Assembly (NCBI GenBank): GCA_028687545.1
Contig: JAQTZZ010000010.1
Coordinates: forward strand, 1 to 50,117
Direction: 5' to 3'
Origin: Candidatus Wallbacteria bacterium
GTDB lineage: Bacteria > Muiribacteriota > JAQTZZ01
Length of the DNA stretch: 50,117 bases
Shown in pieces: positions 1 to 50,117 of this stretch (positions within the stretch are counted from its first letter, which is position 1; every line of letters begins with the position of its first letter). A program made the position numbers and the translations under genes. Below the pieces are notes generated by a model. That model saw only the letters and a list, made by a program, of their open reading frames with translations. It ran no database searches and was not told the DNA's origin.

Positions 1-1517
1 ATCGTGGAAGCTGCCATCGCCTCGCTGAATGTAGCCGAGATTTTCGAATTGACCGCCACATCAGTGGTGTCTGCTGCCGGAAAAACATTGACTACCATGG
101 GTTCGCTGGTGTCCTGGGCCGGATCAGCCGCCTTGAGTGAACCTGCCAGTTCGTTGTAGGTGGCACCGTTTACTTTGAGGTTTAGGTCGAAAATCAGGCG
201 GTAATTGTACGATGAGCCGTTGGCGATCATGCCGTTGACCGTACTGAACAGTGTCCTGGCCATCGGAGCTGTCATGTTCAGATTTACTGTGTTGCCTGAG
301 GCTGTAAAGATCCCTTTTTCCGAATTGTTGTAAGTGGCGGAAACTGTTGCGCCGTTTTTTCTGTAATTGACTGAAACCTTGGCTTCTTCAGGGATTGTGA
401 AGGAGCTGTCATTCAGAACGTAGGAAAGGTCGGAAAGCTCGATTGTAGCGCTGCTGCCTGCATCGTAGAACACGACTCTCAGCGGAGTGGTGAAATTCTT
501 GCTGAGGGCCGTAAAAGTGGCGCAGAATACCGGGGTGGCGACTGTTTCGCTCTGCGGGATCCTGAAAGTCGGAGATCCTGTCAGAGTTACCACTCCGTTG
601 TTGTTGGCTCCCATTGTCACCACTGTATCGTTGATGGCGGAAATCGTGAATGTCGGATAGAGTTCTGAATCTGCAACAACGGAATTGTTGTTGGTCAGAC
701 TGGTAAAAGTGTCTTTGGTGGTATCAATCGTCGCATTGCCGGTGATAGTAGCTACATTGTAGGTTGTGGTAGGAACCGCGATCTTGGCCACTTCATCCAT
801 CAGGGTTTCATTTGTCAGGCTGTGGAGAGCGCAGATGTCTGCGAGACCCGTAGCAGTGTTGGCTGCTGTAGCGCTGTCAAGGTCGGAAGTGGTAAAGCCG
901 AGGCGGTCTGCCACTGTGGCCTGGGCCTGGGAGACTGCGGGGATATTGATCGTGGCCTGGTTGAAGTTGGAGCCTTCCAGTTTGTCAGCGATAATGGAAA
1001 CCATCCCGTGGATCGTGGTCGCCTTGGACAGGTCTGAGCCGGTAATGCCTGCACCTGTATTGAGCAGGGACATGCTTGCAATTGTAGTGGGCAGAGTAAA
1101 GGATACTATTTCGCCGTCCACTATCCTGCTCTTCACGTTCAGGAGCATTTTATCGACGGAATTCAGCCTGTACTCCAGAACATAGACGCGCGGCAGATCG
1201 TCGAAATCAGCGGAAGTCAGGAGGTGAGCCGTGAAGCGGCCTGAGCTGTCGTCCAGGAATACTGGCAGGCCATAGGCGATATTCTGCTTCTTGCCGTTCT
1301 TGTCCTGGATGTAGCAGCAAAATCCGGTGACATCGCTGGCCTTGAGAAATGTATTGTTGGCAATGCCTGTGATGATCTTGCTGGCCAGGCTGCCATTGCC
1401 TGTACCATGGGTTCCGAAGCAGCCTGTGGCTGCCAGAAAAACTGCAATAAAGCTGCCGATCAGGACTATGCTCAGCAATGTCCTTCTCATGTTTTTCCCG
1501 GATAGATTTTTCGGCAT
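1..1517 (-). CDS. Secreted lipoprotein with C-terminal Ig-like (Big_5) repeat, 3' end cut by window
   Basis: The frame is open from an ATG at 1517 to the window edge (505 codons, no stop seen). AAGGAG lies 8 nt upstream of this ATG, which favours it over the ATG at 1490. The N-terminus is a basic stretch, then a hydrophobic segment ending LAATGC. This is an acceptable though not ideal lipobox, so I infer export and lipidation at the Cys. The body is Thr/Ser/Asn-rich with beta-type sequence and no catalytic motif I recognise. The last visible part, VNVFPAADTTDVAVNSKISA followed by TFSEAMA, matches the start of a bacterial Ig-like domain of the Big_5/SbsA type. The protein is therefore probably a long modular surface protein with more Ig domains beyond the edge. 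No partner gene is visible and the function is unknown. Confidence 0.8.
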   Translation of the reverse strand, partial: MPKNLSGKNMRRTLLSIVLIGSFIAVFLAATGCFGTHGTGNGSLASKIITGIANNTFLKASDVTGFCCYIQDKNGKKQNIAYGLPVFLDDSSGRFTAHLLTSADFDDLPRVYVLEYRLNSVDKMLLNVKSRIVDGEIVSFTLPTTIASMSLLNTGAGITGSDLSKATTIHGMVSIIADKLEGSNFNQATINIPAVSQAQATVADRLGFTTSDLDSATAANTATGLADICALHSLTNETLMDEVAKIAVPTTTYNVATITGNATIDTTKDTFTSLTNNNSVVADSELYPTFTISAINDTVVTMGANNNGVVTLTGSPTFRIPQSETVATPVFCATFTALSKNFTTPLRVVFYDAGSSATIELSDLSYVLNDSSFTIPEEAKVSVNYRKNGATVSATYNNSEKGIFTASGNTVNLNMTAPMARTLFSTVNGMIANGSSYNYRLIFDLNLKVNGATYNELAGSLKAADPAQDTSEPMVVNVFPAADTTDVAVNSKISATFSEAMAAST

Positions 1518-1830
1518 CTGAAGTTCTCCTTATTGTTAATTTGTTTTTTGAATCTGTGTTCAATAATTTACAAAAAAACCGGTGATGTTTCAATTTTTTA
1601 GGCTGATAAAGTTCATTTTAATTGGACACAATACCATTGGTTAAGCGAGATAAATCAGCAAAGTTCTCAAAATCAGCAAATTAAGAACCTGTCCGAAATA
1701 CTCCCAGTCTGCTTAAAAATCCTACTGTTTCTGCCTGCCTGGGATTTTTCCGAGTTCGAGTAAATAGCTTAATATTATATTGCGTCATAATGCCATTCAT
1801 CACATTGGCATCCCCTTTGCTTGTTTAATG

Positions 1831-1952
1831 CTGTCCGGTCAAAAACTTGCAGATGCAAGGCGCACGATTCCGAGGAGCGAGACGTACTTAACAGTACGTT
1901 GCAGCGACGAGGATGAGTGCAACGAAGCAGATGCATGTTTTTCACCGGACAG
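1831..1952. repeat. Dispersed ~120-bp imperfect palindromic repeat, copy A
   Basis: The outer arms CTGTCCGGTCAAAAACTTGC and GCATGTTTTTCACCGGACAG are near-perfect inverted complements. The interior carries GATGCAAGGCGC, GAGGAGCGAG, GTACTTAACAGTACG and GATGAGTGCAACG. A second copy at 13954-14075 aligns along its whole length. I recall very similar hairpin elements in intergenic DNA of deltaproteobacteria and other phyla; this should be checked by search. It encodes no transposase. Confidence 0.8.
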
Positions 1953-1969
1953 GAAAGAAGGTGAATATC

Positions 1970-2053
1970 ATGCTGGGCATTAACAACTACTCCATGTACC
2001 TGATTGCCAGAGCCCTGCTTATCGGTTATCTGAAAAAGCTCCGTGTCACTTAA
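1970..2053 (+). CDS. Possible 27-aa hydrophobic small protein
   Basis: An ATG at 1970 preceded by AAGAAGGTG (a Shine-Dalgarno-like site about 7 nt away) opens a 27-codon frame ending in TAA at 2051. The product begins MLGINNYSMYLIARALLIGY and ends with a basic KKLRVT tail. This is a hydrophobic or amphipathic segment with a positive C-terminus, as in small membrane peptides. It starts 18 nt after a palindromic repeat, and a GC-rich hairpin with a T-rich tail follows 17 nt after the stop. The frame, ribosome site and terminator together suggest a discrete small transcript. Short frames arise by chance, so this is tentative. Function unknown. Confidence 0.4.
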   Translation: MLGINNYSMYLIARALLIGYLKKLRVT

Positions 2054-2070
2054 GCCAGTACACTACATTA

Positions 2071-2097
2071 GGGGCGGGAGATTTCCGCCCCTTCTTT
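2071..2097 (+). terminator. Rho-independent terminator-like hairpin
   Basis: GGGGCGG (2071-2077) pairs with CCGCCCC (2085-2091) over a 7-nt loop, followed by TTCTTTC. It sits between the possible small gene at 1970-2053 and the next gene at 2146, so it would end the small transcript. Confidence 0.6.
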
Positions 2098-2145
2098 CAA
2101 CAGATCTAATCTAATATTTTTCCCACTGATTCCGAAAACAACTGT

Positions 2146-3393
2146 ATGAGAAGGACTTTTTTCCTTTTTCTGTTGTTTTTTTTCGTTAATTCCGCCTGGG
2201 CAGCTTCCTCAATGTCCCTTATCACCACCAAGACTCAGGTCTCCCTCAACGAAGTTTTCTACATTGACATCAACCTCTCCAGTGTCGAAGCATTTCAGAA
2301 GCTTGCCTTTACCCTGGAATTCGACAAAACTCATTTCGAGGGCCAGGACAATTGCCCGGATATTCCCAACTCAGGCAGCGACGGTCAGATGGCACTGGGG
2401 ACAGTCTTCGGCAATGAGTATAACCTGGTTGCCAATACGATCAAGAATACTGACGGAAAAATCACCTTCTCCATCGAAGACAGCGGAGTCGGCAAGATCA
2501 GCATGGGTGTGCAGATCGCCAGAGCCAAATTCAAGTGCATTTCCTCGGATGTGGGTCATTTTACTTTCACATTGAGCGGAATCACAGTAAATACAGGGAC
2601 AACCATCGCGAATGTCACTAAAGACATCTGGATCGGCAGCCAGTCGATCACCAGCATAGGCTTGGCAGGCGGCACAGCTACAGGACCAGGCGGTCTCACT
2701 CTCACTTTCCCTGTCGGAGCTGTTCTCTCCAACACGTCAATCTCGATCGTGAAAGTAACTCCGGCGTCCATCCCGAATGCGCCTGCCTTCCCGAGCGACT
2801 CTAATTACGCCAGCACTGCCATGGCCTGGCAGATGACCCCGGAGATGTATTTCAAGAGACCTGTGACTCTAACCATCAACTACTCCACCAATGAACTGGG
2901 TACGGCAGACGAAAAGTATCTGAAACTCTACTGGCTTAATCCTGCCCTCAATTCCTGGGTGCGGATCGGTGGAGAATCGAATTCAACCACCAAAATCGTC
3001 AAATGGGAGATCATGCACTTCTCCTATTTTCTTCTGGTATCGGACAAGTTCAAGGCCGAACACATCAGGATTACTGATGACAAGGCAATTCCAAACCCGT
3101 TTTCACCAAACGGCAATTCCAAAAGCGACTGGAGCACGATTTCATTTCATATCTCCAAGGACGCCAAGGAATCCACAGTCAAAATATATGACATCAACGG
3201 CAGGTTGATCAGGCTGTTTTTCGAAAAAAAAGCCCTGCTGAAAGGTGAAATCCATGTCGAATGGGACGGGAAAAACGATTATACCGAGATCGTACCAACA
3301 GGAATCTATATTTATTACATTGGAGTCAGGGACTATGATGACAGACTGGACGAAAAAAAGAGAACCATAGTGGTTTCCAAAAAAATGGAATGA
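2146..3393 (+). CDS. Secreted protein with cohesin-like N-terminal domain and FlgD/T9SS-like C-terminal Ig domain
   Basis: 415 aa. A signal peptide (hydrophobic FFLFLLFFF, cleavage near AWA-A) leads into a beta-rich region (about residues 25-150) resembling cohesin-type folds (LEFDKTHFEG). A middle ZU5-like stretch follows (GLTLTFPVGAV, then a Met/Trp-containing part). The final 100 residues (AIPNPFSPNGN, VKIYDINGRLIR, WDGKN, GIYIYYI) match the FlgD-type Ig or T9SS type-A-like sorting domain common in secreted proteins of diderm phyla. No catalytic motif is seen. The next gene begins 1 nt after the stop, so this is the first gene of a three-gene operon encoding envelope proteins. No good Shine-Dalgarno precedes the ATG; it is chosen because it starts the signal peptide. 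I infer a surface or secreted structural protein. Confidence 0.8.
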   Translation: MRRTFFLFLLFFFVNSAWAASSMSLITTKTQVSLNEVFYIDINLSSVEAFQKLAFTLEFDKTHFEGQDNCPDIPNSGSDGQMALGTVFGNEYNLVANTIKNTDGKITFSIEDSGVGKISMGVQIARAKFKCISSDVGHFTFTLSGITVNTGTTIANVTKDIWIGSQSITSIGLAGGTATGPGGLTLTFPVGAVLSNTSISIVKVTPASIPNAPAFPSDSNYASTAMAWQMTPEMYFKRPVTLTINYSTNELGTADEKYLKLYWLNPALNSWVRIGGESNSTTKIVKWEIMHFSYFLLVSDKFKAEHIRITDDKAIPNPFSPNGNSKSDWSTISFHISKDAKESTVKIYDINGRLIRLFFEKKALLKGEIHVEWDGKNDYTEIVPTGIYIYYIGVRDYDDRLDEKKRTIVVSKKME

Positions 3394-3394
3394 A

Positions 3395-4204
3395 ATGAAA
3401 TTACTGCTGCTTTTTTTGATATTGTTCGGATCCGCAGCCATGGCCGAATATGAGGACAAGGACATTTCAGCCAGGGTCGAAGCAATGGGCGGCGCTTACA
3501 TCGCGCTGGCAGACGATCCGGCTGCAATGCACTATAACCCGGCAGGCGTGGCCTTGAATTTCAGGCGGGAAATGCTGACTTCTTATTCCAAACTTTACAA
3601 CATCAGCGAACTGATCGACCGGTATATCGGAATCACCACGCCAGTATTGCCTTTCTGCAACATGGGATTCGCCAACGAGGAATTCGGTACAGGCAAATAC
3701 AAGGAGCATAAGTATACTGTCTCAGTAGCCAGGGAAGTACTTAAGGGACATCGGATCGGCTTCAGTTTCAATCAGTTCATGACTGCAATTGAGAATACAG
3801 AGCACCATAAAGATACAGGCATCGATTTCGGCCTGATTTCAGACCTGACCAGCAAAGCCAAAATCGCCTTTTCAGGCAGGAACGCCAATCATCCAAATGT
3901 CGATGAGCAGCTCAGGGCATATTACAGGCTGGGGTTTCTGTTTTTACCCAACGAGAAAATAAAGCTGCTGGCTGATTTCGAGAAGCCGCAGACTGTGCTG
4001 CGTGAAGATAAAACTGCTGTTCACGTTGGAGAGGAGATGGAACTCGGGGATGGTGTTTTTTTCAGGGTCGGATACAGGACTCAACCTCAGAGACTCTCAT
4101 TCGGAATGGGGTTTGAGCACAGAGACATCAACATCGATTATTCTTTCACATCTCATGTTGATTTGTCCTTAACTCACAGGGTATCGCTGGGGATCAAGTT
4201 CTGA
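3395..4204 (+). CDS. PorV/UPF0164-like outer-membrane beta-barrel protein
   Basis: 269 aa with a short signal peptide (LLLLFLILFGSAAMAE). The mature start ARVEAMGGAYIALADD, followed shortly by AAMHYNPAGVAL, is the hallmark of the UPF0164/PorV/FadL-like barrels found in diderm phyla. The remainder alternates polar and hydrophobic residues and ends SLGIKF with a terminal aromatic, typical of a barrel recognised by the BAM complex. It is the second gene of the operon, 1 nt after the upstream stop and overlapping the next ATG by one base (TGATG). In Bacteroidota PorV partners with secreted proteins bearing C-terminal sorting domains; the FlgD-like protein upstream makes a similar pairing plausible here, but that is inference. 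Confidence 0.8.
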   Translation: MKLLLLFLILFGSAAMAEYEDKDISARVEAMGGAYIALADDPAAMHYNPAGVALNFRREMLTSYSKLYNISELIDRYIGITTPVLPFCNMGFANEEFGTGKYKEHKYTVSVAREVLKGHRIGFSFNQFMTAIENTEHHKDTGIDFGLISDLTSKAKIAFSGRNANHPNVDEQLRAYYRLGFLFLPNEKIKLLADFEKPQTVLREDKTAVHVGEEMELGDGVFFRVGYRTQPQRLSFGMGFEHRDINIDYSFTSHVDLSLTHRVSLGIKF

Positions 4205-6096
4205 TGAGAATAGCGCTGACGCTTTTTATTCTGCTTTCCTTCCAGGTTCTGGAAGCCAGGATCGACGACCGCATCGATCTGAATCTGGCACAGCAGGAAC
4301 AATTGATGACTCTATATGGGATCTCCGAGCAGGATGCGGATAACATCATGAAATACAGGCTGGATAAGGGGGAATTCAAGCGGATCGAGGAAGTGATCCC
4401 GATCATCGGGGATGATAAATTCGAACTGATTAAATATGATCTTAAAGTCACACCGCTGGAAACCAGATTCAGGGACGCGCTTTCCGGATATGTATTCATG
4501 GAGCAGTATAATCTGGTGGATGGACTGGCTTCAGCCCAGGACTTCGGCAAGATGAAGGTCAATGTCTACGATGCTGTTGAAGTAAACCTGAGTAAAAAGA
4601 AAACATTCAAGAACAACAACGAACTCTTCAACAAAGATAAGTGGGAATACTTCAGGAGCGTAACTCTCAACCACTATAAAAGGGTGGACATTACCAAGGC
4701 GCATGAAATCAAGAACGAGCCTGATCTGGAACTTTTCAAGACCGTGGATCTGAAAAAGGAGCGCGAGGAGAAAGCCGGTGACGCGATCACCTTCCTGGAC
4801 GATTATTTCAATGGAAAACCCAAGATTCAGAAGAAGAAACAGGAAGTAGTCGGTGGCCAGTATCTGCTGTCAGATTATGATGAGAACAAGTATTTCACTA
4901 CCGAAGATTCCAAAAGAGCATTGTACGAAACGAACAAGGCAAATATCCGTTATGTACGTCGGGATCAGGACGGCCCCACTCTTCCGCCTAAGGAGCTGCC
5001 TGCTGAACAGGAAGAAAAAATGAAAGACATTGACGGACCGCATTTCAGGAAAGAACTGAAAGACAAGCTGCTGATCGGAAATTTCTATCTCCCGCCTGTG
5101 CGATCTCCTCTGGTCGCCAAAAGCAGCAGCGAACACATCAGCGGACTGCGCCTCTATCACTTTGAAAACAACTGGGACAATTCCCTGTTTCTGGCCGACA
5201 TGCCTCTAAGAGATGGAAGCGTCTTTGGCGGGGAATTCAATTTCAATGTAGGCAAAGACTCCAAGTTTTCCATGGTCGGGTATAATATGCACGAACACAG
5301 GTTTGGCAATAATTTTCCCTGCCTTTCATTGAACGGCAGCAAACAGCTGACCAATGACACTTCAGCATTCATAGAGTTCGACAGTGTGGCCAACAAAGCC
5401 TATTCTACATATGGCAAAATCTTCACCACCATGGGGAACTACTCGCTGACCTGTTCCTTGAACTCGGTCACGCCAACGTACCGCATTATAAGCCTCCTGC
5501 AGCCGTATTTCGAAGCAGGTGGCGGCAACTATACGTTCCAGGGCCTGCTGGAAGGATATTTCAAAATGAGCTACAAGTTCCTGGAAAGTTCAACTTTCTC
5601 ATTAGATTTCACGAACACCAAGAAAAAGGGTAATTATTTCACGGAAAACGTAAGGGATCTGCATGACTACAGTATTTATCTGGATTACGAGCCTGCAGCC
5701 AAATGGAGTTTCAATGTGACGAATTCCTACAAGGATAATAATTATGACGAGACAAAGTATAAAAACAACATGGCGTTTTCCACGCAATATCAGGCCGACG
5801 AAACAACTACCTGGAAGCTCAATTTCAAGAACACTGCTTTCAAGGACTCCAATGCTGCTTATCACAAGCTGGAGTGCGTGAAAAAATACCATAAGTTAAG
5901 CATCGGCCCTGCTTTCAATGTTTACCGCAATGATCCGGATGATGGATCAGGCGATGAAGCAGTCTGCGAACTGAATTATGAATTCAATAAAAACACTTAT
6001 CTGGCGACTAATTATGATGTCGGTTACTCAAAAAACAAAGCCGGCCATTTTGATGATGAGCGCACCTGGCATGTTTCGTTTAATTCGAAATTTTAG
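4204..6096 (+). CDS. Helix-hairpin-helix (ComEA-like) domain fused to predicted outer-membrane beta-barrel
   Basis: 630 aa with a signal peptide (residues 1-18). Residues about 20-85 form a ComEA-like helix-hairpin-helix unit: RIDLNLAQQEQLMTLYGIS, then ADNIMKYRLDKGEFK and a second hairpin. In ComEA such a unit binds DNA in the periplasm or on the cell surface. A charged Lys/Glu-rich linker follows (to about residue 300). The C-terminal half is a series of alternating beta-strands (GLRLYHFENNWDNS, FNFNVGKDSKFSM) ending SFNSKF with a terminal Phe, as in outer-membrane barrels. It is translationally coupled to the PorV-like gene (TGATG) and followed 6 nt later by dtd. Similar HhH-plus-barrel proteins exist in other diderm genomes as uncharacterised proteins, as far as I recall. 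DNA binding or uptake is possible but unproven. Confidence 0.75.
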   Translation: MRIALTLFILLSFQVLEARIDDRIDLNLAQQEQLMTLYGISEQDADNIMKYRLDKGEFKRIEEVIPIIGDDKFELIKYDLKVTPLETRFRDALSGYVFMEQYNLVDGLASAQDFGKMKVNVYDAVEVNLSKKKTFKNNNELFNKDKWEYFRSVTLNHYKRVDITKAHEIKNEPDLELFKTVDLKKEREEKAGDAITFLDDYFNGKPKIQKKKQEVVGGQYLLSDYDENKYFTTEDSKRALYETNKANIRYVRRDQDGPTLPPKELPAEQEEKMKDIDGPHFRKELKDKLLIGNFYLPPVRSPLVAKSSSEHISGLRLYHFENNWDNSLFLADMPLRDGSVFGGEFNFNVGKDSKFSMVGYNMHEHRFGNNFPCLSLNGSKQLTNDTSAFIEFDSVANKAYSTYGKIFTTMGNYSLTCSLNSVTPTYRIISLLQPYFEAGGGNYTFQGLLEGYFKMSYKFLESSTFSLDFTNTKKKGNYFTENVRDLHDYSIYLDYEPAAKWSFNVTNSYKDNNYDETKYKNNMAFSTQYQADETTTWKLNFKNTAFKDSNAAYHKLECVKKYHKLSIGPAFNVYRNDPDDGSGDEAVCELNYEFNKNTYLATNYDVGYSKNKAGHFDDERTWHVSFNSKF

Positions 6097-6102
6097 GAGA
6101 AT

Positions 6103-6561
6103 ATGCGAGCCTTTATCCAGCGGGTCAGCTATGCAAAAGTTACTGTTGATGGAAAAATCACAGGAGAGATCGGTGCAGGACTGCTTGTACTGCTTGGCCT
6201 GGGACACGCAGATAACGAATCCGAAGCTGCAGCGTTGGCTCGAAAACTTGTCAATCTACGGGTTTTCAACGATAACCTGGGCAAGATGAATCTCTCGCTC
6301 CTGGATGTCCTGGGTGAAATGCTCGCGATCTCGCAGTTCACCCTGCACGCTGATACAAGAAAGGGCAACCGTCCTTCATTTACTGAGGCGATGGAACCAG
6401 AACAAGCCAGCTCACTTTATGATTATTTCTGTACTGAAGTGGAAAAACTCGGATTAACAGTCAGACGCGGCATTTTTGGTGCTCACATGAAAGTGACTCT
6501 GGAAAATGACGGGCCTGTCAGCATCATGGTTTACAGTAAAAATGAGTATCAATCGAAGTGA
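6103..6561 (+). CDS. dtd: D-aminoacyl-tRNA deacylase
   Basis: 152 aa, the usual length for DTD, which hydrolyses D-aminoacyl-tRNA (and mischarged Gly-tRNA-Ala) in the cytoplasm. It begins MRAFIQRVSYAKVTVDG. It has the SQFTL motif of the active site near residue 77 and the Gly-cisPro motif as NDGPVSIM near the C-terminus; most family members have Thr where this has Ser. AGGAG lies 4 nt before the ATG. It follows the barrel gene by 6 nt and overlaps the next gene, so it is probably co-transcribed with both. Confidence 0.95.
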   Translation: MRAFIQRVSYAKVTVDGKITGEIGAGLLVLLGLGHADNESEAAALARKLVNLRVFNDNLGKMNLSLLDVLGEMLAISQFTLHADTRKGNRPSFTEAMEPEQASSLYDYFCTEVEKLGLTVRRGIFGAHMKVTLENDGPVSIMVYSKNEYQSK

Positions 6562-7207
6562 TCTGATTATTTTTCAGGACAGCGCCCGGCTCCTGGCAGG
6601 ATTCACTAAAATCCCGCTCTCTCTAAATACACTGTTTTCCGAAGTAAGCATGCAGCAGAGATTTCTCGATCTACCGGTTGTACCGGTGCGCCTGAAGCAG
6701 ATTCACAGTACTCTCATCTTCAAAGGTGATTCGGTTGCGCCACTGATTGATGGGGACGGGCTTTACACTTCTGAAAAAAATGTGCTGCTGATTACCTCAC
6801 ACGCAGATTGCGTTCCCCTGTATCTTTATTCCGACAATCTGATTCTTCTCTCCCATTGCGGCCGGGCGGGAACATTCAACGGGATGGTGGAAAAATCCCT
6901 GGAGATCATGCTGTCCGGGTCAGAACCGGGAGGGATCAAAGCTTTAATCGGTCCCGGGATCTGCGGAAAATGCTATGAAGTGGGAGAAGCTGTTTACCGG
7001 GAGTTTTCCACCAGATACCGTCCTGATTCCCCGGAATTCAGGGTGGATCTGCCCCGGGTGATCAAGACAATTCTGATCAATTCAGGAATCCCGGCAGATA
7101 ATATCACATCAAGCGGTCTCTGCACCTGTCATGATCCAAGCTTTTTCTCCTTCCGCCGCGATGGCACGAAAATGAGAAACGCCGCATTTTTCATGCTGAA
7201 ATCATGA
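6542..7207 (+). CDS. YfiH/LACC1 family (DUF152) purine nucleoside phosphorylase-like protein
   Basis: 221 aa from an ATG at 6542; the frame extends to 6506, but the extra residues lie inside dtd and look unrelated. The family members are multicopper-oxidase-like or purine nucleoside phosphorylase/adenosine deaminase enzymes. The three metal or catalytic residues are in place: His in KQIHST, Cys in SHADCVP and His in LSHCGRAGTFNG. The family's usual HAGWRGT reads HCGRAGT here. GPGICGKCYEVG and CTCHDPSFFSFRRDG match the conserved C-terminal motifs (usually GPSIGPCCYEVG and CTY...FFSYRRD). It overlaps dtd by 20 nt, so it is probably translationally coupled. The precise substrate cannot be read from sequence. 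Confidence 0.85.
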   Translation: MSINRSDLIIFQDSARLLAGFTKIPLSLNTLFSEVSMQQRFLDLPVVPVRLKQIHSTLIFKGDSVAPLIDGDGLYTSEKNVLLITSHADCVPLYLYSDNLILLSHCGRAGTFNGMVEKSLEIMLSGSEPGGIKALIGPGICGKCYEVGEAVYREFSTRYRPDSPEFRVDLPRVIKTILINSGIPADNITSSGLCTCHDPSFFSFRRDGTKMRNAAFFMLKS

Positions 7208-7226
7208 TCCGTTCTAATCTGTAAAA

Positions 7227-8108
7227 TCAGTAGGTCATCACCACTGGAGTCGTACCAACGTGAGATTTGCCATATTCAATGTACATGAAACCCTTTACAC
7301 CCCACTGGGCACCACCCGAATTCTTTAAAATCCAGCAGCCATTTCCCATCCGGTCAAACCATCCCACCAGAATCACGCCGTGGTTGACGGGTCCCTGGGC
7401 ATCATGATTATATACTCCACCGCTGTATAATCCGAAATTGTTGTCAATTGTGACTGCGCAGGCCACTGGTCCGCTACTCATGATAGCCTGTTTGATCTCC
7501 TCCACTGAAGGCGTCTGGCCCAGAAAGCTCCAGCTGGTGATTTTATATGGCCTGGATAAGGCGTTGTTGCAGGCCGTGTCCTGCCCTACGTATGGGCAGT
7601 CCTTGCTCAGGGCTGCACCAATGTCCTGGAAATACTTGCCGGCATCCAGTTTGCCGCCCTGGCAGCTGTAACCATACTGGTTGCAGTTGACCAGGTCCTG
7701 TTCCGAGAGAATCACCTGGGTATGAGTCTTCATCATGATCACTGATTCGAATACTCCTGTCAGGGCAAAAGCCCAGCAGGTCATGCTGCCTCCCTGATTT
7801 TTCACCTGGCTCACCGCATTTTTATCACGCCAGTCGAACTTTTCCGGAAGATCCCGGGCAGAGTTTGACACATTGATTCTCCCAGCATCCGGAAGATTTT
7901 CCAAGGAGGACAACCCGCACCAGTCCTCATAATTCACACCTTCGGGCATCGCATCCAGCGAAAGAGTGTATGTCGCTCCTTCGGAAGCGGCTATTCTGCA
8001 AGCCTGGCTGAAGCGCAGCATACGATTTTCACTGATGCCTTCAAGGCTTGCTGCAAGCAAAAAATTGGAGTAAAAAATGATGGAAATTAAAACCAGGACC
8101 TTCTTCAT
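7227..8108 (-). CDS. Secreted papain-family (C1) cysteine protease
   Basis: 293 aa. The ATG at 8108 follows GGGAGG and starts a clear signal peptide (KKVLVLISIIFYSNFLLAAS), so it is preferred to the upstream TTG-like starts. A short propeptide-like region precedes LPEKFDWRDKNAVSQVKNQG. The full papain active site is visible: oxyanion Gln in QVKNQG, catalytic Cys in MTCWAF, catalytic His in VNHGVILVGW and Asn in ILKNSGG. Several further Cys suggest disulfides. It should be exported and degrade proteins outside the cytoplasmic membrane. It stands alone on the minus strand between convergent and divergent neighbours. Confidence 0.9.
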   Translation of the reverse strand: MKKVLVLISIIFYSNFLLAASLEGISENRMLRFSQACRIAASEGATYTLSLDAMPEGVNYEDWCGLSSLENLPDAGRINVSNSARDLPEKFDWRDKNAVSQVKNQGGSMTCWAFALTGVFESVIMMKTHTQVILSEQDLVNCNQYGYSCQGGKLDAGKYFQDIGAALSKDCPYVGQDTACNNALSRPYKITSWSFLGQTPSVEEIKQAIMSSGPVACAVTIDNNFGLYSGGVYNHDAQGPVNHGVILVGWFDRMGNGCWILKNSGGAQWGVKGFMYIEYGKSHVGTTPVVMTY

Positions 8109-8239
8109 ACTTCCCTCCCGATACTCAGGTCTTATCATAATTATGACATGCAAAAACAATTTTGTAAACTCGAATTTGGACGCTGCCATTAAAATATCAA
8201 CCGGTCGATACTTCTGTGTGGCTTCAAGTGATCAAATGG

Positions 8240-8248
8240 TGTTATAAT
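8240..8248 (+). promoter_or_regulatory. Extended -10 promoter (TGT-TATAAT)
   Basis: A perfect TATAAT at 8243-8248 is preceded by TG one base upstream, the extended -10 form. No good TTGACA lies 16-18 nt upstream, consistent with an extended -10. It lies 61 nt before the start of the ATP-cone kinase gene. Confidence 0.6.
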
Positions 8249-8309
8249 ATTCATGATTAGAACTGTTTGGAGAAGTTAGTTTCAATAAAACCCGGCAAAG
8301 AGGTCAGCC

Positions 8310-9677
8310 ATGAAAATCAAAGAAGTTATCCATTCCGAGGGCCGTACTGAACCGTTCGACATCCATAAAACCGAGAAAGTCCTCTGGGAAGTGATCAAGC
8401 AGATCAGGGGTTTCAACCGGGAAAAATTCGTGGCTGATGTGATGCCCTTTATTCAGAAGAGATACGATGCATTCCCGTATTCCAATATCACTACCCGCCA
8501 GATCAATGAAACCATCATCGACGCCCTGGAAGAGGGCGCACACGATGCCACGCTTGAAGCATACCTTGTTTTCACAGCTCAGAAATCCCTGGTGAAGAGC
8601 AAGCGGCTCCCTGCCTGGATCAACCTGGGTGTGCCATATCAGGTGATTTTTGACACTGCGGTGATCAGCGGCCTCAACAAATGCCTGACCCTCAAGCAGC
8701 TTGTCAAAATCGGCCAGGACAAAAAAAAAGTCGTCAAACTGATGCAGACCTACGAAAAATATTACAAGATGCAACTTTCCATGGCAGCTCTCAAGGTCAA
8801 GGAAAAGATCAACGAGGGTGCACGGGTGATCATTGTGGCAGGTCCGTCTTCCTCCAATAAGACTTCAACCACACTCTGGATCACAAGGCTTTTAAAAGAA
8901 GAGCACAACCTGGACCTGAATCTGTATCCATTGCATGTGGACGATTACTTCAAGAACAAGAATGAATTTCCGATCGACAAATACGGCGACCCTGACTATG
9001 AATCACCGGAAGCCCTGAAAATATCCCTGATCGACCAGCACATCAGGCAGCTGATCGATGGCGAGGAGATCGATAAACCGATTTATGACTTTAAGACATC
9101 CACTCAGACCGGTTCGGAAAAAGTCAGCATCAGCAGCGATTCAATTGTACTGATCGACTGTCTGCATGGACTGACCCCGGAAATCACAGCTTCCACTCCT
9201 GAAGAGAAAAAAATCAAAGTCTATATCGAATGCATGCCAATCCTGCTCTATGACGACAAATACAAAAATCCACGGGAATTCCGCAATCTTTTCACCCGCT
9301 GGACTGACTGGCGCATCATGCGCCGCTCAGTGCGCGACGACCAATCCAGAGGCACAAACCCGTATCAGACTTTTGGTCACTGGCATTATGTCCGGAAATG
9401 GGAGCTGCGTTCACTGATCCCGTACCTGATCGATGTCGACATCACGATCAACAGTTATAATCCGGCTGAAATCTATTTTTTCAGGGCATACCTGTTCGAC
9501 AAAATGGAATCCATCATCAGCGGGCTGAAAAAAGAAAATCGCATGGACGGTTACCAGCGCGCAGTTCGGGTGAGACGGATGCTTGAAGATATCCCACCCT
9601 GTGCCGACCGCTCTCTCATCCCGCTCGACAGTCCGATGCTGGAATTCATTGATCCAAATTCACAGAAAATCATTTAA
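8310..9677 (+). CDS. ATP-cone domain fused to uridine kinase/phosphoribulokinase-like P-loop kinase
   Basis: 455 aa. Residues 1-95 are an ATP-cone (VIHSEGRTEPFDIHKTEKVL ...), the nucleotide-sensing domain of ribonucleotide reductases and NrdR. Residues about 170-420 are a uridine kinase-like P-loop kinase. It has a Walker A VIIVAGPSSSNKTS, a substrate-side VDDYFKN, a Walker B-like SIVLIDCLHGL, the lid segment MRRSVRDDQSRG and a final ADxxxNS-like IDVDITINSYNPAEIYF. The usual Gly before Lys in Walker A is Asn here (SNKT rather than SGKT). AGAGG precedes the ATG, with an extended -10 promoter upstream. Likely a nucleoside or related small-molecule kinase under ATP/dATP control, but the substrate is not readable. 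The ATP-cone plus small-molecule kinase layout also occurs in archaeal 2-phosphoglycerate kinases, to my recollection. Confidence 0.8.
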   Translation: MKIKEVIHSEGRTEPFDIHKTEKVLWEVIKQIRGFNREKFVADVMPFIQKRYDAFPYSNITTRQINETIIDALEEGAHDATLEAYLVFTAQKSLVKSKRLPAWINLGVPYQVIFDTAVISGLNKCLTLKQLVKIGQDKKKVVKLMQTYEKYYKMQLSMAALKVKEKINEGARVIIVAGPSSSNKTSTTLWITRLLKEEHNLDLNLYPLHVDDYFKNKNEFPIDKYGDPDYESPEALKISLIDQHIRQLIDGEEIDKPIYDFKTSTQTGSEKVSISSDSIVLIDCLHGLTPEITASTPEEKKIKVYIECMPILLYDDKYKNPREFRNLFTRWTDWRIMRRSVRDDQSRGTNPYQTFGHWHYVRKWELRSLIPYLIDVDITINSYNPAEIYFFRAYLFDKMESIISGLKKENRMDGYQRAVRVRRMLEDIPPCADRSLIPLDSPMLEFIDPNSQKII

Positions 9678-9704
9678 ACGGAGGCTATCCTGAAAAAGAA
9701 AAAG

Positions 9705-11102
9705 GTGCTGATAATCGGCGCCGGAGAAGCTGGACGGATGGTGGCCGATGAGATCTTGAAGCTCCTCCGCAGTTATGAAATTCTCGGTTTCATCGATGAT
9801 GATGAGAAAAAGCTCGGCACATCCTATAAAAACGTCAAGGTACTCGGCACCCGTTTTCAGATATCAGAGCTCGCCAACCGGCTTGAAATAGACGAAATCC
9901 TGATCGCGATCCCGTCTGCCACAGCCACCACCATTCAAAGCCTGATCGATAAATGCGAAGCCTCCCGGGTCAGTTTCAAGATCGTGCCTGGTATCTCTGA
10001 AATCATTCAGGGAAAAGTCAGCCTCAAGCAGATCAGGGAGATACAGCCCGAAGACCTGCTGGGCCGGGAAAAAGTGTTGATCAAAGCCACTTCCTTACGC
10101 AAAAAATTCAAGGACAGCACCATCCTGATCACTGGAGCAGGCGGTTCGATCGGTTCTGAAATCACCAGGCAGCTTTCCCGCTGCAAGCCTGGAAATCTGG
10201 TACTGGTGGATCAGAGCGAATACAATCTTTACCACCTGGACCTGGACCTGAAAAGTCAGATTGCGGGAAAATATCAGCTGCATCTCACCAATATCCTTGA
10301 TCTTCCCAAACTGCAGAAGATTTTTCGGAGCAGCAAACCTGATTTTGTGTTCCATGCCGCAGCTTACAAACATGTTCCTCTGCTTGAACAGCAGGTGGAT
10401 GAAGCCGTAAAAACCAACATCTTCGGCACCAGGAACCTGGTCAATCTCTCCAGGGAACATGGTGCAAAAAGCTTTGTCTTCATTTCCACGGATAAAGCGG
10501 TACGGCCAAAAAGCGTGATGGGCATGACAAAGAAAGTGGCGGAAGCCCTGTGCCTTTCTGCCAGCGACGACCATACCTCCTTCAGAGCAGTGCGCTTCGG
10601 CAATGTGCTCCTGAGCCAGGGAAGCGTGGTGCCGCTCTTCAAAGAGCAGATCAGCCGGGGCGGTCCTGTGACTGTAACACATCCGGACATCATCCGTTAT
10701 TTCATGACTACCAGCGAAGCAGCCCAGCTGGTGATCCAGGCTTCCTGCATTGGACAAGGCGGGGATCTGTTCATTCTGGACATGGGCGAACCGGTCAGAA
10801 TCATGGATCTGGCAAGACAGATGATCATCATGTCAGGCTACATTCCGGACAAAGAGATAAAAATCAAGATCACAGGCCTCAGACCGGGTGAAAAGCTGAT
10901 GGAAGAGCTTCTGACCAAGGAAGAGAATCTGACCACCACTAAAAACCAGAAAATTTTCATTTCAAATCCTAAAATATTTAAAAGTATTGAACTGACGTCC
11001 CTTCTCCAGAGCCTGGAAAAAGAAATCGACTGTCAGGACGGGCGGCTCAAGGATAAGCTGGAGGAATTCTGTGAAAAAGAAGGGACCTGTGAGCTGAAAT
11101 GA
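9705..11102 (+). CDS. CapD/WbpM-family nucleotide-sugar 4,6-dehydratase, soluble form
   Basis: About 465 aa. Residues 1-115 are a first Rossmann fold (VLIIGAGEAGRMVADEIL). Residues about 140-440 are the catalytic SDR domain: NAD-binding TGAGGSIGSE, STDKAVRP and the MGMTKKVAE segment that replaces YxxxK in this family. These enzymes make 4-keto-6-deoxy UDP-sugars for surface polysaccharide. The four N-terminal TM helices of WbpM/PglF are missing. GTG at 9705 has no ribosome site at normal spacing, but GGAGG at 9680-9684 sits 5 nt before an in-frame CTG at 9690, which would add KKKK. CTG may be the true start. The next gene overlaps by 4 nt (ATGA). Confidence 0.88.
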   Translation: MLIIGAGEAGRMVADEILKLLRSYEILGFIDDDEKKLGTSYKNVKVLGTRFQISELANRLEIDEILIAIPSATATTIQSLIDKCEASRVSFKIVPGISEIIQGKVSLKQIREIQPEDLLGREKVLIKATSLRKKFKDSTILITGAGGSIGSEITRQLSRCKPGNLVLVDQSEYNLYHLDLDLKSQIAGKYQLHLTNILDLPKLQKIFRSSKPDFVFHAAAYKHVPLLEQQVDEAVKTNIFGTRNLVNLSREHGAKSFVFISTDKAVRPKSVMGMTKKVAEALCLSASDDHTSFRAVRFGNVLLSQGSVVPLFKEQISRGGPVTVTHPDIIRYFMTTSEAAQLVIQASCIGQGGDLFILDMGEPVRIMDLARQMIIMSGYIPDKEIKIKITGLRPGEKLMEELLTKEENLTTTKNQKIFISNPKIFKSIELTSLLQSLEKEIDCQDGRLKDKLEEFCEKEGTCELK

Positions 11103-12433
11103 ACCGTCGCGAGATCCTGGTTTCCCTGCTTTTTGACATTCTGCTGACGCAGGTTGCCGTACTCTATAGTTTCTATCTTAGATTCGGCTACGAAATCCCG
11201 CCGCATGAATTTGCGAATTATCTGGATATTTTGCCATTCTTCATCCTGGTGACGCCTTTGATTTTTTACTTTTTCGGGATTTATCAGATAAATTACCGCT
11301 ACGCAGGAATTTCAAATTTTCTGACCATCCCGCTCGCTAATTTCATTGCATTGCTGGTTCTGACTTCCGTAGTTTTTTTCAGCCGCTCGCTGGGTTTTTC
11401 AAGAATCATCCTGGTCTTTTTTTACCTGCTGGGTTCCTTTTTTTTCATGTGCTGGAGAATGATTCTTTTGACTCTCGCCATGATCAACTGGCAGAACAAG
11501 GTCCTGCTGAGAAGAGTGATGCTGATCTCCTATTCCGCTGAAAACAGAAATCTGATGGATTTTCTGCAGAAACACCCTGAATATGGATACCTGCCTGTTC
11601 TGAAATGGCCGGACTGCAACCATTCCGTCCGTCTGATCGGCGAGGAAGTGCTTACCCTGATCAACACTTATCAGATCGACGAAGTCTTTCTTGATACTGA
11701 GGGTTTGAGCGAAGATGAAATCCTCAAAAACACATCGAATCTGACGGAACTGGGAATCACTCTGAAACTGCTGCCCGGATTGTTCGATTTTTACAAAGCT
11801 AATTTCGAAATCACAGAAGTCGGCGGATACCTGCTCCTGACCACCAGGAAAAATCCCGGGACCTGGCATCTGGTATTCAAAGACTTGCTCGATTATCTGG
11901 TCGCCATCCTGGTACTGATTTTCTGCTCCCCGATCCTGGCTGTGATCGCTGCCTTGATCAAATTCAGTTCACCTGAAGGGAACATCCTGTACCTTCAGCG
12001 CAGAACCGGTAAAGGCGGCAAGATTTTCAGCATGTACAAGTTCCGCACCATGCGTCCTGAGGCAGACAAAACCGGACCACTGCTCACGGCTAAAAACGAT
12101 TCCAGGATTTATCCATTCGGACGTTTTCTCAGAAAATGGTCCCTGGACGAGCTGCCCCAGCTGATCAATGTCATCAAGGGTGACATGAGCCTGGTCGGAC
12201 CAAGGCCGGAAGTCCCTGAAATCACTGCAGATTATCTGCCCTGGCAGAAGCGGGTGTTCCAGACCAAGCCCGGGATCACAGGATTATCCCAGATCAGCGG
12301 CAGGGCGGACCTCTCAATTATCGAGAAATTGAAACTGGACCTCTTCTATATCGAGAATTATAACCTGATGCTGGACCTGAAAATCATTTTGAAAACCATC
12401 CTGGTAGTGCTGCGGCGCGAAGGTGCATATTAG
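11099..12433 (+). CDS. Polyprenyl glycosylphosphotransferase (WbaP/WcaJ-type), initiating sugar transferase
   Basis: 444 aa. It has four N-terminal TM helices (residues 5-125), a cytosolic Rossmann-like middle domain, a fifth hydrophobic helix (DYLVAILVLIFCSPILAVIA) and the bacterial sugar-transferase domain with YKFRTM, KWSLDELPQLINVIKGDMSL and VGPRPEV. It ends GLSQISGRADLS plus a tail. Such enzymes transfer a sugar-1-phosphate from a UDP-sugar to undecaprenyl phosphate to start surface glycan synthesis. It overlaps the dehydratase gene by ATGA, so the two are co-translated: the dehydratase probably makes the modified sugar that this enzyme loads. No other glycosyltransferases are visible nearby, so the rest of the pathway must be elsewhere. 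Confidence 0.9.
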   Translation: MNRREILVSLLFDILLTQVAVLYSFYLRFGYEIPPHEFANYLDILPFFILVTPLIFYFFGIYQINYRYAGISNFLTIPLANFIALLVLTSVVFFSRSLGFSRIILVFFYLLGSFFFMCWRMILLTLAMINWQNKVLLRRVMLISYSAENRNLMDFLQKHPEYGYLPVLKWPDCNHSVRLIGEEVLTLINTYQIDEVFLDTEGLSEDEILKNTSNLTELGITLKLLPGLFDFYKANFEITEVGGYLLLTTRKNPGTWHLVFKDLLDYLVAILVLIFCSPILAVIAALIKFSSPEGNILYLQRRTGKGGKIFSMYKFRTMRPEADKTGPLLTAKNDSRIYPFGRFLRKWSLDELPQLINVIKGDMSLVGPRPEVPEITADYLPWQKRVFQTKPGITGLSQISGRADLSIIEKLKLDLFYIENYNLMLDLKIILKTILVVLRREGAY

Positions 12434-12435
12434 TT

Positions 12436-12555
12436 GCTGTTAAAAACCCGAACCTACTTGGTGAGGATTTTGCTACAGCAACTTATCCAGCACAGCTGGA
12501 TTAGAGCTGTTAATTCCGAACCACTTGGTGAGGGTTTTGCTACAGCAACTTATCC
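12436..12555. repeat. Two direct ~50-bp repeat units, each hairpin-forming
   Basis: Unit 1 (12436-12488) and unit 2 (12506-12555) both begin GCTGTTAA and share ACTTGGTGAGG, TTTTGCTACAGCAACTTATCC. Within a unit, GTTGCTGT near the start pairs with ACAGCAAC near the end, so each can fold. A TTG-started frame runs through them but its protein just reflects the repeat. They lie between the sugar-transferase stop and the CBM48-phosphatase gene. The rest of this 257-nt gap holds GCAGCGACGAGCTTAGCGAG, reminiscent of the larger palindromic repeat family. Confidence 0.7.
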
Positions 12556-12690
12556 CCGAAGCAGCGACGAGCTTAGCGAGGAGATGCGGAGTGGGATTAG
12601 AAGTTTGTCTCCGTTTCTGTTTGACAAATCTGCTTTTCAGCATAACATTAAAGTAGGACTAGAGTATGGAATTTATTAGGAGGGCTTAAG

Positions 12691-13872
12691 ATGCCTAAAA
12701 TTTCCATGCTTTTTCTGCTTTGCGCCTTCTTGACCGCCACTTTTGCCAGAGACATTGATGTTTATTTCCATTTCAAGGCACCACAAGCCAAGACAATTTG
12801 CATAGCCATGGAATGCATGGACTGGGAACAGGACGCCAACCCTATGCAAAAAGGACCTGACGGAGTTTTCACGCTGAAAATGGAAATCAATCCTGGCGAA
12901 TATCCCTACATGTATGTAGTGGATGGTAAATACTGGGTCCAGGACCCTGAAGCACAGTCAATCAGGATTGAAAATACCCCGGCCTCGCTTCTGATCGTCG
13001 GCACAGAAGCTGAACGTGCCGCTGAGCGCGCTGTCCAGGCCGGGAACGCGGACCAGGCTCTCCAGGCTGCCCAGGATCTTAGGGGTTATGATGAGCTTTC
13101 CCAATTCCAGGCTCCGGCCAATTTCTGCTTCGGTATACTGGGAGACTGCCGCGACGGGGAAGGTATTTACAAGGCGCTGCTTTCCAAAATCAAGGAATTC
13201 AAGGGTGTGATGGTAGCCAATAATGGAGACATGGTGAGTGGCCCGACAGTCTACAATGAATGGCTCACCTTCATCCAGGACACCAAGAATGCCGACATTC
13301 CCTTTGTGGCAGCGCTAGGCAATCACGACACCAAGAAAGCCGCAGACACAGTGTGGGATTCCAAGCTGTTCAAGATTCCTCAGAAGGATTTTTATTATTC
13401 CCTGAACTTTGGTAACTGCGCTTTTTTCTTTCTCAACACAGAATACACGAAAGGCTCTTTCCCGATCAGTGGAGCCCAGATGGACTGGCTGAAATCCGAA
13501 CTTTCCAGCAGTACAGCCAAGAATAAATTCGTATTCGTGCACAGACCGCTGTATCCATTGAAAAGCCAGGGCCAGCATTACAACGACTCGCTCAACATCT
13601 ATCCTGCTGACCGCGACGCACTGCTCCAGTTGTTCAAGGACAATGGAGTCAAATACATCTTCTGCGGACACGAGCATTTCTACAACAGGCAGACTGTCGA
13701 AGGCGTGGAGAACGTGATTGTCGGCGGAGCAGGCGCTCCGTTGTATACCTCTGCCGCTAAAGGCGGATATTATCACTTCGTGCTGGTGACTGTGAAAAAC
13801 GGCACAGTGAAGTGTGAAGTCTATAAATATGACTCTACCGCCGGAACTTACCAGATCTCGGATACATTTTAA
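12691..13872 (+). CDS. Secreted CBM48/glycogen-binding-like domain fused to calcineurin-like metallophosphatase
   Basis: 393 aa. AGGAGGG lies 6 nt before the ATG and a signal peptide follows (MLFLLCAFLTATFA). Residues 20-100 form a CBM48/AMPK-beta-like Ig module (DVYFHFKAPQAKTICIAMEC, PGEYPYMYVVDGKYWVQDPE). Residues about 140-380 are a metallophosphoesterase with the complete metal-binding motif set: GDCRDG, NNGDMV, GNHDT, VHRPLY and GHEHFY. It should act outside the cytoplasmic membrane on a phosphate ester, possibly while bound to a glycan. The binding domain resembles those in the operon at 14074-22194, suggesting a related role. No partner gene overlaps it. Confidence 0.88.
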   Translation: MPKISMLFLLCAFLTATFARDIDVYFHFKAPQAKTICIAMECMDWEQDANPMQKGPDGVFTLKMEINPGEYPYMYVVDGKYWVQDPEAQSIRIENTPASLLIVGTEAERAAERAVQAGNADQALQAAQDLRGYDELSQFQAPANFCFGILGDCRDGEGIYKALLSKIKEFKGVMVANNGDMVSGPTVYNEWLTFIQDTKNADIPFVAALGNHDTKKAADTVWDSKLFKIPQKDFYYSLNFGNCAFFFLNTEYTKGSFPISGAQMDWLKSELSSSTAKNKFVFVHRPLYPLKSQGQHYNDSLNIYPADRDALLQLFKDNGVKYIFCGHEHFYNRQTVEGVENVIVGGAGAPLYTSAAKGGYYHFVLVTVKNGTVKCEVYKYDSTAGTYQISDTF

Positions 13873-13953
13873 GATTAGGGCGACGCAGAAGATTTAAATC
13901 CTGCTACACTGGTCCAACCCGGATTCAGCATGAGTTTTTAAACAGAATTCCAT

Positions 13954-14075
13954 AAGGCTGTTCAAAAGCGGTTGAATGCAAGAAGCGCGAAGCCTGAGGA
14001 ACGGAGTGTACTTAGAGGTACATGAAGTGACGAAGGCTGAGTGCGACGCAGCAGACGCCGCTTTTCAACAGCCTT
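13954..14075. repeat. Dispersed ~120-bp imperfect palindromic repeat, copy B
   Basis: AAGGCTGTTCAAAAGCGG and CCGCTTTTCAACAGCCTT are inverted arms. The interior ATGCAAGAAGCGCGAAGCC, GAGGAACGGAG, GTACTTAGAGGTAC and CTGAGTGCGACGCAGCAGA aligns with the copy at 1831-1952. It lies between convergent genes, and its last 2 bases overlap the stop codon of the minus-strand gene, so it may act as a bidirectional terminator. Confidence 0.8.
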
Positions 14076-15045
14076 AGAATAATACTTCGAAGCCCATGAA
14101 GTGCTGGCTCACATCAGTATCATAATCACCCATGAATGCATATTCAAGGTTGAAATTCTCCGTGATTCTCATTCCCATGCCGAGGTTCAGGTTTCCGTTC
14201 TTGCTGCCAAACCGCAAAGTCAGATCCCTGTCCAGAAAAGTTTTTTCAACTCCGATCCTGAATTCCGTATTGTCCTGGCTGACATTGTCCAGAGATTTGG
14301 CATCGATCAGGTTGTACCCGTCAGCTGCGACAATGGTGGTGGGATCGACGTGGAAGGCGAATCCGAGGCTTGCGATCGTCGGTACATCGAATGAACTGTC
14401 GCGGAACAGGTTGTCCAGAGTCATGCCGATGGAGAGAAAATCGCTGTAGCAGTAAATGCCGCCAGCGCTGAGAGCGCCTTCATTGAAGGTACTGACCTGA
14501 TTGTTTTGCATGTAATTATCGTAAGTTGACCAGCGGACCTTGATCCCGCCGGCAAGTTTGGAATTCTTGCGCCAGAAAACAGAGTCAAAAGCCTTGGCTG
14601 CAGCGAACACCAGGTTGGTATTTTTATAGGCATCCACTCCGTTTTCAGAAATAATGCCGAAACCATAGTTGTAATTGACCCTGCGATCACTCTTGGGTGG
14701 CTGCAGCCTGTTTTCCAGATAGTCGCCGATCGTGAAAGTGACATCCTCGTCATCTTCATAACTCTGTCCAGTGAACGCCATTGAGTCATAACTCAGTTCA
14801 TTGCGCAGATTGGCCTTCAGCATCACTTCACCATAACGGCGGCCGCTGGGTATCTTGGCGAGGCCGGCAGGATTCCAGAACACCCCTGAAGCATCGTCGG
14901 AGACTGCAATGAAAGCCTCCCCCATGCCGATGGCGCGGCAGGAAGCCTCACCCAGGCCAGTGTACCGTACCTGCTGGTAGACCAGCGCCTGCGCGTTGGA
15001 GATCGTAAATAATATGAGCAACACCAACAGTCCGGATTTATTCAT
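14074..15045 (-). CDS. PorV/UPF0164-like outer-membrane barrel, last gene of the envelope operon
   Basis: 323 aa. GAGGAGG lies just before the ATG and a signal peptide follows (LLVLLILFTISNAQAL). The diagnostic start SCRAIGMGEAFIAVSDD, then GVFWNPAGLAKI, marks the PorV/UPF0164/FadL-like barrels. Alternating strands run to the terminal FMGFEVLF with a C-terminal Phe. It overlaps the upstream lipoprotein gene (ATGA). It is a paralogue in kind, though not closely in sequence, of the barrel at 3395-4204. Within the operon it may be the membrane pore or shuttle for the secreted FlgD-like protein encoded first; this is inferred from T9SS PorV. Confidence 0.85.
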   Translation of the reverse strand: MNKSGLLVLLILFTISNAQALVYQQVRYTGLGEASCRAIGMGEAFIAVSDDASGVFWNPAGLAKIPSGRRYGEVMLKANLRNELSYDSMAFTGQSYEDDEDVTFTIGDYLENRLQPPKSDRRVNYNYGFGIISENGVDAYKNTNLVFAAAKAFDSVFWRKNSKLAGGIKVRWSTYDNYMQNNQVSTFNEGALSAGGIYCYSDFLSIGMTLDNLFRDSSFDVPTIASLGFAFHVDPTTIVAADGYNLIDAKSLDNVSQDNTEFRIGVEKTFLDRDLTLRFGSKNGNLNLGMGMRITENFNLEYAFMGDYDTDVSQHFMGFEVLF

Positions 15046-16238
15046 TTTTCCTCCTCATAGATGCCATGCGATTCGCCCCCTGGGTTGTAGCATTTAACTT
15101 TCAGCTTCTTAGTATCCTCGCCGAAAACATCATAGCGGCCGCCGGCAGGACACTTCGGAATGTCCTTGATGTACCCTCCCAGCAGCAGATCGTAGACTGT
15201 CACATTCGGGTCATCAGGGTTTTCCGCCCAGTATTTCTTCGCACTATCCAGCAGCTCTCGCATATTATTTCGGCAGATTTCTGAAAGTTGCTTAGTCCGG
15301 ATTGGGGGTATGACCACAGTTTCTTTCTGCGCAGATGGGATTTTCTGCTCGACCGCTGTTGGCAGCAGGACTTCACTCTGCGCAGTCTGGTGATACATCA
15401 TCGGGATCACTGCCAGCTTGTCGTCACTCTTGAAACCATTCGAGGTGAAGACGCGCAATTCTTTCTCCTGCTGTCCTTCCGAATTCTCTAATAAATCAAT
15501 CACGTTCGTATCGCCGGAGAAATTGGAACCTCCGCCAAAATTATTGGTACCCCTGACAGCTTTGACTTCCATGTTCATGAAGGCATTGGGATCAGTGTTG
15601 TTTTTATCGAACCCCATTACCAGCACCTGATAGCCCCAGTTCGGGAGTGGTTCGCCAAGGTCTTTTTTCAGCACCTTGGCTACGATCACAGATTCAGACA
15701 CAAAATAGAAATCAGGCACGATCAGCTCTTTTTTAATAAGCATGTCTTTAAGTTCCAGATGCTCGGTTTTTTCCTCGATATAGCTCTTCATTTCCCAGCC
15801 TTCCAATGGGGAAACCAGGATCACCTTTTCCCAGGCGGAATCAGGTTTGAAAGTCACGTTTCTGCCTGGTAGAGCCTCTTTATAACCCAGTCTTTCAAGG
15901 CGATTGGTGTCTATGTAGATGTCGATCAGCTGATGATTCCAGCCTGAAGCCTCTGTCGGCAGACCCTGCTTATTGAGCCTGCCGCGGAATTCCATCCTGA
16001 AATAGATCTCCATCCCGGCATCTATCACTTGAAATCTTATCAGATCAAAGGTACCGCGTTCGTATAGATTTTCATCTCTGGGATAGGTGTACGTGCCTGG
16101 TCCATGATCATCAAATGTCTTATCCTGCCATTCAAAGCAGGTCTTTTTCTCAGATCTGCCGACCAGCGGCGGCATTTTAGGCTGCTGACAGCCTGCAATC
16201 AGCATTGTTGCACACAACAGCAGCAGCAGCTTTCTCAT
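15042..16238 (-). CDS. Lipoprotein with glucodextranase C-terminal-like module and pseudopilin-like tail
   Basis: 398 aa. The ATG at 16238 follows AGGAGG by 8 nt; a TTG three bases earlier is also possible. The lipobox is LIAGC. Residues about 38-240 match the C-terminal binding module of glucodextranase (PF09985-like): KTFDDHGPGTYTYPRDE, then ERGTFDLIRFQV, and WNHQLIDIYIDT. A Pro/Ser-rich linker follows. The last 90 residues (RNNMRELLDSAKKYW, then KCPAGGRYDVFG) resemble the globular part of type II/IV pseudopilins without the membrane helix. No hydrolase catalytic domain is present, so it is a binding or anchoring lipoprotein. It overlaps both neighbours, by 1 nt (TGATG) upstream and 4 nt (ATGA) downstream. 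Confidence 0.75.
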   Translation of the reverse strand: MRKLLLLLCATMLIAGCQQPKMPPLVGRSEKKTCFEWQDKTFDDHGPGTYTYPRDENLYERGTFDLIRFQVIDAGMEIYFRMEFRGRLNKQGLPTEASGWNHQLIDIYIDTNRLERLGYKEALPGRNVTFKPDSAWEKVILVSPLEGWEMKSYIEEKTEHLELKDMLIKKELIVPDFYFVSESVIVAKVLKKDLGEPLPNWGYQVLVMGFDKNNTDPNAFMNMEVKAVRGTNNFGGGSNFSGDTNVIDLLENSEGQQEKELRVFTSNGFKSDDKLAVIPMMYHQTAQSEVLLPTAVEQKIPSAQKETVVIPPIRTKQLSEICRNNMRELLDSAKKYWAENPDDPNVTVYDLLLGGYIKDIPKCPAGGRYDVFGEDTKKLKVKCYNPGGESHGIYEEEK

Positions 16239-16648
16239 CAATATATCCTCCTGAAAACAACTTCCCCGGTCTCAGTTGTAGCCCAGGCGTTGAAAGATCC
16301 GGAAACGACCATTGCCGGAATAACGGGATTGTCAGTCCAGTCAGTGGATTGAACTGTAATCTCTACTGTCAGACCGCCAATCGGTACTTCCTTGTATGAA
16401 TTGTCGCTCTGGATCTTTTCGCAGGTCGGGTCCAGTCTCCAATCGTAACGTTTGGTATCACCGACAGCGAAATTCGGTTTGATGATGATCAGCTTGTACT
16501 GTCCGTCCAGAATACTGTTTGTATAAGGAAAAAATACCTTGGCATACCACATGGTTTCAGTTGGGGTAAGAGCATTATGATGAATGCATCCGCTGAACAG
16601 GAATGTCATAGTGAACATCAGTGCGATTAAAATTGTTCTTTTCATCAT
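16238..16648 (-). CDS. Small lipoprotein with CBM48-like C-terminal motif
   Basis: 136 aa. Signal peptide and lipobox LFSGC near residue 21 predict a lipoprotein. The body is beta-rich and near the end reads VVSGSFNAWAT, the start-strand signature of CBM48/AMPK-type glycogen-binding Ig modules (compare GSFNQWNP in the neighbour at 19141). The module would be truncated at about 20 residues after that motif, so either only part of the fold is present or the resemblance is local. It lies 6 nt after the SLH-barrel gene and is coupled (TGATG) to the next lipoprotein gene. Function unknown. Confidence 0.65.
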   Translation of the reverse strand: MMKRTILIALMFTMTFLFSGCIHHNALTPTETMWYAKVFFPYTNSILDGQYKLIIIKPNFAVGDTKRYDWRLDPTCEKIQSDNSYKEVPIGGLTVEITVQSTDWTDNPVIPAMVVSGSFNAWATTETGEVVFRRIY

Positions 16649-16654
16649 TCCGCC

Positions 16655-19144
16655 TTAGAACTGCGTGGTTGCAGTGAACAGCCAGATCTTCCGTTCCGCT
16701 TTGAGCGGTTCTTCCTTGTCGAACTTGTTGCCAGGAGAATATTCCAGCTTCAATTCAGTCGCACTGTTCGGTGTGTAGGAAAAGTTCAGATTGAAGTGAT
16801 GGGTGCAGGTCTCATCATCCACCTGATTCCACCAGTAGCCGACCTTACCTTTGAGATTTTCAGTGAAATTATTTTTAAGCACCAGCTTGTAAAATTTGGT
16901 TGTGCTCATATTCCCGTTTTTCGGCCAGGTCCGCTTGATATAGTTCTTGGACGAAGCCGACATTATGGATGAGAGATCAACATTGGACTGGATTTCGAAC
17001 TTGCTGTCGTCAGCTTCCTCGTTCACTCCAGTCTTGTTGATGAAATTGATGCTGTCCTGATTGTAATTCCAGAAATACTGCATCCAGATTTTATCGGTCT
17101 GATTGTAGCCGTACTGGGTCCAGACTCCATCCTTTCTCCGCCCTTTGTAAGCTGCGTCCAGATCGTCCGAGTCACTGAGCGCCCAGACCCCCAAGTCCCA
17201 TTTAGTGTTCCGGTCAGGGTTGAGAATGCTGTTTAGTTTCACTTCTGTTTTGGTCTTTCCCTGCTCGTCACCCGGATCGAAATGCTGGAAAGCCAGGAAT
17301 TCTCCGGACAGGTTGGCTGTATATTTAGGGAAAGCCTGGAATTTGTAAAGATGTCCCTCCTCTGTCAAGCCCTGGCCGAACTCCAGCTGGTCGTATGTGA
17401 ATTCCGTAGCCACCTTCTGGGAATTTCCCAGATCGAAGTCGTAGGACCCCTTGACCCGGCTGTGCCGCTCTGCATAGCTGGTCGGCAGAATCACCCAGTC
17501 GTTGATGAAAATATCAGGGCTTTTTTCCCAGTCCACACGTCCGTTGTACCAGTAATCACTGTCGTCGTCTGTCGCTTCCCCGTAATGATAGCGCCACTTG
17601 ATCCATTCATTGGTCTCAATCCAGAATCTGGGACCATAATCATAGAATTCATAATCAAGGCCGGCCGGACCGTTTTTGTAGCTCAGCGAAGTCCAGAAAC
17701 CTGTATCCTGATCGATTTCCAGGGTATCAGGCTCCAGGTAAGAAATCGGGTACAGTTTGTTGTTGGCAGGATTCATCCAGAATGGGCTGATCTGATTGGG
17801 ATACCGGCCGTGCTGATTCCAGAGATATTCCCCGGTCCAGGTTCCCTTGCGCTTCTGGTCATCGTAAGAATAAGTGAAATCCGTGCCTTCCAGCCTCGAA
17901 TAATGGCCATAGGCATATTTCCCGTATTGGGAGGTTTGAGGCTGGTTGATCTCTTTCATGTATTCCAGGTAAGTCCAGCCCCAGATCAGCGAACTGTCAG
18001 GAATCATACCGTTGGGGAAGGTGTAGTTGAGCCTGGTGGTAATTATGTCGCGGTCAGAATCAAGCTGTTTGATCAGTGAACTGAATGAGGAGACATCCTT
18101 GGTCAGCTTCCCGTTGATTTCAAGCCCAGAGTAAGGCTTGGAATAGGCAGCCAGATCCGAGACCCAGCCCCAGTTCCAGTTGAAAATGCTCAAGGGGTCA
18201 GTAAGGGCGGTAAAACCTTCTCTGCCTGAATAAAATCTCAGGTTGCATCTCGCTGAGTCCACCTTGAAGTGGAATTTATCGAGGTGGAACAGATTCTTGT
18301 TGCCCTCAGCAATTTTAACTTCACTGGCATAGCGGTCGGTGTAGACGATTTCACCCGTACTCTGCTTGATTTCGCCTGTGCTGCCCACTACATTGAAGGC
18401 AGTCTGATCCATGTCAGGATTGGACCAGGCTATGATCGAGACTGTGTCACCGGGCTGATATCCTTTGATAAAGGCTGCAGGAGTATTTCCATTCATCACC
18501 TTGCGGGTGAGTTCGTCATAGACGATGGTTGCCTTGTCGCCGGACTCTGGCTTGTTGATCGAGCCTTCCAGCCTGGTATAGACCTCTGTGCTGTCTGCAG
18601 GCTTCCCTGTCAGAAACAGGCTGACATTATGCTGGGATTTATGGAATCCGCGGTTTTTATCTCCAGTGTCTGCAATATCCGAGCTGTAGTCAGCGTTATC
18701 CTTGCGGAAATATGCAATATTGCCGGAATATTCTCCTGAAATGCTGAATCTCTTGTCTTCCTTTTTCAGGTCATCCTGGCCCTTTTCCAAAGCATTCAGC
18801 CGTTCCTCCACCTTCTCCACCCTGACTCCGATCGCGGTGATCTCATCGCGGAACTCTGTGATCAGCTTGCGGATGGTGCCGGCGTCTTCCTGCGTGATGG
18901 TGCCCCCAGAACTCTCCACGTCTGTCACTTTGTTCAGGAGCTTATAGACCATTACAGCCATTTCATATCTGGTGATGGGTGTAGTCCCCTGGAACTTCCC
19001 GTCCGGAAATCCGTCCACATAGCCCTTTTTAGCCAGATTGTCGATTGCTTCATAGGCCCAGTGATTCTGAGGCACATCTTCGAACAACCCCGCGCAGAGA
19101 GGGAGAGCCAGACAACAGATCATGAAAACTATGGTAAATTTCAC
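16655..19144 (-). CDS. SLH-domain outer-membrane porin-like protein (OmpM/Slp type)
   Basis: 829 aa from a GTG (19144) that overlaps the upstream stop. A signal peptide ends near LCAG. Residues 20-70 are one SLH domain (FEDVPQNHWAYEAIDNLAKK, YVDGFPDGKFQG, PITRYEMAVMVYKLL), which binds peptidoglycan-linked polymer. Residues 85-130 form a coiled coil (EITAIGVRVEKVEERLNAL). The remaining ~700 residues are strand-rich with many Trp/Tyr and end FTATTQF. This layout is that of OmpM-like porins of Negativicutes, cyanobacteria and Thermus, which tie the outer membrane to the cell wall. It is the largest gene of the seven-gene operon and probably its structural core. Confidence 0.85.
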   Translation of the reverse strand: MKFTIVFMICCLALPLCAGLFEDVPQNHWAYEAIDNLAKKGYVDGFPDGKFQGTTPITRYEMAVMVYKLLNKVTDVESSGGTITQEDAGTIRKLITEFRDEITAIGVRVEKVEERLNALEKGQDDLKKEDKRFSISGEYSGNIAYFRKDNADYSSDIADTGDKNRGFHKSQHNVSLFLTGKPADSTEVYTRLEGSINKPESGDKATIVYDELTRKVMNGNTPAAFIKGYQPGDTVSIIAWSNPDMDQTAFNVVGSTGEIKQSTGEIVYTDRYASEVKIAEGNKNLFHLDKFHFKVDSARCNLRFYSGREGFTALTDPLSIFNWNWGWVSDLAAYSKPYSGLEINGKLTKDVSSFSSLIKQLDSDRDIITTRLNYTFPNGMIPDSSLIWGWTYLEYMKEINQPQTSQYGKYAYGHYSRLEGTDFTYSYDDQKRKGTWTGEYLWNQHGRYPNQISPFWMNPANNKLYPISYLEPDTLEIDQDTGFWTSLSYKNGPAGLDYEFYDYGPRFWIETNEWIKWRYHYGEATDDDSDYWYNGRVDWEKSPDIFINDWVILPTSYAERHSRVKGSYDFDLGNSQKVATEFTYDQLEFGQGLTEEGHLYKFQAFPKYTANLSGEFLAFQHFDPGDEQGKTKTEVKLNSILNPDRNTKWDLGVWALSDSDDLDAAYKGRRKDGVWTQYGYNQTDKIWMQYFWNYNQDSINFINKTGVNEEADDSKFEIQSNVDLSSIMSASSKNYIKRTWPKNGNMSTTKFYKLVLKNNFTENLKGKVGYWWNQVDDETCTHHFNLNFSYTPNSATELKLEYSPGNKFDKEEPLKAERKIWLFTATTQF

Positions 19145-19863
19145 TGTCCGCCTTCGCCCTTGATGACGACTACGGAATTTTTCCCGCCGAAACCGTCATC
19201 CTTAGTGACGGCAGCATTGGCGTCAATCCGCCATTCCTTGCCGTCGATCACATAAAAATAGATATACTCACCTGGTGGAAGATAAAGAGTAGTCTCCCAG
19301 TCCCCGTTTCCGCTGTCTGATTTGAGATAGTTCCTGGTCGGGTTCCATTGGTTAAAACTTCCCACTACAGCCACACTTTTCGCAGAATTGCTTTTATAGG
19401 TGAATCGGGCATTGCCGGCCCGGCCTGGTTCGGCAGAATCAACTTCCCCGGTGCCGACTTCCCCAGTACCGGCTTCTGGAGTTCCCCCGGAAATTCCTGC
19501 TTTCTTTTCCGGTCTTTTGACAGTTACAATGCTGTTCTGCCCCCCGAATCCGTCATCAGCAAATTTTTTCGCGAACGGATCCTTGATCCATTTATTCCCG
19601 TCCAGCACGAATTTGTAAGCATATTCCCCTTCGTCCAGGCTAAGCTTGATCAGGAAGCAATTCTGCTTTTCGTCAAATTTCATCAGATCCTTGTCTTTAC
19701 TCCACTCATTGAAATCACCGGCAATCGAGACTGTTTTTACTCCAGGGTCCCGATAGCGGAAGATCACGCCATCTTCCACGTTTTCAGGTCCGTCTTCGGC
19801 AGAAAGCAATGCCTGGGCCAGCAGAAAAAAAAGGCAGATATCCCATTTTTTAATCAAGTACAT
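19141..19863 (-). CDS. Secreted protein with two CBM48-like glycogen-binding modules
   Basis: 240 aa. Signal-like N-terminus (CLFFLLAQALLSAE). Two tandem AMPK-beta/CBM48 Ig modules are clear. The first is about residues 30-110 (VSIAGDFNEWSKDKDLMKF, EGEYAYKFVLDGNKWIKDP, GFGGQNSIVTV). The second is about 150-238 (VAVVGSFNQWNPTRNYL, PGEYIYFYVIDGKEWRID, GFGGKNSVVVI). A Gly/Thr/Glu linker with a duplicated GTGEV joins them. No enzyme domain is attached, so the protein probably binds alpha-glucan or a similar polymer, or acts as a protein-protein module in the envelope. It overlaps the TPR gene by 14 nt and the SLH-barrel gene by 4 nt (GTGA). Confidence 0.85.
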   Translation of the reverse strand: MYLIKKWDICLFFLLAQALLSAEDGPENVEDGVIFRYRDPGVKTVSIAGDFNEWSKDKDLMKFDEKQNCFLIKLSLDEGEYAYKFVLDGNKWIKDPFAKKFADDGFGGQNSIVTVKRPEKKAGISGGTPEAGTGEVGTGEVDSAEPGRAGNARFTYKSNSAKSVAVVGSFNQWNPTRNYLKSDSGNGDWETTLYLPPGEYIYFYVIDGKEWRIDANAAVTKDDGFGGKNSVVVIKGEGGQ

Positions 19864-20503
19864 AGGTTTTGCCGTCGCTGCCGACGACTCCTTCCAGTTT
19901 CGAGAGAAAATTGCTCGTCACCTGCTTAACATCCGCCTGCGGGAGTGGTTCGTTGATCTGCTGGGAATATTTCAACTGCGCATATGCTTCGGAATAACGA
20001 TTGGCATAATAGTAGAGCAGGCCGAGCAGAGCATGAACATTCATGTCAGAGAGGTCCTTGTTGTATTCGGGCACATATTTCCTGTTAATGTTCTGAACCC
20101 CCAGTGATTCCAGAAGCTCAATCCCTTTATGGAAAGAGCTTTTATCGCAGAGATCCAGATAGTATCCTGCCAGACCGACCCTGGCATCCTTGTTCAATTC
20201 CTGGGCTTTCTCAAAGTAAGGGAGGCCGTCCACAAGCCCGTTTTCCTTAGCCAAGGCGAAACCCATCCCGGCATAAGCATCCGCAAGCTGCTTGGGGGAC
20301 GGATTCATATGGATGGCGCTGTCGAATTCCGATTTGGCGCTCTTGTAACTTCCCTTGTTGAAAACCAGCCAGCCATTGCTTAATACATCTCCGACAGGAT
20401 CCGCATATGTGGCAAGCCCGGTTTCTCCAATAGTGGAGCCGCCGCACCCCAGATGCAGGGTCAGCAGAGTAGCGAGAAATGCACCAAGCAGTATTTTCCT
20501 CAT
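19850..20503 (-). CDS. TPR-repeat lipoprotein
   Basis: 217 aa. A signal peptide and lipobox-like LHLGC predict a lipoprotein. TPR-like helical pairs cover most of it: LVFNKGSYKSAKSEFDSAI, AYAGMGFALAKENGL, PYFEKAQELNKDARVGLAGY and ALLGLLYYYANRYSEAYAQL. TPR lipoproteins often scaffold envelope complexes, as in BamD or T9SS PorW. It overlaps the upstream gene by 4 nt (ATGA) and the CBM48 gene by 14 nt. I infer an assembly or scaffold role for this operon's products. Confidence 0.82.
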   Translation of the reverse strand: MRKILLGAFLATLLTLHLGCGGSTIGETGLATYADPVGDVLSNGWLVFNKGSYKSAKSEFDSAIHMNPSPKQLADAYAGMGFALAKENGLVDGLPYFEKAQELNKDARVGLAGYYLDLCDKSSFHKGIELLESLGVQNINRKYVPEYNKDLSDMNVHALLGLLYYYANRYSEAYAQLKYSQQINEPLPQADVKQVTSNFLSKLEGVVGSDGKTYVLD

Positions 20504-22194
20504 TTCCCCTCCCCGTCAAGCACGCTGATTTTTCCGGCTTGCTCTGTACGATAGTTTCCCCCAAAATCAGACTGCAATTTGTAAAAATAAACTCCGGATG
20601 CAATTTTTCTGCCCCTCTTTTCCAGCCTGATGCTGCAGCTGCCGGTCTGCAGAGGAGTGATTTCCTGAGAGAGCACCCTGATCCCGGCAGAGTCGAACAG
20701 CCTGAAGAACAATCTGCTCGGAACTTGATTGTAAGAATAATCCAGATTCACTTCGCCTAGTGCCGGTTGAGGATAGAGTCGGAAATAATTCAAGCCGGCT
20801 ACAGCCGGGGCTTTAAGCGATAAATACCTCTTTGCATTATTCCCGAGGAGGTCAGACACGTCGACCGTGAGGCTGTAATTTCGCCCGGATGCATACTCAA
20901 GGTCGAATTCCACGCGGTTCTCCTCGACCCTGGGTTCAAGTCTGGTCACAACGCTACCGTTGCAATCGATCCGGACACTGGTCCAATCCACGCCGCTCAG
21001 ATCGTCGGAAAGCTTCACACTGGCTCGATACTTGTCGTTGCGCCAGGCACCTTCCTGCAGTTCTGCCACAGGCGAATTGCTGTCTGTGATGAAAGCCAGC
21101 GGTCCCAGAAATCGCGTTTCCGCCACATAAGCCCCGTTCCTGTAATCCGCTTTCCCGACGAAATCAAGCGTGTTCCCGCGATATGTGAAAAGCCCGACAC
21201 AACCGGGTTGCTGATCGCACTTGAGGGTAATTGTCGCCTTTTTTCCAAGATCCATCTGAGGATAGACTGCAATCAGCCGGTCTCCTACGAATGAACTGCC
21301 GGGAGGGATTTCGAAATCAGGTTTCTGGTTAAAAGCCATGAAAAAGTGACTCTGGGACACTGCGTCACCCGGGAAACTGATCTCGCAGGTATCATCAGGT
21401 GTGGTCAGAACTCCGCCTCCTGATCCGATTTCACTCACCATCAACCTGCCAAAGGCTTTTATGATCTGATCATTCTTGGTTTGCGGCCAATGCCCTGTGT
21501 TTCCGTGCAGATCTATCCCGGAAACCTGTACTGCGTTCGGGCCGAGCACTTCACGGACAATGTGAAGGGAACCGATGTAGGTAAGTGCTGTCAGGCTTCT
21601 CATGTCTACAGTCTGCCCGCCTACAGTGACTTGAGGTGGACCTACGAGTGCCTCAGAAGCGCCTACTGAAACGATGTAATCAAAATTACTGATCGGATTG
21701 GGAAAAATCTTGGGAGTGCTGAAAGTGGGCGCGATATCCAGATAATAAATCGCACTTTTGGCTTCCTTGAGCGTGTTTCCAGCCAGGTCCTGCGCGCCTT
21801 GTGCCACCACCCAGATTTTCCCCTGATCCGAATAATTGTCGATCACAACGTCTGAATCAATGCCTCCAACCCAGAATCTGTTGGAGACCCATTCGCCGAT
21901 TTCAACAGTCTGTTTGCGCCCGCTGTTGAACATTATTTTCACCTGTCCCTTGGTCAGGTCGATTCCCGTTTTCATGTCTTCGCTGAATTCGATTGCCACT
22001 CCCAGCTGTCCTTCCTTGAAAATGTCGGGATAAATCATGCCGTGATTACTCCCGGGAGTGGTGTCTGTAATAGAGATACTGACTACTTTGGGAGGATCCA
22101 GATCAAGATTGGCCTGCAGTACTACAGCCGCTGCGCAGGGATACGCGGCCCACATGAACAGAATAAAGATTATGAAAAACAGGCTTTTTAACAT
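20500..22194 (-). CDS. Secreted Ig-like protein with T9SS/FlgD-like C-terminal domain, first gene of the envelope operon
   Basis: 564 aa. AAGGGG lies 6 nt before the ATG and a signal peptide follows (LFFIIFILFMWAAYPCAAAV). Residues about 30-150 form a Big_5-like Ig domain (GQLGVAIEFSEDM, WVVAQGAQDLAGN). Residues about 245-370 form a beta domain. A segment (RASVKLSDDLSGVDWTSVRI) resembling Ig modules of surface proteins follows. The last 80 residues (YFRLYPQPALGEVNLDYSYN, RLFFRLFDSAGIRVLSQEI, GRKIASGVYFYKLQS) are a T9SS type-A-like or FlgD-like sorting/Ig domain. No catalytic motif is seen. It overlaps the TPR gene (ATGA) and heads seven genes transcribed together. I infer a surface structural or adhesive protein carried across by the downstream barrels. 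Confidence 0.82.
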   Translation of the reverse strand: MLKSLFFIIFILFMWAAYPCAAAVVLQANLDLDPPKVVSISITDTTPGSNHGMIYPDIFKEGQLGVAIEFSEDMKTGIDLTKGQVKIMFNSGRKQTVEIGEWVSNRFWVGGIDSDVVIDNYSDQGKIWVVAQGAQDLAGNTLKEAKSAIYYLDIAPTFSTPKIFPNPISNFDYIVSVGASEALVGPPQVTVGGQTVDMRSLTALTYIGSLHIVREVLGPNAVQVSGIDLHGNTGHWPQTKNDQIIKAFGRLMVSEIGSGGGVLTTPDDTCEISFPGDAVSQSHFFMAFNQKPDFEIPPGSSFVGDRLIAVYPQMDLGKKATITLKCDQQPGCVGLFTYRGNTLDFVGKADYRNGAYVAETRFLGPLAFITDSNSPVAELQEGAWRNDKYRASVKLSDDLSGVDWTSVRIDCNGSVVTRLEPRVEENRVEFDLEYASGRNYSLTVDVSDLLGNNAKRYLSLKAPAVAGLNYFRLYPQPALGEVNLDYSYNQVPSRLFFRLFDSAGIRVLSQEITPLQTGSCSIRLEKRGRKIASGVYFYKLQSDFGGNYRTEQAGKISVLDGEGK

Positions 22195-22276
22195 GTAAAC
22201 CCCTTCGGAAATTCTTTTTTCTTAGAGTTTTTCGGAATAAGCAGTGATAAATTGAGGGAAAAACAGACCGGCCTAC

Positions 22277-24043
22277 CTATTTTTTCCGGATCGCAGCTAT
22301 GATCCTGACTGCCAGATTTCTGGAGATTCCAGGGATTCCGGCCAGTTCTTCGGGTGAGGCTTCCATGAGAACAGCGATATTGGGAAAATAATCCAGGACA
22401 AGTTCTTTGCGCTTTTTTCCAAGTCCGGGAATGTCGTCCAGGACGCTTTTAAACTTTTCCTGCCTGCGCTTACGTTGAAAACCGACAGCGAAACGATGGG
22501 CTTCGTCCCTGACCCTGACCAGCAGCCTCAATACCGGGTGGTGGCGCGGAAGTCTTAAAGGATACGAGAGATGCCCGGTATAAATTTCTTCCTCGCGTTT
22601 AGCCAGGGAAATCGCTTCCAGAGAAAACCCGCTGTCTGCGATCGACTCACAGGCAGCATTCAGCTGCCCTCTGCCGCCATCGATCAGGATCAGGTCAGGC
22701 AGTGGCCATTCAGGATGTTTCAATCTGCGACTGAGCACTTCCCGCATCATTCCGAAATCATCAATCCCCTGAAGATTCATCTTGAATTTGCGGTATGACT
22801 GCTTGTCAGGCCTGCCGTTCAAAAAGACCACCATCGAGGCTACGGATAATTCGCCGCCCAGGGTAGAAATATCGTACCCCTCGATGCGTTCCGGGATTTT
22901 ACTAAGGCTGAGAATTTCTGCAGTATTTGTTAAGCTTGCCCTGGTTTTATCTTCCATCCTGTGAGACTCATCGATCCTGAATCTGAGATTGCGCAGTAAA
23001 AGATCCCCGCTTTTTTTATGTTCTTCCCCGGCTTTTTTCACTATCCCGACTTTCAGTTCGAATTGCTTCTGAAACAGATTTTCCAGCAGCTCCGGTTCTA
23101 TCGGTGTCTTCTGGGGAAAATAAATCAACCCGGGAAAATCAGGTGCTTTCTCATAGAACTCGATCAGGGCAAGAGGTAGAATCTCTTCGTCTGATTCCCA
23201 CTCCTGGACTTTAATTCTGCGGAAGGAATAACGGATGACCTTGCCTTTGCGTTTGGCCTGCACCAGAATGAAAAAATCATCGCCTTCCCGCTGCCAGCCA
23301 AAATAATCCACATCAGACAAATTCAGGGACTCCACTTCGCTCTTACCCCATAGCATCCTTAACACTTGGATCAGATCCCTGTATCTGGCCGCTTCCTCAA
23401 AGTTCAGCCCGCCTTTGGCCAGTTCCATCCGTTCCTGATAATCCCTTAGAGCCTCTGAGGACTGGTTATGCAGAAAGGAAAGCAGTTTATCAACTCTGAT
23501 TCTGTATTCAGTAGATGAGATTTTTTTTTCACAGATTCCAGGACATTTTTTCAGATGATGGTAAAGACAGACTTTCTTTCCGATTTTCAGGCAGGGCCGC
23601 AGCCCGAAACAGGAAAGCAGGATCTCCCGGGCCTTGTCCAGATATCTGGCATGCGGAAACGGTCCAAAATAAGCGGAATTGTCCCGCAATATTTTTCTGA
23701 CTTTCAGAAGGGCTGGAAATTCCTCTCCAATGGTAACTTTGAGGTAAGGATATGTCTTATCATCCTTCAGCATCACATTGTATTGAGGTTTGTATTGTTT
23801 GATCAGGTTGTTTTCCAGGATCAAGGCTTCCAGTTCGTTCCTGGCCAGTACAAATTCGAGATCCGCGATGGTACGGGCCAGCATAGCCTGTTTGGATGAG
23901 GCGTTCTCCCCGAAATACTGCTTCACACGGTTTCTGAGATTCTTGGCTTTCCCGATATAAATGATCGAACCCTCGGAGTTTTTCATCAGGTAAACTCCCG
24001 GGTCATTGGGAAGGTTCAGGAGAATCTGCTCGATTCTGTTCAT
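22277..24043 (-). CDS. uvrC: Excinuclease ABC subunit C
   Basis: 588 aa, the normal UvrC length. The N-terminal GIY-YIG nuclease (PGVYLMKNSEGSIIYIGKAK, NLRNRVKQYF) cuts 3' of the lesion. A UVR domain follows at about residues 200-235 (NFEEAARYRDLIQVL). The RNase H-like C-terminal nuclease (GYDISTLGGELSVASMVVF, PDLILIDGGRGQLN, DEAHRFAVGFQRKRR) cuts 5', and a helix-hairpin-helix pair ends the protein (IPGLGKKRKELVLDYF, LAGIPGISRNLAVRII). It works with UvrA/B in nucleotide-excision repair. ATG 24043 is preferred over two TTG codons just before it. It starts 12 nt after the clostripain-like gene, so they may be co-transcribed despite unrelated roles. Confidence 0.97.
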   Translation of the reverse strand: MNRIEQILLNLPNDPGVYLMKNSEGSIIYIGKAKNLRNRVKQYFGENASSKQAMLARTIADLEFVLARNELEALILENNLIKQYKPQYNVMLKDDKTYPYLKVTIGEEFPALLKVRKILRDNSAYFGPFPHARYLDKAREILLSCFGLRPCLKIGKKVCLYHHLKKCPGICEKKISSTEYRIRVDKLLSFLHNQSSEALRDYQERMELAKGGLNFEEAARYRDLIQVLRMLWGKSEVESLNLSDVDYFGWQREGDDFFILVQAKRKGKVIRYSFRRIKVQEWESDEEILPLALIEFYEKAPDFPGLIYFPQKTPIEPELLENLFQKQFELKVGIVKKAGEEHKKSGDLLLRNLRFRIDESHRMEDKTRASLTNTAEILSLSKIPERIEGYDISTLGGELSVASMVVFLNGRPDKQSYRKFKMNLQGIDDFGMMREVLSRRLKHPEWPLPDLILIDGGRGQLNAACESIADSGFSLEAISLAKREEEIYTGHLSYPLRLPRHHPVLRLLVRVRDEAHRFAVGFQRKRRQEKFKSVLDDIPGLGKKRKELVLDYFPNIAVLMEASPEELAGIPGISRNLAVRIIAAIRKK

Positions 24044-24055
24044 CAACAAAATATT

Positions 24056-25270
24056 TCAGTTTGGAGAATTTTCGTAATAAGTTCCCAGAAATTCTGCCCA
24101 GGCTGTTTTCTGTGTGAATTCCAGTGCCAGGTATCCGGGTTTGGCCTGGAACTCGCTTTTTGTAGTCGGGAACCAGATTGAAAGTCCATTTGCACGTTCC
24201 ATTTTCCCGTTTTTCACCACTGCCTCAGTCTGGGCTTTTTCGACAGCAGTTATCTTGGCAGCCACCACTTCGTCACTGATCTTTTCCTTGAACAGTTTCA
24301 TAAGATCCATCAAGTCCACATAGGAGTCAATTTCAAAAGCCTTGACCTTATTCCTTGATTCATTGATCACTGCCGCATTCACTTTCATCTTGTCCTTCAA
24401 GGTGACAGCGAAATCATCGATCGCTTTTTCCAGGGTGTCCAGTTTTGAGAGATCCACTGCTGATTTGGTGACATTCTTGTCATAAGAGGCCAGGTATTTA
24501 TCCACAATGATGACTGCGAAAGCTTTGGCATCAGTCGAACCCTTGAGTTCAGCCAGAATCGTGTCATAGGGGTCCCCGTCACCAGGTTCTGTCTTTTCGG
24601 AAAAAGCAGCAAATTCGCAGTAGTCCCTGATCTGGGAGGAGACCTCGGCCATTGCCATCAGGCAGGCATCAAATTCGAGCACTGCAAGCTTTTTACCCAT
24701 TTTTTTTACGCAATCAGCAAGCGCTCCTTTCAGTTCTTCCATGGTCAGACCATCGCCAGCGGATGAATCGTCGTAGCAGATACCCTTCTCGATCTCAGCG
24801 GGTCTGTCGCGCCAGCCGTCACCATGATTCCAGAGTACGAGGCAATATTTATCCGCAGGATATTTATCCACGCATTTAGTCACAAAACTGACGAGAGTTT
24901 TAGGATCTCCCATATTCTGCTCAGGCATGTCTTCGATCAGTTCAGACTCGATCTTCTTGTCGTCAATCCCTTTTTTCACGTAGTAAAGCCTGGTATTGTC
25001 CCACAAGGCTTCAGATGTATCGTTAGTCTCACCGGAATCGGTCATGAAATCATCGCTATCCTTATTATTGCGGTCAAGCAGCACCACCATGTTGACATCT
25101 TCCGACGAACCGACTTTTTCCATCTCATTTAAGTCCTTCATGCCGAAAGGCTGAAGATTGTTGTCAGCATCCAGATAAACCATGAATGTCCACTTTTCAC
25201 CAGCTGTAGAGGATGTACAGGAAAAAAATACGATTGAAATGATCAGGATGAATTTAGCGATGATTCTCAT
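24056..25270 (-). CDS. Secreted clostripain-family (C11) cysteine protease
   Basis: 404 aa. AGGGGG lies 4 nt before the ATG and a signal peptide follows (FILIISIVFFSCTSS), where FFSC could also be a lipobox. The family start KWTFMVYLDADNNLQPFG is present. The catalytic dyad is visible as His in VLWNHGDGW and Cys in EFDACLMAM. FSEKTEPGDGDPYDTIL matches the usual SE...EP...GWPYD motif with a slight change. C11 proteases cleave after Arg/Lys. The enzyme probably works in the periplasm or outside. It is the first of the pair with uvrC. Confidence 0.9.
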   Translation of the reverse strand: MRIIAKFILIISIVFFSCTSSTAGEKWTFMVYLDADNNLQPFGMKDLNEMEKVGSSEDVNMVVLLDRNNKDSDDFMTDSGETNDTSEALWDNTRLYYVKKGIDDKKIESELIEDMPEQNMGDPKTLVSFVTKCVDKYPADKYCLVLWNHGDGWRDRPAEIEKGICYDDSSAGDGLTMEELKGALADCVKKMGKKLAVLEFDACLMAMAEVSSQIRDYCEFAAFSEKTEPGDGDPYDTILAELKGSTDAKAFAVIIVDKYLASYDKNVTKSAVDLSKLDTLEKAIDDFAVTLKDKMKVNAAVINESRNKVKAFEIDSYVDLMDLMKLFKEKISDEVVAAKITAVEKAQTEAVVKNGKMERANGLSIWFPTTKSEFQAKPGYLALEFTQKTAWAEFLGTYYENSPN

Positions 25271-25287
25271 ACTTCCCCCTCATACTT

Positions 25288-25332
25288 AGAAACTGTAAAA
25301 TCTGAACGAAGTGAAGATTTTCTACAGTTTCT
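25288..25332. terminator. Inverted repeat, likely bidirectional terminator
   Basis: AGAAACTGTAAAATCT and AGATTTTCTACAGTTTCT pair around a 13-nt loop (GAACGAAGTGA-like) between two minus-strand genes. It probably ends the Sel1-protein transcript before the clostripain-like gene. A terminal T-run on the minus strand is weak. Confidence 0.45.
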
Positions 25333-25433
25333 TAGCCCCGCTGCAATCTGAAGCCGGAGGTTTCGGTGGCAGTGGGGCCATACTTTATACTCTTATTTAA
25401 GTATATACGCAAAACAGAGTTAAACAAGGAAAT

Positions 25434-26156
25434 TCAGTCGCTGTCGACTTTTTTCATCTCAGTTGCCAGCCTCTTGCCCTCACTGATCTGGTCAGGAGTC
25501 AATTTTTTCTCTACTGCAGCCAGGTTTTCCTTAGCTGAATCCATTCCGTCATCCAAAGCCAGAGAGAACCACATATAAGCCTTGACCAGATTTTTGTCCA
25601 CACCCATTCCTTCCAGGTAGAACTGGGCCAGCTGAAATTCGGCGTCTGAATAGCCCTGTTCCGCTGCTTTCTGGTACCACCCTGCCGCCTGAATGTAATC
25701 CTGCTTCACGCCCTCTCCCTTCTCATACATCCGGGCTACAGCCAGTTGCGAATCGCCATCGCCCTGCTCCGCGGCCTTGAGAAACCATTTGTGGGCTTCA
25801 ACCTTATCCGGCTTAACGCCGCTCCCGCCGTCGTACAGCATTCCGAGGCTGTATTGGGCACCGGCATGTCCCTGTTCGGCAGCCTTGCGATACCAGTTGG
25901 CTGCTTCAGCATAATCCTGTTTCAGACCCTGGGCATTTTCATAAAGACCGGCCAGACCGTATTGGGCTTCGGCATATCCCTCAACTGCCGCCTGCCGGAA
26001 CCATTTTGCGGCTTCCGTGTAATTTTCGTCTTCAAAGGCTTTGTATGCCATCTCGCACCATGCCTCAACCGTTTCCTGGTCTGCGGCCAGGCAGGGGGAG
26101 GGAGAAATCGAAAAAAATACAGCCAGCATTAAACCGGACAGAATGATTTTCAACAT
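25434..26156 (-). CDS. Secreted Sel1-repeat (SLR) protein
   Basis: 240 aa. ATG 26156 follows AGAGGTG by about 7 nt and starts a signal peptide (LSGLMLAVFFSISPSPCLAA); the longer TTG-like frame upstream is rejected. About five Sel1 units of 36 residues follow: AAKWFRQAAVEGYAEAQYGL, AANWYRKAAEQGHAGAQYSL, AHKWFLKAAEQGDGDSQLAV, AAGWYQKAAEQGYSDAEFQL and AYMWFSLALDDGM. Such proteins scaffold protein complexes in the periplasm. The next gene is a shorter Sel1 protein on the same strand, 87 nt upstream. Confidence 0.88.
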   Translation of the reverse strand: MLKIILSGLMLAVFFSISPSPCLAADQETVEAWCEMAYKAFEDENYTEAAKWFRQAAVEGYAEAQYGLAGLYENAQGLKQDYAEAANWYRKAAEQGHAGAQYSLGMLYDGGSGVKPDKVEAHKWFLKAAEQGDGDSQLAVARMYEKGEGVKQDYIQAAGWYQKAAEQGYSDAEFQLAQFYLEGMGVDKNLVKAYMWFSLALDDGMDSAKENLAAVEKKLTPDQISEGKRLATEMKKVDSD

Positions 26157-26243
26157 TGACGCACCTCTAGCGAACATTTGATGGAATTGTAAATCAACCA
26201 AAGCTGTATGTAAATACCATAACATTCGAATTTCCGAAGGGTC

Positions 26244-26855
26244 TCAATCTCTTTTCTTCTGGAATTCCGCCACCTGCAGCAAAGCTTCGCTGATCTGAAT
26301 CTGAGACATTTTTTGTTCAAGTGCTCGCAGGCACGGTAAAGCCCTCGCCACTCCATGTCCAGCTGCCAGCTGAAACCATTTATAGGCCTCGCAAAGTTTG
26401 TTTTCTCCGCTTCCACCACTCCCATACCCTTGAGCATAAAGTTTTCCCAGTTGATACATGGCTTCAGCACAGCCCTGCCCGGCTGACTGCCTGAACCAGA
26501 ATTCAGCCCCGATTCTGTCTTTTTTTACAGCCACCCCGGATGCAAGCACCAGCCCGACTGCCAGCTGAGCTTCTGCATTGCCCTGTCCGGCAGCCATGAA
26601 ATACCATTTGTAACCTTCTGCTTTATCCAGTCTGACTCCAGTCCCTGTCTCATACATCCATGCCAGCGCACACTGAGCATCTGCATGTCCCAGATTCGCA
26701 GCCTTGCGGTACCAGATCGCTGCTTCCTGAAAATCACCTTGTGCTCTGAAGCCGGATGCCTTCATCCAAAAGATTTCCGAAGTGGTTTTTGGGGATGCAA
26801 GGCCTTCCCCTGACAGTAAAATTATCAACCAAAAAAGAAGCTGGATTCTGTTCAT
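26244..26855 (-). CDS. Secreted Sel1-repeat protein
   Basis: 203 aa with a short signal peptide (LLFWLIILLSGEGLA). Four Sel1 units: AAIWYRKAANLGHADAQCAL, GYKWYFMAAGQGNAEAQLAV, AEFWFRQSAGQGCAEAMYQL and AYKWFQLAAGHGVARALPCL. Its C-terminal tail (KMSQIQISEALLQVAEFQKK) aligns with the tail of the Sel1 protein at 25434 (KLTPDQISEGKRLATEMKKV), so the pair looks like a tandem duplication. Transcribed just upstream of that paralogue. Confidence 0.88.
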   Translation of the reverse strand: MNRIQLLFWLIILLSGEGLASPKTTSEIFWMKASGFRAQGDFQEAAIWYRKAANLGHADAQCALAWMYETGTGVRLDKAEGYKWYFMAAGQGNAEAQLAVGLVLASGVAVKKDRIGAEFWFRQSAGQGCAEAMYQLGKLYAQGYGSGGSGENKLCEAYKWFQLAAGHGVARALPCLRALEQKMSQIQISEALLQVAEFQKKRD

Positions 26856-26923
26856 GCTGAATTGTAGATTTTACCGCAAACCGGCGAACAAGTAAAAAAA
26901 ATGGGAGATGTAATAAAATCGGG

Positions 26924-27754
26924 TCAGTTTACTATGTTAAACAACAGCGAATAAAGATCATCTGACTTTTGGACTGACTCCAGATTTGACTTGGCTACAT
27001 CCAGCAGGTCTTTGGCTTTCGGGTGTTTGAAACGCTCCAGAGCATAAATAGCGCTTGCGATCTGATTGACTTTCCCGGAACAAACCATTTTTTCAAGTGT
27101 CTTCAGAGCTTTTTCCAGCCCGCTTTCCGAAAGTGCCCTCGCTGCATTCGACTTGACCCTGGCATCATTGTCCTGCAGAAGGCGAACAATCTCATTAAAA
27201 TGCTCTTCTGTCTTGATCGCTCCAAGAGCGTCGACAGCATTGGCCCTGACACGGTAATCGCTGTGCCTGAGAAAAGGGATCAGAACTTTTCCGTCTTCCT
27301 GATCGCCTGTTTTTCCAATTAAACTGATCAGACTTGCAATCACAAAAACGTCTTTTTCCTTTTGCAATCGCAAGTGCAGGGTTTCTTTAGAGATCCTGGT
27401 TTTGCCTTCCATAGCCGCGGATAAATACTCAATTTTCTCTTCAGGGCTGCTTTTTTCCAGAATTTCACAAGATGGTTCAGTGTTTTCCTTTAGGATCTTT
27501 TCATGTGTTTTATTAATTGAGGCGGGTCTATGTTCCACTTTTGTGTCTGAAATACCAGGTTGTCCGACAAAAATATCGTAATACTTTCTGGCTACAGCTC
27601 TGATTTCAGGGTCACTGTCTTTTGTGAATCTATCTTTCAGAAGCTGCAGCCAGACATTGTCAGATACCATCTTGAACTGAATCAAGGTCCGCAAAGCGGA
27701 TTTGCGGATGTGTAGAATATCGCTTTGAAGATCATTGATCATTTTTTTTATCAT
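26924..27754 (-). CDS. HEAT-repeat protein
   Basis: 276 aa from an ATG at 27754; a TTG at 27787 extends the frame but has no better ribosome site. No signal peptide. Helical repeats of HEAT/PBS-lyase type occur at both ends: DILHIRKSALRTLIQFKM, DPEIRAVARKYYDIFV, SDYRVRANAVDALGAIKTEE and DARVKSNAARALSESGLEKA. A charged spacer lies between (about residues 75-125). Probably a cytosolic protein-binding scaffold. Divergent or convergent partners give no clue to its target. Confidence 0.8.
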   Translation of the reverse strand: MIKKMINDLQSDILHIRKSALRTLIQFKMVSDNVWLQLLKDRFTKDSDPEIRAVARKYYDIFVGQPGISDTKVEHRPASINKTHEKILKENTEPSCEILEKSSPEEKIEYLSAAMEGKTRISKETLHLRLQKEKDVFVIASLISLIGKTGDQEDGKVLIPFLRHSDYRVRANAVDALGAIKTEEHFNEIVRLLQDNDARVKSNAARALSESGLEKALKTLEKMVCSGKVNQIASAIYALERFKHPKAKDLLDVAKSNLESVQKSDDLYSLLFNIVN

Positions 27755-27841
27755 AAGCCAAGCTCTGACTAAAATTGTAATTGTCAAATTTTAACTGATC
27801 TGATTTCAGATTACCAGAAAAGATGAATTCCAGTTAAAGTG

Positions 27842-28057
27842 TCAGTCTGCCCACTCATGAGACATTCTCGGGCTTTCAGGGCAATGCTGCTGCACAATTC
27901 CGGCATTTGCTGACTTAAGATTACAGTGTACGCATTTGTATTGCGCTCTGGCGGCAATCATTTTATGATTACCCTTGTTATTTTTCGGGCATTGTACATG
28001 TTCGTAATTTTGTTCGGTAGTTTGGGTTCCACAATACTTACAGACATAATTCGCCAC
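27842..28057 (-). CDS. Small protein with two zinc-ribbon-like repeats
   Basis: 71 aa from a GTG at 28057 with GGAGG 4 nt upstream. It is an internal duplication: YVCKYCGTQTTEQNYEHVQC, then PKNNKGNHKMI; and YKCVHCNLKSANAGIVQQHC, then PESPRMSHEW. Each half has a CxxC, a later CP and a His, as for a zinc site. I do not recognise a named family. A promoter with a palindrome across its -10 box lies 47 nt upstream, suggesting regulation. It may bind nucleic acid or protein; this is a guess. Confidence 0.8.
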   Translation of the reverse strand: MANYVCKYCGTQTTEQNYEHVQCPKNNKGNHKMIAARAQYKCVHCNLKSANAGIVQQHCPESPRMSHEWAD

Positions 28058-28103
28058 GCTTCCTCCATTTTTATCTTATTAAAGGCCGGTCGTTACTGAG
28101 ATT

Positions 28104-28146
28104 ATTTGTTATTAAATATAATAACAAATTATAATTAATTTATCAA
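28104..28146 (-). promoter_or_regulatory. Promoter with overlapping perfect palindrome (operator-like)
   Basis: On the minus strand TTGATA (28146-28141), a 17-nt spacer and TATTAT (28123-28118) form a good promoter toward the small zinc-ribbon gene. An 11-bp perfect inverted repeat, ATTTGTTATTA (28104-28114) and TAATAACAAAT (28119-28129), covers the -10 box, where a repressor dimer would block polymerase. Confidence 0.55.
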
Positions 28147-28236
28147 CTCGAACTCAGTTCGTGGCTAACTTAAAGCAGATATGCATTCCAATGACCCGGT
28201 TGTGGAAAACTTCTTGCGGAACTTTTCAAGCGAAGG

Positions 28237-28594
28237 TGGTGGAGGCGGCGGGAGTTGAACCCGCGTCCAACGATATCAAGCTACGACCTTCTACATGCTT
28301 GTCTGGGATTTTTCTCTCCTCTTACCTCGGGCTTTCTGCTCCCAGCAGAGTCCGCCTCCGGCGCATCCGGTTTTTCTCGGCATTCATACCCGGATCTCTG
28401 ATGCCGCAGTCTGATTTGTTACACCCTGTCCAAAGCTACAGACGGAAGCCCTGGGAGGATGTCGCGGATATTAGGCCGCGAGTGCGTAGTTGTCGTTTGT
28501 TGCTGTTAGCTTTAAGTGGACTCATTTACGGTGCTGTCCATCACCGGCATGCTTATCGTAACCAAATGATCGCTGTCGAAACCGGTACGCCCCC
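28237..28594 (-). ncRNA. ssrA: Transfer-messenger RNA (tmRNA)
   Basis: One-piece tmRNA of about 358 nt that rescues stalled ribosomes with SmpB. The 3' end on the minus strand reads GGACGCGGGTTCAACTCCCG, then CCGCCTCCACCA: a T-arm, acceptor strand, discriminator A and encoded CCA. The 5' end GGGGGCG (28594-28588) pairs fully with CGCCTCC, and GTACCGGTTTCGACAGCGAT is the conserved 5' region. The tag frame runs from the resume codon GCA (28503) to TAA (28471) and encodes ATNDNYALAA, ending in the ALAA degron recognised by ClpXP. Pseudoknots fill the middle. Any protein reading frame across this stretch is incidental. Confidence 0.97.
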
Positions 28595-28745
28595 CCTTTT
28601 TTGCATGATGTAAAAAGCCAAACCCAACTTAATCAATGGTAACGCATAGGTATCTAACGAATCAAGCTTGATATAGTATAAAAGATTTTATAAAAATTCT
28701 GTTTACTCCGATTTTTATAATCATTTTCAATGTATCTACCCATGT

Positions 28746-28784
28746 GAGGGGTCGAGAGGGTAGCTCCAAACTTTGGGAAAAGAC
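28746..28784. repeat. 39-bp dispersed repeat, copy 1
   Basis: Matches 36612-36650 at 32 of 39 positions, including the shared GAGAGGG, GCTCCAAAC and AAAGAC blocks. It lies in the tmRNA upstream gap (28595-28811), where I see no gene. Function unknown. Confidence 0.6.
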
Positions 28785-28811
28785 AGCTCAAAATAGCTGC
28801 TTCATAATTAA

Positions 28812-29645
28812 CTACTGTCTACTTCCCGGCACTCTGTAAGCAGCAACCACTTCCTGCCCGTAACTGCCTAGAATCGGCCGCTTCACCACTTTTTTAAGCG
28901 TGGGTGAATTATCAACTGTCCACCATTCTCCGAAAAGGTCCTTTCCTACCACTATGCCTGCATGGCTGAACTCTCTCCCAACCCCGCGGAAGAACACGTC
29001 CCCAGGCTCATACTCCGGCAGCCCTACTCTGTTCCAGCCCTGCCTTGACTCCAGATAATCCCGCAGAGCCCCGCAGTCAGTAATGACTTCCTGGGAATGC
29101 CCGGATTTTTTCAGGATCACGGATACGACCGCAGCGCTGGCAGCTTTTCCGAAACCAGTTATCCCGGTATGAACAAGGACTCCATATACATGGGAATTAT
29201 CCCCGACTGCTCCCAGGGCATTTCCAATGATCGCATCCACGCTCCTGTAATCAGCTGAATTGTTCTGTTTCCAGGCATTTTCAAGCAGAATCCCGTCAAT
29301 CATCTGGTCAGATAAGGTATACAGGCGCAACAGGTAACGCGGCTGGTCACGCTGCACCTGCCTGACTGCCCCTAGAACTCTGCCCAGGCATCGATAGAAA
29401 CGCTCCCGGACCGGATTCAAGGCAGCCGTTTTTTTGGTATTCATCAGGATCAGGTAATCTACAAGCGCCCGCAACTCGAACAACTCATCAACTGAACGAT
29501 CCTGATTCAAGCTTTCAGGAGCGGACAGGCAGCTTTTCAGTTCCAAAAGGCGGCTGCTGATCTGCGCGCCTGTGATTGGTATTTCCTTTGATAAAACCGC
29601 TCCGGAAAAAAGGATTACTAATAACACAGTGATGAACTTTTTCAT
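28812..29645 (-). CDS. Secreted NlpC/P60- or CHAP-like protein, possibly lacking the catalytic Cys
   Basis: 277 aa from an ATG at 29645 (GGGGGAGG just upstream), which starts a signal peptide (KKFITVLLVILFSGAVLSKE). Residues 30-130 are helical and unassigned. The C-terminal part (GFGKAASAAVVSVILKKSG, then YEPGDVFFRGV and EFSHAGIVVG, then WWTVDNS) follows the papain-like fold of cell-wall amidases (CHAP/NlpC-P60). The His of SHAGIVVG is present, but the expected Cys in the helix before VSVILKKSG appears to be Ser or Ala. It lies downstream of three pilin genes, overlapping the frame space of the first. Could be a cell-wall-binding or inactive enzyme helping pili pass the peptidoglycan. Confidence 0.6.
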   Translation of the reverse strand: MKKFITVLLVILFSGAVLSKEIPITGAQISSRLLELKSCLSAPESLNQDRSVDELFELRALVDYLILMNTKKTAALNPVRERFYRCLGRVLGAVRQVQRDQPRYLLRLYTLSDQMIDGILLENAWKQNNSADYRSVDAIIGNALGAVGDNSHVYGVLVHTGITGFGKAASAAVVSVILKKSGHSQEVITDCGALRDYLESRQGWNRVGLPEYEPGDVFFRGVGREFSHAGIVVGKDLFGEWWTVDNSPTLKKVVKRPILGSYGQEVVAAYRVPGSRQ

Positions 29646-29671
29646 GCCTCCCCCAGAATCTCTGATTTCGC

Positions 29672-30091
29672 TCATTCCTGAATATACGTCAGTTCCCATT
29701 TTTCATATCTGACCCTGTTTTCAGTCCAGGTTTTGAATAAAGCCTCTGCTTTAAGAGTCAGAGCCTTCTCGCCCAGCACACCCCTGGATATGATCAGCAC
29801 CTGATTTGCGCCGCTGTCATTGAATTCCACAGCATACCGGCCTGTGGAGAACGCTTCGCCCAGCGCGCTCCCGCCGGCCGGCAGATAGAAACGTTTTGCA
29901 TATGAGTGTTCCTTGAGCAGATGAAAGGCATGCTCCACACCGGCTTCTGCAATATAAAAAAGCTGCAGATGCTGGGTGTAATTATAACGCTCCATCCGGC
30001 GGGATCTCGATGAAAAAAGCAATGTCGATCCAAGCATGAAAATCGCCATCAGGAAAAAAAGAGCCAGCAGCATGGCAGTCCCTTTCTTCAT
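29672..30091 (-). CDS. PilX-like minor type IV pilus protein
   Basis: 139 aa. The N-terminus KKGTAMLLALFFLMAIFMLG, followed by STLLFSSRSRRMERYNYTQ and LQLFYIAEAGVEHA, matches PilX-type N-terminal domains, where the AEAG..HA signature is characteristic. It has one hydrophobic helix and a soluble tail, without a strict G-x4-E processing site. Its ATG overlaps the stop of the next pilin gene (ATGA), and all three pilin genes are on the same strand. Confidence 0.78.
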   Translation of the reverse strand: MKKGTAMLLALFFLMAIFMLGSTLLFSSRSRRMERYNYTQHLQLFYIAEAGVEHAFHLLKEHSYAKRFYLPAGGSALGEAFSTGRYAVEFNDSGANQVLIISRGVLGEKALTLKAEALFKTWTENRVRYEKWELTYIQE

Positions 30092-30582
30092 TTCACCATC
30101 CTCAAAAAAACTCCGCTTTTCGCGAAAATATCCTTCTCAGGGCCTGATTCCAGACAGAATTCCAGTAGATTTTTCCCCTGATATGAAAAAAGCTTCAGAT
30201 GCATGGACTGGATGTTTTTTCCCAGTACTTCCTCCCTGCCTGCACGGGATTTGATCAGCTCGTGCTTTGAATTGACGAAATAGTGGACAGCACCCAGGGC
30301 CGGGAGATCAACAATCATGCCTGATTCGCCGATTTCCCCAATCCCGTATACAGTTTTCAGGTCTTCATTCAACCTGGACATGGCTTTTCTGAGTTCATAT
30401 ATCTGCAGATCTTCGCCTGTGGATTTCCTGCCTGTGCTCTGAGAAAATGAATACCAGCTCATGCTGGTCACCATCACTCCCAGCAAGGTGACGACAAGCA
30501 TCATCTCTACGAGTGTGTAACCGGAAATAAATTTCCTGCTAAAAATCGATTGCATCGAAGATAGTTCTTTTTCCATTCTCAT
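30088..30582 (-). CDS. Prepilin-type minor pilin (PilW/GspJ-like)
   Basis: 164 aa or slightly fewer; the start could be ATG 30582, 30576 or 30555, since none has a strong ribosome site. The class III signal SGYTLVEMMLVVTLLGVMV is present, with Gly before the cleaved bond (Tyr replaces the usual Phe) and the Glu at +5. A globular beta region follows (GMIVDLPALGAVHYFVN). It overlaps the gene upstream by 44 nt and the PilX-like gene by 4 nt. Probably part of a pilus tip or priming complex. Confidence 0.82.
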   Translation of the reverse strand: MRMEKELSSMQSIFSRKFISGYTLVEMMLVVTLLGVMVTSMSWYSFSQSTGRKSTGEDLQIYELRKAMSRLNEDLKTVYGIGEIGESGMIVDLPALGAVHYFVNSKHELIKSRAGREEVLGKNIQSMHLKLFSYQGKNLLEFCLESGPEKDIFAKSGVFLRMVK

Positions 30583-30955
30583 AAAAGGTTTTCAGAGTTT
30601 CGCGGCTGGAAAACATCGCTTCCAGTGCCAGGCTGTGGTCCCTGCCGCCCTCCCTGAAGCTTACAGAAACGATTATTCTGGAGCGATCCTTTTCGATCGG
30701 CTGTTCGTCGATCCTGCAGTAAAAATCAATCAGGTCCGGATCTGAATACATTGTCAGATAATTGAATTTCGGGTCCAGAGCCTGATGATATTTCAGTTTT
30801 TCCATTACTTCCTGGGCCAGGAACATGGCTTTCAGGTATCTGCGCTCCACCAGCAGGTTCCGCCTGCTGGTCGTGAAAAGGGGCAGGAAAGAGCCCACAG
30901 ATAAAGCTATGATTACTAATGTGACCATTATTTCGACCAGAGTGAATCCCTTCAT
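30539..30955 (-). CDS. Prepilin-type minor pilin (PilV/GspI-like)
   Basis: 138 aa. Very short leader MKG, then FTLVEIMVTLVIIALSVGSF: the class III prepilin signal cut by PilD. AMFLAQEVMEKLKYH is typical of PilV/GspI pseudopilins. First gene of the cluster. There is no Shine-Dalgarno. A TATAAT lies 7 nt before the ATG on this strand, so leaderless translation is conceivable. Confidence 0.85.
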   Translation of the reverse strand: MKGFTLVEIMVTLVIIALSVGSFLPLFTTSRRNLLVERRYLKAMFLAQEVMEKLKYHQALDPKFNYLTMYSDPDLIDFYCRIDEQPIEKDRSRIIVSVSFREGGRDHSLALEAMFSSRETLKTFYENGKRTIFDAIDF

Positions 30956-30981
30956 TCAGTCATTATAAATCAAAACCTGAT

Positions 30982-31010
30982 TTGGTGAAAACGTCAATCA
31001 GAGGTATAAT
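30982..31010 (+). promoter_or_regulatory. Sigma-70-type promoter for the S41 protease gene
   Basis: TTGGTG (30982-30987), 17-nt spacer, then perfect TATAAT (31005-31010), 46 nt before the start at 31056. The -35 is only half conserved. Confidence 0.55.
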
Positions 31011-31055
31011 TATATTGGAGAGGGGAGAACGCATGGAGAAAGGAGTAATTAATTC

Positions 31056-32654
31056 ATGTTCAAATTATTTTCATTTTTTCTGATAATCCTCACTACCTTG
31101 ATTTCCGCGGAAGTGCCGCAGCTCACAAAAATGCAGAAATCAATGGATTTCAACAACCTTGTCACTCTGATCAACACCAACTACGGCATGCTTGCTTTCA
31201 AGAAGGCCAATATCATCCAGACTGATTACAAGGAGTGGGTGAAATCATATTATTTCAAAGTGAACGCTACCAAGAGTGATGCGGAATACTACAATACAGT
31301 CAGGGAATTCATCTCTTATTACAAGGACGCTCATTTTTCAATCGATTCGCTTTTCAATAAAACCGTTTATTTTCTGCAGCCTGACTTCCAATACATCCAG
31401 GGGAAAGTGCTGCTGAGCAAGAAAAACAACAGCCCTGCGACTTTCACCGCTGCCATTGGAGACGAATTACTGGAGTTTGACGGAATTCCAATCAATGATT
31501 ACCTGACCAGCCTCAGCCATCAGAGTTCCTGCGGCGGAACAGCTGTTGCGATCAAGGGAGCAGTGGCACCGTATCTCACTTTTAGACTCCAGGGTGCCCT
31601 TCCACCACAAACAGAGACTTCCAAACTCAAAATCAAGAGTTTTTCAGACGGAACTGAAAAAACCTATGAATTGAAATGGGAAGCTACTATCTGGGATAAC
31701 ATCTACCGCAGACTTCCTGAACAGGCTGTCTGCTCCCTTGCAGACTGGCTGGAGTGGCGGCCTGACAGATTAATGGTCCCTGCAGCACTTTACCAGCACC
31801 TGAAGGAAGAAATCACCGGCGACCTCGCCAGCGCGCGTGCTCCAGCTCTGACCTATGAAATCATCACAGTACCGCTTGGCATTAAGAATTACAAGATCGG
31901 CCACATCTGGATCAGGCAATATGGAGGGTGGACATCAAGCCAGTTCTCAACCATGGTCCAGTCTCTCGCAGAATGCGACGGCCTGCTCATAGACCAGCGC
32001 AACAATCCCGGCGGTTCGGGCGGACTGATGTTTTCAGTTGTGATGAATTTGGCTGACAAGGATTTCCAGAACTCAGTCTTCTCAGTGCGCCTGAACAGAA
32101 AGTGGTTGAGTTCAATTCAGGACCAGTACGAAGGTTACCTTAACGATTCAACTGCTACCACAGAAGAAATCGCCACCATCAAAGGTTACTATGATACGAT
32201 GTTCAAGAATGTCGCGGACGGCAAAGCGTTCAGCGATTTCATGCCCCTGTTCTGGGTCCCGACGCTCCCAGCTGCCGGCCAGAGCTTCAAAAAACCGATA
32301 CTTTTCATGATAAACTCACAGTGTTACAGCTGCGGTGATATCACCCCCGCCATACTCCAGGACAACTGCAAAGGCCAGAGAATTAAAATCTATGGTGAAA
32401 CTACAGCCGGGGCCGGAGGAAATGTCAACAGTTACGGCCCGCTCATGCTCAGCGAACTTAACATTTCCCTGACCGAATCCATAATACGCAGGGCAGACGG
32501 AACTTTCATCGAAAATTCAGGGATCTCTCCTGACGTGAAGGATGAATATACCAGAGCCGACCTGGTCAGTTCTTCCCAAGGAACTGATTCCTATTCCACC
32601 AGGGCTCTCACCCAACTCATGCGAATGATCGTAGGCGGCAAAGAAAGCGAGTAA
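31056..32654 (+). CDS. Secreted S41-family (tail-specific/CTP-like) serine protease
   Basis: 532 aa. Signal peptide (FKLFSFFLIILTTLISAE), then a helical N-terminal domain. A degenerate PDZ follows (AAIGDELLEFDGIPINDYL). The S41 core comprises IGHIWIRQYGGW, LLIDQRNNPGGSGG and the nucleophile region FMINSQCYSCGDI, where the Ser in CYSCGD takes the catalytic position, followed by GETTAGAGG. The general-base Lys is not certain by eye. It cuts proteins in the periplasm or outside. AGGAG lies 10 nt before the ATG; an earlier in-frame region is not needed. Confidence 0.87.
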   Translation: MFKLFSFFLIILTTLISAEVPQLTKMQKSMDFNNLVTLINTNYGMLAFKKANIIQTDYKEWVKSYYFKVNATKSDAEYYNTVREFISYYKDAHFSIDSLFNKTVYFLQPDFQYIQGKVLLSKKNNSPATFTAAIGDELLEFDGIPINDYLTSLSHQSSCGGTAVAIKGAVAPYLTFRLQGALPPQTETSKLKIKSFSDGTEKTYELKWEATIWDNIYRRLPEQAVCSLADWLEWRPDRLMVPAALYQHLKEEITGDLASARAPALTYEIITVPLGIKNYKIGHIWIRQYGGWTSSQFSTMVQSLAECDGLLIDQRNNPGGSGGLMFSVVMNLADKDFQNSVFSVRLNRKWLSSIQDQYEGYLNDSTATTEEIATIKGYYDTMFKNVADGKAFSDFMPLFWVPTLPAAGQSFKKPILFMINSQCYSCGDITPAILQDNCKGQRIKIYGETTAGAGGNVNSYGPLMLSELNISLTESIIRRADGTFIENSGISPDVKDEYTRADLVSSSQGTDSYSTRALTQLMRMIVGGKESE

Positions 32655-32660
32655 AATCCT

Positions 32661-33650
32661 TTACAGAAGAGCGAACCTTGCTTTCAATGCCATCATATTC
32701 TGCCAATCAGGATTGGAATAATAGATTTCCATCAGCTTCTTGCAGATTCTGGAGTAAACATCCGGCGAAAGTTCATTTTTCATGCTTCTGAACTGATCCA
32801 ATTCCTGGAAGGAATTATTGTCGATCCCCAGGGAGATCATTGTGACAGCTTCCTTAATCGATGTCCCGATGCTTCTGCCGGTATTTTTCCGGGCAGCTGC
32901 AAGTCTCTTCATCAGGCTGCGGAAATCCTCGCTCAGCCAGCATGCCAGGTTGCGCAGGAATCCGGTTGAGCTGATTTCCCAGAAATTACGGACAGGAGGT
33001 GAAAAAGACAGGAGCAGCATCCGCCTCCTGTACTGGTCCCTGGCTACCCCGATCGTCAGGAGATTTCCTTCACCAGGGTTATTCGCCTGCTGGGTAGACT
33101 GCACTTTGAAAATTGGCTCCTCGCTGTTGAATCCTGAGTATTTCATCGTATCCAGATTGCGGAAAGTGTCGATTGTGAAATTCTCCCTCATTCCCCAGGT
33201 AAGAGGATGACCCCAGGGAACAGTGACAGCCAGGCGCAGCAAATTGTTGCTCATATATTCGACATCAAAATGGCGGCGGAAAAAAAATCCCTGGTCTATG
33301 AATCCTGAATCCCTCATCAGGTTGTCCCCTTCGAGGAAAAGTGAACGCTGTTTCTGTGGATCTTCAGAGAGAAATTTATCCAGCAGGTTTTTTTCATTAG
33401 CATCAAGAGTCCTGAAGCTGTCTGCGCAGATCCACATGATGCCGTCAAAGGTCTTCAGATATCCAAGGTCTGGAAGCTTCCGGCCGTTCACAGTGTCAAA
33501 CACCTCGCAACTGATGGCTGCTGCGGCCAGGCCTCCCTTATAATAATCGACATACATCTGACTGGAGCCATCTTTTACAATCAGGAGCTTGGCAGCTGCG
33601 ACTGGACTGAAGGCCACCAAAATCAACAGAATGAAAATGAGATTTTTCAC
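32661..33650 (-). CDS. Secreted protein with class I glutamine-amidotransferase-like (GATase1) fold
   Basis: 329 aa from a GTG (33650) with GGGGGAAA upstream, followed by a signal peptide (NLIFILLILVAFSPVAAA). Strand-loop patterns AKLLIVKDGSSQMYVDYYKG, TFDGIMWICADSFRTLDANE and RSLFLEGDNL resemble GATase1-like flavodoxin folds used as domains in C25-type and surface proteins. The last 90 residues are helical. No Cys-His catalytic pair is evident. Tail-to-tail with the S41 gene (6 nt between stops). Function unknown. Confidence 0.65.
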   Translation of the reverse strand: MKNLIFILLILVAFSPVAAAKLLIVKDGSSQMYVDYYKGGLAAAAISCEVFDTVNGRKLPDLGYLKTFDGIMWICADSFRTLDANEKNLLDKFLSEDPQKQRSLFLEGDNLMRDSGFIDQGFFFRRHFDVEYMSNNLLRLAVTVPWGHPLTWGMRENFTIDTFRNLDTMKYSGFNSEEPIFKVQSTQQANNPGEGNLLTIGVARDQYRRRMLLLSFSPPVRNFWEISSTGFLRNLACWLSEDFRSLMKRLAAARKNTGRSIGTSIKEAVTMISLGIDNNSFQELDQFRSMKNELSPDVYSRICKKLMEIYYSNPDWQNMMALKARFALL

Positions 33651-33714
33651 ATTTCCCCCGCTTTTTGTTAAGTTAATTTGATTTTACCCGGAAATAATGA
33701 TGAGTCAAATGATT

Positions 33715-34734
33715 TTATCCTGGATTCTTGTCCCGGATTTTTTCCCATAAATAAAGTTGAAGTTTTCCGAACTCGCAGCAGAGGTCGAAAACCTTTTTCC
33801 AGACTTCTGCCAAATCAGCATTTTCAAAGCTTTCCACAGAATTCACTCTGATGTTTTCAAGTCTTTTGCTGATGGCTTCTGAAGCAGATTCCGGGTTATC
33901 TCCCATTCTGGCCAGCAATTCGCAGGTATACAGGTAAATCGGAACGCACCAGAGGGACAGGCTTAAATCCAGGTCGTCTCGTGTCCCTGAAAAAAGCAGG
34001 ACCTGCACGCCGAAACAATCGGCCTGGAAATCGTCGGCCTGTGAATTCACTGCGATTTCGGTATCCACTCCTGAAATTTCCTGTTTGCTGAATTTGCGCT
34101 TTTTCTGAAGCGCACGGCCATATTCCCGCGCCAGCATGAAGCTGGCCAAGGATTCTGAAAGCGATGCAGCCAGAGGTCGCTGGGCAGCAGTCAGTTCTAT
34201 TTTTTCAGGATTGAATTTTTCCGTACCCCGGATTGTCGAATTCAGGGCATGCAGAAAAGCTTCCTGATGGCTGTTTTCAGTGTAGATCTTCTTGAACGAA
34301 CTGTCTGGAGCCATCACAAACTCGATTCCATCAGTAGCCGCCTCATTCTGAGTCATGAGTCTGGAAAAGATCTTTGAGAGGAGAAATTCAAACATCAGCA
34401 TCTTTTCGTCGATCGCAATGATGAATTCACTTTCATTCGCTCTGATCAGTGCTGAACCATTTCCACCGACAGGCAAACCTCCTGATACGCATTTAGGAAC
34501 TTCAATTCCCATTTCGCTCAATGTCTTCCGAAGATCACGGCCTGTTTTTTCGATCAGGAAAAATGGCAGCAAGTTTCCGAACTTCGGGGGTGATTCCTGG
34601 ACAATCTTCTCCAGGTTGAAATAAAAATCATTGGCAGACAGGGGCAGTTCGGATTCTGCAATGTTATCGAAAATATTCTGAAAATAGGCCAGATAATATC
34701 TTCTGGTCGCTTTATCCCTGTCTCTGCTCTGCAA
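33715..34734 (-). CDS. M48-like metallopeptidase relative with degenerate zinc motif
   Basis: 339 aa as given from TTG 34734. The frame continues upstream to a TAG, and an AGGAGG sits 4 nt before an in-frame ATC at about 34767, so the true start may be a rare codon there. No signal peptide. FMLAREYGRALQKKRKF stands where M48-type enzymes have HExxH, and QADDFQADCFGVQVLLFSG matches the downstream ADxxG region. Both zinc His are Arg (R-E-Y-G-R), so peptidase activity is unlikely. Probably a regulatory or binding pseudo-enzyme; function unknown. Confidence 0.6.
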   Translation of the reverse strand: MQSRDRDKATRRYYLAYFQNIFDNIAESELPLSANDFYFNLEKIVQESPPKFGNLLPFFLIEKTGRDLRKTLSEMGIEVPKCVSGGLPVGGNGSALIRANESEFIIAIDEKMLMFEFLLSKIFSRLMTQNEAATDGIEFVMAPDSSFKKIYTENSHQEAFLHALNSTIRGTEKFNPEKIELTAAQRPLAASLSESLASFMLAREYGRALQKKRKFSKQEISGVDTEIAVNSQADDFQADCFGVQVLLFSGTRDDLDLSLSLWCVPIYLYTCELLARMGDNPESASEAISKRLENIRVNSVESFENADLAEVWKKVFDLCCEFGKLQLYLWEKIRDKNPG

Positions 34735-34836
34735 TGAATCCAGAAAAAGTTCCGGGTCTTTCCTGATATATCCTCCTGCAGTAATTCTATTCTATCTGAA
34801 ATGAAGATAAACTTACAAGATTGATAGTGAAGATGA

Positions 34837-34889
34837 GATGGGGACATGTCGTCCCACAATTCATACCCAAGCCACGACGTGTCCCCATC
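34837..34889. repeat. Inverted repeat with 16-bp arms
   Basis: GATGGGGACATGTCGT (34837-34852) and ACGACGTGTCCCCATC (34874-34889) pair at 15 of 16 positions. Similar GGGGACATGTCC palindromes often accompany REP-associated transposases, but none is present. The rest of the 363-nt gap (34735-35097) has no gene I can support. Confidence 0.65.
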
Positions 34890-35097
34890 GATAAGTAATC
34901 AACTACAATACCATAATCTATGAGTTTTACTGTATTATGCTCTTCAAGTCCAAATGTCCGATTATAAGAAACCAAACCAGCAGTAGCATAAGCTGGCTCA
35001 CACAGTTTAACGTAAATTTCTTGCCGTTGCGACATATTTGATGTAGAATTTTATCAAACATGCTGAAAGTTTCTTGTTTTTCAAGGGGATCATAAAT

Positions 35098-35634
35098 ATG
35101 ACTGATAAGATTCTGGCAGGGCAGATGAAAGCTTATCTCAGGCACGAGATATCGTGCTCTGATCTGGCGGCCTGGGTTGATCAAGCCTTGAAAGAAAATG
35201 ACATGGAACAGAGGTTTAGCAGACTGTTGAGTGAGTTGGCTGTCAGCATGCTCGAAACAAAAAAGCTGTCTTTCGAAGACTGCGAAAAGCTCTTGCGAAA
35301 AATCGGCTATGAGATCCGACTTGATGTCCGGCTTGGGGCAAAGGAGTGGAAGGAATACTCTCTCAGGGTCGCTGAGAAATGCTGCGACTTTCTGCGCGAA
35401 AAGTACTGCGTGAAAAGAGTCATCCTGTTCGGCTCCCTGGCCAATGGAAATTTCCGGCCGGATTCGGACATCGACCTGCTCGTCGAAGGCCTGCCGCCGC
35501 ATCTTTTCATTAAAGCTTCTGCCGAAGTATCGGACCTTGTCGATGACGTTGAAATAAACCTCGTTCCTTATGAGCGTGCATACGAATCCTTGAAAACTCT
35601 GGCACTTGCCGAAGGAAAGACTCTCTATGGATAA
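35098..35634 (+). CDS. MNT-type nucleotidyltransferase antitoxin (MntA-like)
   Basis: 178 aa from ATG 35098, with AAGGGGAT 7 nt upstream. The N-terminal ~90 residues are helical. The nucleotidyltransferase signature VILFGSLANGNFRPDSDIDL (about residues 108-127) has the GS..xG and SDxDL catalytic residues. A later DVEINLV gives the third carboxylate. MntA proteins AMPylate and silence a HepT RNase toxin. The next gene overlaps by 8 nt and is HepT-like, matching that system. Confidence 0.85.
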   Translation: MTDKILAGQMKAYLRHEISCSDLAAWVDQALKENDMEQRFSRLLSELAVSMLETKKLSFEDCEKLLRKIGYEIRLDVRLGAKEWKEYSLRVAEKCCDFLREKYCVKRVILFGSLANGNFRPDSDIDLLVEGLPPHLFIKASAEVSDLVDDVEINLVPYERAYESLKTLALAEGKTLYG

Positions 35635-36085
35635 TTCAGCCTTTCGAGAATTAATCTATGCCGAGCTTTCCAACCTTACAAGGCTCAGTGAGGAGAGCAA
35701 AGGAATTCTGTCGGGAATTTCGGACTCCCCCGACGTAGCGACTACCCGTGCAGCCGGGAGCATTCTTCACGATTTCTACAATGGAGTGGAGAACATTTTC
35801 AAGAGGATAGCGCAGACAATCGACTGTGAAGTCCCATCAGAGAATCATTGGCACAAAGAACTTCTTGCTCTGATGACCAAACCTACAGACCGAAGAAAGA
35901 ATGCGATTTCAAGCGAACTTTCCTTGAAACTGAAAGATTATCTGAAATTCAGGCACTTGTATCGCAATACTTATGGATTCGACCTGAGCTGGAATGAACT
36001 GACCTCTCTTATCCAAGATCTCGGTAACATCACAGCACAATTCAAGCAGGAGATTGAGGAATTCCTAGGAAATTTGCAGCATTAA
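35627..36085 (+). CDS. HEPN/HepT-like RNase toxin
   Basis: 152 aa from ATG 35627, overlapping the MNT gene. All-helical. FRHLYRNTYGFDLSW near residue 118 corresponds to the HEPN active region. In classical HepT the pattern is RX4HXY; here it reads R-x4-N-x-Y, which I also recall from a HepT-like subfamily with RHxxRNxY. The Tyr that would be AMPylated is present. Translation coupled to the antitoxin is the usual arrangement. Confidence 0.8.
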   Translation: MDNSAFRELIYAELSNLTRLSEESKGILSGISDSPDVATTRAAGSILHDFYNGVENIFKRIAQTIDCEVPSENHWHKELLALMTKPTDRRKNAISSELSLKLKDYLKFRHLYRNTYGFDLSWNELTSLIQDLGNITAQFKQEIEEFLGNLQH

Positions 36086-36116
36086 TAAATACCCTGAAAA
36101 ATGATTGATTAGGAAC

Positions 36117-36144
36117 TGGATCCCTGCTTTCGCAGGAATGACGG
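36117..36144. repeat. Short dispersed hairpin repeat (GGATCCCTGCTTTCGCAGGAATGAC type)
   Basis: CCTGC-TTTC-GCAGG forms a short stem-loop in the classic CTGGATCCC...GGAATGACGG context found in intergenic DNA of many bacteria. A related CCCGCAGAAAGCGGG hairpin occurs near 42416-42430. It directly precedes the ribosome site of the next gene. Confidence 0.5.
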
Positions 36145-36151
36145 AGAATAC

Positions 36152-36421
36152 TTGTATCACGAAATCACAGACTTTCGCCTGCTGGACAAATTTAAACTGG
36201 AATTAACCTTTGACAATGGCAAAACCGGAATCGTTGATTTAAGCGGATATGCAAAAAAAGGTGGAGTTTTCAAAAGCTTTGAAGAGATTGAATATTTCCA
36301 GAAAGTCGATCTTAACCGGGAACTGGGCGTGCTCAGTTGGCCAGGTGGAGTGGATATTTCTCCTGAAACTCTTTATCACTTGGCAACCGGAGAACCTCTG
36401 CCCGCCTGGATGGAGAGTTGA
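36152..36421 (+). CDS. DUF2442 protein
   Basis: 89 aa from a TTG at 36152 with GGAG about 6 nt upstream. The DUF2442 signature is clear: LTFDNGKTGIVDLSGYAKKG, GVFKSFEEIEYFQKVDL and SWPGGVDISPETLYHLA. Such genes often sit beside DUF4160 genes as putative toxin-antitoxin pairs; no DUF4160 gene is visible here. It follows the MNT/HEPN pair by 66 nt. Confidence 0.85.
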   Translation: MYHEITDFRLLDKFKLELTFDNGKTGIVDLSGYAKKGGVFKSFEEIEYFQKVDLNRELGVLSWPGGVDISPETLYHLATGEPLPAWMES

Positions 36422-36501
36422 TTCCGCAATAGCCTACTAACAGGATCAAGTCGTAATTGGGTACGAAATTGGATCCCCTCCACTTTGTTTCAGGGATTAA
36501 G

Positions 36502-36877
36502 AAGCTGTAATCCTTCGCTGCGCTCAGGATAACATCTTCTAAAAAAACAACCATAACCTGTCATCTCTTTTTTTTCTCCGTTTTAATACTTCTTAGCCGC
36601 TCCCGGATCTGGTGGGGTTGAGAGGGCCGCTCCAAACCGTGGGTAAAGACGCGGGATCTTTCTTAGTCGGAAAACCAATTCTGTTGTTGAACATGTGGTA
36701 AGAACGTACTGTGATCGAAGCAAAATACTTTTTACACCCCGCAGGGGTGTTCAGAGGGGCAGAGTCCCTCTGATTGGAGGGATCGCTAAGGGAGGAAAAA
36801 ATCCTCCCTTAGCCTATATTGCACGCATACCAACGGGGTCAGGTTGCCAGAAACGAAGTCCCCTACGCTGCGCTCGG
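36502..36877. repeat. Repeat-rich gene-free stretch with two CTGCGCTC-type hairpins
   Basis: Within the 523-nt gap after the DUF2442 gene (36422-36944) I see no gene. AATCCTTCGCTGCGCTCAGG (36511 onward) and GTCCCCTACGCTGCGCTCGG (36858 onward) are two copies of a small intergenic repeat. The 39-bp repeat (36612-36650) and the hairpins after the 5S gene also lie here. Confidence 0.5.
36612..36650. repeat. 39-bp dispersed repeat, copy 2
   Basis: Same element as 28746-28784 (32 of 39 identical). The first copy lies on the 5' side of a stable-RNA gene (tmRNA) and this one lies downstream of the rRNA operon. Confidence 0.6.
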
Positions 36878-36930
36878 GGATTAATTTTCCGTAGTAAAAT
36901 TTTCACTACGTTCAAATTTTAACGGAAAAT
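36735..36930 (-). terminator. Cluster of four hairpins downstream of 5S, likely rRNA operon terminators
   Basis: Reading away from the 5S gene there are four stem-loops: ATTTTCCGT..AATTTTAACGGAAAAT (near 36885-36930), a perfect 12-bp GCTAAGGGAGGA/TCCTCCCTTAGC (36785-36813), CAGAGGG/CCCTCTG (about 36754-36774) and ACACCCC/GGGGTGT (36735-36751). After the last stem the minus strand has AAAAAGTATTTTGC-like sequence. Stacked hairpins fit strong transcription termination. Confidence 0.55.
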
Positions 36931-36944
36931 AAAAAGGAAATGTT

Positions 36945-37060
36945 CCTGGCAACTACCTACTCTCCCACACAGTTGCCCATGCAGTACCATCGGCTCAAGC
37001 GGGCTTAACTTCTGTGTTCGGAACGGGAACAGGTGTGACCCCGCCGACTTGCCACCAAGA
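36945..37060 (-). rRNA. rrf: 5S ribosomal RNA
   Basis: About 116 nt. The minus strand reads GGTGGCAAGTCGGCGGGGTC, then ACACCTGTTCCCGTTCCGAA and CACAGAAGTTAAGCCCGCTT, ending GGAGAGTAGGTAGTTGCCAG: the standard 5S sequence. TGTTCTTGG at one end pairs with CCAGGAACA at the other, forming helix I. Third gene of the 16S-23S-5S operon. Confidence 0.96.
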
Positions 37061-37116
37061 ACATTTCCTTCTTATCAATGGTTGGTCTTTGAAAACTCTT
37101 TCATTCAAGGTACAAT

Positions 37117-41886
<4,770 letters not shown>

Positions 41887-41989
41887 ATATGGAATGAGCT
41901 TGTGACTCATTTTATCCGTTTGCATTTTTACTGAATAAATTCAGTAAAAATACATGTTCGCTGATCGAAAGATCATGTCTTTGACATGA

Positions 41990-42015
41990 CCCACACTTAG
42001 CATGACACTTACCAA
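41990..42015 (-). other. 5' arm of the 16S rRNA processing stem
   Basis: CCCACACTTAGCATGACACT, then TACCAA, is nearly complementary to 40235-40257 on the other side of 16S. The pair should form the long double-stranded stem cut by RNase III. Confidence 0.75.
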
Positions 42016-42082
42016 TTTTCAAACACCGTGATCCGTTTGGTTACCCTGCTGAAAAGTCTTTCATTTTCAGTCAGTACGGATT

Positions 42083-42112
42083 ATTTTAATCTTGCGATTA
42101 AAAACCTGTCAA
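42083..42112 (-). promoter_or_regulatory. rRNA promoter P1
   Basis: TTGACA (42112-42107), 18-nt spacer, TAAAAT (42088-42083). Nearest to 16S of four TTGACA-type promoter-like sites upstream of the rRNA operon. Confidence 0.6.
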
Positions 42113-42177
42113 TTACTTTTCTGCTTTTTTTGCGACTTTGACCGTCTGAAGTGTTTTTCAACTTTGACGTGGTGTTT

Positions 42178-42206
42178 ATTTTCTCTTATCGCATTCAAGC
42201 TGTCAA
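42178..42206 (-). promoter_or_regulatory. rRNA promoter P2
   Basis: TTGACA (42206-42201), 17-nt spacer, GAAAAT (42183-42178). It starts 94 bp upstream of P1 in a diverged copy of the same block. Confidence 0.55.
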
Positions 42207-42273
42207 TTCTTTATATTTTTTTCTTTGACCCGTGACCTTCAAAAATGTCTTTCAACTCATGAAGGTGCATTTT

Positions 42274-42302
42274 ATTATCGCAGTCTGCGATTTCAGTGTC
42301 AA
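42274..42302 (-). promoter_or_regulatory. rRNA promoter P3
   Basis: TTGACA (42302-42297), 17-nt spacer, GATAAT (42279-42274). Best match of the four; 96 bp upstream of P2. Confidence 0.7.
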
Positions 42303-42462
42303 ATACTTTTTTTTTATTATTTATCCGACCCGTGACCTTGACTGAGGAAAACAGATCGCCTGGCTTTCTTGGAAGCCGTTGAGCCGAGCATTGCAGGGCT
42401 TTACGGATTCTTAGTCCCGCAGAAAGCGGGGAACGGGGTTTGCGAACCCTCTGTATGTTTCC

Positions 42463-42491
42463 AGTATCTTACTATCCAAGGCCTGTGTCAA
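42463..42491 (-). promoter_or_regulatory. rRNA promoter P4
   Basis: TTGACA (42491-42486), 17-nt spacer, GATACT (42468-42463). It is 189 bp upstream of P3, about two repeat periods. The rest of the 734-nt gap (41887-42620) holds the rRNA leader and hairpin-forming sequence near 42360-42440; no gene is seen. Confidence 0.5.
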
Positions 42492-42620
42492 TAATATTTG
42501 CGACCTGTGACCTGAGGTGGTGAATGGTGAATGGATGTAATGGCGCTGCTCCACTGCACACTTTCTTTTGATATCATATCTATATTGATAACCTCAATCT
42601 TCAATTTAAAGGAACTCAGC

Positions 42621-43286
42621 ATGCAGCAATGGAATCAGATTTTCAAGAAAGACGGGAAGGTTTTCACCAAAATCCAGGAGGACATGCCGAGTCTGGCCAG
42701 GCTGTTTAAAAAAAGCGGCTTGAAGCGAATCCTGGACCTGGGCAGCGGGTCAGGCAGGCATGTGGTTTATCTTGCGTCCAAAGGTTTTGAACTGCACGGC
42801 CTGGATATCGCTGATTCCGGGCATGCCATCAGCAGGGAATGGCTGAAGCGGAAAAATCTTCAGGCTGAGCTTGCAATCGGCTCCATTTATGAGAAATTCC
42901 CCTATTGCGACGGATTTTTCGATGCAGTCATCTCCACTCAAGTCATCCATCATCAGAAAATCGAGAACATCAGGAAAGCAATCAACGAGATAGAGCGCGT
43001 GCTCAGGCCTGGAGGCTTTGTATTCATCACAGTCATGAAGCGCAACTGGTTCAAACTCTGGCCCAGGATGCAGATGATCAAACGCAGAGACAGGAAACTC
43101 ACTGATTTCAAGGTGATTGCTGAGCGTACCTTTGTATTCACTGAGGGCGGCGAAAAAGGACTTCCTCATTATATTTTCAATAAAGATATATTGAAGAGAG
43201 AGTTCAAATCATTCGACATCCAGTGGATCAAAGTCGACTCTGAGCGGCGGAACTACTGCCTGCTGGCCAGGAAAAAGTGCCTGTAA
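42621..43286 (+). CDS. SAM-dependent class I methyltransferase
   Basis: 221 aa from ATG 42621, with AAGGAA 6 nt upstream; a longer frame from 42531 begins in promoter DNA and is rejected. Motif I RILDLGSGSGRHVVYLASKG, motif II at GLDIADSG, and VISTQVIHHQKIE, RVLRPGGFVFI are classic for Rossmann methyltransferases of the UbiE/Methyltransf_11 group. The substrate is not evident. Divergent from the rRNA operon. Confidence 0.9.
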   Translation: MQQWNQIFKKDGKVFTKIQEDMPSLARLFKKSGLKRILDLGSGSGRHVVYLASKGFELHGLDIADSGHAISREWLKRKNLQAELAIGSIYEKFPYCDGFFDAVISTQVIHHQKIENIRKAINEIERVLRPGGFVFITVMKRNWFKLWPRMQMIKRRDRKLTDFKVIAERTFVFTEGGEKGLPHYIFNKDILKREFKSFDIQWIKVDSERRNYCLLARKKCL

Positions 43287-43313
43287 GGGTTTTCCACATC
43301 GTGATAATTTTTT

Positions 43314-43338
43314 TGAACAAAGCGCAGATTTCCGCGTT
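43314..43338 (+). promoter_or_regulatory. Possible ECF-type promoter (TGAAC - CGTT)
   Basis: TGAACA (43314-43319) and CGTT (43335-43338) are spaced about as in ECF-sigma promoters (TGAAAC/GAAC...CGT). They lie just upstream of the ECF sigma gene, which would allow autoregulation. Weak on sequence alone. Confidence 0.3.
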
Positions 43339-43358
43339 TATATATCAGGGAGCAGAAA

Positions 43359-43880
43359 ATGGATGACAAGACGATAAAACAGACTGCCCTGAAAAACCGC
43401 GACGAGGCTTTTAAAATGCTGTTCGACCTCTATTTTGACAGGATCACGCGCTACTGCCTGCATCTTACCGGTGAGCCGGACGAGAGCTTTGACATCGCCC
43501 AGGAAGTCCTGATCAAGGCCAGCCTGGAAGAAGCGCTGTATTCGGACGGTTTTCAGATCAGGGCCTGGCTCTACCGCGTGGCCAGGAACGCCTGTCTCAG
43601 CTATTTCCGGGAACTGAAGAAGAAATTCCGGTTCCTGAATATGTACAGGGTCGAAGAGTCTAATTCTGAAACAATTGAGCGGAACCTGGAATACGAACGG
43701 ATCAACAGGCTGCTCTCGAAAATCCCGCCCAAATTCCGCAACGTGCTGTACCTGAGGTTTTATGAGGATATGAGCTATGAGGAAATCGCAGAAGTCGAGA
43801 AAATCCCGGTCGGTTCAGTGAAATCAAGGCTTTCCTTCGCCAAGGAATATCTTGCAGAGGTGCTGAAAAATGAGCAGTGA
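43359..43880 (+). CDS. ECF-subfamily RNA polymerase sigma factor
   Basis: 173 aa. GGAG lies 6 nt before the ATG. Sigma region 2 (YFDRITRYCLHLTG, SFDIAQEVLIKASLEEAL, IRAWLYRVARNACLSYFREL) and region 4 (IPPKFRNVLYLRFYEDMSYE, EIAEVEKIPVGSVKSRL) are complete, with no regions 1 or 3, as in ECF sigma factors. It overlaps the next gene by 11 nt, the place where an anti-sigma factor is usually encoded. Confidence 0.94.
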   Translation: MDDKTIKQTALKNRDEAFKMLFDLYFDRITRYCLHLTGEPDESFDIAQEVLIKASLEEALYSDGFQIRAWLYRVARNACLSYFRELKKKFRFLNMYRVEESNSETIERNLEYERINRLLSKIPPKFRNVLYLRFYEDMSYEEIAEVEKIPVGSVKSRLSFAKEYLAEVLKNEQ

Positions 43881-44262
43881 AAAAACTTATACTGCGCTGC
43901 GTAAGAATCAGCCGGCAGTCAGGAAAGGCCCGGAACTTGCCTGCCGGCTGCTGGCTCAAGCCGGAAGGATCAGCAGATACCGCAGAATGTTCTGGCTGCT
44001 GATCGCCCTGATTTCGGCAGCGGCGCTTGCCGCCGCATACAATGGAAGTGTTTTTACGCTTGAAGTCCCCTCGAACGTCTCCCTTGGGCCCGAAACGGCC
44101 TTCTCAGCCGACCCGTCGCTTGCCCTGTACGCACCTGTCAGAGTCAACTATTTCTGGCAGGTGGCCCGGGCGGCTTTTTACCAGGCGCTTTTCGTCCTGA
44201 TGCTGGTAATTATTTTCACAGAGTTCAAGAACCGGTTTGCGATAAAAATGCACTTCGCCTAG
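43870..44262 (+). CDS. Two-TM membrane protein, candidate anti-sigma or regulator
   Basis: 130 aa. A basic cytosolic N-terminus (about 45 residues) is followed by one TM helix (FWLLIALISAAALAAAYNG), a ~45-residue loop and a second TM (FYQALFVLMLVIIFTEF). No zinc-anti-sigma HxxxCxxC motif is present. Its ATG lies inside the sigma gene, so it is translationally coupled, as anti-sigma genes are. That role is inferred from position only. Confidence 0.7.
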   Translation: MSSEKTYTALRKNQPAVRKGPELACRLLAQAGRISRYRRMFWLLIALISAAALAAAYNGSVFTLEVPSNVSLGPETAFSADPSLALYAPVRVNYFWQVARAAFYQALFVLMLVIIFTEFKNRFAIKMHFA

Positions 44263-44291
44263 GCCTGGCGGGGTAAAAGCTGGAGGATGCC

Positions 44292-45542
44292 ATGAAACTC
44301 AAGACCATCGCCCGCGTATTCGTTCTCTCCTTCCTGATTTTGCTGCTGGCAGGGTTCTGCTTTCATAAACTGATGCTGGAGAAGCTCCTGCAGGGGCTCG
44401 AAAAAGGTACGATCGATCCTGGAAAAGAGAGCAGACTGCAGGTGGCTGATTTCATGTACAACTCAGAACAGAAGGATTTCGCAGCCAGGCTTTACGAAGC
44501 AGGACAGATTCTCATCAGGGCAGTGCCCAGCCCTGACCGGGCTTTTAACGATTACATGGAAGACAGTGCGAAAGGGCTGGCTCATTTTGAAAGCGCGGAG
44601 ATCAGGGATACACTGAGCAGCCTTGCGGAACTGATCAGTTCTGACGGCAAGTACATTGCGCGCGTCCTGAGAGGCGGAACCGACGTATTCCCTCCCGGGC
44701 CGCATTTGTTTACCGCCACCCGGCTGAGTGCCAAGGCTTTCTCGGTCTATGCCGCCTGGCTGTTCTCGCAGGGCCGGCCGGCAGAAGCGGTGGGCATGTT
44801 GCAAAGAGCGCTGTTCACAGGGCTGGCGGTTTCAAGAGGGCAGGGTGGAGAAAACAGCCTGATCAGCGGGATGATTGGACAGGCGATAGTTTCGATTGTC
44901 TACAGGCCTCTATCCGATTATCTCTGTGATGGAAAAAATTCCCTTTCCGACGACCTGCGGCAGTCAATGATTGAACTCCTGACCATGCAGGAAAACTACC
45001 AGCTTTCCTTTGAGGAATATCTCAGGGCAGAACAGGAAATCGGGGTTAAGTACTTTGAAGGTTTGTACAGGCAGTACCCTGTCACCATGTATATTTACGA
45101 GAAAATCTACCGTTACGGCGAATGTTCGGAAGATACTTTCGTGTCAGTGACGAAGCGGGGTATGAGAGCAGAACAGAATGGTGATCTGATAAAAAAACCG
45201 GACGAGTTTGGAAAAGCCCTTGATAATTTCGTGAACGGCAATCTCTTCATCACCCCGTGGCTGATCAATTTTCCCAAAGCAAGCATCAAGTTCAAAACCA
45301 ACAAGGCACTCGGAAGAGCCATCCGCTCGGCTCTGACCGGAGTCATCGAAGAAGATCCCTTTTCCCCGGGCCAGAAACTCAAAGTGCTGCGCAGCGGTGG
45401 AACAGTCGAGATTTACTCGGTGGGCCCGGACTTGAAGGATGACGGAGGCGATGTTGTCAAGCGTTCAGAATGGAACACGAATTTTCAGGCCAAAGATATC
45501 GGATATCAGTTCCCGGAAAAGAACTGTAAGCTGCATGATTGA
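44292..45542 (+). CDS. Membrane-anchored protein of unknown function in the ECF cluster
   Basis: 416 aa. GGAGG lies 5 nt before the ATG. One N-terminal TM anchor (ARVFVLSFLILLLAGFCFHK) precedes a long helical extracytoplasmic domain. The C-terminus DPFSPGQKLKVLRSGGTVEI, then YSVGPDLKDDGG, matches the DPF...YSxGpDgkDdGG tail common in secreted proteins of Planctomycetes, Verrucomicrobia and related groups. It lies 29 nt after the two-TM gene, so probably the third gene of the sigma operon. A terminator follows at 45556. Confidence 0.78.
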   Translation: MKLKTIARVFVLSFLILLLAGFCFHKLMLEKLLQGLEKGTIDPGKESRLQVADFMYNSEQKDFAARLYEAGQILIRAVPSPDRAFNDYMEDSAKGLAHFESAEIRDTLSSLAELISSDGKYIARVLRGGTDVFPPGPHLFTATRLSAKAFSVYAAWLFSQGRPAEAVGMLQRALFTGLAVSRGQGGENSLISGMIGQAIVSIVYRPLSDYLCDGKNSLSDDLRQSMIELLTMQENYQLSFEEYLRAEQEIGVKYFEGLYRQYPVTMYIYEKIYRYGECSEDTFVSVTKRGMRAEQNGDLIKKPDEFGKALDNFVNGNLFITPWLINFPKASIKFKTNKALGRAIRSALTGVIEEDPFSPGQKLKVLRSGGTVEIYSVGPDLKDDGGDVVKRSEWNTNFQAKDIGYQFPEKNCKLHD

Positions 45543-45555
45543 TTGGAGCAGATCG

Positions 45556-45589
45556 AAAAGGCCGCCACGACCGGACGGCCTTTTCTGTT
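45556..45589 (+). terminator. Rho-independent terminator of the ECF operon
   Basis: AAAAGGCCG (45556-45564) pairs with CGGCCTTTT (45576-45584), followed by CTGTT. It sits 13 nt after the stop of the sigma operon. Confidence 0.8.
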
Positions 45590-45698
45590 ATGTTTCGCCG
45601 TGCGCTTTTCAGTGAAGCAGCTGTCATACTGGGGATTCTTCTGCTCCAGAAGATCATCTTCGAACTTGATTTCAGGTGTTTTCACTGGAAATTAACCA

Positions 45699-46541
45699 TC
45701 AGAAGTTTGGCATCAGATTTTTCCAGCGCTCGATGATGAAGGGGATGCATTTCGCGAACGAGATGCCCATCGCAATTCCTACTAAGATCAGGACTATGAA
45801 GAATTCCACGAATTTCCGGTTGGCGACCGGCAGAGCGTGCAGCACTGGCAGCAGCCCTGTCCTGAAGTCCTCGGCCAGATTTTCCCGGAAATCCGCAATG
45901 TTCCGACTCTGCAGCAGAATAAAGACAAGCAGGAAAAGCAGCAGCACGACCGAGACATACGCAGGATACTTCACTGCTTCAGGCGCGAACAGGAAACAGC
46001 CGAAAGTGACTGCCAGCATGAACAGCAGTGCGCAGAAACTGCAGATTCCGGAATAGAAATAAAACTTCATCAGTCCGGTTTTCAGGCCTTCCACAGTCAT
46101 CGCATCCGCGGACTTCACTGGTCCGGCAGTGGAAATTGAACTCGCTGACAGCAGTGATACCAAGGATTTGAAGTCAGAATAGGAGTATTTTCCGGAAAAG
46201 GTTTTCCAACGAATCTCAAGCATTCCGTCTGAACAGGCTTTGAGTTCCCCTTTATTCTTCAGATCAGAGCAGAGAGTCAGGGAACTTTTGACCATGTTCT
46301 TCACTATCCGCTCCAGAGTTGAGCGTTCCAGCTTCTTCTCAGCGTCTGAGATAAGTTTCAGGAATTCTGCGAATTCCAAGGAAGTCAGCGTGATGTGCTG
46401 AGGGATTCCGCTCACCTTCCATGAAAAGATGAAAACATTGTCCCTGCGGTTCAGTTCGAAAGGAATTTTACCAGTTTCCGTGCTCACAGATTCTAAATAT
46501 ATATGAAAGTGACGGCTCTGTATAGGCTGCGGTGAATCCAC
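45699..46541 (-). CDS. Three-TM membrane protein of unknown function
   Basis: 280 aa from a GTG at 46541 (no clear ribosome site; a GTG about 18 codons later is an alternative). The first ~150 residues are soluble and mixed alpha/beta (NVFIFSWKVSGIPQHITLTS, LEFAEFLKLISDAEKKL). Three TM helices follow: YFYSGICSFCALLFMLAVTF, YPAYVSVVLLLFLLVFILLQ and VEFFIVLILVGIAMGISFA. No recognised domain. It converges with the ECF operon. Confidence 0.65.
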   Translation of the reverse strand: MDSPQPIQSRHFHIYLESVSTETGKIPFELNRRDNVFIFSWKVSGIPQHITLTSLEFAEFLKLISDAEKKLERSTLERIVKNMVKSSLTLCSDLKNKGELKACSDGMLEIRWKTFSGKYSYSDFKSLVSLLSASSISTAGPVKSADAMTVEGLKTGLMKFYFYSGICSFCALLFMLAVTFGCFLFAPEAVKYPAYVSVVLLLFLLVFILLQSRNIADFRENLAEDFRTGLLPVLHALPVANRKFVEFFIVLILVGIAMGISFAKCIPFIIERWKNLMPNF

Positions 46542-46628
46542 AGCCGGGCTGGGCTTTTAATTATCGAAGATTCCCGTTATCCTTATCAATTAATCTGATT
46601 TATTATTTTCTACTTGCCGGGGGAGAGC

Positions 46629-48335
46629 ATGAACAAACTGATAGAATGCGTTCCTAATTTCAGCGAAGGCCGCGACAGCCGCAAGATCAAGCTGATCACT
46701 GACGCCATCGAGGCAGTATCTGGAGTCAAGCTGATGGACGTGGATATGGGAGCAGCCACAAACAGGACGGTCGTGACAATTGCCGGACCACCGGAAGCTG
46801 TGCTGGAAGCTTCTTTCCAGGGCATCAAAAAGGCTTCTGAAGTAATTGACATGAGAGGTCACCAGGGAGCCCATGCCAGACAGGGAGCCACTGACGTCTG
46901 CCCGTTCATTCCAATTTCAGGGCTGGATTTTACTGAATGCATCGAGCTTTCCAGGAAGCTTGCCGAAAGAGTAGGCCGGGAACTGGAAATCCCTGTGTAT
47001 CTTTACGGAATGTCCGCCACCAGGCCGGAACGGGAAAAACTTCCGGATATCAGAAAAGGCGAATATGAAGCCCTGGAAGAGAAGCTCACAAAACCTGAAT
47101 GGAAACCTGATTATGGCCCAGCAAAATTCAATGCCAGAGCTGGAGCCACTGTAATCGGAGTGCGGAAATTCCTGATCGCCTATAACGTGAATCTGAATAC
47201 CACCAGAAAACAGATCGCCAGCGAGATCGGCAGCATCATCAGGGAATCCGGCAAGGCGGCCAAGGATGACGCAGGAGGCAAGATCAAGGATGCTGAAGGG
47301 AAAGCAGTCAAAAAGCCCGGACTGCTGAAAAACGTGCAGGCCACAGGCTGGTATATCGACGAGTATAAAAGAGCCCAGGTGACGATCAACATCATGGATC
47401 ACGTTGAAACCCCACTGCACATCGTCTATGAAACTGTAAAGGAACAGGCCGAGAAACTCGGTGCCAGGGTGACTGGCAGCGAACTGGTGGGGCTGATTCC
47501 CAAAGACGCCATGCTGGCTGCAGGCCGCTTCTACCTGGACAAGATGGGCCTGACCAGGGCTCTGCCCGAGAAAGAGGTCATCCGCACTGCTGTTTTATCC
47601 ATGGGACTGGCCGAGCTGCAGCCTTTCGACATCGACAAAAAAATTATTGAATACCATTTCAGCGCGAAAGGGCTTAAGGATCTGAAACTTACCGAATTTG
47701 CGGATGAACTGGCCGGAGAGTCCCCGGCCCCTGGCGGAGGTTCTGTAGCCGCACTGCTGGGTAGTCTCTCCGCAGCGCTCACTTCCATGGTTACAAATCT
47801 CACCTATTATAAGAAAGATTATCAGGAATTCCAGAAGCTGATGGGAGATGTCGGTGAGAAAGCCCAGCAGTTGAAACAGGAACTTCTCGAAGCAGTGGAT
47901 GAGGACACTCGCGCCTTTAACCAGATGGCTGCGGCAGGGAAGCTGCCCAAAAATACCGACGAGGAGAAAGCAGCAAGGGCTGAGGCCCTGGAAGAAGCCA
48001 ATAAATACGGCATGACTGTTCCTTGCCAGACCATGGTCAAGTCGCTGGATGCGCTGAGGCTGGTGAGGGAAGTTGCGTTCCATGGGAACAAGAACACCAT
48101 CTCTGATGCCGGAGTGGCTAATCTGTGCGCAATGGCCGGAATCACCGGCGCCTGGTATAACGTCAGGATAAACTCCCCATCAGTAAAGGACAGTGAATTC
48201 GTCTCTGAGATGCTGATAAAATGCGCTAAAATTGTCTCTGAAGCCGAGAAACTGAGCTCTGAAATCCGGACGCAGGTGGAAATGGAGCTACCGGGAAGAG
48301 TGACACCAGCCTCATCCTGCCCTGGATGCCCTTAA
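46629..48335 (+). CDS. ftcD: Bifunctional glutamate formiminotransferase / formimidoyltetrahydrofolate cyclodeaminase
   Basis: 568 aa from ATG 46629, just after GGGGGAG. Residues 1-330 are the formiminotransferase (ECVPNFSEGRDSRKIKLITD, HARQGATDVCPFIPISGL). It carries a Lys/Gly-rich insertion before GWYIDEYKRAQVTINIMDH. Residues about 355-560 are the cyclodeaminase (AGESPAPGGGSVAALLGSLS). The fusion moves the formimino group of formiminoglutamate (histidine breakdown) to tetrahydrofolate and then forms methenyl-THF with ammonia release, channelling the intermediate as in the animal enzyme. Its 3' 110 bp overlap the convergent cyclase gene. No other hut genes are nearby. Confidence 0.95.
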   Translation: MNKLIECVPNFSEGRDSRKIKLITDAIEAVSGVKLMDVDMGAATNRTVVTIAGPPEAVLEASFQGIKKASEVIDMRGHQGAHARQGATDVCPFIPISGLDFTECIELSRKLAERVGRELEIPVYLYGMSATRPEREKLPDIRKGEYEALEEKLTKPEWKPDYGPAKFNARAGATVIGVRKFLIAYNVNLNTTRKQIASEIGSIIRESGKAAKDDAGGKIKDAEGKAVKKPGLLKNVQATGWYIDEYKRAQVTINIMDHVETPLHIVYETVKEQAEKLGARVTGSELVGLIPKDAMLAAGRFYLDKMGLTRALPEKEVIRTAVLSMGLAELQPFDIDKKIIEYHFSAKGLKDLKLTEFADELAGESPAPGGGSVAALLGSLSAALTSMVTNLTYYKKDYQEFQKLMGDVGEKAQQLKQELLEAVDEDTRAFNQMAAAGKLPKNTDEEKAARAEALEEANKYGMTVPCQTMVKSLDALRLVREVAFHGNKNTISDAGVANLCAMAGITGAWYNVRINSPSVKDSEFVSEMLIKCAKIVSEAEKLSSEIRTQVEMELPGRVTPASSCPGCP

Positions 48336-49650
48336 GGTTTGCATAGCGCCTGCAAAGCTTCCCCGGCAGAGTTGTCAGAAATCTTTTCACTGCTTTTTCC
48401 GAACTGACCTGCTCAGTCATCAGTATCTCACCGGCTGAACTGTGCCCCTGCACACGGGATGCAATGTTTACTGTCCTGCCGAAATAGTCCAGATTCCGGT
48501 TGGACGTCACTGCAATGGTCGGGCCTCTGTGCAGGCCTATTTTAACACGGATATCAGCCCCGGATGTTTCGAACACCTCCTGGATCGCGACCGCTGCCCT
48601 GACCGCGTTCAGATTGACGGGAAAAGCAGCCATCACTGCGTCCCCAATGGTTTTGACGATCCCGCCTTCCAGAGCTTTGATGATCCCGGTCATCCGGGAG
48701 AAATGTTCCTTGACCAGCGTAAATGCCCGGCTATCGCCTTTAGCCTCGTACATTCCTGTGGAACCCTTGATGTCAGTAAAAAGGAAGGTCAGGCTCCTGA
48801 TGGCGAAAGAAGTGTCAGGGGAGAGAAATTCACCGGCAAAGAGATCTCTGAAATCCTGCTGTGCTGAAACATAAGCAGCGCTCACCCAGTTATCCCATTG
48901 CCTGTCTTTAATTAAAATGAATCCGTCCAGGGCAGGCAACCTGTTCTCGATCAAGATTTTCGCTTTTCCACTGTAAAATTCATCGCCTTCCAGACTGATC
49001 GTGCTGTCCTCCCTGACAGTGACCAGAAGTTTCTGGTCAGCACGACGCTGTCCGGAAACTCTGATGGTCTTCTTTCCTTCCATTTTTCCAGGAATGTAAA
49101 TAAAGTACGAACCTGATGTAAGTTCTATTTCGCGCTCATACGATTTGTCTGGATAGATGCAGATCCCGATCTCAGATGCTCTGTTTTCCCTGGTTTCCAT
49201 CTCGCTCATTAATTTCAGTTTTTCCCACATGTCCCGCTCATGCCATTCAGGGTAGCTTACCTTGCGGACGTCAGGGTTCACTGTGAAGGTGACCTCCACC
49301 TGGGATTCGAAATCGAGTTCCCAGTCGATCTCGCAGAGATCGCAGTGCGCGGTGCGGGTCAGACCCATCAGATGCTTGTGATATACGGGGACTCCTGTGC
49401 AGGAGGGGCAGTGGATGTCCCAGTTCAGATCAAAGATCCCGAGTCTGGTGGCAAAAAGCAGCGCCCTGAGCATCTGTACCCGTTCGATGCCGTTCTGGTC
49501 AGCCATTCTAAACGGATTGACCTTGTAGCAATCCATGTCTGATCCGGTTGTAACCAGATTTCTTACGGCGGCAAGCGCGGCAGTACTGCAGTCCGAAGTG
49601 GATAGTGTGTTTAGTTTCTCTTTTGATTCCCTGGAAAGAATGATTTTCAT
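48226..49650 (-). CDS. Class III adenylate/guanylate cyclase with DUF5939-like zinc-ribbon region
   Basis: 474 aa. Residues about 78-130 hold a zinc ribbon (CPSC ... HCDLCEIDWELDF) followed by VEVTFTVNPDVRKV, as in DUF5939 cyclases. Residues about 285-450 are the catalytic domain: metal-binding LTFLFTDIKGSTGM and GDAVMAAF, Lys in GGIVKTIGD, and YFGRTVNIASRVQ with the transition-state Asn and Arg. The purine-specificity pair (Lys, Asp in LDYFG) favours ATP. The tail after RMRLVSLFP is extra and lies on the strand opposite the end of ftcD. It has no membrane helix, so it is a cytosolic cAMP-type signalling enzyme. Confidence 0.9.
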   Translation of the reverse strand: MKIILSRESKEKLNTLSTSDCSTAALAAVRNLVTTGSDMDCYKVNPFRMADQNGIERVQMLRALLFATRLGIFDLNWDIHCPSCTGVPVYHKHLMGLTRTAHCDLCEIDWELDFESQVEVTFTVNPDVRKVSYPEWHERDMWEKLKLMSEMETRENRASEIGICIYPDKSYEREIELTSGSYFIYIPGKMEGKKTIRVSGQRRADQKLLVTVREDSTISLEGDEFYSGKAKILIENRLPALDGFILIKDRQWDNWVSAAYVSAQQDFRDLFAGEFLSPDTSFAIRSLTFLFTDIKGSTGMYEAKGDSRAFTLVKEHFSRMTGIIKALEGGIVKTIGDAVMAAFPVNLNAVRAAVAIQEVFETSGADIRVKIGLHRGPTIAVTSNRNLDYFGRTVNIASRVQGHSSAGEILMTEQVSSEKAVKRFLTTLPGKLCRRYANLKGIQGRMRLVSLFPVAPFPPASGFQSSVSRLQRQF

Positions 49651-49821
49651 AAATCCATACTACTGAAAATCTCCATTAAACACCAGCTCCTTTTGTAGCC
49701 AACACATCTCAGTTCATTCCTTGAAAACAGCAGCTTTTTTGGATAGGATAAAAAGGAAGGCACTGCTGAGAGCCAGACAATAAATAAATTCCCCGGTTGA
49801 TGCATTGTCAGGAGGAGGCAT

Positions 49822-50117
49822 ATGAGCGGATGGATGGAAATGGATGCAGACAGGATTTACGAACTAGCCAGGGAAAGGGTGAGGGCTCTCAACCTCAAAA
49901 TCAAGGGGCTGATGCCACCTGCTGACGCCGATCTTTCCAAGCCTCCAGCCGTTAACATCCTCAGGGATGAGATGCATGGCAGAATTGTCAGGCGGGCGGT
50001 GATCACGCTCACTTCAAGGGGCTGCGAATGGGCGCACAGCGAAAAGGGCTCCGGCGGCTGCACCATGTGCGGGCATTATCTGGGAACTACGCGCGGCAGG
50101 AAACCGGACCCTTACGA
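49822..50117 (+). CDS. Radical SAM protein (archaeosine/Elp3-like TIGR01210 type), 3' end cut by window
   Basis: 98 codons visible. GGAGGAGG lies just before ATG 49822. After a helical start (MDADRIYELARERVRALNLK), VITLTSRGCEWAHSEKGSGG, then CTMCGHY, gives the radical SAM iron-sulfur cluster ligands Cys...CxxC with the longer first spacing seen in the TIGR01210/RaSEA-like family. Target unknown; the family includes RNA-modifying enzymes. Confidence 0.8.
   Translation, partial: MSGWMEMDADRIYELARERVRALNLKIKGLMPPADADLSKPPAVNILRDEMHGRIVRRAVITLTSRGCEWAHSEKGSGGCTMCGHYLGTTRGRKPDPY

Follow-up and report, generated by a model that had tools for sequence, protein, structure and literature searches.

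The window, the whole 50,117-nucleotide stretch of DNA that was analysed, comes from a 97% complete, Candidatus Wallbacteria-like genome of a Riflebacteria-type phylum. Between positions 22194 and 14074 its minus strand carries seven envelope genes whose ORF coordinates overlap or almost touch (Table 1). All six junctions are exactly as listed in the original prediction: a 4-nt ATGA joins genes 1 and 2, a 14-nt overlap genes 2 and 3, and a 4-nt GTGA genes 3 and 4, followed by a 6-nt gap between genes 4 and 5, a TGATG between genes 5 and 6 and an ATGA between genes 6 and 7. An alternative ATG start for gene 6 lies at 16238. Upstream on the same strand are uvrC, 82 nt away, and then, at a distance of 6 nt from it, a clostripain-family gene, and therefore the start of the operon is not fixed at gene 1. 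A promoter and terminator scan returned signals at chance level. The proposed seven-gene operon thus stands as a coupled run, but one that extends further upstream and whose conserved unit, outside the window's family, is four genes.

Table 1. Envelope genes of the locus, numbered in the direction of the minus strand.
Gene	Product	Length (aa)	Position	Strand	Features
1	Secreted Ig-like protein	564	20500..22194	-	FlgD-/T9SS-type C-terminal domain
2	TPR protein, probable lipoprotein	217	19850..20503	-	HLGC at residue 20
3	Secreted tandem AMPK-type CBM48 protein	240	19141..19863	-	Two AMPK1_CBM/CBM48 domains
4	Probable OmpM/SlpA-type tether	829	16655..19144	-	Signal peptide, one SLH, helical stalk, predicted barrel
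5	Small lipoprotein	136	16238..16648	-	FSGC lipobox
6	Glucodextran_C lipoprotein	399	15042..16241	-	IAGC lipobox; Glucodextran_C 5e-39
7	PorV/FadL-like outer-membrane barrel	323	14074..15045	-	PorV-type N-terminal match

The FlgD/T9SS-like C-terminus predicted for gene 1 was called, but its Por_Secre_tail score is weak and just exceeds one curated cut-off (24.3 bits against 23 in NCBIfam). An ortholog occupies the same place in genome G001 (42% identity), and far longer ORFs throughout the phylum carry C-terminal regions similar to that of gene 1; at this locus, gene 1 was not found outside the window's family. Gene 2 has the TPR domain expected of it and is probably a lipoprotein, with an HLGC that the strict lipobox pattern misses; its G001 ortholog (50% identity) lies between genes 1 and 3. 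The tandem CBM48 reading of gene 3 is borne out by two domains, the first of which retains the four aligned AMPK-beta positions W, K, W and N. Among solved chains, AMPK-beta glycogen-binding modules and a pullulanase are closest to it. Orthologs of gene 3 follow genes 1 and 2 in G001 and lie directly upstream of the SLH barrel gene in G002. No family but the window's has genes 1 and 2 at this locus, and gene 3 is there in families f1 and f2 alone. Judged from sequence, glycan binding is well supported for gene 3 alone, which lies outside the conserved core.

Gene 4 is probably an OmpM/SlpA-type outer-membrane tether, a rod-like protein fastening the outer membrane to the wall. A single N-terminal SLH domain follows the signal peptide (Pfam SLH, 3.2e-10 at residues 21-63). 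The best solved relatives found with the family profile are Veillonella OmpM 8bys (E 1.7e-35), together with 8bym and 8bz2, and Deinococcus SlpA 7zgx (E 1.6e-28); these matches span the SLH domain and stalk and end where the barrel begins. SLH residues F21, D23, H28, G41, G45, D48, F51, G53, R59 and Y60 are invariant in those alignment rows that have letters there, and the pyruvate-binding TRY motif of the family is nearly so. In SLH domains already characterised, it is the Arg of the motif that makes contact with ketal-pyruvate (PMC10628300). An AF2 model of modest confidence (pLDDT 67, pTM 0.55) places helices at 59-78, 85-104 and 109-129 (low to moderate confidence) in a stalk reaching to about 129, followed by an antiparallel barrel of 28 long and 2 short strands at 133-828; the last residue of the protein, F, is invariant in the family. 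Foldseek with this model returned outer-membrane barrels, SlpA entries among them. The barrel of SlpA has 28-30 strands (PMC9388160), and the predicted barrel of gene 4 (about 28-30 strands) would fall in that size class. The original prediction had made its reading depend on barrel predictions: a large barrel is indeed predicted for gene 4, albeit with modest confidence, and its picture of SLH on the wall and barrels in the outer membrane is consistent with the OmpM/SlpA profile match. An OmpM/SlpA-type protein is present in every genome searched. Several smaller SLH barrels sit elsewhere in these genomes, and therefore the principal tether may be a protein other than gene 4.

Gene 5, whose G001 ortholog is 43% identical, has the lipobox of the small CBM48-like lipoprotein it was taken for, but it is not convincingly of CBM48 fold. 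Pfam gave no domain call for it. Against the gene 3 domains its profile aligns only in part, at 65% probability across 42 columns, and against the middle lipoproteins of families f5 and f6 the alignment is limited to the initial 28-30 residues, mainly signal peptide. A CBM48-like lipoprotein fills this slot in other families, and the middle lipoprotein diverges strongly among them. Neither gene 5 nor the middle lipoproteins c3, c17, c30 and that of G006 have any Pfam match over cut-off, and hhalign supports a CBM48 fold relation for c3 and the G006 protein only. Moreover, c3, c30 and the G006 protein have lost most of the AMPK-type ligand positions, and at most the first W is left in the family-5/7 members (15/15). 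A primarily glycan-binding system, as first proposed, was not upheld: in other families, the core lipoproteins no longer have the ligand residues that gene 3 keeps. Gene 6 agrees with its earlier description as a glucodextranase-C-like lipoprotein, the beta-rich Glucodextran_C domain being supported by sequence and fold. It ends in a pilin-like domain (about 315-399) without a pilin N-terminus. Four families have this domain as part of gene 6, and f3 encodes it as a gene of its own beside the PorV-like gene, which is a fusion-type link. The PorV-like call for gene 7 holds for the N-terminus, where about 35 residues (34-68) match PorV_fam, as do all 21 members of the gene 7 alignment, but the score of 37 bits is below the curated cut-off of 90. 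The BamG model matches 1 of the 21. A domain search found no hydrolase among the seven genes, as had been stated, and no superoxide dismutase domain in the seven proteins.

The gene neighbourhood is fixed in related genomes from candidate phyla, which the original prediction had named as its check. In another genus of the window's family, all seven genes and the adjoining uvrC recur in unchanged order, on two contigs that divide gene 4 between them. Eight GTDB families have no more than a core of four genes in common, consisting of the SLH barrel, the variable CBM48-like lipoprotein, the Glucodextran_C lipoprotein and the PorV-like barrel. The SLH barrel lies upstream of the Glucodextran_C gene in 26/26 informative genomes, and the PorV-like gene downstream of it in 28 of 30; in G002, genes 4 and 6 have no gene between them. 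Most of the proteins are only 23-50% identical across the eight families, and order kept at such low identity is far beyond chance. The core keeps its order and tight spacing while its surroundings differ from family to family. For genes 4, 6 and 7, the pairwise distances correlate with one another (r 0.92-0.96), which fits joint inheritance and is expected from vertical inheritance alone. A scan of 84,980 species genomes with the pattern of a single conserved peptide, narrow in that it covers only loci keeping that peptide, returned 20 loci of, or resembling, the window's phylum and three further Glucodextran_C matches in Peribacillus and Anaerolineaceae. The idea that all seven genes form one conserved machine is rejected, since at this locus genes 1 and 2 are confined to the window's family and gene 3 to that family and G002; these three are local additions.

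The window's genome encodes a CsaB homologue and BamA; PS_pyruv_trans was found in 37 of 40 genomes and BamA-type Omp85 in 39/40. It has no Pal candidate, because its only two OmpA-domain ORFs are a MotB and a solute-binding-protein fusion. The LolA profile matched none of the 40 genomes although it matched a Deinobacterium control, which is weak evidence. The LptD profile likewise had no match in the 40 genomes, and this blank carries no inference because, among the controls, the profile matched E. coli and Caulobacter only and missed further diderms such as Thermus, Deinobacterium and Synechococcus.

On balance, we lean towards reading genes 4-7 as an OmpM/SlpA-type connector between outer membrane and cell wall with dedicated partners, and genes 1-3 as family additions. 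Gene 4 would trimerise and place its large barrel in the outer membrane, its coiled-coil stalk would reach down, and its SLH domains would grip a pyruvylated cell-wall polymer that CsaB would help to make. Lipoproteins 5 and 6 may form a membrane-seated collar, made of beta-sandwich domains, at the foot of the barrel and stalk, whilst the gene 7 barrel may pair with the Glucodextran_C lipoprotein and keep it in place on the membrane. The additions in genes 1-3 would be an Ig protein of the cell surface, an adaptor lipoprotein with TPRs and a protein that binds alpha-glucan. The conserved order suggests a complex of genes 4-7, although order alone proves none. More tentatively, and with some doubt on our part, the core may be a phylum-wide multi-component tether, made of an SlpA-size SLH barrel, a PorV/FadL-like barrel and two dedicated collar lipoproteins, one CBM48-like and the other a Glucodextran_C protein bearing the pilin-like domain. 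In diderms without recognisable Pal or LolA, such a tether might be the principal link between the outer membrane, the wall polymer and the lipoproteins of the surface.

The same parts could instead capture and take up glycans, with CBM48 and Glucodextran_C holding alpha-glucans or maltodextrins and the SLH barrel as the channel, a Sus analogue without TonB. The kinship of gene 3 with AMPK-beta modules and pullulanase, the non-catalytic C-terminal module of glucodextranase in gene 6 and the double role of Veillonella OmpM as a nutrient channel would all fit. However, the seven proteins include neither a TonB plug nor a SusD-like domain, on which grounds Sus-type TonB-dependent uptake proper is rejected, and the lack of a hydrolase, the lost ligand residues of the conserved-slot lipoproteins and the restriction of gene 3 to two families make glycan uptake unlikely. 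Somewhat less likely still is a housekeeping run, in which envelope genes are co-transcribed for shared expression and form no complex. The same-strand continuation into uvrC and the clostripain gene speaks for it, as does the f5 locus, which goes on into lgt, hprK, yvcK/cofD and whiA; the constancy of core order and spacing amid variable surroundings speaks against it, together with the pilin-like domain found both fused to gene 6 and next to the PorV-like gene.

We consider it very improbable that the PorV-like barrel and gene 1 belong to a route of type IX-like secretion and surface anchoring, as their Por_Secre_tail and PorV_fam matches might suggest. SprA/Sov exceeded its cut-off in 0/40 genomes, mostly giving fragment matches of about 100 residues, and with the sub-threshold PorV score this led us to reject type IX secretion itself. 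The restriction of gene 1 at this locus to the window's family also speaks against such a route.

What holds the outer membrane on the wall in bacteria other than Proteobacteria is a debated matter that bears on how diderms and monoderms arose, and a published contrast sets OmpM in diderm Terrabacteria against Pal in Gracilicutes. The literature searched, whose coverage mostly excludes subscription journals, yielded no account of the operon, in line with the original prediction, whose author knew of none described with this content, and no mention of this uncultured phylum in the context of outer-membrane tethers. The locus suggests that a little-known uncultured group (Wallbacteria, Riflebacteria and relatives) has an ancient device for anchoring membranes in a version with several parts. 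If the companions are true partners, they would be the first accessory set known to us that is recognisable by gene order alone, and the model of stalk, collar and partner barrel would be directly testable with recombinant proteins.

Gene 4 resembles OmpM, the tether and porin of Veillonella parvula (Negativicutes), in its N-terminal SLH, helical stalk and C-terminal barrel, and across the first two of these the profile matches strongly. However, its barrel alone is about 690 residues, whereas the whole OmpM chain has 428-435 in PDB entries; the TRY motif and CsaB point to a pyruvylated polymer and not to polyaminated peptidoglycan; and lipoproteins and a PorV-like barrel are encoded with it. 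Gene 7 recalls PorV/PorQ and BamG, being of barrel size with an N-terminal motif of PorV type and having a lipoprotein encoded alongside, as BamG works with BamH; BamG, of the FadL family, anchors a surface lipoprotein. Unlike those systems, gene 7 scores below the PorV cut-off, SprA is absent and the BamG model finds a single alignment member. Gene 6 matches the C-terminal module of Arthrobacter globiformis glucodextranase (1ug9) by sequence and fold, but it is a free-standing lipoprotein with no catalytic domain and an extra pilin-like one. SlpA of Deinococcus radiodurans (DR_2577) shares the SLH domain, coiled coil and 28-30-stranded barrel, and has a known beta-sandwich lipoprotein partner, DR_0644, which forms a trimeric collar round its stalk. 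DR_0644 is a Cu-only superoxide dismutase, whereas the candidate collar proteins here are the CBM48-like slot and the Glucodextran_C lipoprotein, encoded in the same operon as the tether, and the PorV-like barrel is an addition. The reading that fits best is by analogy: genes 4-7 would correspond to SlpA with its DR_0644 collar, plus a FadL-family barrel.

The seven-gene envelope operon of the original prediction was confirmed by its ORF ends, with all overlaps and the single 6-nt gap in place, which makes it a genuine tight run of genes. The operon may start further upstream, since uvrC lies on the same strand 82 nt before gene 1 and a clostripain-family gene another 6 nt beyond uvrC; a simple promoter scan was at chance level. 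Downstream lies a convergent CBM48-metallophosphoesterase gene whose end is 201 nt away, its CBM domain being a paralogue of gene 3. No tRNA gene was found in the spacer of the rRNA operon or elsewhere in the window. The genome itself is 4.54 Mb and 97% complete.

Coordinates of the operon and of other features in the window and in a relative
Feature	Sequence	Position	Strand
CHU_C/FlgD-type C-terminal-domain protein, PorV-like barrel and 630-aa helix-hairpin-helix protein (tight trio)	window	2146-6096	+
Short PorV-like barrel of the trio	window	3395-4204	+
Secreted CBM48-like domain fused to calcineurin-type phosphoesterase	window	12691-13872	+
Seven-gene operon	window	14074-22194	-
Pilin-like domain of gene 6	window	15042-15300	-
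tmRNA	window	28237-28594	
Complete 16S-23S-5S rRNA operon	window	36944-41886	-
Extended locus of family f5	L053	11773-17854	

Counting the window's own genome, 33 of the 37 members of the relatives set have a relative of gene 6, and the neighbourhoods fetched around them were searched with all window proteins. Excluding the window's genome, BLAST placed an SLH barrel upstream on the same strand in 24/31 genomes. Profile search added a truncated SLH barrel at the contig start in genomes G032 and G029, and the five remaining loci break off within 760 nt in the upstream direction, giving 26/26 where the contig allows. A PorV-like gene follows in 27 of the 30 loci with room, with a fragment in G020, the exceptions being G033 and G029. 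Between genes 4 and 6, a lipoprotein is found in GTDB families f1, f3, f4, f5 and f6; f7 has a related protein there, cut by the contig end, and f2 has no gene in this slot. The f5 middle lipoprotein is related to that of f3 (hhalign 98%), and to those of f4 and f6 at about 92%. In G001, a second genus of the window's family, one contig carries uvrC and genes 1, 2 and 3 in that order, and another the end of gene 4 followed by genes 5, 6 and 7; the seven-gene order is therefore a trait of this family. In genome G002 gene 3 precedes gene 4, the locus has no gene 5, and the best gene 1 relative is on another contig. Outside the window's family and G002, what remains of the predicted seven-gene unit is gene 4, the middle lipoprotein and genes 6 and 7. 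The pairwise distances measured for genes 4, 6 and 7 are correlated (0.92-0.96), as vertical descent alone would also give. Taken together, the operon is real, conserved and apparently undescribed.

In family f5 (L053 and relatives) two secreted proteins of no known family come next in the locus, and lgt, hprK, a CofD/YvcK gene and whiA follow them. Deposited names within this GTDB phylum include Riflebacteria, Ozemobacter and Muiribacteriota. Moreover, our search placed three contigs (L067, L068 and L076) in this phylum that were deposited as Cloacimonadota or Methylomirabilis, and these public names look wrong.

The genomes of this phylum are diderms, since 39/40 encode a BamA-type Omp85. 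The LptD profile matched none of the 40, though BamA is nearly universal, and this profile also misses other control diderms; the LolA profile likewise matched 0/40. OmpA-domain proteins occur in 39/40 genomes. Those of the window's genome are MotB and a solute-binding-protein fusion, leaving no Pal among them. PS_pyruv_trans was detected in 37/40.

Gene 4 carries an SLH domain, and the best solved relatives of its profile (23 members) are the outer-membrane tethers OmpM (1.7e-35) and SlpA (1.6e-28), over SLH domain and stalk. Its AF2 model (pLDDT 67, pTM 0.55) has helices up to residue 129, then 28 long and two short strands from residue 133 to 828; SlpA has 30 strands in D. radiodurans and 28 in some relatives (PMC9388160). 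The Foldseek hits are large outer-membrane barrels, and their top 50 include the SlpA entries 8agd, 7zgx and 8ae1. Phylum-wide, most genomes with an intact locus have a single full-length copy; the similarity of other SLH barrels to gene 4 is confined to SLH and stalk, mostly on shorter ORFs. All 26 alignment rows that have letters at the SLH motif show the same motif residues, among them the Arg that touches ketal-pyruvate in known SLH domains (PMC10628300). A CsaB homologue is encoded in the window's genome (E 6e-59, slightly under the equivalog cut-off).

The operon had originally been predicted to form a glycan-binding complex. Gene 3 has two AMPK-type CBM48 domains, the first of which lines up with the W, K, W and N of AMPK-beta, and judging by these residues it likely binds alpha-glucan. 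However, 13 of the 15 middle lipoproteins of f5/f7 keep the first W only and the other two lack all four ligand residues, whilst that of f4 keeps the second W alone. Alpha-glucan binding by the conserved core is therefore not supported by its sequences, and a glycan-binding complex is a less likely reading than a tether.

Genes 5 and 6 carry lipoboxes; gene 5 has no domain match, and gene 6 has a Glucodextran_C domain (5e-39). Against the PDB the gene 6 profile matched only glucodextranase (1.2e-13), the same chain that its model matches (Foldseek 2e-12). Residues 315-399 form a helix-plus-sheet domain, which a Foldseek match to the type IV pilin PilJ (76 columns, probability 0.98, E 0.15) appears to cover. 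This pilin-like domain, without a pilin N-terminus, is fused to gene 6 in f1, f2, f4 and f6. In f3 (L033-L036) it is encoded on its own, directly after the PorV-like gene, in a protein predicted to have a membrane segment (hhalign 94%).

Gene 7 has a PorV-like N-terminus below cut-off, and 21/21 members of its alignment weakly match PorV_fam. Each family with an intact locus has close relatives of gene 7 there, and most genomes carry diverged paralogues elsewhere. Gene 1 has a Por_Secre_tail/FlgD-like end and gene 2 a TPR, and SprA was over cut-off in 0/40 genomes. In 35/40 genomes (L091 and 34 others) a stretch of about 100 SprA residues, around profile 573-715, is matched by ORFs that are mostly 850-1,100 aa long; this is possibly a small domain shared with an unrelated outer-membrane protein. 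PorV-like and C-terminal-domain genes are adjacent again in the plus-strand trio, also without SprA.

In summary, we read the operon as a variant of the OmpM/SlpA tether, in which gene 4 would form a trimer and bind the wall. In Deinococcus, the stalk of SlpA is encircled by a trimer of the beta-sandwich lipoprotein DR_0644, and on this precedent we propose that the lipoproteins may serve as a collar. BamG is a FadL-family barrel carrying a surface lipoprotein, and by the same kind of comparison the products of genes 6 and 7 may pair. The likeness of this operon to DR_0644/SlpA and to BamG is one of analogy, not of membership.
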